From NCBI RefSeq assembly GCF_001039475.1, contig NZ_LELK01000009.1, positions 124,001 through 188,000 on the forward strand: a stretch of 64,000 bases of DNA, read 5' to 3'. The notes below the pieces were generated by a model. The model did not search any database and was not told the DNA's origin. It saw nothing but the letters and a program-made list of their open reading frames with translations. A program made the position numbers and the translations under genes. Every line of letters begins with the position of its first letter. The stretch's first letter is position 1. Source of the DNA: Guptibacillus hwajinpoensis (lineage in GTDB: Bacteria > Bacillota > Bacilli > Bacillales > Guptibacillaceae). Positions 1 to 64,000 of this stretch are shown piece by piece.

Positions 1-410
1 TGAGCGTTACCTGAAATTTTCTTACCATTAACAAGAAGATCATTTCGTCCACTTAGCTCCGCATTAACGCCCAACTTCCCTAACGCCTTCACCACTGGAT
101 CAGTAAATTTCTTGTAGTTATGAAAGCTATTTCCGTCGTCCTTTGTAATAATGCTAAAGCTCAAGTTACCTTGATCATTATAAACGGCTCCACCACCAGA
201 TAGACGACGAATCACATCCACCTTGTTTTCCCGAATATAACTTGTATCGATCTGTTCAATTGTATTCTGGTTCTTCCCCACAATGACCGTCGGATTCATG
301 GAGTAGAACAATAGATATGTTTCCTCAGGATTAAGTTCCTTCAGAATATATTCTTCAATAGCCAGATTGATCCCGGCATCCATAATGTTTTCATTATCAA
401 TATAAAGCAT
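1..410 (-). CDS. lplJ: Lipoate-protein ligase LplJ (3' end outside window)
   Basis: The enzyme attaches free lipoate, through lipoyl-AMP, to the lipoyl domains of 2-oxoacid dehydrogenase complexes and the glycine cleavage H protein. Reading in from the window edge gives about 136 N-terminal residues, with the family hallmark RRLSGGGAVYND followed by NDLLVNGKKISGNA, as in LplA/LplJ. The start at 410 is set by a strong AGGAGGT ribosome site seven bases upstream. A SigA-type promoter (TTGATT, 17 bp, TAGAAT) lies just ahead. The neighbouring yhfI matches the B. subtilis order yhfI-lplJ. The C-terminal half is cut off by the window, so intactness cannot be judged. Confidence 0.9.
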   Translation of the reverse strand, partial: MLYIDNENIMDAGINLAIEEYILKELNPEETYLLFYSMNPTVIVGKNQNTIEQIDTSYIRENKVDVIRRLSGGGAVYNDQGNLSFSIITKDDGNSFHNYKKFTDPVVKALGKLGVNAELSGRNDLLVNGKKISGNA

Positions 411-438
411 AACGTTACCTCCTGTATGTTCTTCTTCT

Positions 439-467
439 ATTCTAATGAATTGTAGCGGTGGAATCAA
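439..467 (-). promoter_or_regulatory. SigA-type promoter of lplJ
   Basis: On the minus strand TTGATT (462-467) and TAGAAT (439-444) are separated by exactly 17 bp, with 4/6 and 5/6 matches to the SigA consensus. They sit 29 bp before the lplJ start codon. This is a motif match only. Confidence 0.5.
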
Positions 468-580
468 AACCTGATACTTAAGACACACGGACAATAGTAT
501 TAAAAAATGAAAACCCCCCACCCTTTCTCCTCCACTCCCTTACGAATATTGTTAACAAACGTACTTTGAGGAGGAGCAAT

Positions 581-775
581 ATGAAAATTGTTTATTACGA
601 AAAAGGTGAAATCCCAGTAATCGTAGGGGCATCTAACCTAAACTCAAGCCTAACAATCGAACAAATCAAATCCGAAGGCGAAAAAAAATCAAAAGAACTA
701 GCCCGACTACTAGGACGCGAAATCGGATTCCTAATGGACATGAACGGAAAACTAGACTCAACTTTAGGTGAATAA
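581..775 (+). CDS. Small conserved-looking protein, 64 aa, unknown function
   Basis: I do not recognise the family. The ATG at 581 is preceded at 571-576 by a GAGGAG ribosome site, whereas the in-frame TTG at 566 lies upstream of that site and cannot be the start. The product begins MKIVYYEKGEIPVIVG and its middle is rich in charged helix-forming residues; there is no signal peptide or membrane segment. Codon use is unusual: third positions are almost all A or C (CTA leucine, ATC isoleucine, CGA/CGC arginine), unlike the T/A-ending neighbours. A small gene at 56009 shows the same bias. The stop codon is only two bases from the first unit of a tandem repeat array. The position between lplJ and yhfI could correspond to a small yhz-type gene, but I cannot confirm this. 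Confidence 0.65.
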   Translation: MKIVYYEKGEIPVIVGASNLNSSLTIEQIKSEGEKKSKELARLLGREIGFLMDMNGKLDSTLGE

Positions 776-777
776 CG

Positions 778-1690
778 AAAAGCGGAAGTGAGCAGTTAGG
801 GTCGACAAACGCTGGAGGCATTTCATTTAAACACGGTTTTTGTGTTTGAATGAAATGCTGAAGCGATCGAGACCCTGCTCACTGCAGCTAGACCAGAAAA
901 GCGGAGACGAGCGTTCAGAAACGGAGATATTGGAGCTCTTGAATGGGAACACGCTTTTTGTGTTCCTATGAAAGAGTGAAATATCGCAGTTTCTGCGAGT
1001 CGCAGCTAGATCAGAAAAGCGGAAGTGAGCAGTTAGGGTCGACAAGCGCTGGAGGCATTTCATTTAAACACGGTTTTTGTGTTTGAATGAAATGCTGAAG
1101 GGATCGAGACCCTGCTCACTGCAGCTAGACCAGAAAAGCGGAGACGAGCGTTCAGAAACGGAGATATTGGAGCTCTTGAATGGGAACACGCTTTTTGTGT
1201 TCCTATGAAAGAGTGAAATATCGCAGTTTCTGCGAGTCGCAGCTAGATCAGAAAAGCGGAAGTGAGCAGTTAGGGTCGACAAGCGCTGGAGGCATTTCAT
1301 TTAAACACGGTTTTTGTGTTTGAATGAAATGCTGAAGGGATCGAGACCCTGCTCACTGCAGCTAGACCAGAAAAGCGGAGACGAGCGTTCAGAAACGGAG
1401 ATATTGGAGCTCTTGAATGGGAACACGCTTTTTGTGTTCCTATGAAAGAGTGAAATATCGCAGTTTCTGCGAGTCGCAGCTAGACCAGAAAAGCGGAAGA
1501 GCCCGTTTAGGCCCGACAAGCGCTGGAGCCTCTCAAAAAGAACACGCCCTTTGTGTTCATTTTGAGAGGTGAAGCGATCGAGAGGCTGCCCACTGCAGCT
1601 AGATCACGAAAAGCGGAAGTGGGCGTCTAGCCTCGACAAGCGCTGGAGCCCTATAAATTGAACACGTTCTTTGTGTTATAACCAATCTCA
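778..1690. repeat. Tandem array of ~118-bp double-hairpin modules (array 1)
   Basis: Every module opens with AAAAGCGG and closes with GCAGCTAGA(C/T)(C/A). Modules start at 778, 895, 1015, 1132, 1252, 1369, 1489 and 1609. The first six are three near-identical copies of a 237-bp two-module unit (types A and B); the seventh is a different type and the eighth is truncated near 1680. In type A, an outer stem pairs GTGAGCAG..GGGTC with GACCC.TGCTCAC, and an inner stem pairs GCATTTCATT..AAACAC with GTGTTTGAATGAAATGC around a GGTTTTT loop. Arm sequences differ between modules but stay complementary in most. Open frames across the array are an artefact of the 237-bp (multiple of three) period. The array lies between convergent genes, the plus-strand small gene and minus-strand yhfI. 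Confidence 0.9.
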
Positions 1691-1720
1691 AAAGGCCAGA
1701 AGTGATTTTCCCTTCTGGCC
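1690..1720 (-). terminator. Rho-independent terminator of yhfI
   Basis: GGCCAGAAG and CTTCTGGCC form a perfect 9-bp stem with a 9-nt loop. On the minus strand it is followed by TTTT, 11 bp beyond the yhfI stop codon. Confidence 0.75.
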
Positions 1721-1730
1721 TTAATCATGC

Positions 1731-2471
1731 TTATTTTTCCGAATCCCAAACAAGTCCAGTTGAAGCTAGTAATACTTCGCCTTCAAAAATACGTTTCGCA
1801 TCAATTTCTAACTCCATTACATTTCCGAAGTGTGGGAGATGGGTCAGCATCAGTGTTGAGACGTTCGCTTCTTTTGCAATGCTAGCTGCATCTGTGCTAT
1901 TCATATGTCCCATTGCAGATCCATCCATATCACTGTATAGGTTACATTCGGAAATTAGCAAATCAGCTCCGTTTGAAAAGGGTGCAAACTCTTTTTTATA
2001 ACTTGAATCAGCTGTAAATACCATTGAATGATTTCCATCAGTTACTCTCATGGCGTAACACTTTACTGGGTGATTTGTTTCAAGAAAAGTGATTGTAAAT
2101 GGTCCTAATTCAAGTTCATCTTCTTCTTTATAAGGTCTCGCTTCGGTATATGGCTGATGATTCAAACTTTGGAATTCTGCCTCATCGTAAGGATGTGCAT
2201 AAATAGGGAGAACCGGGAGCTCCGATCCTATTTTTGATTGAATAAGCCTTCCGTGATAAAGTACACCCGTATCTGCAATATGATCGGGATGATAGTGACT
2301 AATCAATACACTGTCGAGTTCTTCTACAGGAAGATGATACTGAAGTTGTGATAGCACTCCGCTGCCGCAGTCAATCAACAAATTGTATCCGTTATGCTGT
2401 ACAAGGTATCCTGCACTTGCTTCACCTGCTTTAGGATAACCTCCCCATGGACCAAGCACTGTTACTTTCAT
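1731..2471 (-). CDS. yhfI: YhfI-like metallo-beta-lactamase-fold hydrolase
   Basis: A 246-residue cytoplasmic protein of the metallo-beta-lactamase fold, closest in style to the RNase Z/arylsulfatase-like branch. The metal-binding HxHxDH motif is seen as HYHPDH at residues 59-64; further His/Asp ligands follow (NHP near 135, TADSS near 154, a late THLPHF). The substrate is not known for YhfI. Its ATG overlaps the stop codon of the upstream regulator gene (ATGA), so the two are likely translationally coupled. In B. subtilis yhfI neighbours lplJ as here, which supports the name. A terminator follows. The assignment to the fold is firm; any specific activity would be a guess. Confidence 0.85.
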   Translation of the reverse strand: MKVTVLGPWGGYPKAGEASAGYLVQHNGYNLLIDCGSGVLSQLQYHLPVEELDSVLISHYHPDHIADTGVLYHGRLIQSKIGSELPVLPIYAHPYDEAEFQSLNHQPYTEARPYKEEDELELGPFTITFLETNHPVKCYAMRVTDGNHSMVFTADSSYKKEFAPFSNGADLLISECNLYSDMDGSAMGHMNSTDAASIAKEANVSTLMLTHLPHFGNVMELEIDAKRIFEGEVLLASTGLVWDSEK

Positions 2472-3430
2472 TCTTTTTCACGCTCCTGTTTCTTCTTTTC
2501 CAAAAGGGCTCTAGCCGTATATTGATCTGTTACAAGAATATTGGCATATCCGCCTTGTAAAGCTCCGTAGATTGCTTCTATTTTCTTCGGTCCACCAGCA
2601 GCTAGTATAGATTTCTCTTTTCTTGAAAGCTCTTCAAGATCAATTCCAATTGTGCGGGCATTTAATTCTTTATGAATAACCTTTCCTCTCTCATCAAAAA
2701 AACGAGAGCATATTTCTCCTACTGATTTAGAATGAATCGTATCTAATTCCTGCTCTGATACATACTCAGCTTGTACGATAACAGAATCATTAGTAGGTAT
2801 ACCTACACTAAATAAAGCAATATTCGCATTTCTACCCATGTCTAATACTTTTCGAATATGTCGATCTTCCTCCAAGGTTTGCTTAACAAGGAGATGATCC
2901 ACGATGGCTGGAACAGGTAAAAAGTGACTAGTAGCATGAAACGCTCTACCTAGCATCTGGATGATTTCGTATGCATAGGTGTTCGTTTCGGAATAGCTGA
3001 TGCCACCATTTAACTGAACGACCGATACATTCTTAAGTAGCTTATGACGTAGGTTTTTTCCAACCTCGTTTAGCGTTGTTCCCCATGAAACACCAATCAA
3101 ATCGTTATCCTGTAAAGTTGAATTTAAGTAATCAGCAGCAACTTTTCCAATCTGTTTTTTAACAATACGGTCTTCAAATTGAGGGACAATCGTCACCCTG
3201 GCATCTAACAACCCAAAAGTGTCTGCCAACTCTAAAGCAAGCTTGTTAACATCCTGTGAAGGATCATGAATGGTAATTTCCACAATACCTTCCGCTTTAG
3301 CCTGCTTTAGTAAGCGAGACACAGTTGGTCTAGAAACAGAAAGCTTTTTGGCGATCTCTTGTTGACTATTGTCTAATTGGTAGTACAGACGAGCTGCTTC
3401 AACTACCTTTACAAGTTTATCTTTATCCAT
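2468..3430 (-). CDS. deoR: DeoR/SorC-family sugar-binding transcriptional regulator
   Basis: A 320-residue regulator with an N-terminal helix-turn-helix (QQEIAKKLSVSRPTVSRLLKQ, about residues 23-43) and a C-terminal SorC-type phosphosugar-binding domain containing GVSWGTTL and the conserved stretches VVQLNGG, AGRNANIA-like and AAGGPKK. It resembles B. subtilis DeoR, the deoxyribose-5-phosphate-responsive repressor, along its whole length (SWGTT, NTY, RHI, GDICSRFFD-like, RTIG). No deoxyribonucleoside genes are adjacent; instead it lies downstream of transketolase and overlaps yhfI. The ligand could therefore be another pentose phosphate. The start has an AAAGGTG ribosome site. The family is certain; orthology to DeoR is moderately supported. 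Confidence 0.75.
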   Translation of the reverse strand: MDKDKLVKVVEAARLYYQLDNSQQEIAKKLSVSRPTVSRLLKQAKAEGIVEITIHDPSQDVNKLALELADTFGLLDARVTIVPQFEDRIVKKQIGKVAADYLNSTLQDNDLIGVSWGTTLNEVGKNLRHKLLKNVSVVQLNGGISYSETNTYAYEIIQMLGRAFHATSHFLPVPAIVDHLLVKQTLEEDRHIRKVLDMGRNANIALFSVGIPTNDSVIVQAEYVSEQELDTIHSKSVGEICSRFFDERGKVIHKELNARTIGIDLEELSRKEKSILAAGGPKKIEAIYGALQGGYANILVTDQYTARALLEKKKQEREKE

Positions 3431-3473
3431 AGCAACACCTTTAAATAGTTGATTTCTTTCACATGTTAAGAAA

Positions 3474-3512
3474 GAGGCTTTCAGAAAGACAATTTACGCC
3501 TTCTGAAAGCCC
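3474..3512 (-). terminator. Probable terminator of tkt, upstream of deoR
   Basis: GGCTTTCAGAA and TTCTGAAAGCC form an 11-bp perfect stem around a 14-nt loop; on the minus strand it is followed by TCTTTCTT. It lies between tkt and the regulator, about 45 bp before the regulator start, so it could also act as an attenuator. Confidence 0.55.
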
Positions 3513-3587
3513 CTTACTAAAAAGTGTCATTTACCATAGATAGCGGATTAGAACCTGCTCTTATATGGCAAAGAAAATGTCACTTCT

Positions 3588-5588
3588 TTATCTTGATAGC
3601 ATTGCTTTAACTTTGTTAACTACATTCTCAGGTGTAAATCCAAATTCCTTAATAATTGTATCACCAGGAGCTGATGCACCAAAGCGATCAATTGCAAGGA
3701 TATCACCTTTTTGGCCAACGTACTTATCCCAGCCAAATGATACTCCCATTTCAATACCAAGGCGAGCAGTTACACCTTCTGGCAATACGCTCTCTTTGTA
3801 ATCAGCTGATTGCTTTTCAAAACGATCCCAGCTTGGCATGCTAACAACAGAAGCTGAGATGCCTTCTTTTTCAAGAAGCTCTTGTGCTTCAACAGCAAGC
3901 CCTACTTCAGATCCTGATGCAAGTAGGATTGCTTCAGCATTTTCCCCACCAGCTACTACATAAGCACCACGTTTAACACCCTCGTATGCTTGCTCATGTG
4001 AGTTTGTTACAACCGGCAGGTTCTGACGAGAAAGCACAAGTGCAGTTGGGTGATCGGTTGCTTCAACAGAAAGCTTCCAAGCAGCAGCTGTTTCATTTCC
4101 ATCCGCAGGACGGATCACTGATAGACCAGGCATTGCACGAAGAGATGCAAGCTGTTCAACAGGTTCGTGAGTTGGACCATCTTCTCCTACAGCAACACTA
4201 TCATGAGTAAAGACGTACGTTACTGGCGTACCCATTAAAGCAGATAGTCGAAGTGCAGGACGAAGATAGTCAGAGAATACGAAGAACGTTGCTCCAAAGA
4301 TACGAAGACCTTTATGAAGAGCGATACCGTTCATTGCTGCAGCCATTCCGAATTCACGAACACCGAACCAAATATTGCGTCCACTATAGTCAGCAGGTGA
4401 GAAATCTTTTTCATCTTTTAACATTGTTTTGTTAGAAGAAGCAAGGTCTGCTGAACCACCGAAGATTTGTTTGTTGTTCTTTGCAATCGCATTAAGAACT
4501 TCTCCAGAAGCGGCACGAGAAGCAGTGCTCGTTCCTTTTTCATATGAAGGAATTTCGCTGTCCCAACCTTCAGGAAGCTCATTATTTAATGCAGCTGTTA
4601 ATTGTTTTGCAAGTTCAGGATACTTCTCTTCGTAGCTTGAGAAAAGTTCATTCCATTCTTGTTCTTTCTTACTTCCAGCTTCTTTAAAGTCAGCAAACTG
4701 ACCTTTTACTTCTTCGGGGATATAGAAATCTTCTTCGTAAGACCACTCGTAGTTTTCTTTAACAAGTGAGATCTCATCTTTTCCAAGTGGAGCACCATGA
4801 GAAGTGTTTTTGCCACCTTTATTAGGTGAACCAAAGCCAATTGTTGTTTTAACTTCAATTAATGTTGGTTGCTCTGTGTTGCTTTTTGCTTGTTTAAGCG
4901 CATCAGCAATAGCAGCCATATCGTTGCCATCTTCAACGCGAATAACCTGCCATCCATAAGCTTCATAACGTTGTTGCACGTTCTCTGAGAACGATTGGTC
5001 AAGATCACCATCTAGAGAAATATCGTTTGAATCGTACATCACAATAAGACGTCCGAGCTTCAAGTGCGCAGCAAGTGACGCTGATTCTGATGATACGCCC
5101 TCCATAAGGTCACCATCACCACAAATGCTAAATGTGTAGTGATCGACTACATTAAAGTTATCACGGTTATATGTTGCAGCTAGATGACGTTCAGCCATGG
5201 CCATACCTGTAGCCATTGCAAGTCCCTGTCCAAGTGGTCCAGTCGTTGCGTCAACTCCTGGTGTTTCACCGAATTCAGGATGTCCTGGCGTATTGCTTCC
5301 CCATTGGCGGAATGATTTAAGATCTTCCATTGTTACATCATAACCAAACAAGTGTAGCATGCTGTAAAGAAGAGCCGAGCCGTGTCCAGCAGAAAGGACA
5401 AAACGGTCGCGGTTAAACCAATTTGGATTAGAAGGGTTGTGGTTCATAAACTGACTCCATAGCGTATAAGCCATAGGTGCAGCCCCCATTGGCATACCTG
5501 GGTGTCCTGAGTTAGCTTTCTCAACTGCATCGATAGCTAGCGTACGAATCGTGTTAACAGCAAGTGAATCCATTTGAGTCGTTGTCAT
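3588..5588 (-). CDS. tkt: Transketolase
   Basis: Thiamine-diphosphate enzyme of the non-oxidative pentose phosphate pathway, moving two-carbon units between ketose and aldose phosphates. The 666-residue length matches the family. Visible features are the substrate-binding SGHPG at 27-31, the ThDP/Mg motif GDGDLMEG at 157-164 with its distal Asn in SNDISLDGD, and the C-terminal pyrimidine-binding half with [13 protein letters not shown]. The start is fixed by AAGGAGTG upstream. A hairpin separates it from the downstream DeoR-type regulator; it may be transcribed alone. Nothing unusual is seen in the coding sequence. Confidence 0.97.
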
Positions 5589-5775
5589 ATGTATACACTC
5601 CTTTTTTTATTATGAAATTTAGTAAAATCCAATATGAACAAATGTACATCTGTAATTATACAATACTAGAACAAAAAGAAAAAGGAAACCGATCACATTT
5701 CCTACTATTTTCTTTACCACAGAATTATCTTCCCTCGAAAAGATTCATTCAATCCTTCTATTTTTGAGAAGATGA

Positions 5776-5805
5776 AAAAGCGTGAGCATTTGCTCAAGCT
5801 TTCTC
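5776..5805. terminator. Terminator downstream of the glucosidase gene, before tkt
   Basis: The near-palindrome AAAGC-G-TGAGCA-TT-TGCTCA-A-GCTTT has A-rich and T-rich flanks and can terminate in either direction. It lies just after the glucosidase stop codon. Confidence 0.6.
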
Positions 5806-5819
5806 ACTATCATTAGGTT

Positions 5820-7493
5820 CTATAGTAAATATGCTCTTACTTCATAAGGGCGCATAGTTGAGTGATGATCCAAAGATTTCGGAGCATCTGAATAGTTAGT
5901 AATCAAAATCTCCCCACCGTTAAATTTTTCTGGGAGAGTCATGGGACATGTTTCTTTAGAGAAGTTTGCAGCAAGAAGTAATGTTGTATCGTTGGATGAT
6001 CGTGAATACACAAATAGGTTTTCGTGATTCTCTAATAATAACTGATAATCACCATGAATAATAACAGGGTACTCTTTGCGCATGCGGATTAACTTCTGAT
6101 AGAAATAGAAAACCGAATTTTCATCACTCAATGCCTTCCTAGCATTAAGATCCTGATAATTCTCATTTACTTTAAGCCATGGGGTCCCAGTAGTAAATCC
6201 TGCATTTACTTCATTCGTCCATTGCATCGGCGTTCTCGCGTTATCACGCCCTTTTTTGTGAATGGCTTCAATCACATCTTGTGGGTTCTTCCCCTTTTCA
6301 ATTACTTCTTCCTTATACATGTTCAGAGTCTCAATATCTTCATACTCTTCAATTGAATCGAAATACACATTCGTCATTCCAAGTTCTTGGCCTTGATAGA
6401 TATATGGCGTACCTTGAAGAAAGTGGAGCCATGCAGCTAACATCTTCGCAGATTCCACTCGATACGTGCCATCATCTCCAAAGACAGATACTGAGCGAGG
6501 CTGATCGTGGTTTTCCATATAAAGACTGTTCCAACCTTTACCGTGAAGCTCTGTTTGCCACTTTGAAATAATCCTTTTTAATTCTGTTAGTTTCCATGGT
6601 TGCTGATCCCATTTTCCTCCTGGACCGCTTGTCACATCCATATGTTCAAACTGAAACAGCATATTAACGATCCCAGACTCTTCATTTGTATATCTTTTTC
6701 CATCCTCAGGTGTTGCCATAGGCATCTCACCGACAGTCATGGCATCATAATGTTGAAGGACCTTCTCATTCATTTCTTTCATATAATCCATAAATTTAGG
6801 ACCATTAACAAAATAATCCCCGCCCCATTGGTAACGTTCAGGAGACGTTATTTCTGCATCAGGAAGCTGTGGGTCTTTGGATATTAAATTGATAACATCC
6901 ATTCGAAAGCCATCAACTCCTTTATCAAGCCAGAACGTCATAAGGTCATAAATTTCTTGTCTAAGTTCTTTATTTTCCCAATTCAAGTCAGGCTGCTTAT
7001 TAGAGAAAAGATGTAGAAAATACTCATTGCTCACTTCATCATAATCCCAAGCAGAACCACCAAAGAAAGAACCCCAGTTATTCGGAGGTTGTCCATCTTT
7101 TCCAGGATGCCACATATAATAATCACGATATGGATTGTCCTTAGACTTTCTTGCTTCAGTAAACCAGGCGTGTTCATCAGATGAGTGATTCACTACAAGA
7201 TCCATCACAAGACGGATCCCTCTTTTGTGCATACCGTCTAGCATTTCCTCCCAATCATCCATTGTTCCAAACTCGTCCATAATCGTTCGATAATCACTGA
7301 TGTCATATCCATTATCATCGTTGGGAGATTGATAAACAGGTGACAACCAAACAACATCAATACCAAGCTCTTTTAAATAATCTAGCTTTTCTGTAATGCC
7401 TTTGATATCACCAATTCCATCTCCATTGCTATCATTAAAGCTTCTAGGATAAATTTGATAGACAACGCTTTCTTTCCACCACTGTTCTGCCAT
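5820..7493 (-). CDS. malL: Oligo-1,6-glucosidase / alpha-glucosidase, GH13
   Basis: Cytoplasmic GH13 hydrolase that releases glucose from isomaltose-type and short alpha-glucosides. The 557 residues carry the GH13 regions in order: DLVVNHSS (98-105), GFRMDVI with nucleophile Asp199, VGEMP with acid/base Glu256, and ENHDQPR with Asp330. Val at position 200, directly after the nucleophile, is the residue associated with alpha-1,6 preference in this subfamily, arguing for oligo-1,6-glucosidase rather than a strict maltase. Trehalose-6-phosphate hydrolase is a close alternative, but no tre genes are adjacent. The start has AGGAGGG. Upstream are a good SigA promoter and a cre-like operator just after the -10 box, suggesting carbon-catabolite or LacI-family control. 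No sugar transporter is adjacent. Confidence 0.88.
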   Translation of the reverse strand: MAEQWWKESVVYQIYPRSFNDSNGDGIGDIKGITEKLDYLKELGIDVVWLSPVYQSPNDDNGYDISDYRTIMDEFGTMDDWEEMLDGMHKRGIRLVMDLVVNHSSDEHAWFTEARKSKDNPYRDYYMWHPGKDGQPPNNWGSFFGGSAWDYDEVSNEYFLHLFSNKQPDLNWENKELRQEIYDLMTFWLDKGVDGFRMDVINLISKDPQLPDAEITSPERYQWGGDYFVNGPKFMDYMKEMNEKVLQHYDAMTVGEMPMATPEDGKRYTNEESGIVNMLFQFEHMDVTSGPGGKWDQQPWKLTELKRIISKWQTELHGKGWNSLYMENHDQPRSVSVFGDDGTYRVESAKMLAAWLHFLQGTPYIYQGQELGMTNVYFDSIEEYEDIETLNMYKEEVIEKGKNPQDVIEAIHKKGRDNARTPMQWTNEVNAGFTTGTPWLKVNENYQDLNARKALSDENSVFYFYQKLIRMRKEYPVIIHGDYQLLLENHENLFVYSRSSNDTTLLLAANFSKETCPMTLPEKFNGGEILITNYSDAPKSLDHHSTMRPYEVRAYLL

Positions 7494-7539
7494 CTTGTTC
7501 CCTCCTGATTTCTAACTGTGAAAGACTAGTCAATTCATG

Positions 7540-7553
7540 TGCAAACGTTTTCG
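7540..7553 (-). promoter_or_regulatory. cre-like / LacI-family operator at the malL promoter
   Basis: TGCAAACGTTTTCG matches the CcpA consensus TGNAANCGNTNNCA at all but the last fixed base, and the reverse strand matches equally well. It begins about 6 bp downstream of the -10 box, where a bound repressor would block transcription. A dedicated LacI-family regulator such as MalR is an alternative binder. Confidence 0.6.
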
Positions 7554-7559
7554 CTAATC

Positions 7560-7588
7560 ATTATAATAAAGTTCATCGTCTACTACAA
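7560..7588 (-). promoter_or_regulatory. SigA promoter of malL
   Basis: TTGTAG (7583-7588) and a perfect TATAAT (7560-7565) on the minus strand are spaced by 17 bp. They lie about 70 bp before the malL start codon. Confidence 0.65.
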
Positions 7589-7600
7589 CTCTTACTAAAT

Positions 7601-7763
7601 GACTCTTTCCTAAAAGATTGTTGCTTTTGATACAAATATTGAAAAAAACTACACTTAGTGAATGGAGCGGAAGGAGGCTCAAGTTTCCCGCCCCGCGGAA
7701 AGCGAGCATCCTGAAGCGGAAATTAACCCACGCTTATAGCAAAATGCATACGAAAAGAGCATA
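7601..7763. repeat. MITE-like palindromic element, internally deleted copy
   Basis: The ends GACTCTTTCCTAAAAG and CGAAAAGAGC are imperfect inverted repeats. The interior holds the family core (GCCCCGCGGAAAGCGAGCATCC) but lacks the left part of the fold present in the copies at 8683 and 43224. It sits between the malL promoter and the upstream region of the ABC ATPase gene. There is no coding capacity. Confidence 0.75.
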
Positions 7764-7911
7764 CTAAATCGAATGAAACTGCATAACAAGACCTGATCTT
7801 TTTTAAATGCGTCATTACTTGTTATACTATAGTAAATCTAAAATAGCGTTTAATTCTACTAGTTGCTAGTTAAAAACAAGGAAGCTTTCTCGGAGGGAGA
7901 TCATAACAGCC

Positions 7912-8640
7912 ATGAGCATCATTCAAGTTAAAGATCTAAAAAAATCATTCGGAGACTTAGAAGTATTGAAAAGCATTAATACAGATGTTAAGGAGAAAGA
8001 AGTTGTCTGCGTGGTCGGACCTTCAGGGTCAGGAAAAAGTACGTTTCTCCGCTGTTTGAATAAATTAGAAGAAATTACAGGTGGAAGTGTTATCGTAAAT
8101 GGGTACGATATTTCAGACCCAAAAACGAATATTAATAAAGTGAGACAAGATGTGGGCATGGTTTTTCAACACTTTAACCTTTTCCCACATAAAACAGTGC
8201 TTCAAAACATTACATTAGCTCCCTTGAAAGTTAAAGGAGAAAACAAAGATAACTCTACGAAAAAAGCACTTGATCTTCTTGAAAAAGTTGGTCTTAAAGA
8301 CAAGTCTGAAAGCTATCCTGGTGAGCTATCAGGAGGTCAGAAGCAGCGTGTCGCTATTGCACGTGCACTCGCAATGGAACCAAGCGTTATGCTCTTCGAT
8401 GAGCCTACTTCCGCACTCGATCCAGAAATGATTGGAGAGGTGCTTGAAGTTATGAAACAACTTGCCAAAGAGGGTATGACGATGGTTGTTGTAACTCATG
8501 AGATGGGATTTGCTCGTGAAGTTGGTGATCGGGTCATTTTTATGGACGGCGGTTATATTGTTGAAGAAAACGTGCCTAACGAACTTTTCTCTAACCCTCA
8601 GAACGAGCGTACCAAAGCATTCTTAAGTAAAATTCTATAA
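7912..8640 (+). CDS. Amino-acid-type ABC transporter ATP-binding protein, orphan
   Basis: A 242-residue ABC ATPase of the polar amino acid (GlnQ/HisP) group, energising uptake of an amino acid through partner permease and binding proteins. Walker A is GPSGSGKST (about 38-46), the signature [16 protein letters not shown], and Walker [16 protein letters not shown]. No permease or solute-binding gene lies on either side: upstream is a repeat and malL, and a terminator follows 4 bp after the stop codon. It must therefore act with components encoded elsewhere, or be a remnant of a former operon. The GGAGGGAG ribosome site is somewhat distant (12 nt) from the ATG. Confidence 0.9.
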
Positions 8641-8644
8641 AAAA

Positions 8645-8680
8645 GCGTGCAGGATCGATCTAATCCTGCACGCTTTTTTA
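8645..8680 (+). terminator. Rho-independent terminator of the ABC ATPase gene
   Basis: GCGTGCAGGAT and ATCCTGCACGC form a perfect 11-bp stem, 7-nt loop, then T6. Confidence 0.92.
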
Positions 8681-8682
8681 TA

Positions 8683-8891
8683 TTAGGCTCTTTTCTAAAA
8701 GATTGTTCTTTAGAGAACACCACACTTCGCTAATTGAAGCGGAAGGATGCTCGACTCCTGCGGGACTAGTGGGACAGGTGAGACCCCTCAGGAGCGTTAG
8801 CGACGAGGAGGCTCAAGTGTCCCGCCCCGCGGAAAGCGAGCATCCTGGAGCGGAAATTCACCCACTCTTATAGCAACAACTTACAAGCCTT
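8683..8891. repeat. MITE-like palindromic element
   Basis: The left end is TTAGGCTCTTTTCTAAAAG. The core GGATGCTCG...CGAGCATCC encloses GCGGG/CCCCGC, GGGACA/TGTCCC and an inner arm, so a single strand would fold back almost completely. The right end is degenerate (TATAGCAACAAC...). It occupies nearly all of the gap between the ABC ATPase terminator and the GbsR-type gene, whose stop codon is 19 bp away. It carries no gene. Confidence 0.8.
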
Positions 8892-8909
8892 TTATTATAA
8901 GTAGAAAAC

Positions 8910-9446
8910 CTATTCTACTTTATCAATTACATCGAATATTTCACGAGATTCAAATAAATCAACGACCTTATTTAACCACTCATAGTACCCTAAAGCATAG
9001 GACATTCGATCCAGATCTTCTTGAGCAGTTATTCTTTTTTCATGAGGTATATCATCTTCGAGCAACTCCATTAATTCGGTAATAGATTCCTTGCAGGCAT
9101 CACGATTCATCTCAATTCCTTTTCGCCAATGAATGCAGAAAAAATCGGTAAAGGTTTGATACCAGTCTGATTTTACTTCGTATAGATCTTTACGTTCCCC
9201 TTTTCTCCATACTTTCTCAATCATATTTAGGTCGAGTAATGTTCGAACACCGGTCGACATACTTGTCTTACTCATTTGAAGTTTGTCTTTCATTTCGTCT
9301 AATGTCATTGGCTCCTTCTCAAAGAACATAGCACCATACAACCTCCCTACAGAAGGAGTTACGCTATATATGTCCATGTTTTTAGAGATTGAATCAATCA
9401 CTCTTTCGCGAGCATTCTCCAGTTTTTCATCTTCCAAACTATACAC
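8910..9446 (-). CDS. GbsR/OpcR-family MarR-type regulator of choline or betaine genes
   Basis: A 178-residue winged-helix regulator of the GbsR group, which sense choline and control glycine betaine synthesis (GbsR) or choline/betaine uptake (OpcR). Features are an N-terminal helix with AREKVIDSISKNMDIY-type sequence, the GRLYG(AT)MFF motif, an HTH around MTLDEMKDKLQMSKTSMSTGVR, and aromatic residues in the C-terminal helices. It is divergent from the opuA operon and shares its 325-bp intergenic region, so it most likely controls that operon. OpcR and GbsR are paralogues and I cannot separate them here, so no symbol is given. Confidence 0.85.
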   Translation of the reverse strand: MYSLEDEKLENARERVIDSISKNMDIYSVTPSVGRLYGAMFFEKEPMTLDEMKDKLQMSKTSMSTGVRTLLDLNMIEKVWRKGERKDLYEVKSDWYQTFTDFFCIHWRKGIEMNRDACKESITELMELLEDDIPHEKRITAQEDLDRMSYALGYYEWLNKVVDLFESREIFDVIDKVE

Positions 9447-9483
9447 CTACTTTTTCTTTCATTTGTCATTTCATAGTGTATGG

Positions 9484-9739
9484 TTAACCGTAACAATTGT
9501 AAAGTTCACCTATGAAGCTACTAGCATTTAGTAGCATTCTAGAAGATACTTAAGGATTTTACCGTTTAGATTGTACAGTTTTTTCTGTATGTACTGAATT
9601 ACCTGAATTTGAGCACTCACGCCATTTGTAGGATGATAGACCCAAACCCTATACTTAATAGGTCGGTAAAAAAAGACTAGTAAATGACTGATTATCGTAA
9701 ATTTCGACATATTTCAGTGATTTTTGTAACTTTAACCGT
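9484..9739. promoter_or_regulatory. Shared gbsR-type/opuA control region with candidate operators
   Basis: Three signals stand out. The octamer TTAACCGT occurs twice, at 9484-9491 (within a GGTTAACC palindrome near the regulator gene) and at 9732-9739 (just before the opuAA ribosome site). An inverted repeat TACAG-T6-CTGTA, extended by GTAC at both ends, lies at 9574-9589. A plausible plus-strand promoter is TTGTAG (9626-9631), 18 bp, TATACT (9650-9655). None is proven; the arrangement fits a regulator acting on both directions. Confidence 0.4.
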
Positions 9740-9771
9740 TGAAATTTATTAATAAAGGCAGAGGTGAGACT

Positions 9772-10980
9772 ATGGAAAAAGCCAAAATTACTGTAAAAGA
9801 CGTAACAAAAGTTTTTGGCAAATCGCCCAAACAAGCAGTTAAACTGTTAGATCAGGGCAAATCAAAAAGTGAAATTTTAAAAGAGACCGGAAATACGGTT
9901 GGTGTTAACCGCGCAAGTTTTGACGTATATCCCGGTGAAATCTTTGTCATCATGGGGCTATCAGGTAGTGGGAAATCAACACTAGTCCGATTGCTCAATC
10001 GATTAATTGAACCTACTTCAGGTCAGGTTCTCATTGATGATGAAGATATCGTCAGGATGAAACCTGAACAGCTTCGGGAAGTCAGACGTAAGAAGCTTAG
10101 TATGGTATTCCAACGTTTTGCTCTCTTCCCCCATCGTACTGTACTTGAAAATACAGAATACGGTCTTGAAGTACAAAACATTGGCAAAGAAAACAGAGCG
10201 AAAAAAGCTCAGGAATCACTTGAACTTGTTGGATTAAAAGGTTATGAAAATAGCTTCCCTTCAGAACTAAGTGGTGGTATGCAGCAGCGTGTTGGTCTAG
10301 CTCGTGCCCTTGCTAATGACCCTGATGTACTTCTAATGGATGAAGCATTTAGTGCTCTTGATCCGCTAATTCGTAAAGATATGCAAGATGAGCTGCTTGA
10401 ACTTCAGGAATCCATGGAGAAAACAATTGTCTTCATTACGCACGACTTAGACGAAGCCCTTCGAATAGGTGATCGAATTGCCTTAATGAAAGACGGCTCT
10501 ATCGTTCAGATCGGTTCCCCAGAAGAAATTATGACGAATCCTGCTAACGATTACGTTGAACGTTTTGTTGAGGATGTTGATCTTTCGAAAGTATTAACTG
10601 CTTCTAACGTTATGAAGCGAGCAGAAACACTAAGAGCAGATCGCGGACCGCGAGTTGCGCTGCAACTTATGAAAGATAAAGGTCTATCTAGTCTGTATAT
10701 TGTTGACAAAAAACAAAAACTTCTCGGAGCCATTACGGCAGACGATGCAGCTAAAGCCATTGACTCTCAAAAAGACATTAACGATATCTTGATTACAGAC
10801 TTGCACACTGTTACACCAGATACATTATTAACGGATATGTTTACGAAGATGGCAGACTCTTCTCTACCTCTTCCAGTTATAGATGAAGCCGATAAATTTA
10901 AAGGGATCATTGTTCGCGGTGCAGTAATTGGAGCACTTGCAGGCAACGAGACTGAATCAACGAAAAGCGAGGTGAGCTAA
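9772..10980 (+). CDS. opuAA: Glycine betaine ABC transporter ATP-binding protein OpuAA
   Basis: ATPase of the OpuA high-affinity glycine betaine/proline betaine uptake system. The 402 residues begin with the QAV/ProV-specific N-terminal extension containing a lysine-rich repeat before Walker A (GLSGSGKST, 62-70). Signature ELSGGMQQRVGLARAL and Walker B VLLMDEAFSALD follow. The C-terminal third contains paired CBS motifs, which in OpuA proteins sense ionic strength. The ATG at 9772 follows GAGGTGAG; an ATG 33 bp upstream lacks a ribosome site. The stop codon abuts the opuAB start, and opuAC follows, giving the complete opuA operon. Confidence 0.95.
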   Translation: MEKAKITVKDVTKVFGKSPKQAVKLLDQGKSKSEILKETGNTVGVNRASFDVYPGEIFVIMGLSGSGKSTLVRLLNRLIEPTSGQVLIDDEDIVRMKPEQLREVRRKKLSMVFQRFALFPHRTVLENTEYGLEVQNIGKENRAKKAQESLELVGLKGYENSFPSELSGGMQQRVGLARALANDPDVLLMDEAFSALDPLIRKDMQDELLELQESMEKTIVFITHDLDEALRIGDRIALMKDGSIVQIGSPEEIMTNPANDYVERFVEDVDLSKVLTASNVMKRAETLRADRGPRVALQLMKDKGLSSLYIVDKKQKLLGAITADDAAKAIDSQKDINDILITDLHTVTPDTLLTDMFTKMADSSLPLPVIDEADKFKGIIVRGAVIGALAGNETESTKSEVS

Positions 10981-11814
10981 ATGCAGTTATTTCCTAAAAT
11001 CCCACTAGCTGACTGGGTCGATCGTTTTGTTGATATGCTAACGGATAATCTTGAACCACTATTTGATGGTATTACTTCAGGAATTGATTGGTTCGTAGAA
11101 GGAATCGTTTCCATCTTGGCATTTCCACCAGCACTTGTACTCATTGCAATCTTCACGATTCTTGCATGGTGGTCAAGCAGATGGCCTGTGGCGATCTTTA
11201 CATTTCTAGGATTGTTGTTGATCGATAACCTCGGTTACTGGGATCCTACTCTCGATACATTGGCACTTGTCCTAACCTCCGTGATTATATCAATTATACT
11301 CGGAGTGCCACTCGGTATTTGGGCATCACAAAGTGATCGATTTAGAGGAATTATAACGCCAATTCTGGATTTCATGCAGACGATGCCAGCATTCGTCTAT
11401 TTAATTCCAGCTATTCTATTCTTCGGAATTGGAATGGTACCAGGTATTATTGCATCGGTAATCTTTGCGATGCCTCCTACTATTCGTCTAACGAACCTTG
11501 GTATCCGCCAGGTTCCAGAGGACTTGATTGAAGCATCCAACGCGTTTGGATCAACAACTAAGCAGAAATTATTTAAGATACAACTTCCACTAGCAACTCC
11601 AACGATTATGGCTGGTATTAACCAGAGCATTATGCTATCTCTTTCGATGGTTGTTATTGCATCCCTAGTTGGTGCACCAGGTCTTGGAGCGGATGTTTAT
11701 CGAGCCGTAACACAGATTAAAGTTGGTATTGGTTTTGAAGCTGGTCTAGCTATTGTTATTCTTGCAATCATGCTTGATCGGATTTCTCAAAATATAGGTA
11801 AAACTAAAAACTAA
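10981..11814 (+). CDS. opuAB: Glycine betaine ABC transporter permease OpuAB
   Basis: Integral membrane subunit of OpuA, 277 residues with several hydrophobic helices and the ABC permease EAA-type loop around EDLIEASNAFGSTTKQKLFKIQLPLA. The N-terminal segment before the first helices (IPLADWVDRFVDMLTDNLEPLFDGI) is typical of ProW/OpuAB. Its ATG follows the opuAA stop codon with no gap, using the GAGGTGAG inside the end of opuAA. The gene is followed 11 bp later by opuAC. The length and hydrophobic pattern match an intact gene. Confidence 0.95.
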   Translation: MQLFPKIPLADWVDRFVDMLTDNLEPLFDGITSGIDWFVEGIVSILAFPPALVLIAIFTILAWWSSRWPVAIFTFLGLLLIDNLGYWDPTLDTLALVLTSVIISIILGVPLGIWASQSDRFRGIITPILDFMQTMPAFVYLIPAILFFGIGMVPGIIASVIFAMPPTIRLTNLGIRQVPEDLIEASNAFGSTTKQKLFKIQLPLATPTIMAGINQSIMLSLSMVVIASLVGAPGLGADVYRAVTQIKVGIGFEAGLAIVILAIMLDRISQNIGKTKN

Positions 11815-11825
11815 GGGGGAATTAC

Positions 11826-12749
11826 ATGTTTAACTTTAAAAAAGGTCTAACAGGACTTGCACTATTTCTTTCACTCACATTAATTCTAGCTGCTTGCGGC
11901 GGAAACAATAGCGGTGATAGCAGCGAAGGATCAAGCGAAAGCGGTTCTTCTGTTGGAGAAGAAATGGATTATGAAATTGTCGGAATTGAACCAGGCGCCG
12001 GTATTATGAAAGCTACTACTTCCGCAATTGAAGAATACGATAGCCTAAAAGGTTGGGAACTAATTGAATCATCATCTGCAGCGATGGCAGCAGAACTTGG
12101 TAAAGCAATTGAAGACGAAGAACCAGTTATTGTAACAGGTTGGACACCGCATTGGATGTTTGCAAAATATGACCTTAAATATCTAGAAGACCCACAAGGT
12201 CTTTACGGTGAAGAAGAGAACATCGAAACATTTGCACGCGATGGCCTAAAAGAAGACAAGCCTTCTGCTCACACCATTCTTGATCAATTCAAATGGTCTC
12301 CTGAAGATATGAATGCCGTAATGGTAGAAATTCAAGAAGGTGCTCAGCCAGAAGAAGCTGCTAAGAATTGGGTAAATGAGCATACCGATATGGTAGAAGA
12401 ATGGACAAACGGTGCAGACGAAGTTGAAGGTGAAGAAATTTCTCTAGCTTACGTTGCATGGGATTCTGAGATTGCTAGTACTAATGTTGTTGCTCAAGTT
12501 CTTATGAGCATGGGTTATGATGTAGAATTGACACAACTTGATGCAGCTTCAATGTTTATCGCAGTATCTGAAGGTGATGCTGATGCTATGGTAGCTGGAT
12601 GGCTTCCAATTACTCATGCTGACCTTCTAGATGAATATGGTGACACAATGGAACGTCTAGGACCAAACCTTGAAGGTGCTAAGACTGGCCTTGTTGTTCC
12701 ATCTTATGTAGAAGCAGATTCTATTGAAGATCTAAAGCCAGCTGAATAA
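11826..12749 (+). CDS. opuAC: Glycine betaine-binding lipoprotein OpuAC
   Basis: Extracellular lipid-anchored substrate-binding protein of OpuA. The signal peptide ends in a lipobox (LILAACGG, Cys at residue 24), followed by a flexible Ser/Gly/Glu linker. Three tryptophans expected to form the betaine aromatic cage are visible in VTGWTPHWMF, VAWDSEIAST and VAGWLPITHAD. The product is acidic, as is common in salt-tolerant bacilli. It completes the opuAA-AB-AC operon and is followed by a strong bidirectional terminator. The ribosome site GGGGGAA precedes the ATG. Confidence 0.95.
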   Translation: MFNFKKGLTGLALFLSLTLILAACGGNNSGDSSEGSSESGSSVGEEMDYEIVGIEPGAGIMKATTSAIEEYDSLKGWELIESSSAAMAAELGKAIEDEEPVIVTGWTPHWMFAKYDLKYLEDPQGLYGEEENIETFARDGLKEDKPSAHTILDQFKWSPEDMNAVMVEIQEGAQPEEAAKNWVNEHTDMVEEWTNGADEVEGEEISLAYVAWDSEIASTNVVAQVLMSMGYDVELTQLDAASMFIAVSEGDADAMVAGWLPITHADLLDEYGDTMERLGPNLEGAKTGLVVPSYVEADSIEDLKPAE

Positions 12750-12756
12750 TAACACC

Positions 12757-12792
12757 AAAAAGGTGCTGACAATATTGTCAGCACCTTTTTTT
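12757..12792. terminator. Bidirectional terminator between opuAC and the OpuC-like operon
   Basis: AAAAAGGTGCTGACA and TGTCAGCACCTTTTT form a long perfect palindrome with T runs on both strands. It serves the two convergent transport operons. Confidence 0.93.
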
Positions 12793-13693
12793 AGTAATCG
12801 ATTAAGTTTTTGTTTTTCAAGAATTCAATGGCTACATCTTCTGGCTCTTCACCATCCATGTCAACTTTCGCATTCATCTCAGCCATTTCTTCTTCAGAAA
12901 TATTTCCAGCAAATTCATTCACTACTTTCTCAAGATTAGGATGCGAATCTAGAACTTCTTGTCGTACTACTGGAGCTGCATAATAAGGTGGGAAGAACTG
13001 CTTATCATCTTTCGTCGTAACAAGATCAAATCTAGCAATACGTCCATCTGTCGTAAACGCTGGAATAACGTCTACTTCACCTTCATTAAGAGCATCGTAC
13101 ATAATATTAGGATCAAGACTTTCAGTTCCTTTGAAATTAAAGCCATAAGCGTCTACTAGTGTTTCATAGCCATCTTCGCGCTCATAGAATGAATGAGGTG
13201 CCCCAAACACCATTTCATCTGATTTTGAAATAAGGTCTGAGAAATTCTCAGCATTTAAGCCTTCGTTTGTTTCTTGAGTTAATGCAAGAGTATATCCATT
13301 TTCGAAACCAAGAGGTTCAAGCCATACAAGGTTATACTCTTCTTTGTATCCTTGTTTAACACGCTTAAAGATATCATCTGCTGATTCACTGGAATCAGCA
13401 GTTTCTTTTAAAACGGCTTCAAGGCCAGTTCCTGTATATTCAACATACATATCAATATCTCCATCTACAAGAGCCTGTTGAAGAATATTAACCTCACCAA
13501 CTCCAGCATCTACTTCAACTTCATAATCACTGTTTGCTTTTATGTATTCAGCGAGTATGTATGGTAGGATATACTGCTCTGTCCATGGCTTTCCAGAAAT
13601 AACAATTGGATCACTTTCTTCGCTACCGCTGTTGCCACCACATGCAGCAAGAACCATCACTATTCCAATCAAAAGCATTGCGAATCTTTTCAA
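12791..13693 (-). CDS. opuCC: OpuC/OpuB-type osmoprotectant-binding lipoprotein
   Basis: A 300-residue substrate-binding lipoprotein for betaines, carnitine or choline. The lipobox is VLAACGG (Cys about residue 18). The QAT/OpuAC family traits include GKPWTEQYILPYILAEYI near the N-terminus and VEYTGTGL. It is the last gene of a three-gene operon, 14 bp after the permease stop codon, and its 3' end touches the shared terminator. Sequence alone cannot tell OpuBC (choline) from OpuCC (broad); the symbol is used for the family. Confidence 0.82.
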   Translation of the reverse strand: MKRFAMLLIGIVMVLAACGGNSGSEESDPIVISGKPWTEQYILPYILAEYIKANSDYEVEVDAGVGEVNILQQALVDGDIDMYVEYTGTGLEAVLKETADSSESADDIFKRVKQGYKEEYNLVWLEPLGFENGYTLALTQETNEGLNAENFSDLISKSDEMVFGAPHSFYEREDGYETLVDAYGFNFKGTESLDPNIMYDALNEGEVDVIPAFTTDGRIARFDLVTTKDDKQFFPPYYAAPVVRQEVLDSHPNLEKVVNEFAGNISEEEMAEMNAKVDMDGEEPEDVAIEFLKNKNLIDY

Positions 13694-13707
13694 TCAAATC
13701 TCTCCCT

Positions 13708-14370
13708 TTATTTTTTGGCTTTAACCCCTTTAGGAGTTGCAGCATTTTCGAGTAGCTTCAGAATTAAATCAAAACCAAGTGCAAGAATGGTTGCTGGTAG
13801 TGCACCAGCTAACACAAGTTCATCTTTATTGGATGTAAGCCCTCTGTAAATAATATCACCAAGGCCACCAGCCCCAACAAAGGTTGCAAGTGTTGCTACA
13901 CCTATCGTTAACACGGTTGCTGTTCGCACACCTGCCATAATCACAGGAAGCGAGAGCGGCACTTCAATTTTCATTAATATTTGCAAATCGGTCATGCCCA
14001 TTCCTCTTCCAGCTTCTATAGAAGATTGATCAACGGACGTGATGCCTGTATACGTATTTCTTAAAATAGGTAGTAATGCGTAAACAGTTAAAGCAATAAT
14101 TGCTGTCGTGTTCCCAATACCTAGAAAAGGAATTAAAAACCCAAATAAAGCAAGACTAGGAACCGTTTGAAAAATAGCTGTAACTGCTATAAAGGGTTCT
14201 GCTAGTTTCTTCCTTCTTGAGATGAAAATACCAAGTGGAACGGATATTAAAATAGCAATGACGATTGAGATAAATGATAAGAATAGATGCTCCTGAAGCG
14301 CAACAAAAATATCATCCCAGCGACTTTGTACGATATCAATAAATAGGACGAAAAAGTTTTCTTCATTCAT
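13708..14370 (-). CDS. opuCB: OpuC/OpuB-type osmoprotectant ABC permease
   Basis: A 220-residue permease with about five transmembrane helices and an EAA loop near EAGRGMGMTDLQILMKIEVPLSLP. It overlaps the ATPase gene by 8 bp and precedes the binding protein gene. Canonical B. subtilis opuB and opuC operons carry a second permease gene (opuBD/opuCD) after the binding protein; here the binding protein is followed directly by a terminator and the convergent opuA operon. The transporter is therefore likely a permease homodimer, or the partner lies elsewhere. The coding sequence itself looks intact. Confidence 0.85.
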   Translation of the reverse strand: MNEENFFVLFIDIVQSRWDDIFVALQEHLFLSFISIVIAILISVPLGIFISRRKKLAEPFIAVTAIFQTVPSLALFGFLIPFLGIGNTTAIIALTVYALLPILRNTYTGITSVDQSSIEAGRGMGMTDLQILMKIEVPLSLPVIMAGVRTATVLTIGVATLATFVGAGGLGDIIYRGLTSNKDELVLAGALPATILALGFDLILKLLENAATPKGVKAKK

Positions 14371-15502
14371 TCAGGGCACCCTCCTCTCGATAGCTATGCT
14401 GCTCAAGTCCCGCTAACCCACGCATCATACTACTTCTTGTCACTAAGCCTACAAGCTTGCCTGCTTCTACTACTGGAATGCTAATCGGCTCTTTTTCTGC
14501 AAACCGTTTTGCAATTTCAGGATATAGTACACCAGGAAGAATTGGTTCAACTTTCTCAATAAGGTCGTGGATTCGTTTGTTATCATCATCATAATGGTTT
14601 TGAACGTGTTCTATCGTAACAACTCCTTTGTATTCTTGATCTGGACCTGTTACAACAAGGCTGTCTACTTGTTCAGATTTCATGAATCTAAACGCTTCAG
14701 CAAGTCCTCGACTTTCTTTAACAGTAGCTACTTTCCGAATCATTAAATCGACAGCTGATGGAGTCTGTCCCTTAGCCATCCGTTCATCTCCAATGAAGTT
14801 ACGAACGAATTCATTCTTAGGATGCCTGAGCAAACGATCAGGTGTATCAAGCTGGAGAATTTCTCCATCTTTCATTATAGCAATTCGATCGGCAATCTTC
14901 ATGGCCTCGTCCATATCATGTGTCACAAAAACAATAGTCTTCTGGATTTCTTTTTGTAACTTAACAAGCTCATCCTGAAGCTGTTCGCGACTAATCGGAT
15001 CAAGTGCGCTGAAGGGCTCATCCATTAGAATGATGGGTGGTTCTGCTGCAAGAGCGCGAATAACTCCTACTCGTTGTTGCTGACCTCCGCTTAGTTCAAG
15101 TGGATAGCGTGATCTAAAAGTGGAAGGTTCAAGGCCCACAAGATTAAGCAATTCGTCGATTCTTTTTTCTGTTTTATTTTTGTCCCATTTTTTTAAATTG
15201 GGTATCAATGCGATATTTTCTGCAATTGTCATATGTGGAAGCAGACCAATTTGTTGAATAACATAGCCTATGTTTCGTCTAAGCTCAACTGGGTTCTGCT
15301 CAGAAATAGGTTTGCCATCAATGTGAATCTGACCCCCGCTTGGTTCGATCAGCCGGTTAATCATTTTCATAGTTGTTGTTTTTCCGCAACCACTAGGACC
15401 GATTAACGTTAATAATTCTCCTTTTTCAATATGTAAGTTAATATCCTTTAGCGCCTCTGTTCCATCAGGGAACTTTTTACTAATATGCTCAAATGTAATC
15501 AT
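14363..15502 (-). CDS. opuCA: OpuC/OpuB-type osmoprotectant ABC ATP-binding protein with CBS domains
   Basis: ATPase of 379 residues: Walker A GPSGCGKTT (about 35-43), signature ELSGGQQQRVGVIRAL, Walker B IILMDEPFSALDP, then a C-terminal region with two CBS motifs. This layout is that of OpuBA/OpuCA. It is the first gene of the operon, read from a SigB-like promoter 46 bp before its start, so transport would be induced under general stress. The permease gene overlaps its 3' end. The ATG is preceded by GGAGAAG, with a stronger GGGAGGCAGGAG stretch just before that. Confidence 0.88.
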   Translation of the reverse strand: MITFEHISKKFPDGTEALKDINLHIEKGELLTLIGPSGCGKTTTMKMINRLIEPSGGQIHIDGKPISEQNPVELRRNIGYVIQQIGLLPHMTIAENIALIPNLKKWDKNKTEKRIDELLNLVGLEPSTFRSRYPLELSGGQQQRVGVIRALAAEPPIILMDEPFSALDPISREQLQDELVKLQKEIQKTIVFVTHDMDEAMKIADRIAIMKDGEILQLDTPDRLLRHPKNEFVRNFIGDERMAKGQTPSAVDLMIRKVATVKESRGLAEAFRFMKSEQVDSLVVTGPDQEYKGVVTIEHVQNHYDDDNKRIHDLIEKVEPILPGVLYPEIAKRFAEKEPISIPVVEAGKLVGLVTRSSMMRGLAGLEQHSYREEGALNE

Positions 15503-15547
15503 TCTATCGCTTCTCCTGCCTCCCTAAAATCCATAGCTTCATTATAT

Positions 15548-15574
15548 TTACCCTTTTCTAGATTACTATTAAAC
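15548..15574 (-). promoter_or_regulatory. SigB-like promoter of the OpuC-like operon
   Basis: On the minus strand GTTTAA (15569-15574), 15 bp, GGGTAA (15548-15553) match the SigB consensus GTTTAA-N12-15-GGGWAW at every position. The start would fall about 35 bp before the ATPase gene. Confidence 0.7.
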
Positions 15575-15635
15575 CAATTAACGTGTTCACCTGCAACTTT
15601 ATTACTATTACTGTATCGTTTTTCCAATCAATTTT

Positions 15636-15671
15636 CAAAAAAAGAAGTCTTCTCAATGTGTTGAGAAGACT
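15636..15671 (-). terminator. Rho-independent terminator of yhgE
   Basis: AGTCTTCTCA and TGAGAAGACT make a perfect 10-bp stem with a 6-nt loop; the minus strand continues TTCTTTTTTT. Confidence 0.9.
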
Positions 15672-15681
15672 CCTAGTTTTA

Positions 15682-18009
15682 CTATTCGTTCAAAGCTGGT
15701 TCCAATCCTTGTTTTTTGTGCTTCTTCAATTGGAAGAAGAAAAATAAAATTGTACCGACGGCAAAAATCACAATAAATCCTAATAGAACATATACGTTTT
15801 GCCACATGTAAGCAATATCACCACTTGAAATGACTGCTTTCAAACCTGAAACAGTATACGTCATAGGTAACCATATATTAAACACTTGCAAGCCTTCTGG
15901 TATTAATTCAATTGGGAATGTACCAGCACTTGTCGTCAGTTGTAAGATCAAGATGATAATGGCTACAAATCGTCCTGGATCCCCCAGTGTAGTAACGAAA
16001 AATTGAATTAGCGTCATATAAGCAAGACTTGATACGATGGAGAATAATAGGAACAACGGTACACTTTGAACTTCAATCCCAAGTCCATATAATAACAATG
16101 CATCTGCAACTAACGATTGAATAACTCCAACGGTTAGAAGAATACCATATTTACTCAAGAACCAACCAATAGCAGTACGTGGATTGCCAGCTGGCTCGCG
16201 TAACGGGAACACAATTGACATTAATAGCGCTCCTACAAATAGACCAAGTGATAAGAAGTATGGTGCAAATCCTGTCCCATAATTCGGTACAGATGACACA
16301 GCTTCTGTATTAACATCCACTGGATCAGCAAACATATTGTATGTTTCATCATCAGCTTTTGTTTTCGAAGTCTCTTCTGCAGCATCACCAAGTTTGTCAC
16401 GAAGCTCTGCTGATCCGTCTGTTAAATCTTTCGCTCCGTTATCAAGTTTCTTAGATCCGTCTGCTAATTGACTTGCCCCTGAGGATAATTCATTTGATCC
16501 ACCCTCAAGCTTGGAAAGTCCATTTGAAAGCTCTTTTGATCCACTAGACAACTCATTCATACCAGAATTAAGTTGATTTACATTATCAATCATTGTCGCC
16601 CAACCTGATGCAACTGTACTGTTTCCGTCGGCAACTTTTTCTGCACCATTATGAAGTTGATTTACACTTTCTTTCGCTTGATTAAGGCGCTCACCATAGC
16701 TAACAAGACCTTCTTCTAATTGCGCCTGACCTTCATAGAGATCAGTTGCACCCTTTGCTAAAGCTTTCTGACCTTCTAGAAGAGCATTAGCATTTGCTGA
16801 TGCATTAGACAGTTTCTCAGAAAGAGTTGTAAAACGCGTTGCTACATCTCCAATAGATTTAGCAGCAGAACCTGATTTCTCAGCAATTGGTTTTAACTGA
16901 CTAATAAGCTCTTGTTTCTGCTCATCCGTATATTGGTCATTCGTTTGGATCGATTCAATGACTGCCTGAAGTTCTTGTGGAACTTCTTTCGCCTTTGTAC
17001 CACCGCTTGTTAAAGACTCTTTCAATCCTGCAGTATCTACACTATTTGGAGATGAATTCTCTAATTTCGTAACAGTCTGATTCAAACCGTCCATCAGTTT
17101 TTTTGATCCTGCTTTGCTATCTTGTACACCTGTAAGGAGCTTTTCTTGTCCTGATTTGAACTGGTTCATTCCGTTACTAAGCTCTACAATACCATTACTT
17201 ACCTGATGTGAGCCATCAGCTAACTGGTTAATTTCAGGTTGTTTCTTCTCTAAACCGTTTAATAGATCTGTTGATCCTTGGTTTGCCTCGCTAATACCAT
17301 TTGCAAGATCAATGGATCCACTTTCTGCACTACTAAGACCATTTGTTAACTCAATTGAGCCTTCATTAAGCACAGCTAAATTATCTTTCAACTGCTTTGT
17401 ACCATCTTTCAGCTCAGATGATCCGTCAGCTAGGTCCCCTGCACCGTCCGATGCGTCTGACAACCCATCAGCAATTTCACTAAACTTATCAAACACTACT
17501 TCACTATAATTCTCAGTAATATTTTGAGCGATTTGCGATTTAATTTCCTTTACAGCCGTACCACCAATTTGCCCTGCAAGGAAGTTAAAACTTTCATTTG
17601 GAACATATTCGAGGTTCAATTTATCCGGATGCTCATCAAGAACAGTAGTAGATTTTTCGGAAAAATTGTCCGGAATTTGGATCTTCATGTAATAAGTCTG
17701 ATCTTGAAGACCCTCATTCGCTTCTTTCTCACTTACAAACTCCCATTTAAAATCAGGTTCTTCTTTTAACCTATCTACTAATTCATTACCAATCTCTAAA
17801 TGTTCTCCTTCAAAATCAGCACCCTCATCATTATTCACAACTGCTACTGGAATTTCGTTGAGGTTTTCATATGGATCCCAGAATGCCCATAGAAACATCC
17901 CACTATAAAGAACTGGAATAAACAAAACTGCAATAACTGGGATTAAAATCTTTTTATTTTTGAGTAATGATGACCATTCCGAACGAAATTGACGAAATGA
18001 TTTTTTCAT
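15682..18009 (-). CDS. yhgE: YhgE/Pip-family membrane protein
   Basis: A 775-residue protein with one N-terminal transmembrane helix (about residues 18-37), a large extracellular domain, and about five C-terminal helices ending in a basic tail: the layout of YhgE and the lactococcal phage infection protein Pip, also related to ESX-system EsaA. The extracellular part has many repeats of the type L(A/S/T)(D/N/S)G(S/A)xxLxxG (roughly 190-330 and 440-560), predicted to form a long coiled rod. The role in Bacillus is not established. The start has GGAGGAT. A TetR regulator gene lies 190 bp upstream, and two identical-pattern palindromes sit in that gap. Confidence 0.9.
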   Translation of the reverse strand: MKKSFRQFRSEWSSLLKNKKILIPVIAVLFIPVLYSGMFLWAFWDPYENLNEIPVAVVNNDEGADFEGEHLEIGNELVDRLKEEPDFKWEFVSEKEANEGLQDQTYYMKIQIPDNFSEKSTTVLDEHPDKLNLEYVPNESFNFLAGQIGGTAVKEIKSQIAQNITENYSEVVFDKFSEIADGLSDASDGAGDLADGSSELKDGTKQLKDNLAVLNEGSIELTNGLSSAESGSIDLANGISEANQGSTDLLNGLEKKQPEINQLADGSHQVSNGIVELSNGMNQFKSGQEKLLTGVQDSKAGSKKLMDGLNQTVTKLENSSPNSVDTAGLKESLTSGGTKAKEVPQELQAVIESIQTNDQYTDEQKQELISQLKPIAEKSGSAAKSIGDVATRFTTLSEKLSNASANANALLEGQKALAKGATDLYEGQAQLEEGLVSYGERLNQAKESVNQLHNGAEKVADGNSTVASGWATMIDNVNQLNSGMNELSSGSKELSNGLSKLEGGSNELSSGASQLADGSKKLDNGAKDLTDGSAELRDKLGDAAEETSKTKADDETYNMFADPVDVNTEAVSSVPNYGTGFAPYFLSLGLFVGALLMSIVFPLREPAGNPRTAIGWFLSKYGILLTVGVIQSLVADALLLYGLGIEVQSVPLFLLFSIVSSLAYMTLIQFFVTTLGDPGRFVAIIILILQLTTSAGTFPIELIPEGLQVFNIWLPMTYTVSGLKAVISSGDIAYMWQNVYVLLGFIVIFAVGTILFFFFQLKKHKKQGLEPALNE

Positions 18010-18029
18010 ATTATATCCTCCTGTCTAAT

Positions 18030-18052
18030 TGACCGTTTTTCTCATTTGGTCA
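18030..18052 (-). promoter_or_regulatory. Candidate TetR operator 1 in the yhgE leader
   Basis: TGACC-N13-GGTCA on a single site, reading TGACCA-N11-CGGTCA on the minus strand. It lies between the predicted transcription start and the yhgE ribosome site, where binding would block elongation. Confidence 0.65.
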
Positions 18053-18082
18053 TTTTGAAGCAAAAAAAAGTGCAATAACACT

Positions 18083-18128
18083 ATTATATTTATTCGAACC
18101 CTAGTTGACCATTTATTAATTACGGTCA
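18083..18128 (-). promoter_or_regulatory. yhgE promoter overlapped by TetR operator 2
   Basis: A perfect TATAAT (18083-18088) lies 17 bp from TGGTCA (18106-18111) on the minus strand. The -35 hexamer is part of a second TGACC-N13-GGTCA palindrome (18106-18128) with the same inner bases (TGACCA...CGGTCA) as operator 1. Repressor binding would occlude the -35 box. YhgD, encoded just upstream, is the obvious candidate. Confidence 0.65.
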
Positions 18129-18202
18129 TTTTTTGCTACAAATAGTAATATAACACCCTTTTTTTTGTATAGCAATAGCTCTTTATCACTTAATTTCTGA
18201 TA

Positions 18203-18781
18203 TTACTGTTCTACCTTTATGCCTCGCATCATATAAAATTCAAAGTGATTTGCAATTTCCTCTTTCGTAAGTGATTGATGCGATTTTTCCCAGTCAAAAA
18301 TAAGAGCAATGTACATCTTAAACATAAGAAATGCCGTTAGAGATGGATCACATTCTTTTACTTCATTATTCTCAATTCCTCGTTCAATCTCTAATTCAAG
18401 GAAGGCAAGGATTGCTTTCTCTACTAGTGCAAGTGCATCGATTGCTGCCTGGGTACCGATTTCACGAACTTCTTGTGAAAGTTTAATTGCTAATTGGTGT
18501 TCCCTTCGATGCTCAAGCACACTATAGAGAGATCTATGCAAATTATTGAAGAAATTATCTTCTTCGTTAATTGAGTTTCTGGCAAGCTCTCTCATTTCCT
18601 TTACCATACCAGTAACGATTTCATTGAATAGCTCTTCTTTATTTTTGAAAAAGGTATAAATCGTCCCCTTCCCTACATTAGCTATTTTCGCCACTTGGTC
18701 CATCGTGGTCGCTTTATATCCAAACATTGAAAATGATTTCTCAGCCGCTTCTAGAATACTCTTTCTTCGATCAAATACCAT
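18203..18781 (-). CDS. yhgD: TetR-family regulator YhgD
   Basis: A 192-residue TetR repressor: N-terminal HTH with FGYKATTMDQVAKIANVGKGTIYTFFKNKEELF (about residues 18-50), then an all-helical ligand domain of the size usual for the family. It sits between a KinB-like kinase gene, whose end it overlaps by about 11 bp, and yhgE, as YhgD does relative to yhgE in B. subtilis. The second of two adjacent ATGs gives the better spacing to AGGGGGAG. Paired palindromes in front of yhgE are its likely operators. The ligand is unknown. Confidence 0.88.
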   Translation of the reverse strand: MVFDRRKSILEAAEKSFSMFGYKATTMDQVAKIANVGKGTIYTFFKNKEELFNEIVTGMVKEMRELARNSINEEDNFFNNLHRSLYSVLEHRREHQLAIKLSQEVREIGTQAAIDALALVEKAILAFLELEIERGIENNEVKECDPSLTAFLMFKMYIALIFDWEKSHQSLTKEEIANHFEFYMMRGIKVEQ

Positions 18782-20036
18782 CATACTCCCCCTTTATAGT
18801 TGGTAGCGTTACTGTCACAGTCGTTCCCTCTTCTACGTTACTTTGAAATTGGACCTTGCCTCCCATGTTACGAATGAGTCGAATCGTAATCATTGTTCCA
18901 AGACCGGTTCCTTTTGATTTAGTTGTATAGAAAGGAAGACCAATTTTTTTAAGTTGCTCTTCACTCATTCCTGCTCCATTATCCTGAATAACGATATCTA
19001 CCGTACCTTTTTTTGTACCATCTTGCAAAGTAATAAGAATGAATCCTTCTTCCTCGATAGACTCAATCGCATTCTTAATTAAATTGATTAGGCACTGCTT
19101 CAGCTCCTGCGAATTACCATGTATAGTGAATTCCCCTTTTTCTTCATACTGCAATTCGACAGCATGATAAGATGCTAATACCTCCGTTAGGTTTGTTGTA
19201 TCTTTCACAACCTGATTTAATTTGACAACTTCATATTCAATTTTCGAGGGTTTAATCAGCATGAGATAATCGGTAATAATTTTGTTCGTCCTGTCAATTT
19301 CCTCAATCATTAGTGGAGCATAACTTCGAATTTTTTCATCTTGTGTATCATTAGATATAAACTGAAGAAGCCCTCTAACCGTTGTAAGTGGATTTCGTAT
19401 TTCATGGGCAATTGCAGCCGCCATCTTCCCAGCAACAGATAATTTCTCGAGATATACTGTTTCTTCAAGCTGTATGTTAATCAGAACTAAACGCTCGGTT
19501 AAATAGAAAATAAAAAAGTAAGCAATAGCGAACGAAGTGAAATAGATTGGGTAAAAATATGATTTCAACGGATCAATAAACATCCATACAATCGCTATAT
19601 ATGAGAGCATAAACACTCCACCAGTCAACAGAATCACTTTCCATTTTCTAATAGACCTTTTGAAATATCCATTTAGACTAAGTGCGATCATATAACCAAC
19701 GACAGCAATGAGGACGCCAACCCATGCGTATTCTCCTCCCATCCCTAGACGCACGCTAGAAATGGTTAACATGCAAATCAGCCCAGCAAATCCCCCGCCA
19801 TACAATGTAACGAGGATTAGAGGAACTACTCTTAAATCAAAGACTGTATCTCCAAATTTTTCAAGCGGAAAAAGCATACAAAGAAGCGCCATTATTGAAC
19901 TAATCAATCCATAGATAAGTTTCCTCTTCAAATTCATTATGTTTGATCTCCGAAATGGCATGACCATATTCCAGATGAATAATACTGAGAAGAGCATTGC
20001 TATATTAATAAGTAAAGGTCTCGCCATTTCCAACAT
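18771..20036 (-). CDS. KinB-like membrane sensor histidine kinase, orphan
   Basis: A 421-residue kinase. The first ~180 residues form about six transmembrane helices of the 5TM-5TMR_LYT type, as in sporulation kinase KinB; there is no large extracellular domain. The phosphoacceptor His211 lies in AAAIAHEIRNPLTTVRGLLQF, the style of KinA-KinE, and the ATPase part has NLIKNAIES, DNGAGM and GTGLGTMI. No response regulator gene is adjacent, consistent with feeding the Spo0F phosphorelay. The yhgD start lies inside its 3' end, so the two are likely co-translated, an unusual pairing. The start has AAGGAG. B. subtilis yhgD has no kinase beside it that I recall. Confidence 0.8.
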   Translation of the reverse strand: MLEMARPLLINIAMLFSVLFIWNMVMPFRRSNIMNLKRKLIYGLISSIMALLCMLFPLEKFGDTVFDLRVVPLILVTLYGGGFAGLICMLTISSVRLGMGGEYAWVGVLIAVVGYMIALSLNGYFKRSIRKWKVILLTGGVFMLSYIAIVWMFIDPLKSYFYPIYFTSFAIAYFFIFYLTERLVLINIQLEETVYLEKLSVAGKMAAAIAHEIRNPLTTVRGLLQFISNDTQDEKIRSYAPLMIEEIDRTNKIITDYLMLIKPSKIEYEVVKLNQVVKDTTNLTEVLASYHAVELQYEEKGEFTIHGNSQELKQCLINLIKNAIESIEEEGFILITLQDGTKKGTVDIVIQDNGAGMSEEQLKKIGLPFYTTKSKGTGLGTMITIRLIRNMGGKVQFQSNVEEGTTVTVTLPTIKGEYDGI

Positions 20037-20151
20037 GATTTTTTCTCCTTAATTACTAATCATTACCAATATTATTCTATTCTTAGACGCAAATCTACAC
20101 TATTATAGTATAAATCACGAATACCTGCTAACTTTTGTCATATTATCCATT

Positions 20152-20180
20152 AAAAAAAGTTCACCTAATTAAAGGTGAAC
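20152..20180 (-). terminator. Terminator of the hemEHY operon
   Basis: GTTCACCT and AGGTGAAC form an 8-bp stem with a 6-nt loop, followed on the minus strand by T7. It lies 45 bp after the hemY stop codon. Confidence 0.88.
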
Positions 20181-20225
20181 CCGTCTTACTACTATTTCCC
20201 TAAACTTTGTAGCTATTGAGGGAGA

Positions 20226-21632
20226 CTATTGTAAAAAATCCAATACTGAAGTTACTGATGCTTCACCTTGATCGATGCAATCTGGAAGACCCACTCCGTT
20301 GTAGGAAGCGCCCGCAAGGAATACACCTGGCATTTTTGCTTCAATTCCTTCTTTCACCACATCAATCCTATTGCGATGGCCAACTTCATATTGAGGCATG
20401 GATTGTCTCCACCTTGTAATTCGATAGAACTCAGGATGTCCCTCAATTTCCATAATCTGATTCAGATCGTTAAGAACGGTCTGTACAATTTCTTCATCGC
20501 TTTTCTCAACAATTTCTTCTTTGCCTGCTCTTCCAACATAACAACGTAATAGCACTTTACCTTTTGGTGCGGCATGCTGCCACTTACGATGGGTCCAAGT
20601 ACAAGCCGTTATTGTATAGTCGGCATTTCTAGATACAACAAAACCTGTTCCATCCATTGCCTTTTTCACTGCCTCTTCAGGGAATGCCATTGCGACGGTT
20701 GCAACCGTCGTAGAAGGCATTTCCTCAAGAGGTGCTACTTCTTTTTGGTCACGTAACATATGGTGAACCTGCTGGTGTGGAGTCGTAACGATGACCGCGT
20801 CTGCTAGCATTTCATCACCATTCGTTGTTGTTAGGATATAAGAATCCTTTTCTCTTGTCAGGTGATCAACTTTCACATTTTTCTTAATCTCTACATCTGT
20901 TAGCCTATCTTCGATAGCTTTAATAAACGATTGTAAACCTGACTTAACGGTTAAAAAGGCCGGCTTCTTCTTTCCAGTACTTCTACGAGAAGGAGGGGTT
21001 GTCTTTTTCATCCCTATTATTAAGCTACGATATTTCCGTTCCACTTCATAGAACTGAGGGAAAGTGGACATTAAACTCAACTTATCAATATCACCTGCAT
21101 AAATACCTGATAAGAGTGGTTCGATTAAATTCTCAACTACTTCATTTCCAAGACGTCTGCGGAAGAACAAACCAAGTGACTGGTCTTTTCCATCATCTTC
21201 TCTTCTTGGAAGAATTAAATCAAAGGCCGCTCTTACCTTCCCTTTTAGGCTAAACAGCTGAGTGGACACAAATGGAGAAAGTTCAGTCGGAATCCCCATA
21301 ACGGCCCCACCAGGTATTGGGTATAGTTGATCATTATTCAAAACAAATGCTTGCCCTGTGGAATTCGGAACAAGTTGATTTTCTAAACCAACTTCTTTGA
21401 CTAGACGAGCCGCGCTTTCTTTTCTAGCAAGAAAGGAATCAGGTCCACGTTCAATCACATACCCGTTCGTTGTATCAGTCTGAATTTTCCCGCCAAGTTT
21501 GTCATTACCTTCAAGTAAAGTAATTTCATACTGAACGTCTAATTCACGCATTTCCTTCTGAAGATAATAGGCAGCAGTTAATCCAGTGATTCCGCCACCT
21601 ACAATAACGATTCTTTTTGTCTGTTTATTCAT
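20226..21632 (-). CDS. hemY: Coproporphyrinogen III oxidase / protoporphyrinogen oxidase HemY (CgoX)
   Basis: FAD enzyme that oxidises coproporphyrinogen III to coproporphyrin III in the Gram-positive coproporphyrin-dependent heme pathway. The 468 residues begin with the dinucleotide-binding [17 protein letters not shown] (about 9-25) and end with the family C-terminus [27 protein letters not shown], which closes the FAD site. It overlaps hemH by 8 bp and is the last gene of hemE-hemH-hemY, the B. subtilis order. The ribosome site within hemH is weak (GATGATGAG), consistent with translational coupling. Confidence 0.96.
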
Positions 21633-22581
21633 TACTCATCATCTTCTTTTTAGTTAATTCACGTGTCACAACTGTTGCTAGAATTTCGATAAATTCATCT
21701 CTTGCATTCGGCATCTCTGGCCTATGATAGAAAGCTCCAAGCTCATCTGTCATTTGTCGGCACTCATAGTCGTTATCGTACAACACTTCTAGATGATCGG
21801 CTACGAAACCAACAGGGCAATAAATAAAACCAGTAAAGCCTTCCTGTTCAAAAAGATCACGCGTTAAATCCTGAATGTCAGGCCCAATCCATGGATCTGG
21901 TGTACTCTCTTCACTCTGCCACCCAATAGCGTAGTTCTTGATGCCCGCTCGATCTGCGATATGTTTTGCGGTCTCCTCAAGCTGAGCAGGGTACGGATCC
22001 CCATCTTGCAATAATCTCTCTGGCACGCTGTGGGCAGAAAAGATCACAACCGTTTTTTTCTTTTTGCCTTCATCCATTTCACTTAAACACGATTGCAGTT
22101 GGTTTACCCAATACTGAATAAATTTAGGTTCGTTGTACCATTGATCAATTGTATAGATATATGGATAACCTAATTTTTCAGCTTCTACTTTAGCTCGTTC
22201 ATTATACGTTTTAACACTCAAGGTCGAATAATGTGGTGCTAGAACAATACTTACTGCTTCAGTAATCCCATCTTTTTGCATATCCCTAACCGCTTCCTCT
22301 ACAAACGGCTCAATATGCTTTAACCCAAGATAGCTTTTAAATTGGATAGCTTCATCCCCAAATTGCTCATTCATACGATCTTCTAATTTTTGAGCCTGTT
22401 CTTTCGTTATATCCGATGAAGGAGATATGCCACCAATCGCTTCATATCGATCGATTAAATCTTGTAGCATTTCATCTGATGGTTTTTTCCCCCGATGGAT
22501 GTGTGTGTAGTATGGTTCGATTTCTGATTCACTTCGTGGTGTGCCATAAGCCATTACAAGAAGGCCAATCGTCTTCTTCAT
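21625..22581 (-). CDS. hemH: Coproporphyrin ferrochelatase HemH (CpfC)
   Basis: Inserts Fe2+ into coproporphyrin III. The 318-residue protein matches the soluble Bacillus ferrochelatase. The catalytic His is seen in [22 protein letters not shown], and the metal-site Glu region in [20 protein letters not shown]. The start [18 protein letters not shown] is typical and has GGGAGGTG four bases upstream. It lies 17 bp after hemE and overlaps hemY, so the three are co-transcribed. Confidence 0.97.
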
Positions 22582-22598
22582 GCTACACCTCCCATTCC

Positions 22599-23642
22599 CT
22601 AACTGTTCTTGCGTGTATAGTCATGTACAAAGCTTGTTAAGCGTTGTAACGTTTCTACTTTAACCTGTGGAAATACGCCATGACCCAAATTAAAAATGAA
22701 TCCTGGTTTTTCCATTCCCTGATCAAGGATTTCCTTAGTTCTTTCTTCAATTACTTCCCAAGGAGCAAGTAAAAGTGCTGGTTCAAGGTTGCCCATAAGA
22801 GGCTTTGTAATCCCCTCTACTTCTCGTGCTTTCTTAATCGTAATTCTCCAATCAATCCCAATAACATCAACAGGTAGCTTGTTCCACTCTTGAATAAGAT
22901 GACTTGCTCCTACACCAAACATTAAGAGAGGTACTCCCAATTCTTTTAACGAAGAAAAAATTCGATTCATTACTGGTGCAATATACGTTCTGTAATCCGC
23001 TTCATTCAATGCACCTACCCATGAATCAAACAATTGCACTGCCTGAGCACCAGCTTTAACCTGTGCTGTTAAATAGGCAATTGTCATATCACCAAGCTTA
23101 TTCATTAACTGGTGCCAACCTTCTGGATCCGTGTACATAAATGCTTTAGTCTTATAATAGTTCTTTGATGGACCGCCTTCAATCATATAGCTTGCGACAG
23201 TAAACGGAGCTCCACTGAAGCCGATTAACGGAACAGATAGCTGTTCGCGTAGCATTTTGATTGTTTCCATTACGTAAGGGATATCTTTTAATGGATCAAG
23301 TTCACCTAGACGATCGACATCTGACCTCGATTGGATAGGATTATCAATTACTGGACCTATACCGGACTTTATTTCTACATCCACGCCAATTGATGGTAGT
23401 GGTGTCATAATATCAGCGAACAGGATAGCAGAATCAACACCAAGCTGCTCAACTGCAAACCTCGTTACTTCTGCTGCTACCTCTGGATTTAAATTCATTT
23501 CATGAAAAGAATACTTCGATCTAATCTTTCTATATTCAGCCTGATATCGACCAGCTTGCCTCATATACCAAACAGGTGTATGGTCTGTCACTTCTCCTCG
23601 GCATGCCCGAAGAAATTGATCATTAAATGGTGCTTTATTCAT
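22599..23642 (-). CDS. hemE: Uroporphyrinogen decarboxylase HemE
   Basis: Removes four acetate carboxyls from uroporphyrinogen III to give coproporphyrinogen III. The 347-residue product has the signature [17 protein letters not shown] near the N-terminus, the catalytic Asp in [13 protein letters not shown], and GFSGAPFT plus FNLGHGVFP further on. The ATG at 23642 follows AAGGTGG by seven bases; an in-frame upstream ATG at 23666 has no ribosome site. It heads hemEHY, downstream of pbpF as in B. subtilis. Confidence 0.97.
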
Positions 23643-23690
23643 GCTTGTCCACCTTTCTAAATACAAACGTTCATTTTTACATCCCTACAT

Positions 23691-23719
23691 ACTATAGCGA
23701 TCGATTGCTTTAGTGTACA
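23691..23719 (-). promoter_or_regulatory. Candidate SigA promoter of hemEHY
   Basis: TGTACA (23714-23719), 17 bp, TATAGT (23691-23696) on the minus strand, with 4/6 and 5/6 consensus matches. It lies about 50 bp before the hemE start. No Fur-like box is evident. Confidence 0.45.
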
Positions 23720-23826
23720 GTCGTTGAAGAAAAAAGTCATAAAATCGTCCTAGTTTGTAGCCGTTTACATCTACTCTATCATATTAGATTAAGTCTTAAA
23801 GGAAAAGTAACGATTCACTCGCCCGA

Positions 23827-26025
23827 TTATGCTGTCTCTTTGCTCTCATCTGCTTCCTTATTACTTTTCTCTTTCTCATCGCTTTTAAAACGATTGAACA
23901 AGCTAACAGATGCTTCATTGGATGCACTGCCTTCTTGATCGGTTAACGAGTTATAAGGAATAACTTGATAAGATACTGATCCAAAGAACGAAATTGAATT
24001 GCGAGTATATTCACCTTTGCCTTCTACTTCTGCAATCTGCTTTCGTTGACCATCTTTTATTTCATAAATATGGTATGTAACACGTTCATCCGCTGAAGGT
24101 GTCCATTTAAGTTTTATCGCTGGAAGACCATAAAGAAAGTCAAATTTAGCACTTAAATCAGAAACATCTGGAAGGGTCATAGGCTTTTCCATATCTTTGA
24201 CACTTGATGGCTTTTCAAATGTAACAGTACTCTCCTCGTTAATATCAGCATTCACTACTTTTTTGAAAAGCTGAACAGGGTATTCGCTTCCGCCTGTCAG
24301 GTAGTTCGTCTCAGTTGTTCGATCATACCCAATCCATACTGCACCTACTATCTCTGGAGTAAAACCAACAAACCAAGCATCTCTCGCTCCGCCTGAAACT
24401 TCTTCGTAACTTGTTGTACCAGTTTTACCTGCAACATCAACTTTTGATTCACCACTTGTTGCTGTACCATTTTTCACTACGCCTTCAAGTATTCTTGTCA
24501 TATACCAAGCTGTTTGCTTGGAATACACCTTTTTTTCATCCTGTTTCGCTTCTCCAACTAACTTTCCATTGTGATCGAAGAGCTTCGTAATAAAGTATGG
24601 GTCTATTTGTTTCCCTTCTGCGGCAAATGGGCGATAAGCTTCCATCATTTCAAATGGAGATACACCGTTATCTATGCCTCCAAGTGCAATTTTCAAATCT
24701 TTATCTTCAATACTAAGTCCGCCCAGTTCTAAATACTTCTTTGAATAAGAAATGCCCATTTCATTTAGAAGCCAGACAGCAGGTGCGTTTGCCGATGTTC
24801 TAACTGCATCGTATAGCGAAACTTCCCCTGTGTATTGATTGTTATAATTGGATGGCGAATAGCCATCATAGTCTATCTTTTCATCTTTCAGTAATGTATA
24901 TGGACTGTATTCCTTTTTTTCAAGCGCTGGTCCATATACAGCAATAGGCTTAAATGCTGACCCAGGCTGCCTTTTTGAAGTTACATGATTGAGACCTTTT
25001 TGAACATACTCTCTTCCACCCTGAACAGCCACAACTCCTCCGCTCTTTGAATCCATCATCGTTAACGCGCCCTCAGGTGGAGTTTCACTGCTGCTTCCAG
25101 GGAAAAAGGCTTTATTCTGAAATTGCGAATAAGCTTCTTTTTGCAGATCCACATCCATCGGAACGACAATTTCATAGCCGCCTCTTAGTACTTCTTCATT
25201 AGATAATTTATAACGAGTTTTTGCTTCTTCAAGCGTCATATCAATATAGGTAAGATAAGCAGGTTCTTTCGTCACTTCAGCTACATCTAGCGAAAGTGTC
25301 TTCCCTTGTAGTCGAACTGTTTCTTCAGCTGTTAAATAATCGTGCTTTTCCATTAATGAAAGAACAAGATCCCTTCGCTCTTTACTTTCTTCAGGATGAT
25401 TTATAGGTGAATAATTGGTAGGAGCTTTAGGTAGACCTGCTAGCATTGCCCCTTCTTCTGCACCTAGCTCTGAAACTGATTTATTGAAATACAACTTTGA
25501 AGCGGATTGTATTCCGTAAGCTCCGTGTCCGAAGTAAATCTGATTTAAGTACATTTCTAGAATTTTATTTTTACTATAGTTTCGTTCAAGATTAATAGCA
25601 ATTACGGCTTCTTTTGTTTTTCTAAGCCAGGATTTATCATTCGATAAAAAGACGTTCTTCGCAAGCTGCTGTGTAATCGTACTCCCACCTTCAACTTTTG
25701 CACCTGCAAGAATGTCACGATAGAGCGCGCGTCCGATTGCTTTAATGTCAAGACCATGGTGATCGTAGAACCGACTGTCCTCTGTTGCAATAAAAGCTTC
25801 CTTAACATGATCGGGTATATCATCTATTGAAACCGGATCGCGATTTTCAAAGTATAGTTTTGTAATCAATTCACCTTCTAAATCAACGAGTTTAGTGGCT
25901 GAATTCATAACCAATTTCTTCTCATCAATTACATAATTACCTGCAAGTAAAATGCCAAGATAGCCTAACAATCCTATCAAGAAAACTGCAGCTGTAGCGA
26001 AAAGGCCTATCCCAAGCTTTTTCAT
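23827..26025 (-). CDS. pbpF: Class A penicillin-binding protein (PbpF-like)
   Basis: Bifunctional peptidoglycan synthase anchored by one N-terminal helix (about 8-30). The glycosyltransferase domain has the catalytic Glu82 in ATEDSRFYDHHG and GGSTITQQL. The transpeptidase has SAFK at 356-359 (active Ser356), SAN at 411-413 and KTGT at 534-537. A fibronectin-like C-terminal segment and a Lys/Glu-rich tail follow. The position next to hemE and the heme monooxygenase matches B. subtilis pbpF. An in-frame GTG 12 bp upstream lies right against the AAGGGAG ribosome site, so the ATG at 26025 is the likely start (732 residues). Confidence 0.93.
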   Translation of the reverse strand: MKKLGIGLFATAAVFLIGLLGYLGILLAGNYVIDEKKLVMNSATKLVDLEGELITKLYFENRDPVSIDDIPDHVKEAFIATEDSRFYDHHGLDIKAIGRALYRDILAGAKVEGGSTITQQLAKNVFLSNDKSWLRKTKEAVIAINLERNYSKNKILEMYLNQIYFGHGAYGIQSASKLYFNKSVSELGAEEGAMLAGLPKAPTNYSPINHPEESKERRDLVLSLMEKHDYLTAEETVRLQGKTLSLDVAEVTKEPAYLTYIDMTLEEAKTRYKLSNEEVLRGGYEIVVPMDVDLQKEAYSQFQNKAFFPGSSSETPPEGALTMMDSKSGGVVAVQGGREYVQKGLNHVTSKRQPGSAFKPIAVYGPALEKKEYSPYTLLKDEKIDYDGYSPSNYNNQYTGEVSLYDAVRTSANAPAVWLLNEMGISYSKKYLELGGLSIEDKDLKIALGGIDNGVSPFEMMEAYRPFAAEGKQIDPYFITKLFDHNGKLVGEAKQDEKKVYSKQTAWYMTRILEGVVKNGTATSGESKVDVAGKTGTTSYEEVSGGARDAWFVGFTPEIVGAVWIGYDRTTETNYLTGGSEYPVQLFKKVVNADINEESTVTFEKPSSVKDMEKPMTLPDVSDLSAKFDFLYGLPAIKLKWTPSADERVTYHIYEIKDGQRKQIAEVEGKGEYTRNSISFFGSVSYQVIPYNSLTDQEGSASNEASVSLFNRFKSDEKEKSNKEADESKETA

Positions 26026-26111
26026 TCTATGAGGCACTCCCTTATAAACTTAATTAAAGCTAAGCTTACATGAAAAATTGACTTTTTTGTACTATATACA
26101 GTGACGATTCT

Positions 26112-26137
26112 GTTTAGCTTTTGCCAAATAAGGGTAA
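26112..26137 (+). promoter_or_regulatory. SigB-like promoter of hmoB
   Basis: GTTTAG (26112-26117), 14 bp, GGGTAA (26132-26137) match the SigB consensus at 11 of 12 positions. A perfect inverted repeat with arms ATCAGGCA/TGCCTGAT (26141-26160) covers the expected start site. Confidence 0.65.
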
Positions 26138-26184
26138 AGTATCAGGCAATTCTGCCTGATCACTTCATTGAAAGGATGAGTGGG

Positions 26185-26679
26185 ATGAATATATATGTTA
26201 CATATGGAACCTACGAGTATTTAACAAAACTGAAAGAAGAACATGAGAAAGAAGAAATTATGCTTTTCTCTAATGCTGATGGCGCTGCTCTCTACCATGA
26301 AACGTCTTCTAAAACATTTTTCAAAAATGCTAAGAAATATGAACTTCTAGACAATAAAGGGACATTGAAAGACCCTGGATTTGTTGTGTTAAATCACATT
26401 CCTGTAGAAGAAAGTGAACGTGCTGTATTTGAAGATCGTTTCAAGAATAGAGCAGGAAAAGTAGAGAACGAACCTGGTTGCCAGGGGATCCGAATACTAC
26501 GACCTATACGCAATGACCCATACATCGTGGCTACTTTCTGGGATGAAGAAAAGGATTTCAAGAACTGGCAATCCTCTGAAGCATATGGAGAAGCACATAA
26601 GAACAGACACACGAGCAAAGGCTTACCCAAAACGATTTTCTCAGGTAAACCTTATCTAAAAACATACCAAGTCGAATAG
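26185..26679 (+). CDS. hmoB: Heme-degrading monooxygenase HmoB-like
   Basis: Antibiotic-biosynthesis-monooxygenase-fold protein of 164 residues resembling B. subtilis HmoB (YhgC), which opens the heme ring to release iron. The C-terminal ferredoxin-like domain holds VLNHIPVEESERAVFEDRFKNR, RILRP...YIVATFWDEEKDFKNW and SEAYGEAHKN; the Trp and His of the last stretches are family-conserved. The N-terminal half is the extension seen in HmoB. The ATG at 26185 follows AAAGGA by eight bases; earlier in-frame ATGs lack spacing. It is divergent from pbpF as in B. subtilis. A SigB-like promoter precedes it. Confidence 0.85.
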   Translation: MNIYVTYGTYEYLTKLKEEHEKEEIMLFSNADGAALYHETSSKTFFKNAKKYELLDNKGTLKDPGFVVLNHIPVEESERAVFEDRFKNRAGKVENEPGCQGIRILRPIRNDPYIVATFWDEEKDFKNWQSSEAYGEAHKNRHTSKGLPKTIFSGKPYLKTYQVE

Positions 26680-26688
26680 CAAATCTTC

Positions 26689-26714
26689 GTTTAGCTTAAC
26701 TAATACCAGGGAAT
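26689..26714 (+). promoter_or_regulatory. SigB-like promoter of the PRC-barrel gene
   Basis: GTTTAG (26689-26694), 14 bp, GGGAAT (26709-26714) match the SigB consensus at all but one position, 41 bp before the start codon. Confidence 0.65.
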
Positions 26715-26755
26715 CGCCATGTTAACGTACATTTTTCCTTATAGGAGTGATAGAA

Positions 26756-27517
26756 ATGTTAGTTAGCGAAAATGAAGTGTATCGCTACTCTATTGATACG
26801 AGTGACGGAGAAAAAGGCGTGTTAAAGCAACTCTATTTCGACGACGAGCATTGGACAATACGGTATCTTGTGGTTGATACTCATAAATGGATACCAGGAC
26901 GTAAAGTTCTATTGTCCCCTCTTTCTATTGATCATTTAGACCATGAGAACGAGGCAATTTCCGTTTCACTCACAAGCGAAGAAGTTAAAAATAGTCCAGA
27001 CATTGATACTGAGCAACCGATTTCTAGAAAGCATGAGATGGAAATCAATCGTCATTTTAGCTGGCCATATTACTGGGTAGGTACAGGGGCATGGGGGAGT
27101 GGTATGTATCCAAGACCTTTCATGGCAGAAGATATGGTTGAAGAAGACTCCCACCTCCAAAGTTCTAACGAGCAAGAGGATGAAAACCACTTAAGAAGCA
27201 CGAAAGAAATAGCTGGATATCATATTCACGCAACCGATGGTGAAATCGGGCATGTGAAAGATTTTATTTTTGATCAAGAGACGTGGAAGCTACGCTATTT
27301 TGTAATTGATACTAAAAACGTACTTCCGGGCAAAGAAGTTTTGCTTTCAACCAAATGGGTAACAGATATTCACTGGCAGGATCGAACAGTACAGGTAAAT
27401 GTAAAGAAAGAAGATATTCGTAATGCACCTGAATATCGACTCAATGAACCTATCTCTCGTCGTTTCGAGGAAGATCTTCATACTCATTACGGAAAAACAG
27501 GATATTGGAAATTTTAA
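26756..27517 (+). CDS. Tandem PRC-barrel domain protein
   Basis: A 253-residue soluble protein with two PRC-barrel domains, each of the form DGExGxLKxxxFDxExWxxRYxVxDTxxxxPGxxVLLSxxxV (about residues 15-75 and 155-215). The two halves are joined by a loop rich in Trp, Gly and Pro and then acidic residues. PRC-barrels occur in photosystem H subunits and RimM, but this stand-alone tandem form has no defined function; stress-linked homologues are common in bacilli. The ATG at 26756 follows AGGAG by eight bases. A SigB-like promoter upstream and a hairpin terminator downstream make it a single-gene unit. Confidence 0.85.
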   Translation: MLVSENEVYRYSIDTSDGEKGVLKQLYFDDEHWTIRYLVVDTHKWIPGRKVLLSPLSIDHLDHENEAISVSLTSEEVKNSPDIDTEQPISRKHEMEINRHFSWPYYWVGTGAWGSGMYPRPFMAEDMVEEDSHLQSSNEQEDENHLRSTKEIAGYHIHATDGEIGHVKDFIFDQETWKLRYFVIDTKNVLPGKEVLLSTKWVTDIHWQDRTVQVNVKKEDIRNAPEYRLNEPISRRFEEDLHTHYGKTGYWKF

Positions 27518-27522
27518 TACTA

Positions 27523-27552
27523 AGCGAGATGGAACCCATCTCGCTCTTGTCT
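27523..27552 (+). terminator. Terminator of the PRC-barrel gene
   Basis: AGCGAGATGG and CCATCTCGCT form a perfect 10-bp stem with a 3-nt loop; the tail CTTGTCTATTT is only moderately T-rich. Confidence 0.65.
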
Positions 27553-27712
27553 ATTTAGGACAAGTTATGATTTGATTTCCCAGGAAATCTTACTTTTTGA
27601 CAGCAAAGGCAAATAGATTTGATCATTCATCATTATACAAGCCTTTTTAACAGGTTACTTTCAAACAAAATAAGTAATTTAGTAGAATAAGAATATAGAT
27701 AGGAGATTTATC

Positions 27713-28576
27713 GTGGAGAAATCAAAAAAGCAGAATGAGGACGTGAAATATCCCGAGAGACAATTCTATTTTCCCGCACAAATAGTCGAAACATTTATAG
27801 CTAAAGGTGAATCTCATAGTGCCCGACCACTAAACAGGCAATTTATATTATCCATACTAGCTGGGGCGTTCGTTACCTTTGGAGCGATCTTTTCTGTTCT
27901 CATCGCACTTGGGGTTGAAACTCAAGGTATTCACAACCTCCTTGCAGGTATCGGATTCGTTACCGGCTATGCGATTGTTTTTATTTCTGGTGCTATTTTA
28001 TTCACTGAGGTTAACGTGCTGTTACCGACTTATATTTTACAAAGAAAGTTCTGGATTCCGAAGAACATTTTGAAATTCTGGGTGGTCTGTTATCTTGGAA
28101 ATGTTATAGGTGCTCTACTCGTAGGTGCCCTTGTTGTAGCTTCCGGATCTCTTCCTCCAGAATTTTATTCTGAATTGACAACTTACACTGAACACAAGAT
28201 GAAATTCCTATCTAATGGGACATTAGGCTGGTTTCAGATACTGGTCTCCGGAATTATCGCCAATTGGTTAATTGGGATGGCTGCATTTCTAGCAACAGCA
28301 GCTCGTGACTTAACAGGAAAAGTACTAGCAACAACACTTCCTGTCATCATTTTCGTTGCTGGGAATTTCCAGCACAGTGTTGCAAACATGGGCTATTTCA
28401 GTACTTCCTTCATACATGGTTCTGAGTATTCTTGGATTGAGTTCCTATTCTTTAACCTTGTTCCAGCTAGTATCGGTAACTTAATTGGAGGCGGAATTCT
28501 TGTTGCTCTAACGTTTACTTATGCATTTAAAGAAGAAATTGATGTGAATCGCCTTCCAAAAGAAGAAGCAAAATAA
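27713..28576 (+). CDS. Formate/nitrite transporter family channel
   Basis: A 287-residue membrane protein of the FNT family, pentameric channels for small monovalent anions such as formate, nitrite or hydrosulfide. The N-terminal cytoplasmic ~45 residues are followed by about six hydrophobic segments, with family-type motifs including NVIGALLVGAL and the late NLIGGGILVAL. The C-terminus is short and charged. The GTG start is supported by AGGAGA seven bases upstream. No metabolic partner (formate dehydrogenase, nitrite reductase) is nearby, so the substrate is open. It is followed by a strong terminator that includes the stop codon. Confidence 0.85.
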   Translation: MEKSKKQNEDVKYPERQFYFPAQIVETFIAKGESHSARPLNRQFILSILAGAFVTFGAIFSVLIALGVETQGIHNLLAGIGFVTGYAIVFISGAILFTEVNVLLPTYILQRKFWIPKNILKFWVVCYLGNVIGALLVGALVVASGSLPPEFYSELTTYTEHKMKFLSNGTLGWFQILVSGIIANWLIGMAAFLATAARDLTGKVLATTLPVIIFVAGNFQHSVANMGYFSTSFIHGSEYSWIEFLFFNLVPASIGNLIGGGILVALTFTYAFKEEIDVNRLPKEEAK

Positions 28577-28613
28577 AGAAGGAGTAGCTCCGGCTTACTC
28601 CTTCTTTATTTTG
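28572..28613 (+). terminator. Terminator of the FNT gene
   Basis: AATAAAGAAGGAGTA and TACTCCTTCTTTATT form a perfect 15-bp stem around a short loop, followed by TTG. Confidence 0.85.
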
Positions 28614-28625
28614 ATAACAAAGTGC

Positions 28626-28651
28626 GTGTAGACTCCCTCTGATCAGGGAAT
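28626..28651 (+). promoter_or_regulatory. Possible SigB-like promoter of the lipid kinase gene
   Basis: GTGTAG (28626-28631), 14 bp, GGGAAT (28646-28651): full match to the -10 element, 4/6 at -35, 35 bp before the start codon. Confidence 0.45.
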
Positions 28652-28686
28652 AAGAATGAAAGATAACGCGAAAGGGGGAAATCATA

Positions 28687-29580
28687 GTGACACGTGTAGC
28701 ATTGATCTTGAATCCCAAAGCGGGAAATGTCAAAATGGTTGATCAAATTGACACCATCCAGAATAAACTAAAGGAAAAGTTCGATGAAGTAAAGCTATAC
28801 AAAACTGATTATAAAGGTCACGGGGCAGAGCTAATCGATCAGATAGCCGACCATGTAGATATCATCATAGGGGCTGGCGGAGATGGCACAATTTACGAAC
28901 TGGCTAATGCATTATGTCAAAGAGAAAAACGTCCAGCTTTTGGCATTATTCCAGGTGGTACAGCAAACGATTTTTCACGTGCCATTGGGATCAATCAGAA
29001 CCCACTTCAAGCAGTAGAACAATTGCTTCAGGACAACCGTTCAACTATAGATGTTGGTTGCTCGAATGATGAATACTTCCTAAATTTCTGGGGAATTGGA
29101 CTAATCACTCAGGCTTCCGAGAATATTAACCCTGATACAAAAGAGGTGTTGGGAAGACTTTCTTATTACATTAGTACAGCTCAGACAGTGAATAATCCTG
29201 AACCTTTTCACCTTAAAGTAGAGTCAGATGAGAAATCTTTTGAGGGTGAAGCTGTCATGATGATTGTTGGTAATGGACCTTTTACAGGAGGCATTCAAGC
29301 CTTTTTCCCAGAAAACAATCTACAGGATGGGAAATTTGATGTTCTAATTATTAAGCAATCCTCTCTTCCAACGTTTTGGTCGATTTTCCAATCAAAAATC
29401 ATGAAAGAGTCACGTTTCAACGAAGATATCATTCATTTCCAAACGAAAAGTTTGCGTATTTCAGCTGAGCCTGAACAGAATATCGACTGTGACGGAGAGC
29501 GGCATCACACCACTCCATCATCACTCGAAGTTGTACCTAACTATTTAACTGTCCTTACTGGAGATCAATTTCCTGAATGA
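28687..29580 (+). CDS. Diacylglycerol kinase-family lipid kinase
   Basis: A 297-residue cytoplasmic lipid kinase of the DagK/YegS/BmrU family, phosphorylating diacylglycerol or a related lipid with ATP. Visible are ILNPKAGN at the N-terminus, the nucleotide motif GAGGDGTIYE (about 61-70), FGIIPGGTANDFSR, and a C-terminal sandwich ending DCDGERHHTTPSSLEVVP. The GTG start follows GGGGG by eight bases. It converges on a PAP2 phosphatase gene and overlaps it by 36 bp at the 3' ends. That places a kinase making phosphatidate-type lipids opposite a phosphatase that could remove the group. The exact substrate is unknown. Confidence 0.9.
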   Translation: MTRVALILNPKAGNVKMVDQIDTIQNKLKEKFDEVKLYKTDYKGHGAELIDQIADHVDIIIGAGGDGTIYELANALCQREKRPAFGIIPGGTANDFSRAIGINQNPLQAVEQLLQDNRSTIDVGCSNDEYFLNFWGIGLITQASENINPDTKEVLGRLSYYISTAQTVNNPEPFHLKVESDEKSFEGEAVMMIVGNGPFTGGIQAFFPENNLQDGKFDVLIIKQSSLPTFWSIFQSKIMKESRFNEDIIHFQTKSLRISAEPEQNIDCDGERHHTTPSSLEVVPNYLTVLTGDQFPE

Positions 29581-30291
29581 ACTAAAGCTTACGGATGATC
29601 GTTTGATCCACATCACCCATTCTAAAGAAAAGATGCAAACAAAAAGCCAGAGTGTGCCAGCTGCATATCCAGCTAGAACATCACTTGGATAATGGACACC
29701 TAAATACATACGGCTAAATCCTATTAAAAGGATGAATAGTGCTACTAGTATTCCACTTATCCATTTGGTTGTTTTACCTCTCTGGCTTCTAATAATGAGG
29801 TATCCTATAAAACCATATAGAATGAAAGATCCCATCGCGTGTCCGCTTGGAAAGCTGTATCCTACAGCATCATAAGCCGCGTCGACTGTAGGTCTAGAAC
29901 GCGCAAAGAAATGCTTTAATACTTTAGTTAGAAGACCCCCACCAGCTACTGCAATAATAAAAAACATAATGCTCCACAAATCTTTTTTACGAAACCAGAG
30001 TATGGCAACCGTCAAGATTGAGACGACTGTAATCCACCATACTGCACCTAATTCTGTTATCACTTCCATGATGCTTAACATCCAATCGGACCGAATGACA
30101 TCAACCGCTGAGATAATTGTCTGATCAAATTGAAGCGTTTCTTTTTCAAGTATTTCTTCCGCTAGTTCAGAAAATAACATAATAGCAAGAATCGCAATTA
30201 AAAGACCAAATGCATTAAGTGCAAGCGGATACCATACTTTTTTTTGTTTTAATACTCCTGGGAACGAACTAAAAAATTCATTTTTATTCAT
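29545..30291 (-). CDS. PAP2-family membrane phosphatase
   Basis: A 248-residue integral membrane phosphatase with about six helices and the three PAP2 motifs: KHFFARSRP, PSGHAMGS and SRMYLGVHYPSD. Substrates in the family are phosphatidic acid, phosphatidylglycerol phosphate or undecaprenyl diphosphate. The start at 30291 follows AAAGGCGAG by five bases; a longer frame upstream has no ribosome site. Its 3' end overlaps that of the lipid kinase gene on the other strand. No SigB-like promoter was found for it. The insertion between the first two hydrophobic segments makes it resemble YodM-type proteins, but I would not assign that name. Confidence 0.88.
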   Translation of the reverse strand: MNKNEFFSSFPGVLKQKKVWYPLALNAFGLLIAILAIMLFSELAEEILEKETLQFDQTIISAVDVIRSDWMLSIMEVITELGAVWWITVVSILTVAILWFRKKDLWSIMFFIIAVAGGGLLTKVLKHFFARSRPTVDAAYDAVGYSFPSGHAMGSFILYGFIGYLIIRSQRGKTTKWISGILVALFILLIGFSRMYLGVHYPSDVLAGYAAGTLWLFVCIFSLEWVMWIKRSSVSFSSFRKLISSKDS

Positions 30292-30412
30292 ACAATCTCG
30301 CCTTTCACCTATTCTTTTGGCTATGTTAATTATGTTAATGAACAATGTTGATTTTTGGTTATGATACAAAAATCGAGAAATCAACAATATGAGCTAATAT
30401 AGCCATTCTTTT

Positions 30413-30443
30413 AAAAAAGCCGCTGAACCAACAGCGGCTTTTT
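30413..30443. terminator. Bidirectional terminator after the DUF3243 gene
   Basis: AAAAAAGCCGCTG and CAGCGGCTTTTT around a 6-nt loop, with A and T runs on both sides. Confidence 0.9.
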
Positions 30444-30444
30444 G

Positions 30445-30792
30445 TTACTTCTTTTTTGTTTGCACCATTCTTACTAGAAGGTGTGCGAGTTGATGGCGTT
30501 GCTCTTTATCCCCAACTAACCATAACTCTTTAAGAAGTTTCTCTTCTCGGTTTTTCGGTTCTTCCTTCTTGGCTAGATATCCAGCTACTTTCTCAGCGGC
30601 TTGTGCTAGTGCTTCTTCATTTAATCCTAGCTTTTCACCCACTTGAACTCGCGTAGCAAGATAACCTTTAAATTCTTCGAAATTCGATAAAATACTATCC
30701 AAGCGATCGTCACTCATGCGTTCAATTGTATCATCTACTTTATTTACGTTAAGCTCACTGTCTTTATTTACAAGATGGTTTTTCTCACTCAT
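30445..30792 (-). CDS. DUF3243 (YmfJ-like) protein
   Basis: A 115-residue helical protein whose last ~85 residues match DUF3243, the family of B. subtilis YmfJ: SILSNFEEFKGYLATRVQVGEKLGLNEE, AAEKVAGYLAKKEEPKNREEKLLKELW and HQLAHLLVRMV. It is preceded by a charged N-terminal extension absent from YmfJ. Function is unknown. It starts 17 bp after the DJ-1/PfpI gene with GGGAGTG as ribosome site, so it is most likely in that gene's SigB-controlled operon. A terminator follows the stop codon. Confidence 0.85.
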   Translation of the reverse strand: MSEKNHLVNKDSELNVNKVDDTIERMSDDRLDSILSNFEEFKGYLATRVQVGEKLGLNEEALAQAAEKVAGYLAKKEEPKNREEKLLKELWLVGDKEQRHQLAHLLVRMVQTKKK

Positions 30793-30809
30793 TCAATACA
30801 CTCCCTAAA

Positions 30810-31325
30810 TTAGCTATCTAGAATTGATAGTGATTTCTCAATAAATGCTGGAATGTCATCTGGGTTTCTACTGCTGACAAGATTTCCTCCACAAACAACA
30901 ACTTCTTCATCATATACATTTGCTCCAGCATATTTAAGATCCGTTTGGATTGACTTAAACCCAGTAATGTTGCGTCCATTTAGGACTTCTGCTGAAATTA
31001 ATAGCTGGGGTCCGTGACAAATAACCAATGTCTTCTTATTCATAAACATCATTTTTTTCGTAAAAGCTACGAATCGATCGTCCGCTCTCAGTTCATCAGG
31101 TGATACTCCGCCTGGGATGAAAAGAACGTCAAACTCTTCTGGTTTAACTTCATCAATGCCTTTGTCAGAAGTAACTTTTGCTTCACCCTGTTTTCCCGTT
31201 AGTTCCTGACCCGCTTCAGGGCTAATAACCGTTATTGAATGGCCTGCATTCTTAAACTGTTCTACAGGTTTTGTATATTCTACATCCTCAAACATACTTG
31301 TCATAAGTACTGCTATCTTACTCAA
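30810..31325 (-). CDS. DJ-1/PfpI-family stress protein
   Basis: A 171-residue class I glutamine-amidotransferase-fold protein of the PfpI/DJ-1 group (YhbO, YraA, YfkM), credited with protein or nucleotide deglycase activity or protease activity. The nucleophile-elbow Cys103 sits in VICHGPQLL, FIPGG is at 69-73, and the acidic FEDVE stretch at 12-16. The start is a TTG at 31325, with AGGAGGG six bases upstream; a long upstream extension of the frame has no ribosome site. A SigB-like promoter is 47 bp ahead and the DUF3243 gene follows. It is divergent from a ferritin-like gene that has its own SigB-like promoter. Confidence 0.87.
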   Translation of the reverse strand: MSKIAVLMTSMFEDVEYTKPVEQFKNAGHSITVISPEAGQELTGKQGEAKVTSDKGIDEVKPEEFDVLFIPGGVSPDELRADDRFVAFTKKMMFMNKKTLVICHGPQLLISAEVLNGRNITGFKSIQTDLKYAGANVYDEEVVVCGGNLVSSRNPDDIPAFIEKSLSILDS

Positions 31326-31371
31326 GTGAAGCCCTCCTATATAATGGTAGTATGTTCTGCATAGTTGATTA

Positions 31372-31396
31372 TTACCCCTCCATTCAACTGTCAAAC
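31372..31396 (-). promoter_or_regulatory. SigB-like promoter of the DJ-1/PfpI operon
   Basis: On the minus strand GTTTGA (31391-31396), 13 bp, GGGTAA (31372-31377): one mismatch to the SigB consensus. Confidence 0.68.
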
Positions 31397-31432
31397 CTCC
31401 AATGGCGTATTGATATGTTTTAGTCAATTTAT

Positions 31433-31458
31433 GTTTTATAAACACCATTGAAGGGTAA
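31433..31458 (+). promoter_or_regulatory. SigB-like promoter of the ferritin-like gene
   Basis: GTTTTA (31433-31438), 14 bp, GGGTAA (31453-31458): one mismatch to the SigB consensus, 48 bp before the start codon and divergent from the previous one. Confidence 0.68.
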
Positions 31459-31506
31459 AAATAAGGTGGAAACGAAATCAGATTAGAAATAGAAAGGATG
31501 TTTTTA

Positions 31507-31941
31507 ATGGCAGATAAGAAACAAGAACTAATTGATGGACTTAATGTAGACCTTGCGAATGAGTATGCCGCAAGCATTATGTATACGTACAATGCGGCAG
31601 TAGTATCTGGACTATACCGTCAAACATTAAAACCTTTCTTCGAGAGTGAAATTGCAGATGAACAAGGACACGCTCTCTATCTTGCTGAGAAAATTAAAGT
31701 GCTTGGCGGTACGCCAACTACAGCACCTACAGAAGTAAAACAACTAACAGATGTTAAGGAAATGTTACTTGAAGCTAGAGCAGCTGAAAAAGATACCATC
31801 GATCGTTACGAAAAACGCAAAAAGCAAGCTGATGAACTTGGTTTGACTGAGTTGGTCGTGAAGCTTGACGATATGATTGCCGATGAAACACATCATATGG
31901 AAGAAATGGATCGTATCTTGAGCGATGCTCGCTTCGAATAA
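31507..31941 (+). CDS. Ferritin-like di-iron protein
   Basis: A 144-residue four-helix-bundle protein of the ferritin/rubrerythrin superfamily. Metal ligands are in the expected places: Glu in NEYAASIMY (helix 1), ExxH in EIADEQGHALYL (helix 2), Glu in ARAAEKDTIDRYEKR (helix 3) and ExxH in DETHHMEEM (helix 4). It could store iron or detoxify peroxide; no rubredoxin domain is present. The ATG at 31507 follows AGGA by eight bases; the ATG 9 bp upstream is too close to it. The promoter is SigB-like and it ends in a bidirectional terminator. Confidence 0.87.
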   Translation: MADKKQELIDGLNVDLANEYAASIMYTYNAAVVSGLYRQTLKPFFESEIADEQGHALYLAEKIKVLGGTPTTAPTEVKQLTDVKEMLLEARAAEKDTIDRYEKRKKQADELGLTELVVKLDDMIADETHHMEEMDRILSDARFE

Positions 31942-31949
31942 ATAGCATA

Positions 31950-31984
31950 AAGAAACGCCAGCCTATTCGGCTGGCGTTTCTTCG
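31950..31984. terminator. Bidirectional terminator between ferritin-like gene and ecsC
   Basis: AAGAAACGCCAGCC and GGCTGGCGTTTCTT form a 14-bp stem. The ecsC stop codon lies in the loop, so the last ecsC codons are part of the stem. Confidence 0.88.
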
Positions 31985-32730
31985 TTGTGTTCCTCTAGTT
32001 GAATGAGTCGCTGTCGATAGGCATTTATTGCTGTCTCCCCTAGCCAATCAATAAAATGATAATTTACATATGCTCCAACAATCGCTCCAAACCCTGGAAT
32101 CATTTGAAGCAACTTAGGGAAGTCGATATAATCACGATACTCAAGTTGAAATGACTTCCAATCATGCTCATTAAACGTCTCTCTTACTTCTTTTTGTAAA
32201 TAAGACTGATCCCAATTCTGAATTCGTTCATACACGTCTTTTCTAGTTTCATCAGAAGAAAATGCTAATTGAAAGATATAAAGAATAAACACTCTCTCTT
32301 CAAATTGTTTTGCATCAAATCCATAAATACTCGCAATATCAAATAAAAATTTGATTTTAATGGATAGAAGCAAAGGGAAATCTGCTATTCCAAGAAGAAT
32401 TCCTCCAGCTCCAGTTCCTGCTCCTTCAACGGCAGCAATTCGCTTATAGGTTTGAATAGAGTGCTTTGCCAACGTATCCCTAGAACGTAACGATAAATGT
32501 TGTTCAGGTACTTTGACAGCGTAAGTATTCCCTGCAAGAACCCCCTGCACCATCGTTTTGATGCTGCTTGTGACAACTTTATGCACACGTTCAGGTATGA
32601 CATTGTTTATCCGGTTTTGTACCTTTTTTGCTGCTCGAGAGACCACGGAAGACTTTCTCTTCATTTTTCGTTCCCAAGATTCAAGTTCCTCTTCAATTTG
32701 ACTGCGGTAATTATTCAACAACAAAATCAC
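31963..32730 (-). CDS. ecsC: EcsC-family protein
   Basis: A protein of about 255 residues with the EcsC signature: GTGAGGILLGIADFPLLLSIKIKFLFDIASIYGF in the middle and a C-terminal IPGFGAIVGAYVNYHFID. The N-terminus is basic and amphipathic. It is third in ecsA-ecsB-ecsC, 25 bp after ecsB. Its role is less defined than that of EcsAB. The start is uncertain: a GTG at 32730 sits too close to the GAAGGGTG ribosome site, and a TTG 9-14 bp downstream may be used instead. Confidence 0.88.
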   Translation of the reverse strand: MILLLNNYRSQIEEELESWERKMKRKSSVVSRAAKKVQNRINNVIPERVHKVVTSSIKTMVQGVLAGNTYAVKVPEQHLSLRSRDTLAKHSIQTYKRIAAVEGAGTGAGGILLGIADFPLLLSIKIKFLFDIASIYGFDAKQFEERVFILYIFQLAFSSDETRKDVYERIQNWDQSYLQKEVRETFNEHDWKSFQLEYRDYIDFPKLLQMIPGFGAIVGAYVNYHFIDWLGETAINAYRQRLIQLEEHNEETPAE

Positions 32731-32755
32731 CCTTCACTTTTTAACTATGCCAAAG

Positions 32756-33976
32756 CTAGTTCATAGACTTGACTTTCTTCTTGCGATTGCGTAGCGAAGC
32801 AAATACGACTGACGCCGTTCCCGCCAGTGCAATAAGTATAAACTCAACTAGGTTAAAGTGAAGAATAATTGAAAGAAGCGCAAAAGCAGCAGCCTGTGTA
32901 CTAAGTAACCGGATTAGAAGAGCTCGATATGCTCTTTCCTGATCCATGTCAGAAATCGGATAAAGCTTTACCATCACATGGGCCTGATAATGAGGGTATA
33001 AAGTACGTAATTGGACAGCTGTTAAATAAACGATTAGGGCTGCTCCAATTATCCTACCTGTTTCACTTGGTACAAATGCAATAACGCCTAGTCCCACAAG
33101 CAAAAGACGTATATATATGCCAAAGTATTCATTGCTACGGATAAACGCTTTCTGATATAGCGTTGCATAAACCGTTTTTACAGGGAGTACTTTCTCTGCA
33201 AGTGCACTTAACATACGTCTATGCTTAACAGATTGCTTTAATTTAGGAACATCAGTAAACAAATTCGCTGTTCGGTAGAACTTCATACTTTGGTGTTCGT
33301 CTATTGAAAGTAACTTCTCCCATTTAATTGAATACTTTTTTTGAAGCGGTAGAAACAGAAGAAACAGAATGCCAACAATCAATCCCGCCGAAAGAGTAAC
33401 GTAAAGCCACTGTGCCTGAATAAGCAATAAGTATGTAATCAACATAGTAAGGAATAGCCTTACTATGATATAACCGACTACTGATCGATGTGCTGGTAGG
33501 TGAAGCTCCAACCACTTCATAATGACATTCAAACCTTTTAGAATGATTAGAACTGCGATGACAAACACATAATATCCAGTTCCTGCGTTTGTTTCATGTT
33601 GATATAAAGGGGCCAGAATTGTTAATACTACAATCGTCGTAAACACCTGTAGTAGAAAGCTATATATAAGAGATTTTCTGAAATACCCATTCAGCTTTCC
33701 TTCGGCTGGCAAAAGGAAAACAAGATCTGCTTCGTATAAGAAGAAACGAAGCGGTGTTCGAACGAGTACAACAGCTGTGATCGCTGTAATAACAATTAAG
33801 CCTGGAAACGTTTCTGGTAGAACCTTAAGTAATTCACTGTAATAATACGCTCCAAATATTAACGTCAGTACAACGGTAAACAAAAAGCTACTATTCCCTA
33901 TTAATCGAAAATATCGTAGAGCAATATTCCAGAATGCACCTGACCTCTCCTTCCATAACGTATCAAGATGCATCAT
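32756..33976 (-). CDS. ecsB: ABC exporter permease EcsB
   Basis: Membrane subunit of the EcsAB transporter, which affects secretion, competence and sporulation in B. subtilis, and site-2 protease RasP activity. The 406 residues have about eight hydrophobic segments in two groups (roughly 30-210 and 285-390) separated by a cytoplasmic stretch with LLSIDEHQSMKFYRTANLFTDVPKLKQSVKHR. It overlaps ecsA by four bases (ATGA) and precedes ecsC. There are two adjacent ATGs; GGAGTGG lies just before both. The length matches the 408-residue B. subtilis protein. Confidence 0.93.
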   Translation of the reverse strand: MMHLDTLWKERSGAFWNIALRYFRLIGNSSFLFTVVLTLIFGAYYYSELLKVLPETFPGLIVITAITAVVLVRTPLRFFLYEADLVFLLPAEGKLNGYFRKSLIYSFLLQVFTTIVVLTILAPLYQHETNAGTGYYVFVIAVLIILKGLNVIMKWLELHLPAHRSVVGYIIVRLFLTMLITYLLLIQAQWLYVTLSAGLIVGILFLLFLPLQKKYSIKWEKLLSIDEHQSMKFYRTANLFTDVPKLKQSVKHRRMLSALAEKVLPVKTVYATLYQKAFIRSNEYFGIYIRLLLVGLGVIAFVPSETGRIIGAALIVYLTAVQLRTLYPHYQAHVMVKLYPISDMDQERAYRALLIRLLSTQAAAFALLSIILHFNLVEFILIALAGTASVVFASLRNRKKKVKSMN

Positions 33977-34713
33977 TTTCCACTCCTGGTCGCTTTAATA
34001 TAAATGTCGTCCAGCGTAGCAGTTGGTTGTCCAATTTGTCTTTGTAACTCCTTAAGCGTTCCTGACATCACAATTTCCCCATCATGAAGAATAACAAAGC
34101 GATCGCAGTATCTTTCGGCTGTTGAAAGAATGTGTGTGGACATTAATACGCCTGCACCTTCTTCCTTCATTTGTAGCATTGTATCAAGAAAAGATTGAAT
34201 ACCAATTGGATCAAGACCTACAAAAGGCTCATCGACAATATATAGAGAAGGTTTCACAAGGAACGCGCACATAATCATGACTTTCTGTCTCATTCCTTTA
34301 GAGAAATGTCCAGGAAACCATTTTTTCATATTTGTCATTCGAAATTCTTTCAAAAGATCTTCAGCGTGAACTTGCCAATCGTTTCCTAGTTCATACGCCA
34401 GAGCAGTTAATTGTAGGTGTTCCCATAGTGTTAATTCATCATATAATAACGGCGTTTCTGGTATATAGGAAAGCTGTTTACGATAGCCATCTTTGTCTTC
34501 CGAAAAGGTTTTCCCTGCAACACGAATACTGCCTTCCATTGGATCAAGGAGGCCCAGTATGTGCTTAATACTGGTACTCTTTCCCGCACCATTCAAACCA
34601 ATTAACCCTACAATTTCATTTGGCCGTACGTTTAGTGAAAGATTGTGAAGAACAGGCTTATTTGCCTGATATCCACCAGTAAGATTACTAACTTCCAAAA
34701 TTGAATTCGTCAT
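33973..34713 (-). CDS. ecsA: ABC exporter ATPase EcsA
   Basis: ATP-binding subunit of EcsAB. The 246 residues contain Walker A GLNGAGKST (39-47), the signature in HFSKGMRQKVMIMCA, and Walker B LYIVDEPFVGLDP. The first gene of ecsABC, it starts with GAGAGGA upstream. In B. subtilis it is divergent from hit, as here, with a larger gap filled by a lipoprotein gene. Nothing irregular is seen. Confidence 0.95.
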   Translation of the reverse strand: MTNSILEVSNLTGGYQANKPVLHNLSLNVRPNEIVGLIGLNGAGKSTSIKHILGLLDPMEGSIRVAGKTFSEDKDGYRKQLSYIPETPLLYDELTLWEHLQLTALAYELGNDWQVHAEDLLKEFRMTNMKKWFPGHFSKGMRQKVMIMCAFLVKPSLYIVDEPFVGLDPIGIQSFLDTMLQMKEEGAGVLMSTHILSTAERYCDRFVILHDGEIVMSGTLKELQRQIGQPTATLDDIYIKATRSGK

Positions 34714-34778
34714 AGAGGTCCTCTCATTTCTTCATTTGCCTTTAGTTTAACAAACTTATTGTTGGCAGGTGAATCGCT

Positions 34779-35252
34779 TTATACTTCAGGTATTGGAGTT
34801 GGCGTTGGTGTGCCATATCCTTCCTTGTATACTTCATCAATTCGTTCTCTAATTTCTTTTACCGATTGCCCTTCATTAAACCAATTTAGTGATTGGGCTG
34901 CAATATCTAAACAAACGCCGCATTTAGCGCCATGATCATCCCACGTAATTCCATTATTGTCTTCTGCATTAATAAAGCAATCATAGCTGCTTGTATGTCC
35001 AGCAGATTCCCCGCAACCACAATAACAAGGAATGTGTTCTAATAGATCTTTATGCTGAGCGACTTCTGCATAAATGGTTTCAACAGTAGCATCCTTTTCA
35101 TCAAGAAACGTAGGAAGTATATCTGTAGACGCCGTTGTCTCTCTCATATCCCCATTTACCATATGTACTTCATTATGGTCTTCACTTCCGCAACCAGTCA
35201 TGACCCCAAGAGCAAGTAGGCTGACACATACTACCATTTTAATTCTATACAT
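34779..35252 (-). CDS. PCYCGC-motif lipoprotein
   Basis: A 157-residue secreted lipoprotein: signal peptide of about 20 residues with lipobox VMTGC, then a linker and a compact domain containing IPCYCGCGESAGHTSSYDCF and later HGAKCGVCLDIA. This is the PCYCGC family, whose cysteine cluster (six Cys in about 45 residues) suggests metal or heme-copper binding or disulfide bonding; no function is established. The tail is Pro/Thr rich (TPTPTPIPEV). It is monocistronic, between ecsA and hit, where B. subtilis does not have it to my knowledge. The ATG follows GGAGGGA. Confidence 0.85.
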   Translation of the reverse strand: MYRIKMVVCVSLLALGVMTGCGSEDHNEVHMVNGDMRETTASTDILPTFLDEKDATVETIYAEVAQHKDLLEHIPCYCGCGESAGHTSSYDCFINAEDNNGITWDDHGAKCGVCLDIAAQSLNWFNEGQSVKEIRERIDEVYKEGYGTPTPTPIPEV

Positions 35253-35721
35253 TTTTCATCCCTCCGAACCACCTATCTATCCATATCTTACCTTGTTTTG
35301 TTATGAGTTTCTATAAACCACCTTCGAAGTTCGTAAAACATTTAGAAATAGTTGAATAGATCAATGGATTTGCGAACATCCTTATAGAGAGTGTGACGTC
35401 TTCCCTGAAACAAGTTGCACTCAGGGTCAGGGCTCTGCACCCCCGGCAGAGCCCATTTCTTTGTTTAAAAATGGCATTTAACACTAATTTAACATCTCTA
35501 ATTTAGGGAATGGATCTTAACTTATGGGTATGTTATCTCATATTGTTAATTACTCGATTTTTGGCTCAATCGAGAGTATCCTCAGTTTCAGTCGCCTTTC
35601 AGCTCTGCTGAAAGGTCACCACAGGGCGTAAACGATTCAAAAATCAACACTGTCCATTAACATAGCCTAACTTATAGTAAATTATGGTACGATAAATAAA
35701 AAGATTGAAAGGATGATAATG
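35253..35721. other. Long intergenic region with several hairpins, no coding gene
   Basis: Four stem-loops are visible. CCCTGA/TCAGGG (35405-35426) is followed at once by GGGCTCTGC/GCAGAGCCC (35430-35454) and then ATTTCTTTGTTT, which looks like a plus-strand terminator without an upstream gene. CTCGAT/ATCGAG lies near 35553-35575, and CCTTTCAGC/GCTGAAAGG at 35595-35615. The tandem hairpins could end a small RNA starting near 35330. They match no RNA family I can name. The hit promoter must lie in the last ~80 bp, but no convincing boxes are seen. Confidence 0.4.
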
Positions 35722-36153
35722 ATGAGTCATTCACCCGATTGCATCTTCTGTAAAATTATAAATGGAGACATTCCGTCTGCAAAAGTATATGAAAACGATG
35801 ATGTACTTGCCTTTCTTGACATTACCCAGGTAACGGAAGGTCACACCCTCGTCATACCTAAGCAACATCAACAAAATATCTACGAACTCGAACCTGAAAC
35901 AGCATCAAAGTTATTCGCTGCTGTTCCTGAAATTGCTAATGCACTAAAAGCGAACTTTGCACCTCAAGGGATGAACATTCTAAACAATAATGAAGAGATC
36001 GCAGGTCAGTCAGTGTTCCATTACCACCTACATCTCATCCCTCGTTACGGTCAAGGAGATGGGTTCGGCGCCGTATGGAAAACGCATGAGAATGATTATG
36101 ATGCAGATACTCTAAAGCGCCTTGCTGAAGGTGTTCGTTCGCAATATCAGTAA
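35722..36153 (+). CDS. hit: HIT-family nucleotide-binding hydrolase
   Basis: Histidine-triad protein of 143 residues related to HINT/YcfF and B. subtilis Hit. Features are CIFCKIINGDIPSAKVYENDDVLAFLDI near the N-terminus and the triad HYHLH with His100, His102 and His104. These enzymes hydrolyse nucleoside phosphoramidates or related nucleotides; the physiological substrate is not known. Of three in-frame ATGs (35713, 35719, 35722) the last has the best spacing from AAAGG and fits the start of homologues. It is divergent from the ecs operon as in B. subtilis. Confidence 0.93.
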   Translation: MSHSPDCIFCKIINGDIPSAKVYENDDVLAFLDITQVTEGHTLVIPKQHQQNIYELEPETASKLFAAVPEIANALKANFAPQGMNILNNNEEIAGQSVFHYHLHLIPRYGQGDGFGAVWKTHENDYDADTLKRLAEGVRSQYQ

Positions 36154-36174
36154 ACCTCTACTGTATATAAGTAT

Positions 36175-36207
36175 AAAGGAGACCCAATCGGGTCTCCTTT
36201 ATTTTTG
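36175..36207. terminator. Bidirectional terminator after hit
   Basis: AAAGGAGACCC and GGGTCTCCTTT form an 11-bp stem with a 4-nt loop followed by ATTTTTG. Confidence 0.9.
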
Positions 36208-37086
36208 TGAACGGGTCATCTCCTTCAAAGTATGGAACCCTTTTGGCTCCACCCAATCTGGGTGATCAAACGTTTCGTCTAACCCATTTAACATCGTAGT
36301 CATCTTCTTACGAAAGCTACCATCCCATCTTAATTCATGAATAAATTCTTCTCGATGACCGCCGTAGCCGATCATAGTTTTTATTTCATTTAACAAGTCT
36401 GCTTGCCACATAGAAGGAAGCTTTGACTCCCCTGGTATATCCATGAAACGAACAAATGACCCTTTTCTAAGATAGGCATGAGGATAGTAGTAAGCATAAA
36501 CACGTTCAAATTGTTCACCGGTTTTAAGTGTTAATTTCCCATTTTGATGTTCCCTTAGAACATAACTGCCTTCTGTACGATTCAACAACTCTAGCTGTTC
36601 TCGATCTACAAATGTAACCCACACTTCTGTTTTCGCTCCTTTTACTGGAGCTATAACAGCAGGAAGAGCACCATAAGGGGCAAGAAATGAGCCCGCTACA
36701 ACGTCAGTATCCGTTAGATCTGCTCGATAATACAATAGAAAATCACTTAAGTCTGGATTTAAACTAAATTTATATCTTAATTGTGCAAGACATACATTAG
36801 ACCCGTATGCTAGCAATGGAATCCGATCTTCAATGGAAGACAACCCTTCCTTCCCTACTAATTCCTCTACCGTATATTGCTCTGAAGAAGCGAATGCCAA
36901 TGTCCCTGTAACATCATCACCTTGTGCATAATGAACAACTTGTTTCTCTACAGGTACATTTTCTTTCTCTTCAATTCGATGCGCTTTCCCATTGTGGTAG
37001 AGAAAAGAGGAAGATGGGCGCGGTCCAGGATATATATCTGGATGATCATATGGACCAATAAGTGTTGGCTTGTTTTCTCTATACAT
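36199..37086 (-). CDS. Gamma-glutamylcyclotransferase-like fold protein, function unknown
   Basis: A 295-residue soluble protein. LLAYGSNVCLAQLRYKF (about residues 91-107) resembles the YGSN phosphate-loop-like motif that opens the gamma-glutamylcyclotransferase fold, followed by strands with VVAGSFLAPYGALPAVIAPVKG and VWVTFVDREQLELLNRTEGSYVL, which also fit that family. The first ~85 residues (GPYDHPDIYPGPRPSSSF) are an extension I do not recognise. There is no signal peptide. The gene is alone between hit and serC, convergent with hit. The ribosome site is weak (GTGGTG). Substrate and role are unknown. Confidence 0.7.
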   Translation of the reverse strand: MYRENKPTLIGPYDHPDIYPGPRPSSSFLYHNGKAHRIEEKENVPVEKQVVHYAQGDDVTGTLAFASSEQYTVEELVGKEGLSSIEDRIPLLAYGSNVCLAQLRYKFSLNPDLSDFLLYYRADLTDTDVVAGSFLAPYGALPAVIAPVKGAKTEVWVTFVDREQLELLNRTEGSYVLREHQNGKLTLKTGEQFERVYAYYYPHAYLRKGSFVRFMDIPGESKLPSMWQADLLNEIKTMIGYGGHREEFIHELRWDGSFRKKMTTMLNGLDETFDHPDWVEPKGFHTLKEMTRSQK

Positions 37087-37282
37087 TCTTCATTACACCA
37101 CTTTCTTTACGTTCGATTCATCTAGGATAGCAAATTTCGCAAAAAGAGCAAATGCTACCCGCTTAATTGGGCGAAATATTCTAAAAGATTAGAAAAAAGC
37201 ATAGCAACGATGATTCTTTTAATGATAGGATAATGACAAGCAAAATCAAGTCGCATTACATCGCTAAAGGGAGTGTCTACTA

Positions 37283-38371
37283 GTGGAACGTCGTTATAAT
37301 TTCAACGCTGGTCCTTCAGCATTACCTCAGGAAGTGCTGGACCATGCTCAATCAGAGCTTCTCAGCTACCAGCAACTCGGCATGTCAATAATGGAATTCA
37401 GTCACCGAAGCAAAGAATACCAGAAGATTCATGATGGGGCGAATGAACTGTTGAGGGAATTGTTGAACATACCTGATGATTATGAGGTTCTTTTTCTACA
37501 GGGTGGAGCAAGCTTACAGTTCTCTATGATCCCTATGAACTTTCTTTCAGAAGGTCAGCAAGGTAACTATGTCATTACGGGAAGTTGGGCCCAGAAAGCG
37601 CTCAAGGAAGCAGAGAAAATCGGGAACACTTTCATAGGAAGCAGCAGTCAAGCTGATGATTTTCGAAGCATTCCTGACCTAGGTACGATTAAGTATAGTG
37701 ATCAGGACGCATACGTTCATCTCACTTCTAACAACACGATCCACGGAACTCAGTGGAAACACTTTCCTAAAAACGACCAGTCACGATTCATAGCTGATAT
37801 GTCGAGTGATATTCTAAGCCGCTCTCTTCCTGTTGATCAATTTAGCCTCATATATGCTGGCGCCCAGAAGAACCTTGGTCCTGCCGGTGTCACTGTTGTA
37901 ATTCTAAAGAAAGACATGCTTAAGAACATTCCAGACAACCTTCCAACTATGCTAGATTACCGAACACATGTTGATAAAAAGTCTCTTTATAATACTCCAC
38001 CCTCTTTCGCCATTTATATGCTTTCTCTTGTCCTTCAATGGACAAAGAATAATGGTGGTATTCAAGCAATAGAAAAATTAAACGCTGAAAAAACAAACCT
38101 TCTTTACGACACAATTGATGGAAGCAAAGGATTTTATAACGGTACAGCTGATAAGCTTAGCCGATCTTCCATGAATGTAACATTCAGACTCCCCGGGAAA
38201 GAACTCGAAGAGTTGTTTCTTAAGGAAGCAGAAGAAGAAGGTTTTGTAGGTCTGAAAGGACACCGTTCTGTGGGCGGCTGTCGAGCCTCACTATACAACG
38301 CCGTCCCAATCGAATCAGTTCATGCACTATGTGATTTTATGCACACATTCCATCACAAACACAATATTTAA
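37283..38371 (+). CDS. serC: Phosphoserine aminotransferase SerC
   Basis: PLP enzyme converting 3-phosphohydroxypyruvate and glutamate to O-phosphoserine. The 362 residues match the family length. The start reads YNFNAGPSALPQEVL, and the PLP lysine is Lys196 in YAGAQKNLGPAG. Phosphate-binding residues occur in QGGASLQF and in the C-terminal GLKGHRSVGGCRASLYNA. The start is a GTG at 37283 with AAAGGGAG nine bases upstream. Linkage to trpP matches B. subtilis. No serA or serB is nearby. Confidence 0.97.
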   Translation: MERRYNFNAGPSALPQEVLDHAQSELLSYQQLGMSIMEFSHRSKEYQKIHDGANELLRELLNIPDDYEVLFLQGGASLQFSMIPMNFLSEGQQGNYVITGSWAQKALKEAEKIGNTFIGSSSQADDFRSIPDLGTIKYSDQDAYVHLTSNNTIHGTQWKHFPKNDQSRFIADMSSDILSRSLPVDQFSLIYAGAQKNLGPAGVTVVILKKDMLKNIPDNLPTMLDYRTHVDKKSLYNTPPSFAIYMLSLVLQWTKNNGGIQAIEKLNAEKTNLLYDTIDGSKGFYNGTADKLSRSSMNVTFRLPGKELEELFLKEAEEEGFVGLKGHRSVGGCRASLYNAVPIESVHALCDFMHTFHHKHNI

Positions 38372-38469
38372 CACTTTAAAATCAAGTAATCGTTTGTTAT
38401 TATTAATAAAACTAGTTCTTTCGCAGCAGGCACTAAGCGCACTGGTGGAGAGAACACCGTCTTTTGGCG

Positions 38470-38493
38470 GAGAATGAGATGAGAAGAGGAGAG
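38470..38493 (+). promoter_or_regulatory. Candidate TRAP binding site in the trpP leader
   Basis: Five GAG triplets start at 38470, 38476, 38481, 38486 and 38491, separated by 3, 2, 2 and 2 nt, the spacing bound by the tryptophan-activated protein TRAP. They cover the trpP ribosome site. B. subtilis trpP (yhaG) is known to be repressed translationally by TRAP. The count is lower than the 9-11 of well-studied sites; further triplets at 38448-38452 are out of register. Confidence 0.6.
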
Positions 38494-38500
38494 ATTTTTA

Positions 38501-39019
38501 ATGAAAACGAAAAATTTAGTATTAATGGCTTTACTACTTGGGATTGGTACGATTCTTCACGCCATTATTCCCGGTCTTATTTCCGGGATGAAGAATGATA
38601 TGCTTCTTACGATGATGTTTCTTGGAATACTATTGTTTCCAGAACGTAAAAGTGTCCTAGTACTCGGTCTTGCAACTGGCGTAATTTCAGCTGCAACAAC
38701 TACTTTTCCCGGTGGCCAACTTGCCAACATGATCGATAAGCCGATTACGGCATTTGCCTTTTTCGGACTATATTTACTTGTTAAGCGCTTTGGTCAGTCA
38801 TTAATTACTGCTGGTGTACTAACTGCAATTGGTACGATGATTAGCGGAGCCATATTCCTAGGAGCAGCTCTCGTATTCGCAGGACTTCCTGGCGGCGCTG
38901 CATTTACTGGATTATTCCTAACCGTAGTTCTTCCAACTGCTGCAGTAAATACAATTGCTATTGTACTAATCTATCCAGTTGTACAATCGATTCTAAAACG
39001 TACAAGCTTCGCCTATTAA
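38501..39019 (+). CDS. trpP: Tryptophan transporter TrpP
   Basis: A 172-residue membrane protein with about five helices, matching B. subtilis TrpP (YhaG), a small transporter for tryptophan uptake. Recognisable features are LGIGTILHAIIPGLISGMKNDMLLTMMFLGILLFP near the N-terminus and FPGGQLANMIDKPITAFAFFGLY. It lies after serC as in B. subtilis. Five regularly spaced GAG triplets overlap its ribosome site, pointing to TRAP-mediated repression in the presence of tryptophan. A strong bidirectional terminator follows. Confidence 0.9.
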   Translation: MKTKNLVLMALLLGIGTILHAIIPGLISGMKNDMLLTMMFLGILLFPERKSVLVLGLATGVISAATTTFPGGQLANMIDKPITAFAFFGLYLLVKRFGQSLITAGVLTAIGTMISGAIFLGAALVFAGLPGGAAFTGLFLTVVLPTAAVNTIAIVLIYPVVQSILKRTSFAY

Positions 39020-39021
39020 AT

Positions 39022-39066
39022 AGATATAAGAAAACCGGCCATTCCAGGCCGGTTTTCTTATATCTT
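39022..39066. terminator. Bidirectional terminator after trpP
   Basis: AGATATAAGAAAACCGGCC and GGCCGGTTTTCTTATATCT form a 19-bp stem with a 6-nt loop. The stop codon of the convergent DUF1232 gene lies in it. Confidence 0.92.
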
Positions 39067-39456
39067 AATTCCTGTTTCCCACTCGCGAAACTTCTCTAGT
39101 TCTTGCTTCAATTGACTTGCTACAAATCCAATAACAGCAACATCATCAAGCAACCCAACTCCTGCCAATAGATCCGGTACAGCATCAATTGGACTAACAA
39201 AATAGAGCAATGCACCTACAATCATAACAACGGACTTCTTTGAAATATCTCGATAACTCCCCTTTTTCACTTCCTGTACAAGTCTCGAGAATGTTTTCAC
39301 ATCAACCCACATATCGTCCATACCTTTTCTGCCTTTGTATAATGCTCCTTTTTTGAACGATTCAACAGAAACCTCATTGAGTTGATCTTTATCTTTCACA
39401 ACTGATACAGCTTTTTTTGTCATACGTTTAAAAATACTTCTAACCATTCGATTCAT
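39058..39456 (-). CDS. DUF1232 (YkvA-like) membrane protein
   Basis: A 132-residue protein with a basic N-terminal half and a C-terminal DUF1232 segment containing ALLYFVSPIDAVPDLLAGVGLLDDVAVIGFV, the conserved SPIDxIPD motif inside a hydrophobic hairpin. Function is unknown; homologues such as YkvA are small membrane-associated proteins. The ATG at 39456 follows AAGGAGCG by seven bases; the longer frame upstream has no ribosome site. It is monocistronic and convergent with trpP. Confidence 0.82.
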   Translation of the reverse strand: MNRMVRSIFKRMTKKAVSVVKDKDQLNEVSVESFKKGALYKGRKGMDDMWVDVKTFSRLVQEVKKGSYRDISKKSVVMIVGALLYFVSPIDAVPDLLAGVGLLDDVAVIGFVASQLKQELEKFREWETGIKI

Positions 39457-39580
39457 TTTCACACGCTCCTTCGTTACCATTCTCTTTATAAGATACCTCA
39501 ATTGAGCGTGTTTCTAACCAAATACACTAAATTTATTATGTTTGTGAAGTGAAATCGATGGGGAAAATAGAGAATGACTG

Positions 39581-39778
39581 CTAAAAAACAAGAAATGCCA
39601 TCGATACGCCAAGAACGAGAAATACAACTGCACACATGCCAAACAAATATGCACTTTTTTGTTTTCGAATCATTTGGTCGTTATGAAATGAATATTTTCT
39701 AACAAGTAACAACCTACTCACCATTGCCGTTAGAAGTAAACCACCGACTACTATTAGAATAAATACGAATCCAGCCAT
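39581..39778 (-). CDS. Small two-helix membrane protein, unknown
   Basis: A 65-residue product beginning MAGFVFILIVVGGLLLTAMVSRLLLVRKY, with two hydrophobic helices (about 3-23 and 42-63) separated by a basic loop containing HNDQMIRKQK. I do not recognise the family. The purine-rich AAGGAGAGGGAAGG just before the ATG at 39778 serves as ribosome site and argues against the upstream ATG at 39802. It lies between the DUF1232 gene and yhaH. The coding signal (hydrophobic pattern, ribosome site) is fair but not decisive. Confidence 0.55.
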   Translation of the reverse strand: MAGFVFILIVVGGLLLTAMVSRLLLVRKYSFHNDQMIRKQKSAYLFGMCAVVFLVLGVSMAFLVF

Positions 39779-40002
39779 ATCCTTCCCTCTCCTTTTTGCC
39801 ATAATGTATACTACAAGGTATATGTAAATACTCTTGTGTTCATTCCGTTATGAAAGTTGGGGTTTATAAGTGGATACTGGTTTTTAAGCTTAATCGCTTG
39901 AAATGAGTGATAACGAAAAGAAGGAATTCACACGTTCGTGGAGAAGTATTGTCTTATAAGTCGATGTATAGTTAGAAGATTTGATAGGAAAGGATGAACA
40001 CC

Positions 40003-40371
40003 ATGGGAAAAGCTAAAACATTACTAACAGGGTTTGTATTTGGTGGAGTCGTCTCCGCTGCCACTGTTCTATTAACAACACCAAAACCAGGCAAAGAAAT
40101 GATCGCTGACGCAAAAGAAAAAAGCGATGATATAAAGGAAGCTTTTTCAAGACTTAAACAGGACGTTAACGAATTAACTGCTCAAGTAAAACAGTTATCT
40201 TCTGAGGGGAAAGAAGTAATACAAGAGGTTGCTGCTGACCTTAAACGATCAATTGCCTCTTACCAGGAGGATATTGAGCCTAATCTTACGAGATTAAAAG
40301 ATGATATGGAAGAAATGCAGAAAACCATTGAAACGGTTAAAGATGAAGTAAACAGCCCGGCTCCAAAATAG
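40003..40371 (+). CDS. yhaH: YtxH-domain protein YhaH
   Basis: A 122-residue protein with an N-terminal glycine-rich membrane segment (LLTGFVFGGVVSAATVLLTTPKPGKE, about 7-31), the YtxH signature, followed by a long charged coiled coil. It matches B. subtilis YhaH in length, layout and position before scoC. Homologues are stress induced, but no convincing SigB box was found here. The ATG at 40003 is eight bases from AGGAAAGGA; an ATG nine bases earlier is too close to it. The terminator hairpin begins in the last codons. Confidence 0.85.
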   Translation: MGKAKTLLTGFVFGGVVSAATVLLTTPKPGKEMIADAKEKSDDIKEAFSRLKQDVNELTAQVKQLSSEGKEVIQEVAADLKRSIASYQEDIEPNLTRLKDDMEEMQKTIETVKDEVNSPAPK

Positions 40372-40383
40372 CCGGCTTTTTTT
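40354..40383 (+). terminator. Terminator of yhaH
   Basis: AGCCCGGC pairs with GCCGGCT with one bulge, followed by T7; it overlaps the last yhaH codons. Confidence 0.75.
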
Positions 40384-40442
40384 CAGATGGACAACAATAT
40401 TCTAATATAGCTTGAGCGATGATAGAGGTAGAGGAGGAACTT

Positions 40443-41015
40443 ATGAAAGAAAAACAGGATATATCTATTCAAGAAGCAATGATTTTTAGCCACCGAATTG
40501 GTCAACTAAGCAAAGCACTCTGGAAATCGGTTGAAAGAGACTGGCAAGAGTGGCTTAAGCCATTTGATTTAAATATTAACGAGCATCATATTCTTTCAAT
40601 TGCTTATCACCTTGACGGTTCTTCTATTTCTGATATTGCTAAGTTTGGCGTCATGCATGTTTCAACAGCATTCAACTTTTCAAAAAAGCTAGAATCACGG
40701 TCCCTTCTAACCTTTTCCAAAAGAGAAAATGACAAACGTAATACTTATGTACAGCTAACAGAAAAGGGCGAAAAACTTCTACAAGAAACATGGAAACATT
40801 ATTCTCCAAACCGTGATAGCGTTTTAAAAGCTTCTATGCCATTACGTGAGCTTTATGGTAAGTTCCCTGAGTTCACCGAAATGATGTGTGTCATTAAGAG
40901 TCTTTATGGTGAAGACTTTATGGAAATATTCCAGAAATCGTTCACCAAGCTTGAAAGTGAATTCTCAAAAGAACTCACTGAACAAGATGTTGAGAACCAC
41001 TCATCTTCACTCTAA
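40443..41015 (+). CDS. scoC: MarR-family regulator ScoC (Hpr)
   Basis: Transition-state regulator that in B. subtilis represses extracellular protease, sporulation and transport genes. The 190 residues carry the MarR winged helix with [44 protein letters not shown] and [18 protein letters not shown], closely like Hpr. The C-terminal extension is shorter than in B. subtilis (203 residues). The ATG at 40443 has GAGGAGG five bases upstream. It is flanked by yhaH and yhaI as in B. subtilis, and overlaps the convergent yhaI by four bases. Confidence 0.95.
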
Positions 41016-41353
41016 CGATAAGGTGATACCTTTAAAAGAGTTTCCATAAGTTCTTGATAAAGCTTCTCCTGAGCTTGTATAGCTCTAATTGTTGAAAGTG
41101 GGTCCAGCTTAATATTCAACATACCTACAAAATGCGTGAGCAATGAGGATCTGCTAAGAAGCCCTTCCTCTACTTGTTCATGCATTTTTTTGTTAACTTC
41201 TGCGCACAGTTTGTAAACTTCTATTAATTCTTCCTCAGTTAGCCCCTGTTCAATAACCATACGATAGAATGGGTACTCACCTTCCTCTTTCATTTTAGCA
41301 AGTAAGCGCATATGAAATTCAATTTTGTCTAAACGTTTATGGATGGCTTCCAT
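41012..41353 (-). CDS. yhaI: DUF1878 protein YhaI
   Basis: A 113-residue helical protein of the DUF1878 family, matching B. subtilis YhaI in length and position beside sco[33 protein letters not shown] is the family's N-terminal signature. Function is unknown. Its 3' end overlaps that of scoC by four bases on the opposite strand, so strong transcription of either could interfere with the other. AAGGAG lies 11 bases before the ATG and 5 before a TTG at 41359, so the start may be two codons earlier. Confidence 0.85.
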
Positions 41354-41592
41354 TCTCAACTTAACTCCTTACTTTGCAATCAATTGTACTTATAGTTTAA
41401 CGGAATAGGGTCTAAATTGAAATGTATTTTCCAGACTAATCCAGTGCGAAAAAGCGCTGATTTTGTCAAAAAAATTTTGACTAATTTCTTTACAAAAAAA
41501 CGTATTGATTTCTTTATCAAATGGCTGTACAGTATACGAGTATTCAATATTAAAACAAACTTAGAAGAAAGCTACGGAAGCAGGTGACTCTT

Positions 41593-42135
41593 ATGAATTG
41601 TTGGAAATCGATTTACCTAAATCGCGAATTTGGAACGCATCGATTAACTATTTTCTCTATGCTATTAACACTATTATACTTCATTGCATTTTATCTTGTA
41701 TTTAGCTTGTTATACCCGACAACAAAACATGCGATTGTACCTATTTTACCGTTTCTCGGTTCTTTAGCAGTTCTTTTCCCAATTCATAAGATTATTCACT
41801 GGCTTCCTTTAACATTAGCCGGATTGAAAGCAACTATGAAGTTCGAAAAAGGCACTATGATACCCATGATGCGATGTGAAACGTGCAGTCCCATTTCACG
41901 TAATCTCTTTTTGATTGCAGCTCTTTCTCCCGCAGTTATTATTACGGTTGCTGCTATTGTAGCATCGGTTTATATGCCAACCTATGTATCGTTCTTCTCG
42001 ATCTTAGCCGCTATAAATCTTGGATTCAGCTTCAGCGATTTTCTCTATGCTTCTCAAGTGCTACGCGCGCCTAAACATGCATATGTAGAAGATAGAAGCG
42101 AAGGATTCCACATACTCATTAAACGAGCTTCGTGA
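41593..42135 (+). CDS. DUF3267-family membrane protein
   Basis: A 180-residue protein with four hydrophobic segments (about 20-45, 48-75, 105-128, 130-150), fitting the DUF3267 putative zincin family. Where active members have HExxH, this one has HKIIH (in FPIHKIIHWLPL), so the catalytic Glu is replaced by Lys and peptidase activity is doubtful. A short basic tail ends the protein. The ATG at 41593 follows AGGTGA. A possible promoter (TTGATT, 17 bp, TACAGT) ends near 41541. It may correspond to the DUF3267-type gene near scoC in other bacilli, but I give no name. Confidence 0.7.
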   Translation: MNCWKSIYLNREFGTHRLTIFSMLLTLLYFIAFYLVFSLLYPTTKHAIVPILPFLGSLAVLFPIHKIIHWLPLTLAGLKATMKFEKGTMIPMMRCETCSPISRNLFLIAALSPAVIITVAAIVASVYMPTYVSFFSILAAINLGFSFSDFLYASQVLRAPKHAYVEDRSEGFHILIKRAS

Positions 42136-42160
42136 AAACGATTGGTTCAATTAGATAGCA

Positions 42161-42201
42161 AAAGAACAGAGCGCTGGAGATCAGCGCTCTGTTCTTTTGT
42201 A
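42161..42201 (+). terminator. Terminator of the DUF3267 gene
   Basis: AAAGAACAGAGCGCTG and CAGCGCTCTGTTCTTT form a 16-bp stem around GAGAT, followed by TGT. Confidence 0.88.
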
Positions 42202-42268
42202 TGGACGACACAGTCGTCAGTATTGAATTCTCATAAGACTTCCTTCATAATAACAATAGGACAACGAT

Positions 42269-42865
42269 CTAATTAATAGGATAGTAGGCATCAAAAATGA
42301 TTTCATCATTTGGAAGATCAAATGATCTAGCTTTTAGCCTCATATCATTCTTCAACTCTAGATCGCTTACAGCCATGTAGATTGTCCCTTCATCTGAATC
42401 GATTGTAATTTCAGGCGGAAGTGAGGCCTGTTTTTTTATAAATGAGAGAACTTTATCACTTGGGAGCTCAAAAAGGCCAATCTGAAACGATTTTTCTTTT
42501 AATAAAAGATCTCCGTTCGGTTGAACCTGTGGCTCAAATTTCAAAAAGAAATCAACCTTTCGATCAAATATCGTCACGTACCCTTGGAAGGTAGCAAGCT
42601 CATTGAGATTAACACTATACTCAATGTTCTCTTGTTTATCACTATACTTCTCAAGCTCTCGGTTGATTGTTTCATTCAGCTCATCTTTTTTCATCTGTAT
42701 GGAAAATGTCGTTTCAAAAGATTCTTCCTTGTTTCTCTCGTTTGAGAGTTTGGCAATTTCACTTTCAGGAAAATAGTATTGATAGAATCCTACTATTCCC
42801 GCCAACGTGAGGATGACAGCAGCAAAAAGAATAATAAAGGCCGTCTTCCATCGGTTTTTAAACAT
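42269..42865 (-). CDS. ypmS: YpmS-family (DUF2140) membrane-anchored protein
   Basis: A 198-residue protein with one N-terminal helix (KTAFIILFAAVILTLAGIVGFYQYYF, about 7-32) and an extracytoplasmic domain of the YpmS/DUF2140 family: MKKDELNETINRELEK, a central YSVNLNELATFQGYVTIFDRKVDFFLKFEPQVQPNGDLLLKEKSFQIG, then IDSDEGTIYMAV. Function is not established. The start has AGGAGC eight bases upstream. In B. subtilis ypmS lies elsewhere, so this is a positional difference. Confidence 0.82.
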   Translation of the reverse strand: MFKNRWKTAFIILFAAVILTLAGIVGFYQYYFPESEIAKLSNERNKEESFETTFSIQMKKDELNETINRELEKYSDKQENIEYSVNLNELATFQGYVTIFDRKVDFFLKFEPQVQPNGDLLLKEKSFQIGLFELPSDKVLSFIKKQASLPPEITIDSDEGTIYMAVSDLELKNDMRLKARSFDLPNDEIIFDAYYPIN

Positions 42866-42982
42866 TTCTAACAGCTCCTTGTGGGACGAATATTCTCCAT
42901 CATACTACGGAAAGAGAGTTTAGTTAAAGTAAATCGTTATATATTCTTCGAATTATCGAAATGGACTCTGGGAGGTTCTTAC

Positions 42983-43171
42983 ATGACTATTATTGGAATT
43001 TTCTTCATTCTATTTGCAACGTTCATTCTAGTAACATTCAATTCAATGACAAATGCGCTTTGCTTAAAGAAAAATATACCTGAAGAAAAGCAGCCTAATG
43101 TATTTAGAACAATTAACGTTCTAATTACAATATTGCTCATTTCTTCATATGTAGAAGTTCTTTTTACCTAG
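42983..43171 (+). CDS. Small membrane protein, 62 aa, unknown
   Basis: The product starts MTIIGIFFILFATFILVTFNSMTNALCLKKN and ends with a second hydrophobic helix (INVLITILLISSYVEVLF). The ATG at 42983 has a clear GGGAGG seven bases upstream, while the longer frame starting further 5' has none. I do not recognise the family. It is divergent from ypmS and is followed 12 bp later by a good terminator, which supports it as a real gene. Confidence 0.6.
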   Translation: MTIIGIFFILFATFILVTFNSMTNALCLKKNIPEEKQPNVFRTINVLITILLISSYVEVLFT

Positions 43172-43183
43172 CAACTGATCTAA

Positions 43184-43214
43184 AGATGGGGCAATCATGC
43201 CTCATCTTTTTTTT
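43184..43214 (+). terminator. Terminator of the 62-aa membrane protein gene
   Basis: GATGGGGCA and TGCCTCATC pair over nine positions with one G-T, followed by T8. Confidence 0.82.
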
Positions 43215-43223
43215 GAGTTTTTT

Positions 43224-43440
43224 CAGACAGATTTTGTTGTTATTGAAAGGATTTTTATATAGTAAACTACACTTCGCTGATTGGAGCGGAAGGATGCTCG
43301 ACTCCTGCGGGACTAGCGGGACAGGTGAGACCCCACAGGAGCGTTAGCGACGAGGAGGCTCACCGCCCGCCCCGCGGAAAGCGAGCATCCTGGAGCGGAA
43401 ATCACCACACTATAGCAACAATGTCTACAAAAACAGTCTG
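43224..43440. repeat. MITE-like palindromic element, full-length copy
   Basis: The ends CAGACAGATTTTGTTG and, inverted, CAGACTGTTTTTGT differ from the AGGCTCTTTTC ends of other copies yet still pair with each other. The core is the same as at 8683: GGATGCTCG...CGAGCATCC, GGTGAG...CTCACC. It fills the gap between a terminator and the prsA promoter region. Confidence 0.78.
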
Positions 43441-43599
43441 CTCCCCTTTAATTTTATCAATCACCGTGATTTTTTCCTCTTTTATGTAATTTTTCTCATA
43501 TTTCCAAATGAATTTAACTTACCATATCTTTCTATGCTATAGTATTAACTGTATCACAAACAGATTAAATATAACTAACCCTTTAGGAGTGTATCTTTG

Positions 43600-44511
43600 A
43601 TGAAAAAAATGTTCATTATGCTTTCAGTATTGATTGCAATGCTAGCTATCTCTGCATGCAGTAATGATTCTGCGGATGACTCAGAAGTTGTTGTAGAGAC
43701 GAGTGCTGGCGATGTAACCAAAGAAGAATTCTATCAAGCAATGAAAGACCAGTCCGGTGAGGCCGTTCTAAGTGATTTAGTACAAACTAAAATTCTCGAA
43801 GATAAATACGACGTTTCAGATAAAGAAGTTGATGCTGAACTTGATAAAATTAAAGAAAACTTTGAAACAGACGAACAGCTAGAACAAGCGCTACAATCTA
43901 ATGGATACAAAGATCTTGAACAATTCAAAGTAGATGTACGCAAACAGCTTCTTGCACAGAAAGCTGCTACTGAGGGTGTTGAAGTAACTGATGACAAACT
44001 AAAGGAATTCTATGAGGATAACAAAGATCTATTCACTGAATTAGAAGCAAGCCACATCCTTGTAGATGATGAAGAAACTGCGAAAGAAGTTCAAAGTAAG
44101 CTTGAAGATGGCGGTGACTTTGCAGAGCTTGCGAAGGAATACTCTAAAGACGGCTCAGCTGAAAATGGCGGGGAACTTGGTATCTTCAAAAAAGGTGACA
44201 TGGTAGCTGAATTCGAAGAAGCTGCATATGCTCTTAAAGAAGGCGAAGTTAGTGATATCGTTCAATCTCAATTTGGCTATCACATTATTAAGCTAAAGAG
44301 TAAGACGGTTAAACCATTTGAAGAAGCTAAAGAACAAGTTGAAGAACAGTACATGTTGCAGAACGCGAAAGACGTTCCTGCTGTCATTGATGAGCTAATC
44401 CAGGACTCTGACATTAAAGTGAAAGACGATCAGTTCAAAGATCTCTTTGATAAAGAAGAAGCTTCTGAAGAAGAAGCAGATGCTGACCATGACCATAATT
44501 CAGAAGAATAA
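43600..44511 (+). CDS. prsA: Post-translocational foldase lipoprotein PrsA
   Basis: Membrane-anchored extracellular peptidyl-prolyl isomerase and chaperone needed for folding of secreted proteins and penicillin-binding proteins. The 303 residues have a lipobox ISAC with Cys20, an N-terminal NC helical domain, a parvulin domain at about 148-234 (EASHILVDD, GGDFAELAKEYSKDG, GELGIF, FGYHIIKLK), and an acidic tail rich in Glu with DHDHN. The ATG at 43600 is 10 bases from AGGAG. It converges on yhaL, as prsA neighbours yhaL in B. subtilis. ScoC and CssRS-type genes lie within 6 kb. Confidence 0.95.
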   Translation: MKKMFIMLSVLIAMLAISACSNDSADDSEVVVETSAGDVTKEEFYQAMKDQSGEAVLSDLVQTKILEDKYDVSDKEVDAELDKIKENFETDEQLEQALQSNGYKDLEQFKVDVRKQLLAQKAATEGVEVTDDKLKEFYEDNKDLFTELEASHILVDDEETAKEVQSKLEDGGDFAELAKEYSKDGSAENGGELGIFKKGDMVAEFEEAAYALKEGEVSDIVQSQFGYHIIKLKSKTVKPFEEAKEQVEEQYMLQNAKDVPAVIDELIQDSDIKVKDDQFKDLFDKEEASEEEADADHDHNSEE

Positions 44512-44513
44512 TT

Positions 44514-44552
44514 AAAAAAAACGAAAGGGCCACCGCGCCCTTTCGTTTTTTT
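44514..44552. terminator. Bidirectional terminator between prsA and yhaL
   Basis: AAAACGAAAGGGC and GCCCTTTCGTTTT with A7 and T7 flanks. Confidence 0.92.
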
Positions 44553-44826
44553 AATTTTCGGTAGCTTGCTTTCTTCGTTTACGCTCTTCTTCCATTCTCT
44601 CTACATAAACACGGCCTTCTTCTTCAATATGGATCTGATCTACTTTTCTCTCTTCTGCCGTCAACTGCATTGTTTTGTAGCCGCTGTAAACAATCCCTGC
44701 TAGTACAAAATAAAGCCACCATGGGAAACTGGAGAAAAAGCTAGATACATTCGAAGAAACTTCGGTAAGTTGGAGAACACTAATGATAAATAGAAATCCA
44801 AGAATAATAAGAACACCCTTCCTCAA
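44551..44826 (-). CDS. yhaL: Sporulation protein YhaL
   Basis: A 91-residue protein with a hydrophobic N-terminal half (two helices) and a charged tail. FPWWLYFVLAGIVYSGYKTM...AEERKVDQIHIEEEGRVYVERMEEER matches B. subtilis YhaL, a mother-cell protein of unknown mechanism; the N-terminus here is about 20 residues longer. The start is a TTG at 44826 preceded by AGGAAGTGG. A near-perfect SigE promoter lies 50 bp ahead. The position next to prsA is as in B. subtilis. Confidence 0.82.
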   Translation of the reverse strand: MRKGVLIILGFLFIISVLQLTEVSSNVSSFFSSFPWWLYFVLAGIVYSGYKTMQLTAEERKVDQIHIEEEGRVYVERMEEERKRRKQATEN

Positions 44827-44875
44827 CGTAAGCCACTTCCTTTCCTACTCTCGTACAAGCTCATTTGATTACTAC

Positions 44876-44904
44876 ACTGTATGTAGAAATAGAAAGGAAT
44901 ATGC
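44876..44904 (-). promoter_or_regulatory. SigE-like promoter of yhaL
   Basis: On the minus strand GCATATT (44898-44904), 14 bp, CATACAGT (44876-44883) fit the SigE consensus kmATATT-N14-CATACAnT at every fixed position. Confidence 0.72.
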
Positions 44905-44910
44905 CTCAAG

Positions 44911-46197
44911 TTACGTCTCAGAATGGATACGATTTGAGTCCTGGTGACTATGAAGCTTAAACATTACACCATAGAGTAATGCTGCACACACAGCTAGTAT
45001 ACTAATAAGATAAAAAGTCATTTGAAATCCAATTAACGCCGTCATTGGTATAGCTGCTGGGGCAATTGTTCTACCGATAGTAAAACGAAGGCTTCCTGCA
45101 GCGAAATATTGACCACGCATGTGCTCAGGTGCAAGTCTTGACACAAATCCTTCTTGAATACCTACAACCATGAGCTCTCCTAATGTAAAAACAAACATCG
45201 CTAATGCAAGCATCCACACATGAGTCGTATGACCAAACATAACCATACTTAAAGCATAGATTAGACACGAAGCGATAAAGACATTTCGCTCCTTATATCT
45301 ACTCATTTTTGAAGTCATATAGACCGTTAATAGAGCGACTAATAGGCCATTTTCTGAAATGAGCCAACTGAAAATCCGGTTACCGTCTGCACTAATATTG
45401 AAATCAAAGAGAGATAGCACAGGTTGTGTTGGTACGGATTCACTTAAATAGACAGCAATCAACAAATCTAGCTGCATAAACGTTTGAGCTACAAGAATTC
45501 CTGCGAGAATAAATAGGAGGAACACTTTATCCTGCACAATAATCCTGTAGTCCCTAAGCTGATTCGAAATAAAGCTGGTCCACTTGGTGGACGACTCAGA
45601 AACAAGTTTCTTTTGCATTTTATCCGGAGCCGTTTCTCGAATAAAGACTCCAATTAAAGCACTAACCCCAAAACTTACAAGCGCCGCTAGTAAAAGTAAT
45701 TCAAATCTATGTTGAAAGAAAAAGATTCCTCCAAGGATTGGACCTGCAACAACAGATATATTGAGTGCCGTGTAAAAGACAGCAAAGACGGTATTTCGGT
45801 CTTTCTCTTCAACAACGTCTGCAACCATTGCATGGCTTGCGGGCCAATATAATGAGCCAAACACCCCTAGTATTGAGAAACTAATAAAGGTTAGCATTGG
45901 AGAGTTGAACCAAGGAGAATTAGCAAGAGCAAAAAGGATAAACGTTATACCTTGTCCGAATGCTGAAACAAACATCATTCGTTTTCTTCCATATTGATCC
46001 GCACAATAACCACCAACAAGGTTAGCAACAACGGCAATTACTTGTGAAAGAACTAGTAGTAGCCCTGCCATTCCCTTTCCAAATGAGTCAGAAAAATAAA
46101 TCGCCATAAAGGGAAAGAACATCCAGAAAAGAACATTCATCATCCCTTCACCAAACAGTCGAATCTTTAAGTTTCGATCCCAATCTTTTATTCTCAT
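44911..46197 (-). CDS. MFS transporter
   Basis: A 428-residue major facilitator with about 12 transmembrane helices. The A-type motif GGYCADQYGRKRMMFVS lies between helices 2 and 3, with a second charged loop SKMSRYKERNVF in the C-half. Drug or metabolite export of the DHA1/MdtH style is likely, but the substrate is unknown. The ATG at 46197 has GGAGGA five bases upstream; a longer frame 5' lacks one and runs into the yhaM terminator. It lies directly downstream of that terminator and may be read through from yhaM. Confidence 0.88.
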   Translation of the reverse strand: MRIKDWDRNLKIRLFGEGMMNVLFWMFFPFMAIYFSDSFGKGMAGLLLVLSQVIAVVANLVGGYCADQYGRKRMMFVSAFGQGITFILFALANSPWFNSPMLTFISFSILGVFGSLYWPASHAMVADVVEEKDRNTVFAVFYTALNISVVAGPILGGIFFFQHRFELLLLAALVSFGVSALIGVFIRETAPDKMQKKLVSESSTKWTSFISNQLRDYRIIVQDKVFLLFILAGILVAQTFMQLDLLIAVYLSESVPTQPVLSLFDFNISADGNRIFSWLISENGLLVALLTVYMTSKMSRYKERNVFIASCLIYALSMVMFGHTTHVWMLALAMFVFTLGELMVVGIQEGFVSRLAPEHMRGQYFAAGSLRFTIGRTIAPAAIPMTALIGFQMTFYLISILAVCAALLYGVMFKLHSHQDSNRIHSET

Positions 46198-46220
46198 AGG
46201 ATTCCTCCGTAGTAAGTCAC

Positions 46221-46258
46221 AAAAAAAAGAGAAACGGCTCATTAGCGCGTTTCTCTTT
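46221..46258 (-). terminator. Terminator of yhaM
   Basis: AAAGAGAAACG and CGTTTCTCTTT form an 11-bp stem; on the minus strand T8 follows. Confidence 0.88.
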
Positions 46259-46274
46259 CGTTCGTCTGCCTCTA

Positions 46275-47240
46275 TTAGCTTTCTCTTTTCACAGTTTCCA
46301 TCTGTGGCTTGTAAAATGAACGATTATCAAGAGCGAATACTCGATCAGTAAATTCACCTGGTTCTACTTTATCAAGAGCGCGATCAAGCATATTCATTTT
46401 TGCGTCAATGTTATCAATCATATGAAGGATCTCTGCCTCGCGAATCATAGGTGGCTTCGGACTTCCCCATTCTGCTTTCCCGTGGTGGCTTAGGATGAGG
46501 TGTTGAAGAAGCATCACTTCTTCTCCTTCAATTTCTAATTCTTTCGCAGCTTGTCCGATTTCGTTTACCATAATTGATATATGACCTAGTAACTTTCCTT
46601 CATTGGTATAGCTTGCAGCAATTGATCCGGAAAGTTCCACGACTTTTCCTAGGTCATGAAGAATAATGCCTCCATAAAGCAAATCTGTATCCAATGATGG
46701 GTAGAGATTCGATAGGGATTTAGCAATATCTAGCATAGATACAACATGGTAAGATAATCCGGATACGAACTCGTGGTGATTCTTCGTTGCTGCTGGGAAA
46801 GTAAGAAATTCATTTTGATGCTTTTTAACTAGATGTCGTGTGATTCGCTGAATATTTGGATTGCGCATTTCAAATACATATTGCGTGATTTTCTCCATAA
46901 TTTCATTTATTTCAAGCGGAGCAGATTCTACAAAATCACTAACCTTAACTTGATCCATATCTGTCGCCAATCGTATTGTCTTAATACGAAGCTGATTGCG
47001 GCCTCTATAATTTGTTACATCACCTTTTACTTTAATAATTTGTTGTGCATCGAAGCTTTCCTCGTCATCAGAAGAAGCATCCCATAGCTTCGCTTCAATG
47101 TCTCCTGATTTATCTTGTAGTATTAACGTTAAGAAAGGCTTTCCATTGCTCGCTACACCTTTCACAGATGATTTAATTAATAAATAGTGATCAACTTGAT
47201 CACCAACACGATAATGACCGATGCCTTTAAAATCCTTCAT
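46275..47240 (-). CDS. yhaM: 3'-5' exoribonuclease YhaM
   Basis: Exoribonuclease of 321 residues with an N-terminal OB-fold nucleic-acid-binding domain (about 15-95, [17 protein letters not shown]) and a C-terminal HD domain with the metal ligands His195-Asp196 in [10 protein letters not shown], plus further His in LGHISIM and [12 protein letters not shown]. It matches B. subtilis YhaM (314 residues), which trims RNA and can act on single-stranded DNA. The ATG follows GGAGGTGG. Between it and yhaN lie two-component genes that are not there in B. subtilis. Confidence 0.95.
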
Positions 47241-47308
47241 CTTTCCACCTCCGCGGCAAAATCTATCTACCTAGTATAGCACAGCCTCAACTTGTCATTG
47301 GACCATGA

Positions 47309-48670
47309 TTATTTCTTTATTGAACTTGGAATAATAATTGAAAACACTACGCCCTCTTCTAAATTCGTCACTTCCGCTGACCCTTCATGACGCTCTGCGA
47401 TTTTTTTCACAATCGCAAGTCCTATACCAAATTGCCCTTTGTCACCTTTTTGGAAGGGTTCAAACAAACGCTCTTTTTCTACTGTCTCAAAAGAAATTTG
47501 TTCCCCATCATTATATACCTCAACTTTTACCTGTTGATCGCTTTGAATAGCAGTTAATTCTATTTTGCTGTTAGCATAACGTAATGCATTCTGAACGAGA
47601 TTGTCCATTGCTGTTAGCATTTGTTCACGTATAGCAGTGATTTCAATATCTTCACCAGAAATCGTAAACATCACATCTTCTCGCTGATACATGAATCGTT
47701 CTCGAATTTCCTCTGCTAGAATTCCAAATCGAAACGTTTCAAAGTTCTCTTCAGGTTCATCGATTGAATCTAATTTAATATACGTTAGCATTGCCTTTAC
47801 TCGTTGATCCATACGATCCGATTCATTTAGAATAATCGTCATAGTATTATCAAGGGAATCAGGCATTACACCGTCTTTAATTGATTGAGCATAGCTTTTG
47901 ATAATCATAATCGGTGTTTTTAATTCATGTGAAGCATGTTGGATAAACGTTTTTTGAGCTTTGTCATATCGCATTAAATTCTGCCTCATTAACTCAAACT
48001 GATTGGAAAGCTTCTGAAATTCTTCATCGCCCTCCCAGCGGAATGGCTCCTTCCAGTTACGGTTTGCAATTTGTTCAAACCGTTCCCCAAGAACGGTTAG
48101 CGGTCTACGTAAATACCTCGCAATCCATGCTGCCGGAAAAAGACTCAGTAACAATGCAAAAAAGAGGATTACCATTAACCTCCACCACAGACGATCAATC
48201 ATCTGATCTCGGTAAGTATCCCACATATATGAAATAAAATAGGCTTCCTGTCCATTTACGTCAACTTTAGAGATAACATAAAAGAGTGACGCTTGATCAT
48301 TATACGTTAGCTCATAGCGACCTTTATCCTGTTCTTGATCTAGAGCATTTTTACGCATTTCAATAATGACTTCATCAGGAATAGGATCTCCTTGTAGCGG
48401 TCCACTATATAACCTCGTGATTAACGTGTGCCCTACTGAACGTGCTGCATCTCTTCTTTCAATAAAATCTTCATCAGTCTGAGGCGGAAGTGGTCCATCT
48501 TGATCCGGAAAGGTGTAACGCTGCTGCTCGCTCTCAATAATTTGATACGTTTCTTCCGTTAGGGTTCCTTTAATGGAAAGTGGATAGATGACTGCTATTA
48601 CTACCCCAACGAGTAGGACAAGGATCATAAACGATAGCCAGATCCGTTTCGTTAAGTTAAGACGAATCAT
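47309..48670 (-). CDS. cssS: CssS-like sensor histidine kinase
   Basis: Membrane kinase of 453 residues: helix at about 10-30, an extracytoplasmic sensor of about 130 residues, a second helix (165-185), HAMP linker, phosphoacceptor His248 in HASHELKTPIMIIKSYAQSIKDG, and an ATPase domain with MDNLVQNALRY, EPFQKG and GIGLAIVKK. It resembles B. subtilis CssS, which senses misfolded secreted proteins, especially in the SY.(W/L)D.YRD segment and the KTPxMxIxxYxQSIKDG box. It overlaps its response regulator gene by four bases. YclK-type kinases are an alternative. Confidence 0.72.
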   Translation of the reverse strand: MIRLNLTKRIWLSFMILVLLVGVVIAVIYPLSIKGTLTEETYQIIESEQQRYTFPDQDGPLPPQTDEDFIERRDAARSVGHTLITRLYSGPLQGDPIPDEVIIEMRKNALDQEQDKGRYELTYNDQASLFYVISKVDVNGQEAYFISYMWDTYRDQMIDRLWWRLMVILFFALLLSLFPAAWIARYLRRPLTVLGERFEQIANRNWKEPFRWEGDEEFQKLSNQFELMRQNLMRYDKAQKTFIQHASHELKTPIMIIKSYAQSIKDGVMPDSLDNTMTIILNESDRMDQRVKAMLTYIKLDSIDEPEENFETFRFGILAEEIRERFMYQREDVMFTISGEDIEITAIREQMLTAMDNLVQNALRYANSKIELTAIQSDQQVKVEVYNDGEQISFETVEKERLFEPFQKGDKGQFGIGLAIVKKIAERHEGSAEVTNLEEGVVFSIIIPSSIKK

Positions 48671-49332
48671 GTAATTAACCGGTACCCAAGTCCGTAAGAT
48701 GTTTCAAGATTCATGCGAGGCATCTTTTTGCGGACTCGTCTAATTACATCATCAACAGCACGATCGGAGCCTACATAGTCATCTCCCCAAACATGAACTA
48801 ATATTTGCTCTCTCGAGAGCGTTTGATTGACATGATCCACAAGGTATAGAATTAAATCCATTTCCTTTGTTGTTAATTCAATAGGCTCCCCACGATCCAG
48901 TACTTTACGTGCTGTTGGATCGATTTCATATTCAACAATTTCAAACCGCTTTTGTGAAGGTTGTTGATAGACTCTTTTCAAGAGCTTCTTAGCACGAATG
49001 ATAAGTTCTCTAGGCATAAAAGGTTTGGCAATGTAATCATCGCTTCCTAATTCAAGACCAACAATGCGGTCGAGATCTTCGTCTCTTGCAGAAATAAAGA
49101 TAACTGGAACATCATCTTCTGCTTTAATTTTCTTTAATAATTCATATCCGTCTATTCCAGGCAACATAATATCAAGAATCCAAAGGTGACACGACTCATG
49201 GATACTCTCCATTGCCTCTTCACCGCTCACAAACGTTTTTACTTGAAACCCTTCTTTTTCCATATATGTTTTTAATATTTGTACTAGATTTTCTTCATCT
49301 TCGACTAAATGCACTTTATAGGTTTCTTCCAT
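48667..49332 (-). CDS. cssR: CssR-like OmpR-family response regulator
   Basis: A 221-residue regulator: receiver domain with acceptor Asp54 in HLWILDIMLPGIDGYELL, and a C-terminal winged helix with DDVIRRVRKKMPRMNLETSYGLGYRL. It shares with B. subtilis CssR the strings HLWILDIMLP, VPVIFISARD, PRELIIR and DDYxGxDRxVDDxxRRxRxKMP. CssR activates htrA/htrB-type quality-control proteases on secretion stress; none is in this window. The ATG at 49332 follows GAGGTGAG by four bases; the GTG nine bases upstream is part of that site. Confidence 0.75.
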   Translation of the reverse strand: MEETYKVHLVEDEENLVQILKTYMEKEGFQVKTFVSGEEAMESIHESCHLWILDIMLPGIDGYELLKKIKAEDDVPVIFISARDEDLDRIVGLELGSDDYIAKPFMPRELIIRAKKLLKRVYQQPSQKRFEIVEYEIDPTARKVLDRGEPIELTTKEMDLILYLVDHVNQTLSREQILVHVWGDDYVGSDRAVDDVIRRVRKKMPRMNLETSYGLGYRLIT

Positions 49333-49347
49333 GAAACTCACCTCATC

Positions 49348-52128
49348 TTATTGTACCTTTTTTGTAGAGAATGTCGTGCGCTCTAAAACATGAATATTTT
49401 CACCTAGACCACTCGTTGTGTCAATATGACAGGTTAATAAAATCACTTGATGATTAATAGAAAACTCCTTGATAAAACTTTTCGCTTTCTCTGTACGTTT
49501 TGCATCAAAATTCACAAAAATATCATCGAGAAAAATTGGTAACTGGATAGGTGATATAGAAGCAAGAGCAAGTCGTATACAAAGATATAGCTGCTCAACT
49601 GTTCCCCTACTAAGCTCAGATGGCTTGTATGCTTTTCCACCGCTATGCATCACGCGAAAACCCATTCCTTCAGAAGGAGGGAAAATAGCAGTATATCGCC
49701 CTTCTGTGATCACATTAAAATAGTGTTCAGCTTTTTTAAGTACAGCGGGAAGCCGTTCTTCTTGATAATGCGCCTTTGCCTTTACTAAAAGGTCAGATGC
49801 CACTTTATAAACCGACCATTTCCACGCAAGAGCATTGATTTCGTCTTCCTTTTGCTTTTGCTGTAACAGAAGATCTTCATATGTACCATCTTCAGTTAAG
49901 AGATGCATTCGCTCCTGCTCAGCAGCTAGTTGTTGGTAGACTTCCTGTTGTTTCTTTATAACTGAACGTTCCTCACGCTCTACTGTAATGAGTTCACTCT
50001 CAATTTCTTCTAATGATATACGCTCCGAACATAAATCCGATTCGTCTACCTGTGAATCAATCGTTACAAGTTGATTCAAGATCTCTTTAGCTTCTTTTTG
50101 CGCATTTCCCTTCGTTCTGAACGCTTCTTCCGTATCTGTTTCCGCTATGCTCATCAATTCCTTCATTTCATTTCTGCATGATGTAAGCTTTTCGTTAATG
50201 TCAGCTAGTTGTGATTCAAGAGATTGGTATTGATCACGTAGTTTCTCAATTTCTCGAATTGCTTCTCGCTCTTCATCTGCTTTTTGAAGTAAAAGCTGCA
50301 TTGCATTTTCAGCGTAATAGTATGTTATGTTCGTATCATCACATACTTTCTTAATTCCATCTTCAACTACCTTTAAACTGTAGTCAAGTTCTTCTAGCTG
50401 CCGCTGCTTATGACTATAATTCTGTTGTCGCTTTTTAATAGAAGTAATCTTATCAAATGAATCTAGTACTGAATGCAGTGGAATAGTATCGGGAAAGGTA
50501 TTAGACGATCTCCACTTTTTAATAGCACTCTCAATTTGATAGCGTTCCGCTTCCCAACGATCTACTTTTTCTGCAGCTTTAATGTAGGTGCGATTTAAGC
50601 GATCCAGCTGTTCTTTTGCTTGCTCAACTCTCCTTCTGAGCTCAAGATCTTGGATAAGCAAATCATGGTCGCTTCCATGACTATTTTCCTTCGTAAGGGT
50701 CATTAGATAAGCACCTATTAAAGCGATTGCTGATGATGCAATTCCAAGAAACCAACTTTCATAAAGTCCCAATCCAATAAAGAGGAGCAATGCACATATG
50801 ACCAATCCACCTTGCCATTTCTGTCTTCCAGCCGGTATTTTACTATTACTAATCCTCTCTCTTTCACTATCAGACAAAAGCCTTCCCTTTAGCAGCTCGT
50901 ATTCGCTCTCTTCTTTTTCCAGTTCCTCTTGTGCTGACTGGAAAGACTCATTTAGATAGCGGTACTCCTGATCAGATCGATTGCGATCTTCTATATGTTG
51001 TTTCAGCTCTTCTCTCGCTGTAAAACTCGTGTTGGCATGGTTTGCATCTTCTCTTACTAACCCAAGACTATCTAGTTCATCTCCAAGGATTGATTCGATC
51101 GACATCAAGTCACGTTCAAGTTCTTTGCGCTCTTCTGATCTTGCTCGAAACAGCACCATTTGTTCATTCCAGTAAGAAACATCTTGAAGAAACACTTTCC
51201 ACTCTGGCATAATATCAAAGCTATTCATTTCTTCTTTCATCTTTTGGAGTCTTTTCAACATACTTTCTGATTCTCCAGAAAGAAGAACGGCTTGTTCTTT
51301 CCACTTATCCATTCGAATTAAGCCGTCTTCTGGGAAAGGTTTGTATTTAGGAAGTTTGCTAAGGTGACTCTCTAATCTCCGCTTTTCCTTCAATAGGGGG
51401 AATACGCGCTTCTCTCGATCAAGATTGCGACGTTCACTCCGCAAGTGCTCTAATCGTTCAGTATGTTCTGAAACCTGACCTTCCAGTTGCTGTTTATTTT
51501 GTACTATCCTATTATATTCTCCATTCTTTTTAGCCCATTCATTTGTTTTCTTCTTTAAAGTCTCCCAATTTTCTAGTTCATCATTTAGAAGTGGCTTTCG
51601 CCCGCCAGGTTTAAACAGCTCTCCCTGACGCTTATCAAATGCCTTTTCAACAGCTAAAAGAGAAGTTCCTCCACTCATACCCGCTTCATAAAGAACTTGA
51701 TTCCAACCGTCTTCATCATAACGATGGTAATCATTAAGGGTGTTGAGATTGCAAAAGAAAATTTGTCGGAAACTAGAGCGATTCATTCCTTTTAATAATT
51801 GCTTTAAATTTTCTTCATCACCGGTTGATCCATCAGGAAAGTGAATCGTAACATCCCCTGAAGCCTTCCCTTTCGTTCGTTCTACTACAATCTTTTCACC
51901 ATTGCTCTCCATTGTAAGTGTTCCACCAAAGCGCCCATGGTGGTTCATTTCGTAGCTTTCCTCATGACGTGCGGGAAATCCAAATAAAATCGATTCAATG
52001 AATGCAAGAAGAGTGGATTTGCCAGCTTCATTTTCACCGTAAATGAGGTGAATAGTAGAAGAGATAGTTGTCATTTGAAAATCCTCGAATTTCCCAAAGC
52101 TATAAATATGCAATTCAAGAAGCTTCAC
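49348..52128 (-). CDS. yhaN: SbcC/Rad50-like ATPase YhaN
   Basis: A 926-residue SMC-like ATPase: Walker A GENEAGKST at 31-39, two long coiled-coil arms, a hydrophobic pair of helices in the middle (about 430-465), and a C-terminal ABC half with ELSRGTVEQLYLCIRLAL and Walker B IFLDDIFVNFD. The membrane hairpin inside the coiled coil is characteristic of YhaN and suggests that the complex is membrane-bound, unlike SbcC. The GTG start overlaps the yhaO stop (GTGA), with GGAGGTGA upstream. It likely works with YhaO in DNA end processing. Confidence 0.92.
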   Translation of the reverse strand: MKLLELHIYSFGKFEDFQMTTISSTIHLIYGENEAGKSTLLAFIESILFGFPARHEESYEMNHHGRFGGTLTMESNGEKIVVERTKGKASGDVTIHFPDGSTGDEENLKQLLKGMNRSSFRQIFFCNLNTLNDYHRYDEDGWNQVLYEAGMSGGTSLLAVEKAFDKRQGELFKPGGRKPLLNDELENWETLKKKTNEWAKKNGEYNRIVQNKQQLEGQVSEHTERLEHLRSERRNLDREKRVFPLLKEKRRLESHLSKLPKYKPFPEDGLIRMDKWKEQAVLLSGESESMLKRLQKMKEEMNSFDIMPEWKVFLQDVSYWNEQMVLFRARSEERKELERDLMSIESILGDELDSLGLVREDANHANTSFTAREELKQHIEDRNRSDQEYRYLNESFQSAQEELEKEESEYELLKGRLLSDSERERISNSKIPAGRQKWQGGLVICALLLFIGLGLYESWFLGIASSAIALIGAYLMTLTKENSHGSDHDLLIQDLELRRRVEQAKEQLDRLNRTYIKAAEKVDRWEAERYQIESAIKKWRSSNTFPDTIPLHSVLDSFDKITSIKKRQQNYSHKQRQLEELDYSLKVVEDGIKKVCDDTNITYYYAENAMQLLLQKADEEREAIREIEKLRDQYQSLESQLADINEKLTSCRNEMKELMSIAETDTEEAFRTKGNAQKEAKEILNQLVTIDSQVDESDLCSERISLEEIESELITVEREERSVIKKQQEVYQQLAAEQERMHLLTEDGTYEDLLLQQKQKEDEINALAWKWSVYKVASDLLVKAKAHYQEERLPAVLKKAEHYFNVITEGRYTAIFPPSEGMGFRVMHSGGKAYKPSELSRGTVEQLYLCIRLALASISPIQLPIFLDDIFVNFDAKRTEKAKSFIKEFSINHQVILLTCHIDTTSGLGENIHVLERTTFSTKKVQ

Positions 52129-53369
52129 TTTATATCACCTCCGTTATTCTCAACCAGGTAAGAAAGCAAGAGTTCCTCAGCTTCTTTCACAAGCTGGTCT
52201 TGATCATCAATTGTTTCAAGCGCTTTTCTAGCGCGCCTGTGTTCAAACAGTGGTGCCAGCGCTTCTTGTAAATCATTCTCTTTATAATCATCTGACGTAA
52301 CAAGAATGTCTTTTATAAATCCCTCTTGTTGTTCTAAAACCTGTCGATCCCATGACGGCTTTGATTTCAAAGAGAACTTATATGGCCATACAAAATGATT
52401 ATCTTCCATCTCTCTGTTTAGTTGTAGGGCAAGAAGAAGATCCTCTAGCTGATCTTCTTGAAGTAGTTGCGTATGTAGATGACTAATGCCAGTAAGTTCA
52501 ATTTCTATTAAATGCCCTCCTGAAGCAAAGAGGTCTTGATTCAAAAGATCCTCACAAGCATGCAAAAGATCTTGCATTGTTTCAAACGCTCCCAAATCGA
52601 TAGTAGGTCGATGCCAAGTAACATCAGATGTTTGATGAAAGGAGGTTGACGGAGATGCCTCACTTAACGTTACAAGATAGCACCCTTTCGCTCCTGTCTC
52701 CTTCCGGTGCGCTCCTTGGATATTACCTGGATAAATAACAGGAGGCTCTTCTAAAAGGTGTGCTCGCTTATGGATATGACCAAGAGCCCAGTAATCAAAA
52801 TCCTTTTCCACTAATTCACTAAGCGAAAATGGGGCGTATGAAGAATGCTCTGTCTGTCCTTCGAGATTTCCATGAAGCATCCCTATTTGGTAAACATCTT
52901 CTTCTACTCTAGAATACCGATCAACCATTTTCTCATTTACGTGACGTGACGGATAACTAAAGGCGTGTATATAAGCAAGTCTTTTGCCATCTTGTTCAAA
53001 AGGAATTGCTTCTACATTGCTTGGAAAGAAGTAACTACTTTCTGGCCAAGTTAAGCTTACCCACTCTCCATCAAGTGCATCATGATTTCCATGTGACAAA
53101 TAGCTATGAATCCCTGCATTGTGCAATCTTTGCAATTCTATTAAAAGCGTCATCTGCGCTTTAAGACTTCGATAGCTAGTATCAAATAAATCTCCTGCAA
53201 AAAGAACAAAATCGACTTTATTAGAAATCGCCAAATCAACAATACGCCTTAGCGAACGATAAGCACTATCTCTCACAAATTCATGTATGGAATTCGGAAG
53301 GCGATTGGCTCCAGAAAAAGGTCTATCTAAATGTAGATCCGCGCAGTGCAGGAAGGATATTGGTCTCAC
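52125..53369 (-). CDS. yhaO: SbcD/Mre11-like exonuclease YhaO
   Basis: A 414-residue metallophosphoesterase nuclease. The metal motifs are in order: CADLHLD (Asp11, His13), FAGDLFD (Asp60), SHGNHD (Asn95, His96), MLHGNLEG and GHIHKR. The C-terminal part is the helical domain that would bind YhaN. The GTG start follows AAGGAGCG by seven bases. It is first in the yhaO-yhaN operon; read on the minus strand, cssRS and yhaM come next, and yhaM is a nuclease too. It matches the B. subtilis gene. Confidence 0.93.
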   Translation of the reverse strand: MRPISFLHCADLHLDRPFSGANRLPNSIHEFVRDSAYRSLRRIVDLAISNKVDFVLFAGDLFDTSYRSLKAQMTLLIELQRLHNAGIHSYLSHGNHDALDGEWVSLTWPESSYFFPSNVEAIPFEQDGKRLAYIHAFSYPSRHVNEKMVDRYSRVEEDVYQIGMLHGNLEGQTEHSSYAPFSLSELVEKDFDYWALGHIHKRAHLLEEPPVIYPGNIQGAHRKETGAKGCYLVTLSEASPSTSFHQTSDVTWHRPTIDLGAFETMQDLLHACEDLLNQDLFASGGHLIEIELTGISHLHTQLLQEDQLEDLLLALQLNREMEDNHFVWPYKFSLKSKPSWDRQVLEQQEGFIKDILVTSDDYKENDLQEALAPLFEHRRARKALETIDDQDQLVKEAEELLLSYLVENNGGDIK

Positions 53370-53502
53370 TATTCATCGCTCCTTCTAATGCTCTCTTTAC
53401 CTACTAGTTTACCATATTTAATCGAGCGCACGTTCGCACAACCCTACATTTATCATCTCCAAAAACCATCCTCCCTTAACCCCTAACTTTAAGTTCATGA
53501 AC

Positions 53503-53656
53503 TTAGGCTCTTTTCTAATGCGGGACTATCGGGACAGGTGAGACCCCGTAGGAGCGTTAGCGACGAGGAGGCTCAAGTGTCCCGCCCCGCGGAAAGCGAG
53601 CATCCTGGAGCGGAAATTAACTCGATATAGCAACAATGTCTGCGAAAAGAGCCTAA
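53503..53656. repeat. MITE-like element with perfect terminal inverted repeats
   Basis: TTAGGCTCTTTTC at the left end and GAAAAGAGCCTAA at the right end are perfect 13-bp inverted repeats. The left part of the core found in other copies is missing (it jumps from TTTTCTAA to TGCGGGAC); the right part is complete. It takes up half of the 346-bp gap between yhaP and yhaO; the remainder holds no gene. Confidence 0.82.
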
Positions 53657-53660
53657 ACTT

Positions 53661-53696
53661 AAAAGTCATCCGCAACGTAATGCGGATGACTTTTAT
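53661..53696. terminator. Terminator of yhaP
   Basis: AAAAGTCATCCGCA and TGCGGATGACTTTT form a 14-bp stem with a 6-nt loop, directly after the MITE-like element and 19 bp from the yhaP stop codon. Confidence 0.88.
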
Positions 53697-53715
53697 TAAT
53701 CTATCTAGGTATGAT

Positions 53716-54969
53716 CTACCGTTCTCTTCTTGATAACTTCAATGCCTTTCCTATATCTTTTAGCGAAGATGATTTACCATACATTAGTACTCCGCCCCGA
53801 TAAACTTTGGCACCAAGTATTCCAAAAACAATAATACTTCCTATCAGCAGTGCAAGACTAATGGCGACTTCCCAAAATGGAATCGCAAGCATTCCTACTC
53901 GTAAAAACATGACGACCGGTGTAAAGAACGGAATATAGGACGCAATTGTTACGAAAGGTGAAGACGGCGTACTTAGTCCAAACATCGCAATAAAGAAAGC
54001 AATTATGATTAGAAATTGAACAGGCATAATTAGCTGCTGTACTTCTTCTGCTCGACTAACGAGAGATCCTACCATAGCTAGGATGGTTGCATAGAGCAAA
54101 TAGCCAAGAACGAAGAATACAATAGCATAGACAACAAGCGAAACAGTTAAATTACTGAAATTGAGAAATGAAAGGAAACCAGTTTGTGATCCTTCATCAT
54201 CTTGTAACTGCATAAAGAGGTATCCACTAATAATGATAATTGTATATTGTGTTATACCTAGAAGAGCAATACCAAGGATTTTCCCAAACATTTGCTTTAC
54301 TGGAGAAACACTCGAAATCAAGATCTCCATCACCCTTGAAGATTTCTCTGTCGCAACTTCCACTGCCACCATATTGCCATAGAAAATCACTGAGAAATAA
54401 ATAACAAACAAAAGCACATAAACGAACACTCTTGCTTGATTCAACTCATCTTCTGTTTTTGCGCCTTTTTCTAGCGCTACTTTTTCGAATTGTACAGGTT
54501 GATCAATTTCGAGAAGCTGTTTTTGTGTCACTCCTGCCCTCTCAGCAGCAACAGTGCTCTTAACTTGCTGAAGTGCTGATTCGAGCAATTGAGGCGTATT
54601 CTGTTCTGCAACTGTTTCCGCTTTATAAATAGCTTTTGGTTCACCAGCTTCATCTTCCTCTAAAATCATGTAGCTATCAAGTTCGCCTTCTTCTATTGCT
54701 TGCTGCGCCTCTTCTTCCGTTCCTTTAAACGATTTGAGGTCGAGATTAGACTCCATTCTATCTAACTGGTTCTGAAGCAAAGGGAAATACTCACTCGTTG
54801 TAATAACACCAACTTGATCTTCTTCATTAGTATCAAAACGTTCAATAATAGTAGATATATTTGTTAATAGAAAAATCATTAGAAGCGTAATGACAGTTGT
54901 TACGATAAACGCTTTTGACTTTAGACGATTTAAATAAGTTTGGGTAAGAACAATAAAAAATTTATTCAT
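53716..54969 (-). CDS. yhaP: ABC-2-type exporter permease YhaP
   Basis: A 417-residue permease with one N-terminal helix (about 19-40), a large extracytoplasmic loop (about 45-180), and five or six helices in the C-terminal half. The cytoplasmic MEILISSVSPVKQMFGKILGIALLG box is typical of NatB/YhaP-type ABC-2 exporters. It overlaps the ATPase gene yhaQ by 8 bp. In B. subtilis the pair resembles the Na+ exporter NatAB; the substrate of YhaQP is not defined. Confidence 0.9.
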   Translation of the reverse strand: MNKFFIVLTQTYLNRLKSKAFIVTTVITLLMIFLLTNISTIIERFDTNEEDQVGVITTSEYFPLLQNQLDRMESNLDLKSFKGTEEEAQQAIEEGELDSYMILEEDEAGEPKAIYKAETVAEQNTPQLLESALQQVKSTVAAERAGVTQKQLLEIDQPVQFEKVALEKGAKTEDELNQARVFVYVLLFVIYFSVIFYGNMVAVEVATEKSSRVMEILISSVSPVKQMFGKILGIALLGITQYTIIIISGYLFMQLQDDEGSQTGFLSFLNFSNLTVSLVVYAIVFFVLGYLLYATILAMVGSLVSRAEEVQQLIMPVQFLIIIAFFIAMFGLSTPSSPFVTIASYIPFFTPVVMFLRVGMLAIPFWEVAISLALLIGSIIVFGILGAKVYRGGVLMYGKSSSLKDIGKALKLSRRER

Positions 54970-55858
54970 ATGCCGCCCCCACTTTCTCTATGAAAATATC
55001 ATTCAGAGATGGCTCTTCTAATTCAAACCTTCGAACAAATCCTTTTTCTGTTAATTTATGCAGAACAACTTGAGAAACGCTCTCTTCTTCTATTTGAACT
55101 ACGCTATGGTTCAATCCTTTTTTAATTCGATGAACTCCTTCAAGTTCTTCAAGAAAAGTAAGGTCAAAATCAACATCAATGAGTACGTTCTTCTTACCAT
55201 AAGAGCGCTTAATTTCTTTCAGATTACCTGATACCACTGGTTTTCCTTTATGAAGAATACACAAATGTTCGCAAAGTTCTTCCACATGTTCCATACGATG
55301 ACTGGAAAAAAGAATTGTAGTCCCTAACTTCTTAAGGTCCAGAACAGCATCTTTTAAGACCTCAACATTAACCGGATCAAGTCCACTAAATGGCTCATCA
55401 AGAATAAGTAATTCTGGTTTATGTATAACGGCTGCAATAAACTGGATTTTCTGCTGGTTTCCTTTCGATAACTCTTCAACTTTTTTATCAATGTACTCAG
55501 GTACATTAAACCGTTCAAGCCATGAGATAACTTCCTTCTCTACCTCAGATCTCTTCATTCCGCGTAATTTACCTAGATAGATTAACTGTTCTTTCACTTT
55601 CATTTTCGGATAAAGTCCCCGTTCCTCAGGTAAATAACCAATCAAATGACTAGAATCATAAGATATAGCATTGTCCTTCCACGAAATGGTCCCATTCGTC
55701 TGATCAATGAGACGTAAAAGCATTCGAAAAGTGGTTGTCTTCCCAGCACCGTTCCCTCCAAGAAGCCCAAAAATCTCATTCTCTGGTATTGATAAATTCA
55801 AATCATCTACTGCAGTAAAGGATCCAAACCGTTTTGTTACATTCTGAAATTGAAGCAT
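54962..55858 (-). CDS. yhaQ: ABC exporter ATPase YhaQ
   Basis: A 298-residue ATPase: Walker A GGNGAGKTT (about 34-42), signature ELSKGNQQKIQFIAA, Walker B LLILDEPFSGLDP, and a C-terminal extension of about 90 residues with no CBS domain, typical of NatA/YhaQ. The ATG follows GGGGGG by five bases. It is first in yhaQ-yhaP, and the unit precedes yhaO-yhaN-(cssRS)-yhaM as in B. subtilis. Confidence 0.92.
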   Translation of the reverse strand: MLQFQNVTKRFGSFTAVDDLNLSIPENEIFGLLGGNGAGKTTTFRMLLRLIDQTNGTISWKDNAISYDSSHLIGYLPEERGLYPKMKVKEQLIYLGKLRGMKRSEVEKEVISWLERFNVPEYIDKKVEELSKGNQQKIQFIAAVIHKPELLILDEPFSGLDPVNVEVLKDAVLDLKKLGTTILFSSHRMEHVEELCEHLCILHKGKPVVSGNLKEIKRSYGKKNVLIDVDFDLTFLEELEGVHRIKKGLNHSVVQIEEESVSQVVLHKLTEKGFVRRFELEEPSLNDIFIEKVGAAYE

Positions 55859-56008
55859 AATACCCCCCTAATATAGTGACTTTTCAATGCTAACACTACC
55901 TATCGTAATAAGTATAACGGCTGAATAAACCAAAAGATTCATTTTTTCAGAAAAAAGTGACAACAAAAACCACAATCGGTAAAATGGAATATAGCAGGAG
56001 GGGATCAA

Positions 56009-56194
56009 ATGGAAAAGTACATCATCACCGCATTCGAAAAAAACGGAACCAACGTCCTAGATGAAAGCTTCGAAGCCCAGGACGACAAAGAAGCAAAAAA
56101 AATCGGCGAAGAACTACTCAAACAAAAAGGACTAGAAAAAAACTCCGCCCGCGTCGTATCATCCCAAGGCAAACTAGTTTTGTTTAAAAGATGA
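56009..56194 (+). CDS. YhzD-like small protein, 61 aa
   Basis: The product MEKYIITAFEKNGTNVLDES... ends with SSQGKLVLFKR. It looks like the small YhzD-type proteins found beside yhaQ in bacilli, though I cannot confirm this. The ATG has GGAGGGG upstream. Third positions are nearly all A or C (ATC, AAC, CTA, CGC), the same odd codon style as the 64-aa gene at 581 and unlike yhaQ. The last A of the TGA stop codon is the first base of the repeat array that follows, so the repeat begins exactly at the gene end. Confidence 0.65.
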   Translation: MEKYIITAFEKNGTNVLDESFEAQDDKEAKKIGEELLKQKGLEKNSARVVSSQGKLVLFKR

Positions 56195-56703
56195 AAAGCG
56201 GAAGCCTCCGTTTAGACACGGCAGGCACTGGAGCCTTTCAATATGAACACGTCCTTTGTGTTCAGGTTGAAAGGTGAAGTGACCGAGTGTCTGGAGGCTG
56301 CAGCTAGACACGAAAAGGGAAGACGAGCGTTTAGAAACGGAGATATTGGAGCTCTTGAATGGGAACACGTTCTTTGTGTTCAGGTCGGAAGGCGAAGCGA
56401 TCGAGGACCTGGGCTCTGCAGCTAGACATGAAAAGCGGAAGTGGGCGTTTAGCCTCGAAAAGCGCTGGAGCCTCCCCAAAAGAACACGTTCTTTGTGTTC
56501 ATTTGGGGAGGTGAAGCGATCGAGAGGCTGGCCACTGCAGCTAGACATGAAAAGCGGAAGCCTCCGTTTAGACACGGCAGGCACTGGAGCCTTTCAATAT
56601 GAACACGTTCTTTGTGTTCAGGTTGAAAGGTGAAGTGACCGAGTGTCTGGAGGCTGCAGCTAGACACGAAAAGCGAAGACGTGCGTTTAGAAACGGAGAT
56701 ATC
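56194..56703. repeat. Tandem array of ~119-bp double-hairpin modules (array 2)
   Basis: Modules start at 56194, 56313, 56431, 56550 and 56669 (the last truncated after about 35 bp). Modules 1 and 4 are almost identical, and module 5 restarts like module 2, so a three-module unit of 356 bp was duplicated. Module 3 pairs AGCCTCG with CGAG.GGCT (outer) and GCCTCCCCAAA..GAACAC with GTGTTC..TTTGGGGAGG (inner) around GTTCTTT. Module 2 is chimeric: its left arms match type B of array 1, while its right arms (GGTCGGAAGG, GGACCTGGGCTC) do not pair with them. The shared skeleton is AAAAGCGG...GCGCTGGAGCC...GAACACGTTCTTTGTGTTC...GAAGCGATCGAG...CTGCAGCTAGACA. Confidence 0.9.
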
Positions 56704-56736
56704 TTCACTTTTACAAAAAAGAATCCAACCAACCAA

Positions 56737-56768
56737 AGAACCGCCCGTCCAAATGGACGGGCGGTTCT
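56737..56768 (-). terminator. Terminator of dhaS
   Basis: AGAACCGCCCGTCC and GGACGGGCGGTTCT form a perfect 14-bp stem; on the minus strand TTGG follows, so the U-tract is poor but the stem is very strong. Confidence 0.8.
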
Positions 56769-56775
56769 CTTCTTC

Positions 56776-58257
56776 TTACTTCAAGTTAATCCAAACGCTC
56801 TTTACTTCTGTGTAATTGTTCAGTGCGTAAGAGCCCATTTCTCTTCCGATTCCAGACTGCTTGTATCCTCCGAATGGAGAAGCTGCATCAAACGCATTGT
56901 AACAGTTCACCCATACAGTACCCGCTTTAATCTTATTAGCAACATAGTGAGCAGACTTTAAGTTTTCAGTCCATAAGCCCGCTGCTAAGCCGTAGTTCGA
57001 GTCATTGGCGCGTTCAATTACTTCATCAAGATCTTCGAACGGCATAGCTGCTACAACTGGACCAAAAATTTCTTCTTTCGCAATTGTCATCTTGTCGTCA
57101 ACATCAGAGAAGATAGTCGGCTGGACATAATAGCCCTTATCGTATGGAACTTGTCCACCAGTAAGTAATTCTGCGCCTTCATCTTGCCCCTTTGAAATAT
57201 AATTCATGACACGCTGATGCTGCTCTTCTGAAACAAGTGGTCCCATTTCAGTATCTGGGTCAAGGCCTGCTCCCTGTTTAATCTTTTCACTATGACTCAC
57301 GAGATCTGCCATCACGTTATCATAGGCTTTCTTTTGAATATACAATCTTGATCCTGCACAGCAGACTTGTCCCTGGTTAAACATAATACCACTCAAAGCA
57401 CCTGGTATCGCTTTTGTCATATCAGCATCTGGTAATATGATATTTGGCGACTTCCCACCGAGCTCAAGCGTTACACGCTTCAAGTCATTTGAAGCCTGAC
57501 TCATGATATATTTACCAACATCAGTTGATCCTGTAAAAGCAATCTTATCAACGTTTGGGTGCTTAACAAGAGCATCCCCTGCCGTTTCACCATATCCAGG
57601 AACAACGTTTACAACACCTTCCGGGAATCCTGCTTCCTCCATTAATTCCGCTAGATAAAGTACAGATAATGGTGTTTGTTCAGCAGGCTTTAGAACAATC
57701 GTACAGCCAGTCGCAAGAGCCGCACCCAGTTTCCAGGCAGCCATTAGCAATGGGAAGTTCCATGGAATGATTTGTCCGACCACACCTAGTGCTTCGTGAC
57801 GAGTATAGTTAAAGAATGGTCCGTTTACCGGAATCGTTTGTCCCATAATCTTTGTTGACCATCCTGCATAATAGCGAAAATGCTCGATCGCAAGTGGTAC
57901 GTCAGCATTTCGAGTTTCACGAATTGGCTTTCCGTTGTCCAGCGTATCAATCATGGCTAACTCTTCTTTGTTCTCTTCCATTAAATCAGCTAATTTATAA
58001 ATCAATCGACTTCTTGCAGAAGCAGACATTCGAGACCATGGACCACTATCAAAAGCTCTTCTAGCTGCCATAACCGCTTCATCAATGTCATCTTTCATTG
58101 CTTCACTAACCGTTGCTAATACTTCTCCAGTCGAGGGGTTTAGTGTATCAAATGTTCTTCCTGATACTGAATCTTTCCATTGACCATTAATGTAGAGTTG
58201 TTTCGTTCCTTTCAGAAATTCTGCTACCTTTGGACTCAAATCGAGAATCTTTTGCAT
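56776..58257 (-). CDS. dhaS: NAD(P)-dependent aldehyde dehydrogenase DhaS-like
   Basis: Oxidises aldehydes to acids. The 493 residues show PWNFPLLMAAWKLGAALATGC (cofactor entry), FTGSTDVGK, the general-base Glu265 in LELGGKSPN, and catalytic Cys299 in FNQGQVCCAGSR. It follows B. subtilis DhaS along its length, for example in LDNGKPIRETxNADxPLAIEHxRYYAGWSTKIxGQTIPV. The ATG at 58257 follows GGAGGGAT by seven bases. A SigA-type promoter lies 40 bp ahead and a strong terminator after. In B. subtilis dhaS lies elsewhere. A betaine aldehyde role is possible but unsupported. Confidence 0.88.
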   Translation of the reverse strand: MQKILDLSPKVAEFLKGTKQLYINGQWKDSVSGRTFDTLNPSTGEVLATVSEAMKDDIDEAVMAARRAFDSGPWSRMSASARSRLIYKLADLMEENKEELAMIDTLDNGKPIRETRNADVPLAIEHFRYYAGWSTKIMGQTIPVNGPFFNYTRHEALGVVGQIIPWNFPLLMAAWKLGAALATGCTIVLKPAEQTPLSVLYLAELMEEAGFPEGVVNVVPGYGETAGDALVKHPNVDKIAFTGSTDVGKYIMSQASNDLKRVTLELGGKSPNIILPDADMTKAIPGALSGIMFNQGQVCCAGSRLYIQKKAYDNVMADLVSHSEKIKQGAGLDPDTEMGPLVSEEQHQRVMNYISKGQDEGAELLTGGQVPYDKGYYVQPTIFSDVDDKMTIAKEEIFGPVVAAMPFEDLDEVIERANDSNYGLAAGLWTENLKSAHYVANKIKAGTVWVNCYNAFDAASPFGGYKQSGIGREMGSYALNNYTEVKSVWINLK

Positions 58258-58295
58258 ACTAACTATCCCTCCAGATAATAAAATTATCAAACATT

Positions 58296-58324
58296 ATACA
58301 TATTAGATGTTTTTTCGTGAAAGC
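58296..58324 (-). promoter_or_regulatory. SigA promoter of dhaS
   Basis: TTCACG (58319-58324), 17 bp, TATAAT (58296-58301) on the minus strand. Confidence 0.6.
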
Positions 58325-58360
58325 CTTTTCATTTTGTAAAAATGCATCGAAAGTCACACA

Positions 58361-58409
58361 AAAGACGCCTTAATCTCCCTATATAAGACAGGGTTCGACT
58401 AAGGCGCTA
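58361..58409 (-). terminator. Terminator of yhaX
   Basis: On the minus strand AGCGCCTTA pairs with TAAGGCGTC apart from the ends, a short inner stem CCCT/AGGG lies in the loop, and TTTTGTG follows. Confidence 0.6.
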
Positions 58410-58437
58410 AAGTAAATTTTATCTTACTCACGAGAAA

Positions 58438-59289
58438 CTATCTTTTCACCTGTACACGCATTTGTCTTCTGAATACTTCCTTTACCATATACGACACACC
58501 TTGTTGGTCATTTGATCGCGTTACCCAATCGGCTAGTCTTTTTAATTCGTAAGACGCATTTCCCATTGCAACACCAAGCCCTGCTTGATGAATCATTTCT
58601 GCATCACAGTCTGCATCGCCTATTACTACCATTTGATCAACTGGTATGCCTAATTGATCACCAAGAAGACGGAGCCCTTTTGCTTTTGATACCCCTTTAG
58701 GAACGATACCGAAGTTACACTTTGTCGAACGAACAACAGATATAGTAGGAATACGTTCTTCAAGAAGCCGACGCGCTTCCTCTCTTTCTTGATCTTGAAA
58801 GAAATGAGCATCGATTTTTGGTGGAGAAAGCTCTTTCTTATCTAAATACTCACTAAGCGTTTCTACGAAGTTGACCGGATAGAAAAGGGGATCACCAATC
58901 CCGAGCGTCATTTTGGCAGATAAATAATGGTTATGCTTAACCCGATTACCGACTGCTAATCGTTCATGAATAATGCGAATATGACAATCGAAGTTCTCAA
59001 GAATTTGAACGATTTCTTGTACATCCCTGTTTGAGATCCTCTGTTCATGAATGGGCTCTTTTACCTGTTCTGCAATGAAAGCTCCACTATGAGTAATAAG
59101 AATAGCGTCATCAAGCTTCACTGCTTTCGCAATCTTCTTCGCAGATGCGAAGTTGCGACTCGTTGTAAGCGTTACATACACCCCTTTTTCCTGAACATAA
59201 CTAATGGCATCTTTCGTTTCTTTATCAATCTTATGATTAGACCTAAGCAGGGTTCCATCAATGTCTAAAGCCAGAAGTTTATATACCAT
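58438..59289 (-). CDS. yhaX: HAD-superfamily phosphatase, Cof type (YhaX-like)
   Basis: A 283-residue HAD hydrolase of the Cof/IIB group. Motif I is LALDIDGTLL (nucleophile Asp9), motif II the Thr/Ser of TLTTSRN, a Lys late in the cap-to-core return (VPKGVSKAKGL), and motif IV reads VVIGDADCDAEMIHQAGLGVAMGNA. The usual GDxxND is GDADCD here, so the first Asp of the pair is kept and Asn is replaced by Cys. Its size and position beside the yhe/yha genes suggest YhaX, expressed in the mother cell in B. subtilis. The ATG follows GGAGGGAT. The substrate is unknown. Confidence 0.75.
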   Translation of the reverse strand: MVYKLLALDIDGTLLRSNHKIDKETKDAISYVQEKGVYVTLTTSRNFASAKKIAKAVKLDDAILITHSGAFIAEQVKEPIHEQRISNRDVQEIVQILENFDCHIRIIHERLAVGNRVKHNHYLSAKMTLGIGDPLFYPVNFVETLSEYLDKKELSPPKIDAHFFQDQEREEARRLLEERIPTISVVRSTKCNFGIVPKGVSKAKGLRLLGDQLGIPVDQMVVIGDADCDAEMIHQAGLGVAMGNASYELKRLADWVTRSNDQQGVSYMVKEVFRRQMRVQVKR

Positions 59290-59476
59290 TTGGATCCCTC
59301 CTGTTCACTCTTATCACTTAACCCTATGAATGCTGAGTCTTGTCTTATCACTTAATTTTGAACCAGATGACGAATTGTTAAAAATAGGAGTTTAGAATTG
59401 TTGGACGGTGGGAAGTTTTATTATGAAACTACTAATATTACAAGTGTATTACAATAGAAGAGAGGGGCTAGTAGGT

Positions 59477-59698
59477 ATGACTCAAGGGAAAGAACGCATT
59501 CGATTTGACTGCGTGGGTACATTAGAAGAACCACATGTATACAAATGTTCTGAGTGTGATCATGAATTTCGTGGATTAATTGGTGGAAATGAGAATCGCG
59601 ACTATGAACTAGATTGCCCACAATGCGATGTAACAGAGAGAATCACAACTCAACCACAGCAATTTGAAGTAGTTGGTGTAATCGAGAACGTTGTTTAG
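59477..59698 (+). CDS. Small zinc-ribbon-like protein, 73 aa
   Basis: A short protein with CSEC and CPQC knuckles about 25 residues apart, a pattern that binds one zinc ion in zinc ribbons. Between them is EFRGLIGGNENRDYELD. The ATG at 59477 follows GAGGGG by nine bases; the longer frame from 59408 has no ribosome site. I do not recognise the family. It is convergent with yheA, separated by a strong terminator. Confidence 0.65.
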   Translation: MTQGKERIRFDCVGTLEEPHVYKCSECDHEFRGLIGGNENRDYELDCPQCDVTERITTQPQQFEVVGVIENVV

Positions 59699-59754
59699 GA
59701 CTCATCTTCATTTAATATCACATCAATCTTAAATTTCTACAACTTAGTCAATTA

Positions 59755-59790
59755 AAAAGAACGCCCGCCATAAGTATGGCGGGCGTTCTT
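59755..59790. terminator. Bidirectional terminator between the zinc-ribbon gene and yheA
   Basis: GAACGCCCGCCAT and ATGGCGGGCGTTC form a 13-bp stem with loop AAGT, flanked by A and T runs. Confidence 0.9.
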
Positions 59791-59805
59791 CTATTGTTTT
59801 AAAGC

Positions 59806-60174
59806 TTATTGCTCAGCATCTTCTTCAGGGCTACCGTATAGATCTTCAAGAGGTCTAGTTACGATTTTGTTAATGTCCTGAATAACCTGGCTCATGCGCT
59901 GCTCTTGTTGCATTAACTGAGAAATCACTTCGTGCTGCTGCACAAGTTCAACTTGCTGTTGAGCTGTTTGTGCTTCTTCTTCAGTGATTTGCTGACCAGT
60001 CATTTGCTTCTGTTGAAGCTCCATCTGCATGTTACGGAAGTTATCAAAAAGTTTCTTTGATACTTCATCTTGGTTTACTTGATCGTATAGTTCTTTAAGC
60101 TTCGTGTAGTCTTCATGCTCACGCATTGCGCTTTCTAATTCATAAGCTACGTCGTATAAATTCTTCTCTGCCAT
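59806..60174 (-). CDS. yheA: YlbF/YmcA-family protein YheA
   Basis: A 122-residue helical, glutamine-rich protein of the YlbF/YmcA (Com_YlbF) family. LYDVAYELESAMREHEDYTKLKELYDQV...LFDNFRNMQMELQQKQMTGQ is diagnostic, and the length fits YheA. Paralogues YlbF and YmcA form the Y-complex that helps RNase Y; YheA itself has no assigned role. The ATG follows GGAGGT. It lies 80 bp after yheB with a terminator after it, as in B. subtilis. Confidence 0.92.
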   Translation of the reverse strand: MAEKNLYDVAYELESAMREHEDYTKLKELYDQVNQDEVSKKLFDNFRNMQMELQQKQMTGQQITEEEAQTAQQQVELVQQHEVISQLMQQEQRMSQVIQDINKIVTRPLEDLYGSPEEDAEQ

Positions 60175-60255
60175 TGTATATACCTCCTTAGATTGAGGAT
60201 TATTTCGCTCTCATAACCCTTTACTTACCCACTATAACAAAGACTGCGATGAAAT

Positions 60256-61398
60256 TCATCCGATAAGGGTAATGATAACTCCTTGAACCAATCCGATTAG
60301 TCCTCCAAGCACTGCTCCAAGGTACGTAATCATTTTAAATTCTCTTCTTGAAATGGAAAGAACCATCTCCTCTATTCGCCCTACTGAAAAGGTTTCTACT
60401 TGCCCTTTCACAATTTCTTCAAGATGCATTTGTTCCATGAGCGGCTGAAGGTTGTTACTTAAATAATTTCCAGCTGCATCCACAATTCTAGGAACAAAAT
60501 CTTCAATAATGCGTTCTTTATATGGTGTTACTGCTTCTGTTAATGAAAGTTGCATGAAATGATCAATTGGTAATTCGTCTACAATAATAGAAGTGATTTC
60601 ATCAACAATTTCTTTTGTATCGACTTTATCATCAAACGATTCCAGCTTCGTTACTTTCAATTCGTTCCATTCCTTTTCAAGCATCGTAACGATCACATTT
60701 TGTATATCCTTCTGCTTTAAAAGCCTCAAAAGTTCTGGCTGGACTTTATCTACAAGCCGCGTGTTGGTAAAAAACATATTAATCATGCTTCCAAGTGTGC
60801 CACGATCAGCTAGATAGCGATCAATCATAAACGATAGCTTATCCTTACCTTCATTAGAAGCGATATAATCACTTACTTTTGTAAGAATTAAATCAGCAAA
60901 TGGTTCAATAGCCTCATCTACTTTCGTTTGCAACCGTTCAGGTAGAATGTGGGCAACTTCCTTTTGCTTTAATTCATCCATCTTTGATTCAAGTTTGTCA
61001 CTAATATAAGAGGAAGCTTTCTTTTTTATTTCGTCACTGGGATCCTGCATATGAAGACCCTTTTTCATCAGGTTTTCAATGGATTCATCACTCTCAAGTA
61101 AATGAAGCACTTCTTTTTGTGCATATTCAATCATCGTTCGCTTAAATACTGGATCATGCATTTTCTGCTGAATACCCTCAGCGGTAAGAAGATGTTCAAC
61201 TACCATTCTTCCGAGCTGAACAGCGAGCTCATCTCTTCTTTTAGGAATAAGTCCAGGTGTAAAAGGAACTTTCCGACTTCCAATATAACGTGCTTCGTAC
61301 GGTCTGAATAACATTTTAATCGCTAATGAATTCGTAAGTCCACCAATAATAGCGCCAATTGCTATCATAAATAGGACAGTTATGATAATGGACGACAT
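60256..61398 (-). CDS. yheB: DUF445 membrane protein YheB
   Basis: A 380-residue DUF445 protein: an N-terminal helix with GAIIGGLTNSLAIKMLFRPYEARYIG (about 15-41) and a C-terminal helix (GAVLGGLIGLVQGVIITLIG), with a long charged helical domain between them. The conserved FTPGLIPKRRDELAxxLGRMV is present. The family is found in sporulating bacteria; its function is unknown. It forms a unit with yheA, 81 bp apart. The ATG has AAAGGTTGAGGT upstream. It is divergent from the yheDC spore genes. Confidence 0.93.
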   Translation of the reverse strand: MSSIIITVLFMIAIGAIIGGLTNSLAIKMLFRPYEARYIGSRKVPFTPGLIPKRRDELAVQLGRMVVEHLLTAEGIQQKMHDPVFKRTMIEYAQKEVLHLLESDESIENLMKKGLHMQDPSDEIKKKASSYISDKLESKMDELKQKEVAHILPERLQTKVDEAIEPFADLILTKVSDYIASNEGKDKLSFMIDRYLADRGTLGSMINMFFTNTRLVDKVQPELLRLLKQKDIQNVIVTMLEKEWNELKVTKLESFDDKVDTKEIVDEITSIIVDELPIDHFMQLSLTEAVTPYKERIIEDFVPRIVDAAGNYLSNNLQPLMEQMHLEEIVKGQVETFSVGRIEEMVLSISRREFKMITYLGAVLGGLIGLVQGVIITLIG

Positions 61399-61428
61399 CG
61401 TACCTCAACCTTTCTATCTATCTCATTC

Positions 61429-61456
61429 ACATAGTAAACTCCATCTTCATAGTATA
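61429..61456 (+). promoter_or_regulatory. Possible mother-cell (SigK/SigE-type) promoter of yheD
   Basis: AC (61429-61430), 17 bp, CATAGTATA (61448-61456) fit the loose SigK consensus AC-N16-17-CATANNNTA. The motif is short and could be chance; it is listed because yheC/yheD encode spore-associated proteins. Confidence 0.35.
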
Positions 61457-61526
61457 CGATATCCGCTATTGCCTATCCAGTTAAAGGAAGGTATAAAACA
61501 GAAAAACACTTGAACGAGGGTCTGTG

Positions 61527-62882
61527 ATGAAACATACTGAGAAAATTATTCTGCAACCAAATAATGAATTAAAGAATAGTACTCTCCTGTTATTATCAAT
61601 TCCAGAAACAATCGCTTTAAAATGGAAACTCGCTGGTCCATCTCTTTTATTTCGATGTGGCGCACTTGAAAAAGTCGTAGAAGTACAGGTCTATCGAACT
61701 AGTTCTAGTCATACCGTATACTGTTCACCTGCTCTTCTCACTTCCCTCTCATTACCGAACCAAACCATTCCTATCACTCTCACTTTCTTCGATAAGCTGA
61801 ATATGCTCTCCCTGGGTCCTATTCTTTGCCTCGCAACGAACGCAAAAGGTAGTGAATCAGAACCATTTGGAGAATACACATCTTTCTGCAGAGAAGTAGC
61901 AGAGTATTGTGAAGAACATCATATATTGTTCTATGTATATACATTAAAACCATGGAACGAACAGCGGGTGAAGGGGATGATATGGAATCAACGCACATGG
62001 GTAGACTCAGATCTCCCTAAACCTTCTTTAATTTATAATCGCATCCATTCAAGAAAACTAGAGAAATCCAGTCACATTGAGATGCTCAAAACGATTTGGC
62101 GCGAACAAAACATTCCATATTTCAATGAATCCTTTCTTAATAAATGGGAAGTTCATCAGAAACTGCTGCCGTATGATGAAGTAGCCCCTTATCTTCCAGA
62201 AACGATTCTACTCGAATCATTCGATAACATTCAATACATGATGAGTAATTATCCTACGGTTTATTTAAAACCACTTAACGGAAGTCAAGGAAAGCATATT
62301 TTTCGTATTAGCTATCAAGACCAGCTCTTTCAACTCGACTACTCGAGTTATCAAGGGAATCAGACAATCACATCTAAGACTTTATCAGGACTATATCCTA
62401 CCATTCGAGCTAGGTCTAAGCTTGTACCTTATCTTGTGCAACAGGGAATACCGCTTATTGAAATCGAAGGGTGCCCAGTTGATTTCCGCATCTTATGTTT
62501 AAAAGATTCCGGTGAAAGATGGAAGGTAATCTCAGCAGTTGCACGCATTGCTCAATCAAAAGAACAGTTTGTGTCCAACATTGCCCGTGGAGCTCTGTTG
62601 AAAAAATTCGAAGAAGGTCTCATTCACTTTGATGAAGCGATCAAAAAACAAACAAAAAGAATTGTTCCGGAACTTGCATGCGAAATTTCACAAATTATTG
62701 ATCGAGAAAGTGACGGTATGTTCGGTGAACTTGGCATTGACCTGTCTGTAGATCAAAAAGGACACCCCTGGATTATTGAAGTTAACACGAAGCCATCAAA
62801 GACGTCTGATGGAAGCAATCCAAATAGGTATCGTCCATCAGTGAAAGCACTCATTCGCTTTTTTAAGTGGTATACATCTTAG
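61527..62882 (+). CDS. yheD: YheC/YheD-family ATP-grasp protein (YheD-like)
   Basis: A 451-residue protein of the endospore coat-associated YheC/YheD family. The N-terminal ~110 residues are a separate domain; the rest is ATP-grasp-like, with VYLKPLNGSQGKHIFRI (about 247-263), a VDFRILC stretch, and the metal-binding end MFGELGIDLSVDQKGHPWIIEVNTKPSK. ATP-grasp enzymes join carboxyl groups to amines; the substrate is unknown here. The ATG at 61527 follows GAGGG by six bases. It is followed 9 bp later by the smaller family member, matching the B. subtilis yheD-yheC order. Confidence 0.88.
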   Translation: MKHTEKIILQPNNELKNSTLLLLSIPETIALKWKLAGPSLLFRCGALEKVVEVQVYRTSSSHTVYCSPALLTSLSLPNQTIPITLTFFDKLNMLSLGPILCLATNAKGSESEPFGEYTSFCREVAEYCEEHHILFYVYTLKPWNEQRVKGMIWNQRTWVDSDLPKPSLIYNRIHSRKLEKSSHIEMLKTIWREQNIPYFNESFLNKWEVHQKLLPYDEVAPYLPETILLESFDNIQYMMSNYPTVYLKPLNGSQGKHIFRISYQDQLFQLDYSSYQGNQTITSKTLSGLYPTIRARSKLVPYLVQQGIPLIEIEGCPVDFRILCLKDSGERWKVISAVARIAQSKEQFVSNIARGALLKKFEEGLIHFDEAIKKQTKRIVPELACEISQIIDRESDGMFGELGIDLSVDQKGHPWIIEVNTKPSKTSDGSNPNRYRPSVKALIRFFKWYTS

Positions 62883-62891
62883 GAGGATCAT

Positions 62892-63944
62892 ATGACATCA
62901 TTTGGCATTATGCAGTCCTCGTTTATGCACGAGCACCATTATATAGAAAGAATCGCACGAGAGGGCAGCTCATTAGGGTTTTCCATCTATCGTTTTCTAC
63001 CTGATCAGACTCCGTTAGATGATATTAGAGGCTTAACCTACGATCATTCCTTACAATCTTGGAAGAAGGCAAGGTTCCCTGTACCAGATTTTATTTACGA
63101 TCGGTGCTTCTACCGTGCAACTAAAAAAGAAAGCCAATCCTTCTTTGTGAAATGGTTGAAAAATCAAACGAAAGCCACCTTTCTCGGCTACGGCCTTCCT
63201 GGGAAATGGATGATCTATAACTATTTAAAAACCGACTCAGTTCTTCGCAGACACCTTCCAAAAACTTTTAAGCTTCAGCATCACACCACTTCTAGGCTGT
63301 TGTCTGATTGGTTTGAGAACCATAACACGCTTATCCTAAAGCCTATTATCGGATCGCAAGGAAATGGACTTATTCACATCAAAAAGACTTCTCAAAAGAT
63401 CTCTCTTCAAATCAATCATAAAGGAAACGTCATCCATCATACTTATGATACAACCAGTTCTTTTCTTCAATTTGTTAATAGATTGTTGTACCAACGAGAT
63501 TATATCGCTCAAGAAATGCTGACATTGCTCGACGAGAACCAAAGACCATTCGACAGGAGAGTTGTCTTAAAGAAAATATCTAATTCTATGTGGTGTGAGT
63601 TAGGTCGTGCCATGCGTGTAGGAAAGAAACACTCTTTCGTTTCTAATTTGCATAGTGGCGGAACGATCGAACATGACGAAAAAGTCGCTTTACCATCTGA
63701 GCTACTTCTTGCTGCAGATGAGAAGATTACACATCTAGCTCCACATGTTGCTACATTATTAGAAAAAAAGTACTCTCCTCTATTCGAACTAGGTCTCGAT
63801 TTTGGCATAGATCAATCCGGTAAAGTTTGGTTACTTGAAGCTAATTCAAAACCAGGGCATCGAATTATTCCAAGACAAGTTAATTATCCTGCTTTGCTAT
63901 TTGAATACTGCAGTTCTCTCCTTAACGAGAAGGAAGGGGTTTAA
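62892..63944 (+). CDS. yheC: YheC/YheD-family ATP-grasp protein (YheC-like)
   Basis: A 350-residue second member of the family, lacking the N-terminal domain of yheD. It has FGIMQSSFMHEHHYIERIAREG at the start, LILKPIIGSQGNGLIHI (about 150-166) and the terminal FELGLDFGIDQSGKVWLLEANSKPGH. It uses AGGAGG five bases before its ATG and is cotranscribed with yheD. A third reading frame starts 3 bp after its stop codon, so the operon is longer. It likely modifies or decorates the spore surface together with YheD. Confidence 0.87.
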   Translation: MTSFGIMQSSFMHEHHYIERIAREGSSLGFSIYRFLPDQTPLDDIRGLTYDHSLQSWKKARFPVPDFIYDRCFYRATKKESQSFFVKWLKNQTKATFLGYGLPGKWMIYNYLKTDSVLRRHLPKTFKLQHHTTSRLLSDWFENHNTLILKPIIGSQGNGLIHIKKTSQKISLQINHKGNVIHHTYDTTSSFLQFVNRLLYQRDYIAQEMLTLLDENQRPFDRRVVLKKISNSMWCELGRAMRVGKKHSFVSNLHSGGTIEHDEKVALPSELLLAADEKITHLAPHVATLLEKKYSPLFELGLDFGIDQSGKVWLLEANSKPGHRIIPRQVNYPALLFEYCSSLLNEKEGV

Positions 63945-63947
63945 AAA

Positions 63948-64000
63948 ATGAATACAATACTTTCATTGAAAAAAGAAAAGAATTCTACTGGAACGTTTTA
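63948..64000 (+). CDS. Start of a further gene in the yheDC operon (cut by window)
   Basis: An ATG lies 3 bp after the yheC stop codon, with AAGGAAGGGG about 8 bases upstream, and reads MNTILSLKKEKNSTGTF to the window edge. Only 17 residues are visible, too few to name the family. The tight spacing points to a third member of the operon, possibly another YheC/YheD-like protein. Confidence 0.5.
   Translation, partial: MNTILSLKKEKNSTGTF

Follow-up and report, generated by a model that had tools for sequence, protein, structure and literature searches.

The window analysed here is a 64,000-nucleotide stretch of Guptibacillus hwajinpoensis DNA (assembly GCF_001039475.1, contig NZ_LELK01000009.1, positions 124,001 to 188,000; genome G000 below). 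By its transketolase gene the genome is Pseudalkalibacillus-like: six loci are 95-99% identical, those of P. hwajinpoensis and P. spartinae among them. Positions 777-1678 hold a tandem array (array A), in which TRF, nhmmer and cmsearch delimit seven full modules of ~118 nt and a truncated eighth; the original prediction of an array of ~118-bp modules with covarying arms stands, with its limits corrected from 778..1690. The full modules, each matched by nhmmer and cmsearch on the plus strand, start at 777, 896, 1014, 1133, 1251, 1370 and 1488, a spacing of 118-120 nt that leaves linkers of a few bases between neighbours. Module 1 (777..895) carries type 1 arms, and its 5′ end lies one base past the TAA of the upstream ORF. 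Type 2 arms are found in module 2 (896..1013), in module 4 (1133..1250), which is identical to module 2, and in module 6 (1370..1487), and they alternate with type 1 arms in module 3 (1014..1132), nearly identical to module 1, and module 5 (1251..1369). By reading, modules 1-6 thus make up three dimers of ~237 bp, nearly identical to one another and each with a type 1 and a type 2 module, and TRF reports a period of 237 with 94% matches. Module 7 (1488..1607) is of type 1 with other arms, and the eighth, plus-strand module (1608..1678) retains the 5′ part alone (model positions 1-71, nhmmer). A CRISPR array was rejected because the modules abut with linkers of a few bases and do not alternate as short repeats with unique spacers.

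Directly 5′ of array A lies a small plus-strand ORF (578..775, TAA stop at 773-775) that is present in seven related loci among the loci listed and has no match in Pfam or NCBIfam. On the other side, an inverted repeat at 1692..1722, found by reading, looks like a bidirectional terminator between the array and a convergent minus-strand gene for a metallo-beta-lactamase-fold protein (1731..2471, from the ORF call and a domain match); this repeat is absent from the output of the terminator scan, which demands at least five T. The minus strand of 827-1519 also contains repeated 72-78-codon ORFs antisense to the array. We judged these ORFs of 72-78 aa to be probable by-products of the repeat, and for annotators, short ORFs running through such arrays are probably not genes in general.

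A second array of the same kind (array B) lies in the same window, from 56193 to about 56664-56667, with four modules followed by a partial fifth. Its first bases complete the TGA stop of a YhzD-like small ORF (PF14120; 56009..56194, plus strand). On that strand, modules 1 (56193..56311) and 4 (56549..56667) were matched by nhmmer and cmsearch, and modules 2 (56312..56429) and 3 (56430..56548) by cmsearch; module 2 is a chimera of a type 2 5′ half and a type 1 3′ half in which pairing is broken. The 5′-partial fifth module (56668..56705, plus strand, end placed by eye) is followed by a terminator-like inverted repeat at 56737..56768, again found by reading. Badly pairing or chimeric modules were noted at 56312-56427 of the window and in loci L068, L272 and L274, and several of them are the last full module of their array.

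The modules belong to a large family. At E ≤ 1e-4 the module model has 91 matches in G000, 100 in G010, 64 in G040, 137 in G126, about 124-125 in G199 and 13 in G124, with up to 150 candidates scored per genome. In an even sample of the order, with up to 18 candidates scored per genome, 149 of the 199 genomes have a match, as do 76 of the 98 genera. The family is thus common in the sampled order, yet no Rfam family reaches its gathering cut-off within the window, and a scan of 500-1800 at E values up to 10 returned matches far below the cut-offs of their families. At the sensitivity of single-module queries, one module of G000 found no match in plasmids, and one module of another genome found none in plasmids and phages. 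Titles and abstract beginnings, covering part of the literature, yielded no description of the family, nor of a repeat placed this close to gene ends. We regard the family as a dispersed, structured, non-autonomous repeat set apart by its breadth, its tandem growth and its position at gene 3′ ends; it could nevertheless turn out to be known, as one of bcr1-bcr18 or of the Bacillus halodurans families of PMC2267715.

Every module is predicted to fold into a single long bulged hairpin, with stacked helices separated by internal loops and, in types 1 and 2, the terminal loop ACGNNYTTTGT. This fold refutes the earlier proposal of two nested stem-loops per module, and the double hairpin was discarded. 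Three modules folded individually gave z scores of -7.9, -5.8 and -7.5, with none of 200 shuffled sequences equally stable; their reverse strands also fold (z of -9.4, -4.1 and -5.5) but are 8-13 kcal/mol less stable. Covariation was assessed in a MAFFT alignment (A1) of 75 modules (68 from G000 and 7 from other genomes), which omits one N-containing module (L068:3135-3239). Both sides change in 26 of the 33 pairs, and 94.1% of cells are paired, against 30.5-47.9% when the structure is slid along the alignment; none of 500 shuffled alignments reaches any of five measures. The unpaired stretches and the loop of the same alignment hold many invariant or nearly invariant columns. In a second alignment from other genomes (A3; 78 matches from 40 loci, outside the genus of G000 wherever a source is given, that is, not for L202-L211, L213 and L214), 32 of the 33 pairs change on both sides and 93.2% of cells are paired, counts that lean toward the structure because A3 was fitted to the model. 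The prediction that the arms vary together and keep their pairing is thus borne out above background in both alignments, and we conclude that the fold is maintained.

Mismatches at paired positions indicate which strand folds. In the MAFFT alignment, with pair 61-68 excluded, G.U outnumbers A.C by 107:23 cells and 76:23 distinct contexts, and by 68:22 cells and 58:22 contexts when the richest pair (43-86) is also left out. The corresponding ratios in A3 are 173:19 cells and 99:18 contexts, or 125:19 and 78:18 without the loop-closing pair. A.G and G.A together likewise exceed C.T and T.C in the MAFFT alignment (53:8). These asymmetries argue for a single folded strand and disfavor a cruciform, which needs both strands and predicts no such asymmetry. 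Probably, then, one strand is the folded one, although strand-biased mutation pressure could add to the G.U excess. Among the options originally offered for the fold, namely RNA, DNA cruciform or protein target, the maintained fold itself holds up, and the strand asymmetry does not favor a cruciform or a duplex-binding protein.

The position of the arrays relative to genes was surveyed in four genomes (27, 32, 29 and 24 arrays), using simple longest-ORF calls and counting arrays with the same flank once; G199 and G126 were represented by the best 30 matches of each genome, and G010 by sites among the matches listed. The upstream gene is co-oriented in 56 of the 112 arrays, and 38 of these 56 start within 6 nt of its stop codon, where uniform placement over the spacer minus the array would give 6.7. 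The 56 arrays are not independent, because some arrays of G000 and G010 have the same flanks and probably the same ancestral site. The mirror control, distances from array 3′ ends to the stop codons of convergent genes, gave no case of 6 nt or less among 78. An anti-oriented gene lies upstream in 56 cases, at varied distances from the array 5′ end, 3 of them within 6 nt; of 34 co-oriented downstream genes, 1 starts within 6 nt of the array 3′ end. The 18 co-oriented arrays that begin more than 6 nt from a called stop include arrays next to 23S rRNA genes and arrays 3′ of ORFs missed by the simple caller; array A itself was counted as anti-oriented, outside the 56, because its small ORF was missed.

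The same placement is seen at RNA genes. A module starts 3 bases after a tRNA-Met gene in L194; in L201 and L197 it starts 4 bases past the end that Rfam gives for 23S rRNA. In three genera (G010/G007, L197 of G014, and G095) the junction in the 23S-5S spacer lies 6-7 bases past CTTAACC although the spacers differ. In many cases, then, the 5′ end of the element coincides almost exactly with the 3′ end of a gene. If this reflects targeting, gene ends are recognized by an as yet unnamed process; if it reflects selection, the repeat is a widespread addition to RNA 3′ ends. Because they lie directly 3′ of genes, many copies are expected in mRNA 3′ ends and rRNA spacers, where they would likely have side effects on RNA stability.

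Occupied and empty sites can be compared within and between genomes. In a survey of 30 loci with 23S-5S spacers, 28 of which have a readable 23S end, G010, G007 and G095 each contain operons with and without a module in otherwise near-identical spacers. Of eight operons in G010, four carry one module type, three carry another type at the same junction and one is empty. The nine operons of G007 comprise three with a full module, three with a short stretch that the model does not match and three that are empty, and the nine loci of G095 (10 operons) comprise four full, three internally deleted and two empty. The cmsearch scores are 97-105 bits for full modules, 50-71 bits for the second type and 28-29 bits for the deleted copies; the empty 23S-5S spacers give no match. 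The module-free G000 spacer L399 matches the flanks in G010. The 23S-adjacent copies may represent a few insertions spread by gene conversion. In the G095 spacers L391, L406 and L417, the central hairpin is deleted and both module ends are kept.

At site B, the location of array B, six of 13 loci of the genus, our own included, are occupied and seven are empty. Occupied loci read GAT followed by GAAAAG and empty loci read GATAG, so the stop codon is TGA where the site is occupied and TAG where it is empty. Among seven loci related to site A, the location of array A, six hold between one and four full modules together with a partial module, and the empty locus continues from the stop through ~8 bases into a terminator-like repeat. 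The family therefore shows the discrete presence and absence at otherwise matching sites that mark a MITE-like mobile repeat in the wide sense, with the direction, gain versus loss, unpolarized; precise loss instead of insertion could also produce these patterns. A possible AC duplication was seen at one rRNA site and was not evident at the other sites read by eye.

Within a site, arrays change by recombination, as identical neighbors, identical dimers and chimeras show. The module make-up of site A differs between related species, and by reading, the orthologs L109 and L171 have the same three inner modules in reversed order (T2-A-B-C versus T3-C-B-A) and share the truncated last module. A 5′-partial module follows the array in 57 of 69 cases (27/27 in G000, 27/33 in G010 and 3/9 elsewhere), scored with a permissive motif, which 675 of 5400 random 24-mers contain as well. 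The last full modules of arrays in G000 and G010 have weaker folds (mean -49.1) than the first (mean -54.0; one-sided p 0.017) and the middle ones (p 0.004). The last is weaker than the first in 28 of 42 arrays, and weak modules are found at 9 of 42 last and 3 of 42 first positions, a difference short of significance (p 0.12). The weaker folds of last modules are in keeping with 3′-end decay. Strictly polar growth was set aside as a model, because the permuted site A orthologs leave growth from a single end unestablished. Some arrays (L062, L073, L083 and L297) have a second short repeat downstream, with units such as ATTAGCYAAA or TCCGCGATAT.

A maintained fold directly behind genes could serve the neighboring transcript. 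As a regulatory 3′-UTR or spacer RNA, the hairpin would block 3′-to-5′ exonucleases or provide an RNase III-type processing site and would be selected for its effect on the neighbor. This account draws on how often sense copies follow stop codons, with further cases after a tRNA gene and 23S rRNA, and on the strand asymmetry of the pairs. It also has precedents in the bcr repeats found in B. cereus mRNA and the effect of ERIC on upstream mRNA, as described in the available parts of PMC3446304 and PMC2229807. To weigh an effect on the upstream gene, which predicts better folding in sense arrays, we compared 27 stop-adjacent sense arrays (83 modules) with 23 antisense arrays (67 modules); winA, L083 and L293 were assigned manually to the sense arrays because a stop codon is visible in their 5′ flank. 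The antisense arrays keep their fold equally (median -56.9 versus -54.5 kcal/mol for sense arrays), and better folding of sense arrays is not supported (one-sided p 0.85). Weak folds (above -42 kcal/mol) account for 6 of 83 sense and 11 of 67 antisense modules, which leans in the direction predicted by a cis function but is not significant (Fisher p 0.12). Selection on cis-acting 3′-UTR folding was accordingly not retained, as the medians go against it, despite the opposite tendency in the proportion of weak modules. The anti-oriented upstream genes of 56 of the 112 arrays and the empty state of site B in 7 of 13 loci of the genus also speak against the regulatory account, which we consider doubtful though worth keeping in view. 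More generally, the idea that the fold exists for some local role of the array finds no support, given the similar fold strength of sense and antisense arrays and the differences between species in arrays at the same site.

Since fold strength does not clearly differ between sense and antisense arrays, what maintains the fold is probably the spread of the element itself, although a shared role in trans would likewise leave the two orientations equal and could apply here. The reading we favor, and to which we give about even chances, is that the array is a tandem build-up of a short non-autonomous mobile element that spreads as a folded single strand. Other elements also move in this form. The dispersed element, ~115-120 bp long, would propagate via folded RNA or folded single-stranded DNA with the sequence of the strand shown. 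Its recognition unit would be the long hairpin, whose arms vary yet stay complementary and whose internal-loop purines and terminal loop are conserved. Only copies that fold would spread, which would keep the fold. Insertion would often place the 5′ end of the element close to where a co-oriented gene ends, at its stop codon or at the 3′ terminus of a tRNA or 23S rRNA. Copies at an occupied site would then recombine and so increase in number, swap parts at the conserved loop, and degenerate at the 3′ end. We infer the origin of occupied sites by insertion, the role of the fold in mobility, the single-strand intermediate and the mode of array growth from the comparisons above.

The RAYT-like and Y1 loci inspected revealed no mobilizing enzyme for such an element. 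One candidate was a REP-associated tyrosine transposase (RAYT), which would make the module a REP-like element. RAYT-like proteins are encoded in this genome (NF047646, one of three above the cut-off; PF01797), and gene and element co-occur across genomes with an odds ratio of 3.5 (p 0.0003; cells of 104, 45, 20 and 30 genomes), a test that ignores kinship. Yet no modules were found in 30 RAYT loci, 15 Y1 loci (L215-L229) or 9 further loci, sets that overlap in genes, and 18 of 51 element-rich genomes, G199 among them, have no match in the RAYT alignment search at E ≤ 1e-10. The module of ~118 nt also exceeds the 20-40 bp given for REPs in the available part of PMC3733652. A RAYT partner is therefore unsupported, with no linked modules and with element-rich genomes that have no RAYT match, and we hold a RAYT-driven origin to be distinctly unlikely. 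On contig C7 of G000, RAYT-like genes lie at 322 kb and 533 kb (L418 and L420) with no modules near, and their counterparts in G010 are L422 and L423.

The favored reading, in which a mobile element spreads as a folded single strand, has a more far-reaching version that we think unlikely on present evidence: the family would be a new class of mobile element whose folded RNA or DNA strand is directed specifically at gene 3′ ends, whether protein, tRNA or rRNA, for example by copying onto or beside a transcript end or a ribosome-defined end. If this were true, much of the Bacillales would carry a so far unnamed family of gene-end elements.

Two further explanations account for paired changes in other ways. 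Long palindromes are prone to correction by template switching, and such quasipalindrome correction could make the arms of an otherwise neutral repeat covary without selection; the chimeras, which show recombination between modules, would be in keeping with this. Correction of this kind, however, predicts perfect, strand-blind pairs, and G.U exceeds A.C ~4.7-fold by cells and 3.3-fold by contexts. Internal-loop bases are often invariant or nearly so, and the same fold recurs with other arms in other genomes, which leaves neutral correction very improbable. Least probable of all, to the point of being hardly credible, are integron-like sites for module excision and insertion: attC sites do fold as single strands with variable complementary arms, and by reading, two related species have their site A modules in different orders, but no genes lie between the modules and the core motif of attC is not evident by eye at module ends.

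Comparison with known repeats places the family among structured intergenic elements. The BOX repeats of pneumococcus are modular and structured, with an inner part that varies in copy number; their modular build resembles that of our family, and the host group differs. REP/BIME repeats also build up in tandem. Like the module, they are high-copy palindromic intergenic repeats with RAYT-like genes in the same genome, but they differ in size from a family with no closely linked RAYT and with element-rich genomes that have no RAYT match. ERIC repeats prefer stop codons. In the available part of PMC2229807, the 127-bp ERIC/IRU of enterobacteria is transcribed into a long stem-loop, like the module, and its effect on the stability of upstream mRNA depends on orientation. 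That source also gives ERIC terminal inverted repeats, a target duplication and TA ends, whereas the module has no inverted ends: its commonest ends, GAAAAGCGG and AGCTGGAC or AGCTAGAC, are not mutual inverted repeats. Lacking terminal inverted repeats, the family was not assigned to the MITEs of ERIC, RUP or Correia type.

Closer hosts offer further parallels. The available part of PMC3446304 describes bcr1-bcr18 of the B. cereus group as dispersed, intergenic and structured repeats of Bacillaceae, partly in UTRs, like our family; compared by description, bcr1 differs in being titled specific to the B. cereus group. The same part places 84 of 165 and 62 of 155 bcr repeats within mRNA in two B. 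cereus strains, and bcr3-bearing transcripts reportedly differ in decay, with 3.6 and 2.5 in the table row. Bhal-1 and Bhal-2 of Bacillus halodurans, compared from their description in the available part of PMC2267715, are dispersed stem-loops of 74 and 76 bp in a related host. Bacillaceae-1 RNA (RF01690), a Bacillaceae RNA described by Weinberg et al. 2010 (PMC2864571, available in part), has a 67-position model with a gathering score of 35 that matches no module in the window and is absent from the hits in 500-1800. Among 17 module-bearing loci of other genomes, this RNA lies between two modules in L207 (1437-1502) and beside one module in L209 (1412-1479), the latter near 23S and 5S rRNA genes. 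Its loop CACGTCCTGTG resembles the module loop CACGNNCTTTGTG, a likeness of letters only. By eye, the 23S-5S spacer L399 contains a hairpin pair with a similar-looking CACGTCCTGTG.
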